Below, one piece after another: positions 1 to 7,728 of a stretch of DNA of 7,728 nucleotides. The stretch is from Candidatus Zhuqueibacterota bacterium. GTDB lineage: Bacteria > KSB1 > UBA2214. The notes below the pieces were generated by a model that did not search any database, had not been told where the DNA came from, and was given only the letters and a program-made list of their open reading frames with translations. The position numbers were made by a program, and so were the translations under genes. The stretch is from NCBI GenBank assembly GCA_022706175.1, contig JAKJDB010000105.1, positions 1 through 7,728 of the forward strand. The letters run 5' to 3'. Position 1 is the first letter of the stretch; every line of letters starts with the position of its first letter.

Positions 1-1771
1 GATAAAGGCCGAGCTGGTGCACCCCCCCGATGGCGACGAGAAGATCATTCCGGCATCGGTGCGTTTGCACGTAACGCGCAGGCGTCTCATGGTCCTGATG
101 AAAGGAGACATAAAAAGGCCAATTTTCCAGAGTCCGGATCGGATGTTTCGGAGTGGTGTAACCACGGTCCGCGATGTGCCAGGCCTGCAGCGGATCAGCA
201 TCCTGGGATGCGAAGAGCAGAAGGACGGCAGCCGAAATGGACCAGACGGCACGCCGTCTTTGAAATAGGTTGGGATACCGGCTGAGCAGAGTCCGCCCGA
301 GGTGGACAGCGGCGTAGGAAAACAGCACGACCAGCAAGGGATACAGGTGGGCGGTATATCGCGCCTCAGCGTAGGATTTGAAAAAACTTGTCAGCACGAT
401 CGATAGCACAAGAACCGCCGGGATAAACCACGCCGCCGGATCCCTGCGCTCGGGCAGAAAACGGTCGAGCAGAACGATGAGCGCATAGAGGACAACCGAT
501 GACAGGATCGGCCAGCCGAAGAGGTACCAAAAGAAAAAATATTTTCCCAGATGGGGAAAGCCAAACAGACTGATACCGAGCTCCTGCAGACTCGTATCCA
601 ACCCGACCCGGAGAAAAACAACCCAGAATAATAAAGTGATGAACAGGTAGAGGTACAACATCCTGAACGGGCGGCTGCACAACACCGCTTTGTCTTGCAG
701 ATAAAACAAAATATACAATAGAAACACAGAGACCGCGAAAGCGTACTGATGAAAGCAAGCAGGCAGCATCATGATCAGCAGAAAAGTAAAGGTCTTTTTA
801 TCCACCTCCCGGTATATGCAGTAAAGACAGCACGCCGCGAATACCGCCGTCAACAGGCCCGGCAACGCCCAATACAACGAAAGCCCATGACCAGGGTCTA
901 GCGACCAGACGAGCTGGGGTTTGTACAGTTCATGTCCGAAGACAGCAGCCAATCCAGCCATGATGGTGCGGCCGGCCGGCGCAAACGGAGAGATGCGGCT
1001 GATTTCAGCTGCAGCCATGGATTGCAGATAAAGCAGTCCCTTCTGATAGCATAGGATGCCGGATAAAACCCCGGCGGCCCAAAGCAAGAGCCTGCGTTTA
1101 TCGTCGCCGGAACAGCGTGCGGGGAGGAGAGGGATCAAAAACAGAACGAGTAGAATGGCGCCCAGATAATGGCTGGAAAAGGCGAGCAGGGCGGTGATCA
1201 GAAACCAGATTCTATATCTCTTTCTTTTCTGCAGGAATCCCTGATAAAAAAAAATCAGAGCCAGCAGGAACAAAAACTGGAACAGAGTGTAGGAGCGGCC
1301 ATAGCGCGACAGTTCGATCTCGAACTGAGAAAAAGTCAGCACCAGGGCGGTCAGCTGAGCGGTTCTGCGGTCAAACAGCATTTTCGCCAGCCCATAGGCC
1401 GGAAGAATGACCAATGTTCCCAGCAGCGCACTGGGAAAGCGAAGCCAGTAGGGCGTCCATTCTACGCACTGCAAAAGGGCATACTGCACATAGGTAAACA
1501 AAGCATCGCGCAGATAGATCAGCCCCGAGTCCACGAGCGGAACCCCATGCGCCGATAAACCCTTGAGCGCCAGCGCCTGGAACCCCTCATCGCCGCAAAG
1601 GGTCAGGCCGCCCAAGTTGCGCAGGCGCAAGCCGAAACCAATCGCCAGCAACAGGAGAAGAAATACGGACGTTCTGAGTCTGTCGCCACAGGGAGGATCC
1701 GCCGACCGTCCGGTTCGTAGACGGCTTACCAGCCTGCCTGTTCTTCGCATGTTTTTGCAGCGGAAATTCAT
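1..1771 (-). CDS. Multi-pass membrane glycosyltransferase, GT39/ArnT/PMT_2-like (3' end cut by window edge)
   Basis: Reading the minus strand from the ATG at 1771 gives 590 codons without a stop to the left edge. The protein is extremely hydrophobic, with about 13 likely membrane segments. The first is near residues 34-50 and the last near 510-525, followed by the start of a soluble C-terminal domain that is cut off. The first extracytoplasmic loop has the Asp-Glu pair expected of GT-C polyprenyl-phosphate-sugar transferases (GDEGFQ, D61-E62), then GVPLVDSG, YLRD, WLRFPSALLG and ELSRYGRSYTL. This pattern is typical of GT39/PMT_2/ArnT-like enzymes, which move a sugar from a lipid-phosphate carrier to a protein or glycolipid outside the cytoplasmic membrane. 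Donor and acceptor cannot be told. The start at 1771 is preceded by an in-frame TAA 13 codons upstream and by a good promoter, but no clear Shine-Dalgarno; ATG at 1750 is an alternative. The family assignment is fairly safe, the substrate is not. Confidence 0.85.
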   Translation of the reverse strand, partial: MNFRCKNMRRTGRLVSRLRTGRSADPPCGDRLRTSVFLLLLLAIGFGLRLRNLGGLTLCGDEGFQALALKGLSAHGVPLVDSGLIYLRDALFTYVQYALLQCVEWTPYWLRFPSALLGTLVILPAYGLAKMLFDRRTAQLTALVLTFSQFEIELSRYGRSYTLFQFLFLLALIFFYQGFLQKRKRYRIWFLITALLAFSSHYLGAILLVLFLIPLLPARCSGDDKRRLLLWAAGVLSGILCYQKGLLYLQSMAAAEISRISPFAPAGRTIMAGLAAVFGHELYKPQLVWSLDPGHGLSLYWALPGLLTAVFAACCLYCIYREVDKKTFTFLLIMMLPACFHQYAFAVSVFLLYILFYLQDKAVLCSRPFRMLYLYLFITLLFWVVFLRVGLDTSLQELGISLFGFPHLGKYFFFWYLFGWPILSSVVLYALIVLLDRFLPERRDPAAWFIPAVLVLSIVLTSFFKSYAEARYTAHLYPLLVVLFSYAAVHLGRTLLSRYPNLFQRRRAVWSISAAVLLLFASQDADPLQAWHIADRGYTTPKHPIRTLENWPFYVSFHQDHETPARYVQTHRCRNDLLVAIGGVHQLGLY

Positions 1772-1820
1772 CAAGCCCAGCGTATGTTATTGAACCCGTT
1801 AGACTCTCATGAACCTACAC

Positions 1821-1849
1821 ATTCTATCTATGATAAAAAAAGTTTGCAA
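1821..1849 (-). promoter_or_regulatory. Sigma-70-type promoter for the glycosyltransferase gene
   Basis: On the minus strand TTGCAA (1849-1844) and TAGAAT (1826-1821) are separated by exactly 17 bases that include a T-run. Predicted transcription start is near 1814, giving a 5' leader of about 43 bases before the ATG at 1771. The orientation and distance fit the glycosyltransferase gene. Prediction from sequence only. Confidence 0.55.
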
Positions 1850-2166
1850 TGTGATGATGACGCCCCAGGAGTAACAAGCCCGGCAGGTGAAGGATCTCTC
1901 CAGCATGGACGCCTCAGGTCTTTCTTCCGCCTGAAGTCAGCTCCCAGCCAAACTTGCCTATAAAGTAACCATCCGCTGGGTCACATACAAGCAAAATCAG
2001 CGCCAGGAGATGGCGTGACAGCCGGCGGTTTTGAGCTCCAGCTTGTTGAATTCAGATCGATTCCTTCAGCGAGAATGAATCAGTGGGGCATTATTTACCC
2101 GTTTTATTCGTCATGGAAAAATAGGCCACACTGGCGTAAGCCGCGGTGTGACCGCAGTAAAACCGG

Positions 2167-2186
2167 TAATTACGTTTTTGTAATTA
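2167..2186. repeat. Inverted repeat TAATTAC-N6-GTAATTA
   Basis: TAATTAC (2167-2173) and GTAATTA (2180-2186) are perfect 7-base complements separated by GTTTTT. The repeat lies about 26 bases upstream of the -35 box of the promoter at 2212-2240, where an operator or an AT-rich UP-type element would sit. Function is inferred only from the position. Confidence 0.4.
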
Positions 2187-2211
2187 GTGAATCCTGGCTC
2201 AATTAATTTGT

Positions 2212-2240
2212 TTGACAATCCGCTTTATGTTGTTTATATT
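2212..2240 (+). promoter_or_regulatory. Strong sigma-70-type promoter (TTGACA-N17-TATATT)
   Basis: TTGACA at 2212-2217 is a perfect -35 box. TATATT at 2235-2240 differs from the consensus -10 box at one position, and the spacer is the ideal 17 bases. The upstream sequence is AT-rich. Predicted start is near 2247. The next plus-strand gene begins at 2701, so the transcript would have a leader of about 450 bases or would be a separate RNA. It is the best housekeeping promoter in the window. Confidence 0.6.
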
Positions 2241-2267
2241 TTACCCATAAAGGTTCTTTTCGAGCCT

Positions 2268-2283
2268 GGGCAATCATCTTGCA
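2268..2283 (+). promoter_or_regulatory. Possible weak sigma-54-like element
   Basis: GGGCAATCATCTTGCA has GG and GC with the required 10-base spacing and matches the GGCA and TTGC cores, but it lacks the leading T and the CG after the -24 core. It lies just downstream of the predicted sigma-70 start near 2247. About this level of match can occur by chance in a window of this size, so it is recorded as a candidate only. Confidence 0.2.
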
Positions 2284-2513
2284 GTACCGCTTTCGGCAGT
2301 CCGAACATTTGTTCTCCATCCTTTGACCATTCGGCCATCTCTCCGGTTTTCGTTTTGCCCAATGTTTCACCGCTCTTTGCTGTCTGAACCGCACACGAAG
2401 GCAAAAGTCTTTTCCGCCTGAGCCGAAAGGATTGAGCTCTGTGCGCTGTTCATGGGTTAGAAATGTCAGCACCAAAGCAGCAACTATAGTGGACGGCGGG
2501 ATGTGGGGAACCC

Positions 2514-2543
2514 CAAAACGTCGAAACGCTTGCGGACGTTTTG
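2514..2543. repeat. 9-base perfect inverted repeat (possible hairpin)
   Basis: CAAAACGTC (2514-2522) and GACGTTTTG (2535-2543) are exact complements around a 12-base loop. A shorter dyad, TGGGG-AA-CCCCA (2504-2515), overlaps its left arm by two bases. In RNA this would form a 9-bp hairpin within the long leader of the activator gene. It could be an operator, a leader structure or a weak terminator; there is no separate T-run after the stem. Confidence 0.4.
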
Positions 2544-2689
2544 CCGGTTGTATGGCATCTTGAGAATCAAGCATCCAGTGGATCCCCGTTTTATCTTTGA
2601 CTCCGGCCGCATCATCCTTACCATTTCATGCGCAACAGAATTGCTCGACGGGTGCGCTGCAGCACGGTGCACAGGCCCCTGTCAGCAAC

Positions 2690-2696
2690 AGGAGGA
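2690..2696 (+). promoter_or_regulatory. Ribosome binding site AGGAGGA for the activator gene
   Basis: AGGAGGA at 2690-2696 lies 4 bases before the ATG at 2701. It decides the start of the activator against the upstream in-frame GTG at 2503, whose extra 66 residues look unlike coding sequence and have no comparable ribosome binding site. Confidence 0.8.
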
Positions 2697-2700
2697 TGTC

Positions 2701-3894
2701 ATGATCGAGCATCCATTGAATGGCGTTCGCGGAAAACCGGCAACGGGAAAATTATTGAACGGCACCATCTCCACCCCCATATTCCAGGGCACCGTGGCAG
2801 AGCTGTACGAAGCCTATCTGCGTTATCGCCTGATTTATGAGCGCAGTGAAGACCATGGTATTTTTCCATCCTGTCCCCCGGGCGAACACGCGCCGCTTCA
2901 GCCCGACACAGCCGACCCCAAACAGGGCGCCAGACACTATGCAGCCATCATCGGCGCCGGCGCCAAAATGCAAAAGATCATCAAATTCATCGAGCAGGTG
3001 GCAGACACCAACGCCACAGTGCTTCTCGAGGGGGAGAGCGGCACCGGGAAAGAGCTGGTCGCCAGGGCCCTGCATGAAAACAGCAGCCGGCGCTGCAAAC
3101 CGTTCGTCTCCCTCAATTGCGGCGCTCTGACGGAAACGCTGCTCGAATCCGAACTGTTCGGGCACATCAGAGGTTCGTTCACCGGCGCGGTGCAAAACAA
3201 AAAGGGCTGGTTCGAAACCGCGGACGGCGGCTCTATCTTTTTCGACGAGATCAGCGAGATGAGTGCGGGGCTTCAGGTCAAACTGCTGCGCATTCTGCAA
3301 ACAGGGGAGTATTCGCCTGTGGGCAGCAACGAGATCAGAAAGTGCAACGTCCGCATCATCGCAGCCACCAACCGTCATCTGGAATCCATGATCAAGGACG
3401 GCAAGTTCCGGCCGGATCTCTACTATCGATTGAACATTCTTTATCTTTATCTGCCGCCGTTGCGCGAACGACGAGAGGACATTCCTTTGCTGATCCGGCA
3501 CTATCTCGATCACTATGGCCGGCAGCTCGGAAAAGAGAATCTGCACTTGAGCGCCGGTGCGGAAGGCATTCTGCTCCAGTACGATTATCCCGGCAACATT
3601 CGAGAATTGGAGAACATTATTCTGCGTTCGCTCGTGATGGCCGAAGACGAGGAGGTGGAGCTGCGACATCTGCCGGAATCGGTCGTGCCGTGTGAAAGCG
3701 AAACAGCGGCCGATCAACAGAACTTTAGTCTGGTCAAAAAAGCGGTGATCGAACGGTTTGAGCGGGATTACCTCGAGACCACTCTGGAGAGAGCTCATGG
3801 CATTGTCGCCCAGGCGGCGAAAATCGCCGGCATCGATGCCAAGAATTTTTATCAGAAAATGCAGAAATATCAGATCAAGGCCTCGCATCGGTAA
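2701..3894 (+). CDS. Sigma-54-dependent enhancer-binding protein (AAA+ and Fis-type HTH, no recognised sensor domain)
   Basis: The 397-residue protein has the full NtrC-type AAA+ module: Walker A GESGTGKE (111-118), the sigma-54 contact loop as GSFTGA (158-163), Walker B GGSIFFDEIS (176-185), sensor I AATN (221-224), arginine-finger region FRPDLYYRLN (236-245) and sensor II YPGNIRELEN (296-305). A C-terminal Fis-like helix-turn-helix follows (about 357-391, ending KNFYQKMQKYQI). The family uses ATP hydrolysis to open promoters bound by sigma-54 RNA polymerase. The N-terminal 80 residues show no receiver, PAS or GAF features, only a tyrosine-rich helix-like stretch around 30-48, so the signal input is unknown. 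GAFTGA carries Ala-to-Ser at its second position; the key Phe and Thr are kept. The start at 2701 has an excellent AGGAGGA site. A sigma-54 promoter 129 bases past the stop is the obvious local target, and the next gene encodes a receiver-like protein. Class certain, ligand and exact regulon not. Confidence 0.93.
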   Translation: MIEHPLNGVRGKPATGKLLNGTISTPIFQGTVAELYEAYLRYRLIYERSEDHGIFPSCPPGEHAPLQPDTADPKQGARHYAAIIGAGAKMQKIIKFIEQVADTNATVLLEGESGTGKELVARALHENSSRRCKPFVSLNCGALTETLLESELFGHIRGSFTGAVQNKKGWFETADGGSIFFDEISEMSAGLQVKLLRILQTGEYSPVGSNEIRKCNVRIIAATNRHLESMIKDGKFRPDLYYRLNILYLYLPPLRERREDIPLLIRHYLDHYGRQLGKENLHLSAGAEGILLQYDYPGNIRELENIILRSLVMAEDEEVELRHLPESVVPCESETAADQQNFSLVKKAVIERFERDYLETTLERAHGIVAQAAKIAGIDAKNFYQKMQKYQIKASHR

Positions 3895-3908
3895 TCGTAC
3901 CATGGCCG

Positions 3909-3992
3909 GGGTGTTTTTACCATGATTTTCCGGCCGCCTCCCACTAAGTCCTGCCGGCCGCATCCGGCGCAATCCCTTGTTTTCAAACACCC
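3909..3992. promoter_or_regulatory. Candidate upstream activator sites for the sigma-54 promoter
   Basis: TGTTT-TC-AAACA (3978-3989) is a 12-base dyad centred about 65 bases before the predicted start at 4049. A second TGTTTT lies 66 bases further upstream (3912). GGGTGTTT (3909-3916) and AAACACCC (3985-3992) are exact 8-base complements. Paired dyads 60-150 bases upstream are typical binding sites of Fis-type HTH activators. The neighbouring activator is the natural candidate to bind them; this is inference. Confidence 0.3.
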
Positions 3993-4022
3993 TCAACACG
4001 TCCCTTCTCCGTTGGCTTTTTC

Positions 4023-4038
4023 TGGCACGGCCCTTGCT
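4023..4038 (+). promoter_or_regulatory. Sigma-54 (-24/-12) promoter
   Basis: TGGCACGGCCCTTGCT matches the sigma-54 consensus TGGCACG-N4-TTGCW at every defined position, with GG (4024-4025) and GC (4036-4037) separated by the required 10 bases. The predicted start is about 4049. A match this complete is very unlikely by chance in a window this size, and it lies directly downstream of a sigma-54 activator gene. It should drive the pseudo-receiver gene and, by read-through, the giant gene at 4511. Confidence 0.8.
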
Positions 4039-4048
4039 AAAGCAAGGG
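4031..4048. repeat. Perfect 18-base palindrome overlapping the -12 box
   Basis: CCCTTGCT-AA-AGCAAGGG is an 8-base perfect inverted repeat with a 2-base centre, also readable as a 7-bp stem with a TAAA loop. It covers the -12 element and ends next to the predicted transcription start and the start codon. It could be a repressor operator or help promoter melting. Because transcription should start at about 4049, it would not normally be in the RNA. Confidence 0.6.
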
Positions 4049-4049
4049 C

Positions 4050-4424
4050 ATGATGACTGAAGCGCCGGCAAGGATCCTTCTTTGCTGCGAAAATCTCTCT
4101 GAAATGGGGCCGATCGCTCTGGCTCTGGCGGAAAAAAGCATTCTTACGCTGGTGAGGGGTGTAAGAGACTTGGCGCCGCTGCTCGCAGAGTGCCGCTATC
4201 AGATCATCACTCTGTGCGTCCGCAAGCAAACGGAAGAGACGCTTTCGCTCCTCAGGCAAATGATCAAGCTTTCACCTAAAACCTGCATCGTGCTGGTGAA
4301 CGGACATCCGAACCAGGAACTCCTCCACGAGGCATTCCAGCTCGGCATCAAAGATTTTTTTCCAGCCCCGGTCAACCAAGGCCTGTTGATCGAGCGCATC
4401 GAGCATCTGTTGAGCAGCGCCTGA
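4050..4424 (+). CDS. Stand-alone degenerate receiver-like (pseudo-receiver) protein
   Basis: The 124-residue product has the layout of a CheY-type receiver: strand RILLCCE (8-14), helix, strand ILTLVRG (31-37), strand YQIITLCV (50-57), strand TCIVLVNGH (78-86), and a final LGIKDFFPAPV (98-108) that parallels the usual 'GAxDFLxKPV' before the last helix. The phosphorylation site is missing: the end of strand 3 (around L55-C56) has no aspartate, only one acidic residue (E14) follows strand 1, and the conserved lysine before the final Pro is alanine (A106). It is therefore probably not phosphorylated and acts by binding a partner; the receiver-less activator next door is the best guess. No DNA-binding domain is present. 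The start is ambiguous: ATG 4050 lies at the predicted transcription start, and ATG 4053 has AAGGG 4 bases before it, but that would lie outside a transcript starting at 4049. The fold is inferred by pattern, not by search. Confidence 0.65.
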   Translation: MMTEAPARILLCCENLSEMGPIALALAEKSILTLVRGVRDLAPLLAECRYQIITLCVRKQTEETLSLLRQMIKLSPKTCIVLVNGHPNQELLHEAFQLGIKDFFPAPVNQGLLIERIEHLLSSA

Positions 4425-4440
4425 GGTCGCTCTTCCGTCT

Positions 4441-4460
4441 TGCGGATTCATCTTTCCGCA
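4441..4460. repeat. Intercistronic inverted repeat TGCGGA-N8-TCCGCA
   Basis: TGCGGA (4441-4446) and TCCGCA (4455-4460) form a perfect 6-bp stem with an 8-base loop in the 86-base gap between the pseudo-receiver and the giant gene. There is no T-run after it, so it looks more like an intercistronic mRNA structure than a terminator. It may be coincidental. Confidence 0.3.
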
Positions 4461-4499
4461 TAGGGGCCATTCGTCATCGCGCCATCTCATGTATCGTTT

Positions 4500-4505
4500 G
4501 GAGGG
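4500..4505 (+). promoter_or_regulatory. Ribosome binding site GGAGGG for the giant gene
   Basis: GGAGGG at 4500-4505 is followed by 5 bases and the ATG at 4511. This supports 4511 rather than the out-of-frame ATG at 4489 as the functional start. Confidence 0.75.
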
Positions 4506-4510
4506 ACTCC

Positions 4511-7500
4511 ATGCCGACATCCAATACCAAGAAGCCGGTCGCTGGTGCGACCCGCAAGGGGCCAACCGCATCGGCGCGGTCAGCAGCCGCTCTCCCCACC
4601 CAAGGGACCGAGCTGCTCTCTTCCCGGCGCGTCGTGCGAGCATTGGATCATCTGAATTCGCAAAAACTCACCGACGAAACGGTGTTGTGGAACAGCCGCA
4701 TCCACGCCGTCACTCGTTTTCATCTGGAACTCGTGCAGGCCAGGCAGCACATCAGCGATATCAGCCGGCTTCTGGCCGTGCGCCGGCTTCCGCCGCATCT
4801 GTTCGGCCGCCTGGTGCAGCCAAACGGCGATCATGCCGCCTTTCTGCAGCTGACCGCTGTGATCAGCCATCAGCCGCCCAGCACGGCGGTCAGCAACAAG
4901 GACGGCGAGTTCGATCTGAAACTGCCGAGCCATGTCGAGTTTCCGTCCGCCGGATTAAAAGTGCAGGTGGCCGGGTCCAATACAAGCCTTGTGCTCACCC
5001 TGAACAGCAACGCCGTATCCGCGAACGGTTTTACAGGCGACCTTGGCTTGACGACAGAGCTGAAGCCGCTGCCGCTGAGCATCGTCGGGCAGTTGCAGGC
5101 CCTACTGCCATCCGCAGGGGGGGCGTCGGATCATAATGATTCTGACGCGGAACAGCCGACCACTCCCCATGTCGCCATGGGCGAGGCCGGATGCCATTCG
5201 CTCTATCTCAGCAACACCGGCGTAGACCGCTTTCCCTATTCGGTTTTCATCCGTCTGGTCGAGCCGCGAACCAGCATCCTCAATCCCGTCGTTGTTCAAA
5301 AAAATGGAAAGTCTGCCCGGCGTTACTATCCGATTCCCGATTACTATCCACTGTCAGAAAATCATCACAACGCGCAGGTGACCTATGTGGATCGTGTGCC
5401 GGTGGACCAGCCGATCAGCGTGGATGGTTTTCGCGATCAGCTGGTCGGAGTGGGATCGGGGAACGTTATTTCGCCCTGGGAGAGCGTGGCCATGGCGGGC
5501 ACACTCGGCCTCGGTTATCTGGTGCATATGGCGCAATGGTGGACGCCGAAAGGGCTGACGCTGGGCAATCTGGTATACTCTCTGCCGCTGGCGCCCGGTG
5601 AACAGCAGCGCGTGGCCATCTTTGAGCGCCGGGAGGTGAGCGCCGTGCGCGATATCGAAACCCTGTCGGTGCAGGAAAGCGCCGAGTTCGAGCAGGAGAC
5701 CGATGCCTCCACAGAATCGACCTTTCGCTCCGCGTTCCGCGAGGCCGAACGGGCCGGCAGCCGGTATCACACTTCCTCCGCTTCCGGAGGCGGCGGCCTG
5801 GATCTCGGCATCATCAGCTTTGGCGGCGGGGGATCCTCTTCCAGCGGCTCGTCGTCCAGTTGGTTGGAAGGACAGCGCAGCTATTCATCCCGGGCCGCGG
5901 AGAACGTGCACACCAGCGTGGAAAGGACGGCCGCCGCACGGCGCCAGGCCATCCGCACCAGCATGCGGTTGGCCATGGCCTCCGAGTCGGCCAACGTGAC
6001 CACCAAAGTCATCACCAATCACAACCACACGCGCGCACTGACCCTGCAGTATTGGGAGGTGCAGCGATTATATGAAGTGTCCACCACCGTCGAGGGAATC
6101 ACGCTGGTCTGTCTGGTGCCGCTGTCGGTCGTGCGCTTTCTGCCCGTGGGCCAACCGCTCACGCTGGATTACACAACCACCGCGGACACCCGGCGCGAGA
6201 TACTGACCCGCTACTCACAGATTCTGAAACATATCGACATTCTCGAGCGGACGCTGCCCAGGCGCTTTCAGAACGGTCTGGCGCTGTTGCGCCAGTTTGC
6301 CGGGGATCCCATCGCCCAATTCCAGCCCGCAGGCAGCGCAGCCGAGGACGTCATTCAGTTCAATCTCACCGGCACATTTTTACCGTTCGAGGATATCTAT
6401 GTCCGCGCGGTGACTAAAAGGGGGACGCGACTGGGGCCGGTGCAACTCACCGGCCCGGTCAGCGCTGTGCCGGAAGTTCGGGACGATCCGGAGCAATCCT
6501 CCCCGACGCAGGATGCCTTGATGGCGTATCTGCGCGATCGCCGCGCCGGTAACGCCAGTACGCTCTCAGGCAGCCTGGCGGTTCCCTGTTCCCTGGCGAG
6601 AAACGAGATCATCGGCTTTGAAGTGAGCCGGCGATTCCGCCAGTTGGACTATGACCTGGTGAATCCGCATCTGCAAGCAGCCTATGTGCTGAATAAAATA
6701 TTCGGCACTCCGTTGCCGGCGAATCAACCGGATCACATGATCGCCGGCACGGTGCATCTGACCGCCAAGACGCTGGAACAGGAACTCGGCGGACCCTATG
6801 TGTGGCATTTTTCAGCCAGGATACGAGCCGTGAATGGAATGTCAGAAGAGACTTATGCGCACGATTACATCTCTGCCGCATCGCGTCAGGAGCTGCCGCC
6901 GGACCAGATGCCCATACCGGCCATCCAGCTGGCGCCGGTGTTGCGCTACACCCAGCTTTTAGAGATCGAACAGATGGTGCAGCATGTGGTGCGCAATACC
7001 GTGCACTATTCCAAGATGATCTGGCTGTCGATGACGCCGGAAGAACGGGCGATCATGCTCGAGGGATTCACCATCGGAGTTCCGGCCGGCGGCATTGAAG
7101 ACGAGACTCAGGATGTGCCTTTGCTGAACTGCGTGGAAAACCGGGTGCTGGGCTTTTACGGCAATTCAATGATCATGCCGTTCTTTATTCCCTACCAGGT
7201 CGCTGACCAGGTGTTGAACAATGCAACTATTCAGAGCAACCTGCTGGAATTTCACAGGAGCGGATTCTTGCCGCGCAAATCCGTCATCGCGCTGCCGACC
7301 TCCGGCGTGCTGGGAGAAGCGGTGCTCGGCAACTGCCCATCGGCGGAAAAAATCGACCTGACGCGTTTTTGGCACTGGGCGGACAGTCCGGCGGACAGCG
7401 CGCCCGAGATCGCCAGTGTGCAAGTGCCCACCGCCGGCGCGTCTCTTACTGCAGGGCTGCAGACCTCCAGCGCACTGACTTCCCTGCAACCGCTGATCAA

Positions 7501-7728
7501 CAACATCAACGCCACTCCCACGGCAGCCGGAGCGGATGCCGCGGTAGTGCAAGCGATGATCAAGTCAGCGGCGGAGCAAAAGGGCTTTGACACCGGCATG
7601 ACCGGCGCCGAGCAGCTGGCGAAAATCATTCTCGGCGATCAGCAGAACGCGGACAGGGCGCGAGCGGATGCAGTGAAGAACACCCACCAATTCCAGGCGC
7701 AGGCATTGGCCACGGCGGGAAATATCCT
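4511..7728 (+). CDS. Giant protein of unknown function with an N-terminal carboxypeptidase-regulatory-like domain (3' end cut by window edge)
   Basis: The frame is open for 1072 codons to the right edge. The N terminus (1-35) is basic and Ser/Ala-rich with no signal peptide. Residues about 98-190 look like a transthyretin/carboxypeptidase-regulatory-like beta domain (FGRLVQPNG at 98-106, then NKDGEFDLKLP around 129-139). Later landmarks are LPLAPGEQQRVAIFERRE (358-375), a helical acidic stretch (about 376-415), a Gly/Ser-rich linker (about 421-449), an Arg/Ala-rich helix (about 460-495), ITNHNHTRALTLQYWEV (501-517) followed by a beta-rich part, and LPTSGVLGEAVLG (928-940) leading to FWHWADSP (953-960). 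After that the sequence becomes Ala/Gln-rich and helical. Only a weak hydrophobic patch (about 325-345) is seen, so it is not an ordinary membrane protein. The multi-segment build could suit a structural or surface assembly component, but I do not recognise a named family or catalytic motif. It sits 86 bases behind the pseudo-receiver gene and probably shares the sigma-54 promoter. Confidence 0.85.
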   Translation, partial: MPTSNTKKPVAGATRKGPTASARSAAALPTQGTELLSSRRVVRALDHLNSQKLTDETVLWNSRIHAVTRFHLELVQARQHISDISRLLAVRRLPPHLFGRLVQPNGDHAAFLQLTAVISHQPPSTAVSNKDGEFDLKLPSHVEFPSAGLKVQVAGSNTSLVLTLNSNAVSANGFTGDLGLTTELKPLPLSIVGQLQALLPSAGGASDHNDSDAEQPTTPHVAMGEAGCHSLYLSNTGVDRFPYSVFIRLVEPRTSILNPVVVQKNGKSARRYYPIPDYYPLSENHHNAQVTYVDRVPVDQPISVDGFRDQLVGVGSGNVISPWESVAMAGTLGLGYLVHMAQWWTPKGLTLGNLVYSLPLAPGEQQRVAIFERREVSAVRDIETLSVQESAEFEQETDASTESTFRSAFREAERAGSRYHTSSASGGGGLDLGIISFGGGGSSSSGSSSSWLEGQRSYSSRAAENVHTSVERTAAARRQAIRTSMRLAMASESANVTTKVITNHNHTRALTLQYWEVQRLYEVSTTVEGITLVCLVPLSVVRFLPVGQPLTLDYTTTADTRREILTRYSQILKHIDILERTLPRRFQNGLALLRQFAGDPIAQFQPAGSAAEDVIQFNLTGTFLPFEDIYVRAVTKRGTRLGPVQLTGPVSAVPEVRDDPEQSSPTQDALMAYLRDRRAGNASTLSGSLAVPCSLARNEIIGFEVSRRFRQLDYDLVNPHLQAAYVLNKIFGTPLPANQPDHMIAGTVHLTAKTLEQELGGPYVWHFSARIRAVNGMSEETYAHDYISAASRQELPPDQMPIPAIQLAPVLRYTQLLEIEQMVQHVVRNTVHYSKMIWLSMTPEERAIMLEGFTIGVPAGGIEDETQDVPLLNCVENRVLGFYGNSMIMPFFIPYQVADQVLNNATIQSNLLEFHRSGFLPRKSVIALPTSGVLGEAVLGNCPSAEKIDLTRFWHWADSPADSAPEIASVQVPTAGASLTAGLQTSSALTSLQPLINNINATPTAAGADAAVVQAMIKSAAEQKGFDTGMTGAEQLAKIILGDQQNADRARADAVKNTHQFQAQALATAGNI

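Follow-up and report, generated by a model that had tools for sequence, protein, structure and literature searches.

A giant protein and its downstream partner, a gene pair of many bacterial phyla and some archaea that may form a membrane-inserting cassette

Several described groups of proteins can be compared with the giant protein of this report. According to their description (PMC7073777), TANFOR polymorphic toxins occur almost exclusively in Bacteroidetes, a Sec signal is predicted for about 87% of them, and immunity genes often lie downstream of those predicted to be antibacterial. The giant family resembles the TANFOR proteins in being large and in joining a conserved scaffold to variable C-terminal domains, which include peptidoglycan hydrolases and nucleases (PMC7073777). 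However, it differs from the proteins described there in occurring in many phyla and some archaea almost without signal peptides and in the one constant partner of its clade-1 members, and it has no NCBIfam match.

The modelled giant is also like aerolysin/Tpp/Bin-type toxins and the protective-antigen pore, in that long antiparallel beta hairpins are predicted on either side of an insertion. These folds make up the 13 best Foldseek rows for the model of the core, all of them statistically insignificant. Several aerolysin/Tpp/Bin-type beta pore-forming toxins also lack signal peptides. Unlike these toxins, the giant has a predicted helical hairpin as its insertion, together with a partner gene, and its length is roughly threefold that of the listed Tpp/Bin/Cry78 chains. 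Pfam, NCBIfam, and PDB searches by sequence and by profile gave no convincing sequence relationship to a known beta pore-forming toxin. ClyA/HlyE-type alpha pore-formers are mainly helical proteins in which a hydrophobic tip on long helices inserts into the membrane. The modelled giant likewise bears its tip on helices, but here a beta core surrounds the helical insertion, and no search match links the two. The fold of the PLAT/C2-like domain of the giant is comparable to that of domains in lipoxygenases and pancreatic lipases and of the C-terminal domain of clostridial phospholipase C, at 8 to 10% identity. This domain is one part of a far larger protein, and Pfam reported no PLAT match in the giant. 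On our best reading, the giant would resemble known pore-formers and payload carriers in the way it works.

The giant gene and its homologues

The window, the whole stretch of 7,728 nucleotides that we analysed, ends inside the giant gene. The reading frame runs from an ATG at 4511 to the window end (1,072 codons, 4511 to 7726) and is open on its 3' side.

4500 to 4505, plus strand: Shine-Dalgarno-like GGAGGG ahead of the giant gene, found by reading the sequence
4511 to 7728, plus strand: giant protein, 1,072 codons within the window, supported by homologues and dN/dS

The frame is a real protein gene under strong purifying selection, with a dN/dS of 0.09 against the 92%-identical gene of locus L007 (1,072 codons compared). 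The start methionine is common to the L007 gene and to the close homologue P0001 (94% identity), which we equated with the giant gene of locus L101 by its length and start. This homologue is full length at 1,131 amino acids and ends with a short Gly/Ser/Thr/Lys-rich tail. By comparison with it, about 59 residues of our giant are missing beyond the window end.

Searches of the giant gave no convincing match in Pfam (best E 0.2), no match in NCBIfam or PHROGs, and no PADLOC family at E up to 1. Nothing was found in the PDB below E 1.6 by sequence or below E 0.61 by profile. Hydropathy analysis found no strongly hydrophobic membrane helix, and the most hydrophobic 19-mer lies at residues 529 to 547. 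By a simple hydropathy rule (a strongly hydrophobic 11-mer within the first 45 residues), a signal-like N terminus was present in 2 of the 114 Met-starting giants among 120 listed homologues, and in 8 of 116 giants in a second listing. The NCBIfam and PADLOC searches also gave no known export signal or trafficking domain for the giant of the window. An earlier note on this DNA, made from the sequence alone, had described a large uncharacterised protein, open over more than 1,072 residues with good coding character, that lacked a signal peptide and any known enzyme, transporter or toxin motif. The conserved frame with its low dN/dS, the position of the top 19-mer, the rarity of hydrophobic N termini among homologues, and the family and PDB searches all agree with that description. 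The strong full-length match to a characterised family that would have counted against it did not appear in the sequence and profile searches.

A search of 5.8 billion proteins found at least 594 homologues of the giant; the 120 listed are 44 to 94% identical over 73 to 100% of the query. A genome scan gave loci in many bacterial phyla and in two archaeal bins (L014 and L055, on contigs of about 11 kb). Its counts are those of a sample, because the search relied on two short peptide patterns and covers the best 80 of 95 loci. Further archaeal signs are P0031, named Bathyarchaeota and on a 1.7-Mb contig, and two Haladaptatus plasmid records. Together with six plasmid loci, we examined 86 loci. 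Those with a partner gene, or with a high-scoring giant at a contig end, were called clade 1 (58 loci), and the other 28 clade 2. A core tree of 76 rows has two clades (support 100/100), in which the phyla are mixed. It agrees with the clade calls for all 51 clade-1 and all 24 clade-2 loci included. The phylum label changes 36 times on this tree, against a minimum of 15 and a shuffled mean of 43, and none of 200 shuffles was as low; therefore, the labels are clustered yet far from one origin each. This mixing suits horizontal transfer without proving it, and a bin may contain contigs that do not belong to it. Of 82 genomes in the phylum of L007, 2 have a full-length giant, and three further genomes have short proteins (open frames of 463 to 479 codons) that have only the core in common with it.

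A constant partner and a local sigma-54 module

In all 47 clade-1 loci whose contig continues, the giant gene has a second unnamed gene directly 3' of it, encoded on the same strand. The remaining 11 of the 58 contigs stop 0 to 2 bases past the giant gene. In our case, the partner gene would lie just outside the window, past its 3' end. Near-duplicate loci occur among the 58 (for example, L001/L002, L003/L006, and L043/L044), so independent giant-partner cases number fewer than 47. In clade 2, the partner was found in none of the 25 of 28 loci with at least 1.2 kb of room. Partner distances track giant distances (r = 0.88 over 43 loci), and none of 1,000 permutations reached this value. In the phylum of L007, the 2 genomes (of 82) with a full-length giant are also those in which the partner occurs. 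On our best reading, the giant is the large subunit of a two-protein cassette; the constant clade-1 pair, the coupled distances, and the wide scatter are observed.

We found 660 partner homologues. Pfam assigned no family to the five partners searched, except for a TIG domain in one, and a search for solved relatives gave none (best E 0.46). A TIG domain is present at the N terminus of 29 of 120 listed partner homologues. None of the 117 partners checked has a signal-like N terminus. A TIG-like module also occurs at the C terminus of the giant in L016, L017, and L024; the one in L017 was missed by Pfam and detected with a profile of the partners' TIG domains. Because such modules occur at both places, we infer that the C terminus of the giant and the N terminus of the partner adjoin, and no giant-partner fusion was seen among 240 giants and 120 partners. 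The linked pair occurs in many bacterial phyla and some archaea, and neither protein is named by the family libraries searched. The pair is apparently undescribed, and no description of either family appeared among the matches listed from the open-licence full-text literature. Whatever its function, the pair offers clear starting points for annotation and structure determination in its constant cassette, its common core, and its short relatives, which are about 460 residues long.

Upstream of the giant gene, the window encodes regulators.

2701 to 3894, plus strand: sigma-54-dependent activator (PF00158, E 2e-68; PF25601; PF02954)
4023 to 4038, plus strand: sigma-54 (-24/-12) promoter TGGCACGGCCCTTGCT, an exact consensus match
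4050 to 4424, plus strand: small receiver-like protein of 124 amino acids (PF00072, E 6e-4, below Pfam's cut-off)

The activator has an AAA+ domain, a lid, and a Fis-type HTH, with a short N-terminal region in which no sensor domain was recognised. Its start at 2701 is set by conservation with L007 and L101, and its dN/dS against L007 is 0.09. The receiver-like gene has a dN/dS of 0.22 in the same comparison, and its product appears degenerate, since by eye no aspartate stands at the expected phosphorylation position. The first base of the promoter, which matches the sigma-54 consensus exactly, is 27 bases before the start of the receiver-like gene. Its GG and GC elements are kept 27 bases before the same start as TGGCATTGCCCTTGCA in L007 and TGGCATTGCCTTTGCA in L101. 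Three sigma-54 matches with up to 2 mismatches were found, a count reached in 51 of 200 shuffles; therefore, the weight of the promoter lies in its exactness, place, and conservation. The score alone proves nothing, because L007 holds sites scoring as well or better at 12420 and, on the other strand, at 12023, both within the giant gene. A terminator-like stem at 4434 to 4446 was rejected as weak and at chance level.

The order of activator, receiver-like gene, giant, and partner is kept in its two nearest relatives, L007 and L101, and this order bears out the earlier note's sigma-54 module with two regulatory genes. The note had placed the giant directly behind the promoter; an exact site does exist, but it precedes the receiver-like gene rather than the giant. 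Elsewhere the module is mostly missing. At a threshold of E below 1e-40, fetched flanks, some of them short, contained a sigma-54 activator in 3 of the 57 clade-1 loci besides L007 (L027, L037, and L040) and in 0 of 28 in clade 2. A receiver-like gene just upstream of the giant is present in none of the same 57 loci, and the sole receiver-like match beyond L007 is a weak one in L027, away from the giant gene. Because the module is missing from most other loci, sigma-54 regulation of the giant looks lineage-specific. These neighbourhood counts led us to reject the regulators as part of a general system; the recurrent companion is the downstream partner gene, not the activator and small receiver that had been suggested.

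Predicted architecture of the giant protein

The models predict a transthyretin-like domain, long beta strands that hold a helical hairpin, a PLAT/C2-like domain, and a tail, in this order.

4781 to 5062, plus strand: transthyretin/CNA-B-like beta sandwich, residues 91 to 184 (model)
5507 to 5653, plus strand: beta core, first long hairpin, residues 333 to 381 (models; conserved positions in alignments A4 and A5)
5669 to 5959, plus strand: helical hairpin inserted in the beta core, residues 387 to 483 (models, low to middling confidence)
5747 to 5875, plus strand: hairpin tip, residues 413 to 455, Gly/Ser-rich and hardly charged, the proposed membrane-inserting segment (models and alignment)
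5966 to 6121, plus strand: beta core, second long hairpin, residues 486 to 537 (models; alignments A4 and A5)
6341 to 6925, plus strand: PLAT/C2-like beta domain, residues 611 to 805 (fold match of the model)
7292 to 7390, plus strand: conserved C-terminal motif LPTSGVLGEAVLGNCPSAEKIDLTRFWHW, residues 928 to 960 (invariant columns, alignments A1 and A5)
7607 to 7723, plus strand: C-terminal helix, residues 1033 to 1071 (model; tails compared)

The small beta domain that the earlier note placed near residue 98 is seen in the model as the sandwich of residues 91 to 184. The first core hairpin contains a YSLPLAPGE motif that is common to both clades, and the second contains NHNHxxALTxxYWEVxR. The LPTSGVLGEAVLGNCPSAEKIDLTRFWHW motif is also present in similar form in both clades. 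The helix at residues 1033 to 1071 precedes the tail, which is the slot for extra domains in other members. The VIA rows of the structure comparison span mainly residues 611 to 805, and residues 138 to 311 of the core model.

The tip is unusual in composition. In 76 aligned rows, it is 66% G/S/A/T and 6% charged, versus 35% and 20% in the whole domain, and large hydrophobic residues are fewer (20% versus 30%). The median uncharged run is 32 residues. The tip is flanked by predicted helices. The Gly/Ser linker of the earlier note is therefore a real stretch (about residues 425 to 455), but it is modelled as the tip of a helical hairpin and not as a simple linker.

In a viral library, the structural search gave one match (E 2.9e-6, TM at most 0.11), to an uncharacterised protein of Yasminevirus.

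C-terminal tails and possible roles of the cassette

In clade 1, the tail past the conserved region, with its boundary set by alignment or motif, has at most 184 residues and is often of low complexity; many members have Gly/Ser/Thr-rich tails. In clade 2, 239 to 518 residues follow the conserved part in 24 of 28 loci, and they are mostly of an unnamed kind. Ten tails were scanned with Pfam. That of L086 is a GH25 lysozyme (E 1e-39), weak matches are to beta-lactamase in L080 and to OmpA in L025 and L041, and L004, L017, L037, L067, L071, and L074 have no match. A precomputed Pfam entry exists for 9 of 240 listed giants, two of them N-terminal. Domains at the C terminus are Amidase_2 in P0250 and P0313, a papain-like peptidase C70 with Amidase_6 in P0311, peptidase C70 in P0349, OmpA in P0356, and Beta-lactamase2 in P0115; P0286 has Big_3_5 in its tail, just under the Pfam cut-off. 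PG_binding_1 in P0116 and HHH_3 in P0008 were rejected as payloads, since both are N-terminal and outside the payload slot. By eye, the tails of L072, L074, L076, and L085 are presumably GH19-like, judged from motifs; for L074, Pfam gave nothing, and the one PDB match was an endolysin (E 0.1). The YEIKP tails of L004 and P0048 look nuclease-like, also by eye. The family thus combines a conserved scaffold with varying C-terminal enzyme domains, in single members. The lineage of the window has a short tail alone and no varying C-terminal enzyme domain.

We tentatively suggest that the giant is a membrane-inserting scaffold that works with the partner and has an optional C-terminal payload. The observations behind this suggestion are that the pair is conserved, that the tip has few charges, that the fold of one domain matches PLAT/C2, and that wall-active tails occur now and then; from here we infer Sec-independent export, lipid contact, insertion, contact of the partner with the C terminus, and antagonistic use. 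In this scenario, the proteins would be made without a Sec signal and would leave the cell when it lyses or through a different pathway. The partner would bind close to the C terminus of the giant, and the PLAT/C2-like domain would contact a lipid surface. The long beta core would push the helical hairpin, including the Gly-rich tip with its few charges, into the target membrane. The C-terminal tail would serve as an optional payload slot, filled in some relatives by peptidoglycan-active or other enzyme domains. In the lineage of the window, a sigma-54 activator would turn on one operon of receiver-like gene, giant, and partner. Because the tail is short there, the giant would act purely as a membrane-penetrating or pore-forming device.

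The cassette may therefore be an overlooked microbial weapon. If the membrane-insertion reading is true, the giant has a new architecture among such weapons, and it can be tested by way of its hairpin tip, its payload slot, and its partner. A bolder version, which we consider doubtful, is that the two proteins form a membrane-penetrating machine of a new class, without sequence relationship to known toxins and secretion systems and shared horizontally between bacteria and archaea, in which the Gly-rich hairpin tip pierces the envelope and the tail or the partner presents interchangeable wall-cutting or nuclease cargo.

It is rather unlikely that the giant is a surface or extracellular structural protein, an adhesin or matrix scaffold whose beta domains and low-complexity tails sit in a layer, with OmpA, PG-binding, and TIG domains as anchors and the enzymes as incidental wall-remodelling fusions. 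The transthyretin-like and PLAT-like domains would suit such a protein, as would the TIG domain at the partner N terminus (29 of the 120 listed), the OmpA domain of P0356 and weaker ones of L025 and L041, PG_binding_1 in P0116, and the Gly/Ser/Thr-rich tails of many clade-1 members. However, 112 of 114 giants and 117 of 117 partners lack a signal-like N terminus, and the giant of the window has no strongly hydrophobic membrane helix. The several unrelated peptidoglycan-active families also point to attack or remodelling.

We judge it unlikely that the giant is a polymorphic-toxin carrier, of which the conserved 1,000 residues deliver a variable C-terminal toxin into the envelope of a rival, while members lacking a payload would be degenerate or would have the partner in that role. 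Unrelated enzyme domains do occur at one place, the 239 to 518 extra residues of 24 of the 28 clade-2 loci could be mostly unnamed payloads, and the YEIKP tails of L004 and P0048 look, by eye, like nucleases. Yet few listed members have a recognised enzyme. Moreover, the clade-1 partner is one conserved family regardless of the tail of the giant, and therefore it is not a cognate immunity protein.

An intracellular assembly made on demand (a stress body, cage, or filament that oligomerises through the hairpin, under sigma-54 here and other regulators elsewhere) would fit the unseen signal peptide and the regulators that differ by lineage (a sigma-54 activator in the window and L040, others elsewhere, possibly by chance), but it is improbable given the extracellular-type and peptidoglycan-active domains fused in relatives and the proteases that adjoin the giant in some loci.

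A component of a phage tail or contractile injection system, whose genes the earlier note had named as neighbours that would support a system, was rejected: sequence searches gave no relative in PHROGs, phage records, or viral contigs, and no tail genes were seen in the annotated plasmid neighbourhoods or among 20 upstream neighbours scanned. A defence system was rejected on the lack of a PADLOC match.

The other neighbours vary by locus. Upstream of the giant on the minus strand, Pfam identifies a PMT_2-like membrane glycosyltransferase; a frame with an N terminus similar to this protein lies on that side in L007 and also, though fragmented, in L101. Regulators near the giant elsewhere are of the response-regulator type in Ruegeria and of the BTAD type in L009, with a protein kinase in L019, and the regulators of the various lineages may be chance neighbours. 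Upstream genes were rejected as conserved partners, since the only gene-specific domains to recur among the 20 upstream proteins scanned were the neprosin domain (L001 and L015) and TPR repeats (L019 and L026). Some upstream frames taken by the longest-ORF rule (L008, L030, L033, L034, and L048, with no family) are probably not genes. L027 has a subtilase directly upstream of the giant. A neprosin-type protease is directly upstream in L001, L002, L013, L015, and L046, identified by annotation, by Pfam for L015 and L001, and by a sequence cluster of L001, L002, L013, and L046. L001 and L002 are outside the tree, and L013, L015, and L046 form one well-supported tree group that spans three phyla.

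Genes adjoining the giant gene

A gene for a neprosin-type prolyl endopeptidase lies directly 5' of the giant gene in five loci (L001, L002, L013, L015, and L046), which come from three phyla. Because the neprosin-type gene precedes the giant gene across these three phyla, the protease may be a member of the cassette of giant and partner genes in those loci.

In the window, the gene beside the module lies on the minus strand at 2-1774, and its product resembles membrane glycosyltransferases of the PMT_2 family (E = 9e-8).
In L007, one of the two closest relatives of the window locus, a frame whose start resembles that of this gene adjoins the module. A frame with such a start also adjoins the module in L101, the other close relative, where it is in pieces.

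Short and distant relatives of the giant protein

Three loci from the same phylum as L007 carry short relatives of the giant, with open frames of 463 to 479 codons:
L098 736-2172, minus strand, short giant relative, open frame
L099 and L100 1267-2655, plus strand, short giant relatives, open frames
The region they have in common with the giant is only the predicted beta core with its inserted helical hairpin. A Pfam search with the L098 and L099 proteins returned nothing above the cut-off, and a PDB search with the L099 protein gave no match.

In the viral structure library, the sole match with E < 0.001 was A0A5K0U6Q4, an uncharacterized 642-residue protein of the giant virus Yasminevirus (E = 2.9e-6, with a low TM-score). 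The viral protein is possibly a distant relative.

Variation among the giants

The giant of L061, from the second clade of the family, contains a PA-IL-like lectin domain (residues 536 to 653; E = 2e-8) that lies inside the scaffold. In two loci the giant gene is in pieces or partly masked:
L008 9164-13420, giant gene split into two open pieces
L084 9014-12794, giant gene partly masked

The C termini of P0044, P0046, P0057, P0083, P0107, P0116, and other giants carry an Ala/Gly-rich stretch whose last few residues are hydrophobic (for example, ...LALLA or ...AILLA). By eye, the giants of L003, L020, L021, L023, L027, L032, L040, L042, L043, and other loci appear to share a C-terminal segment, roughly 100 residues long, that looks helical.
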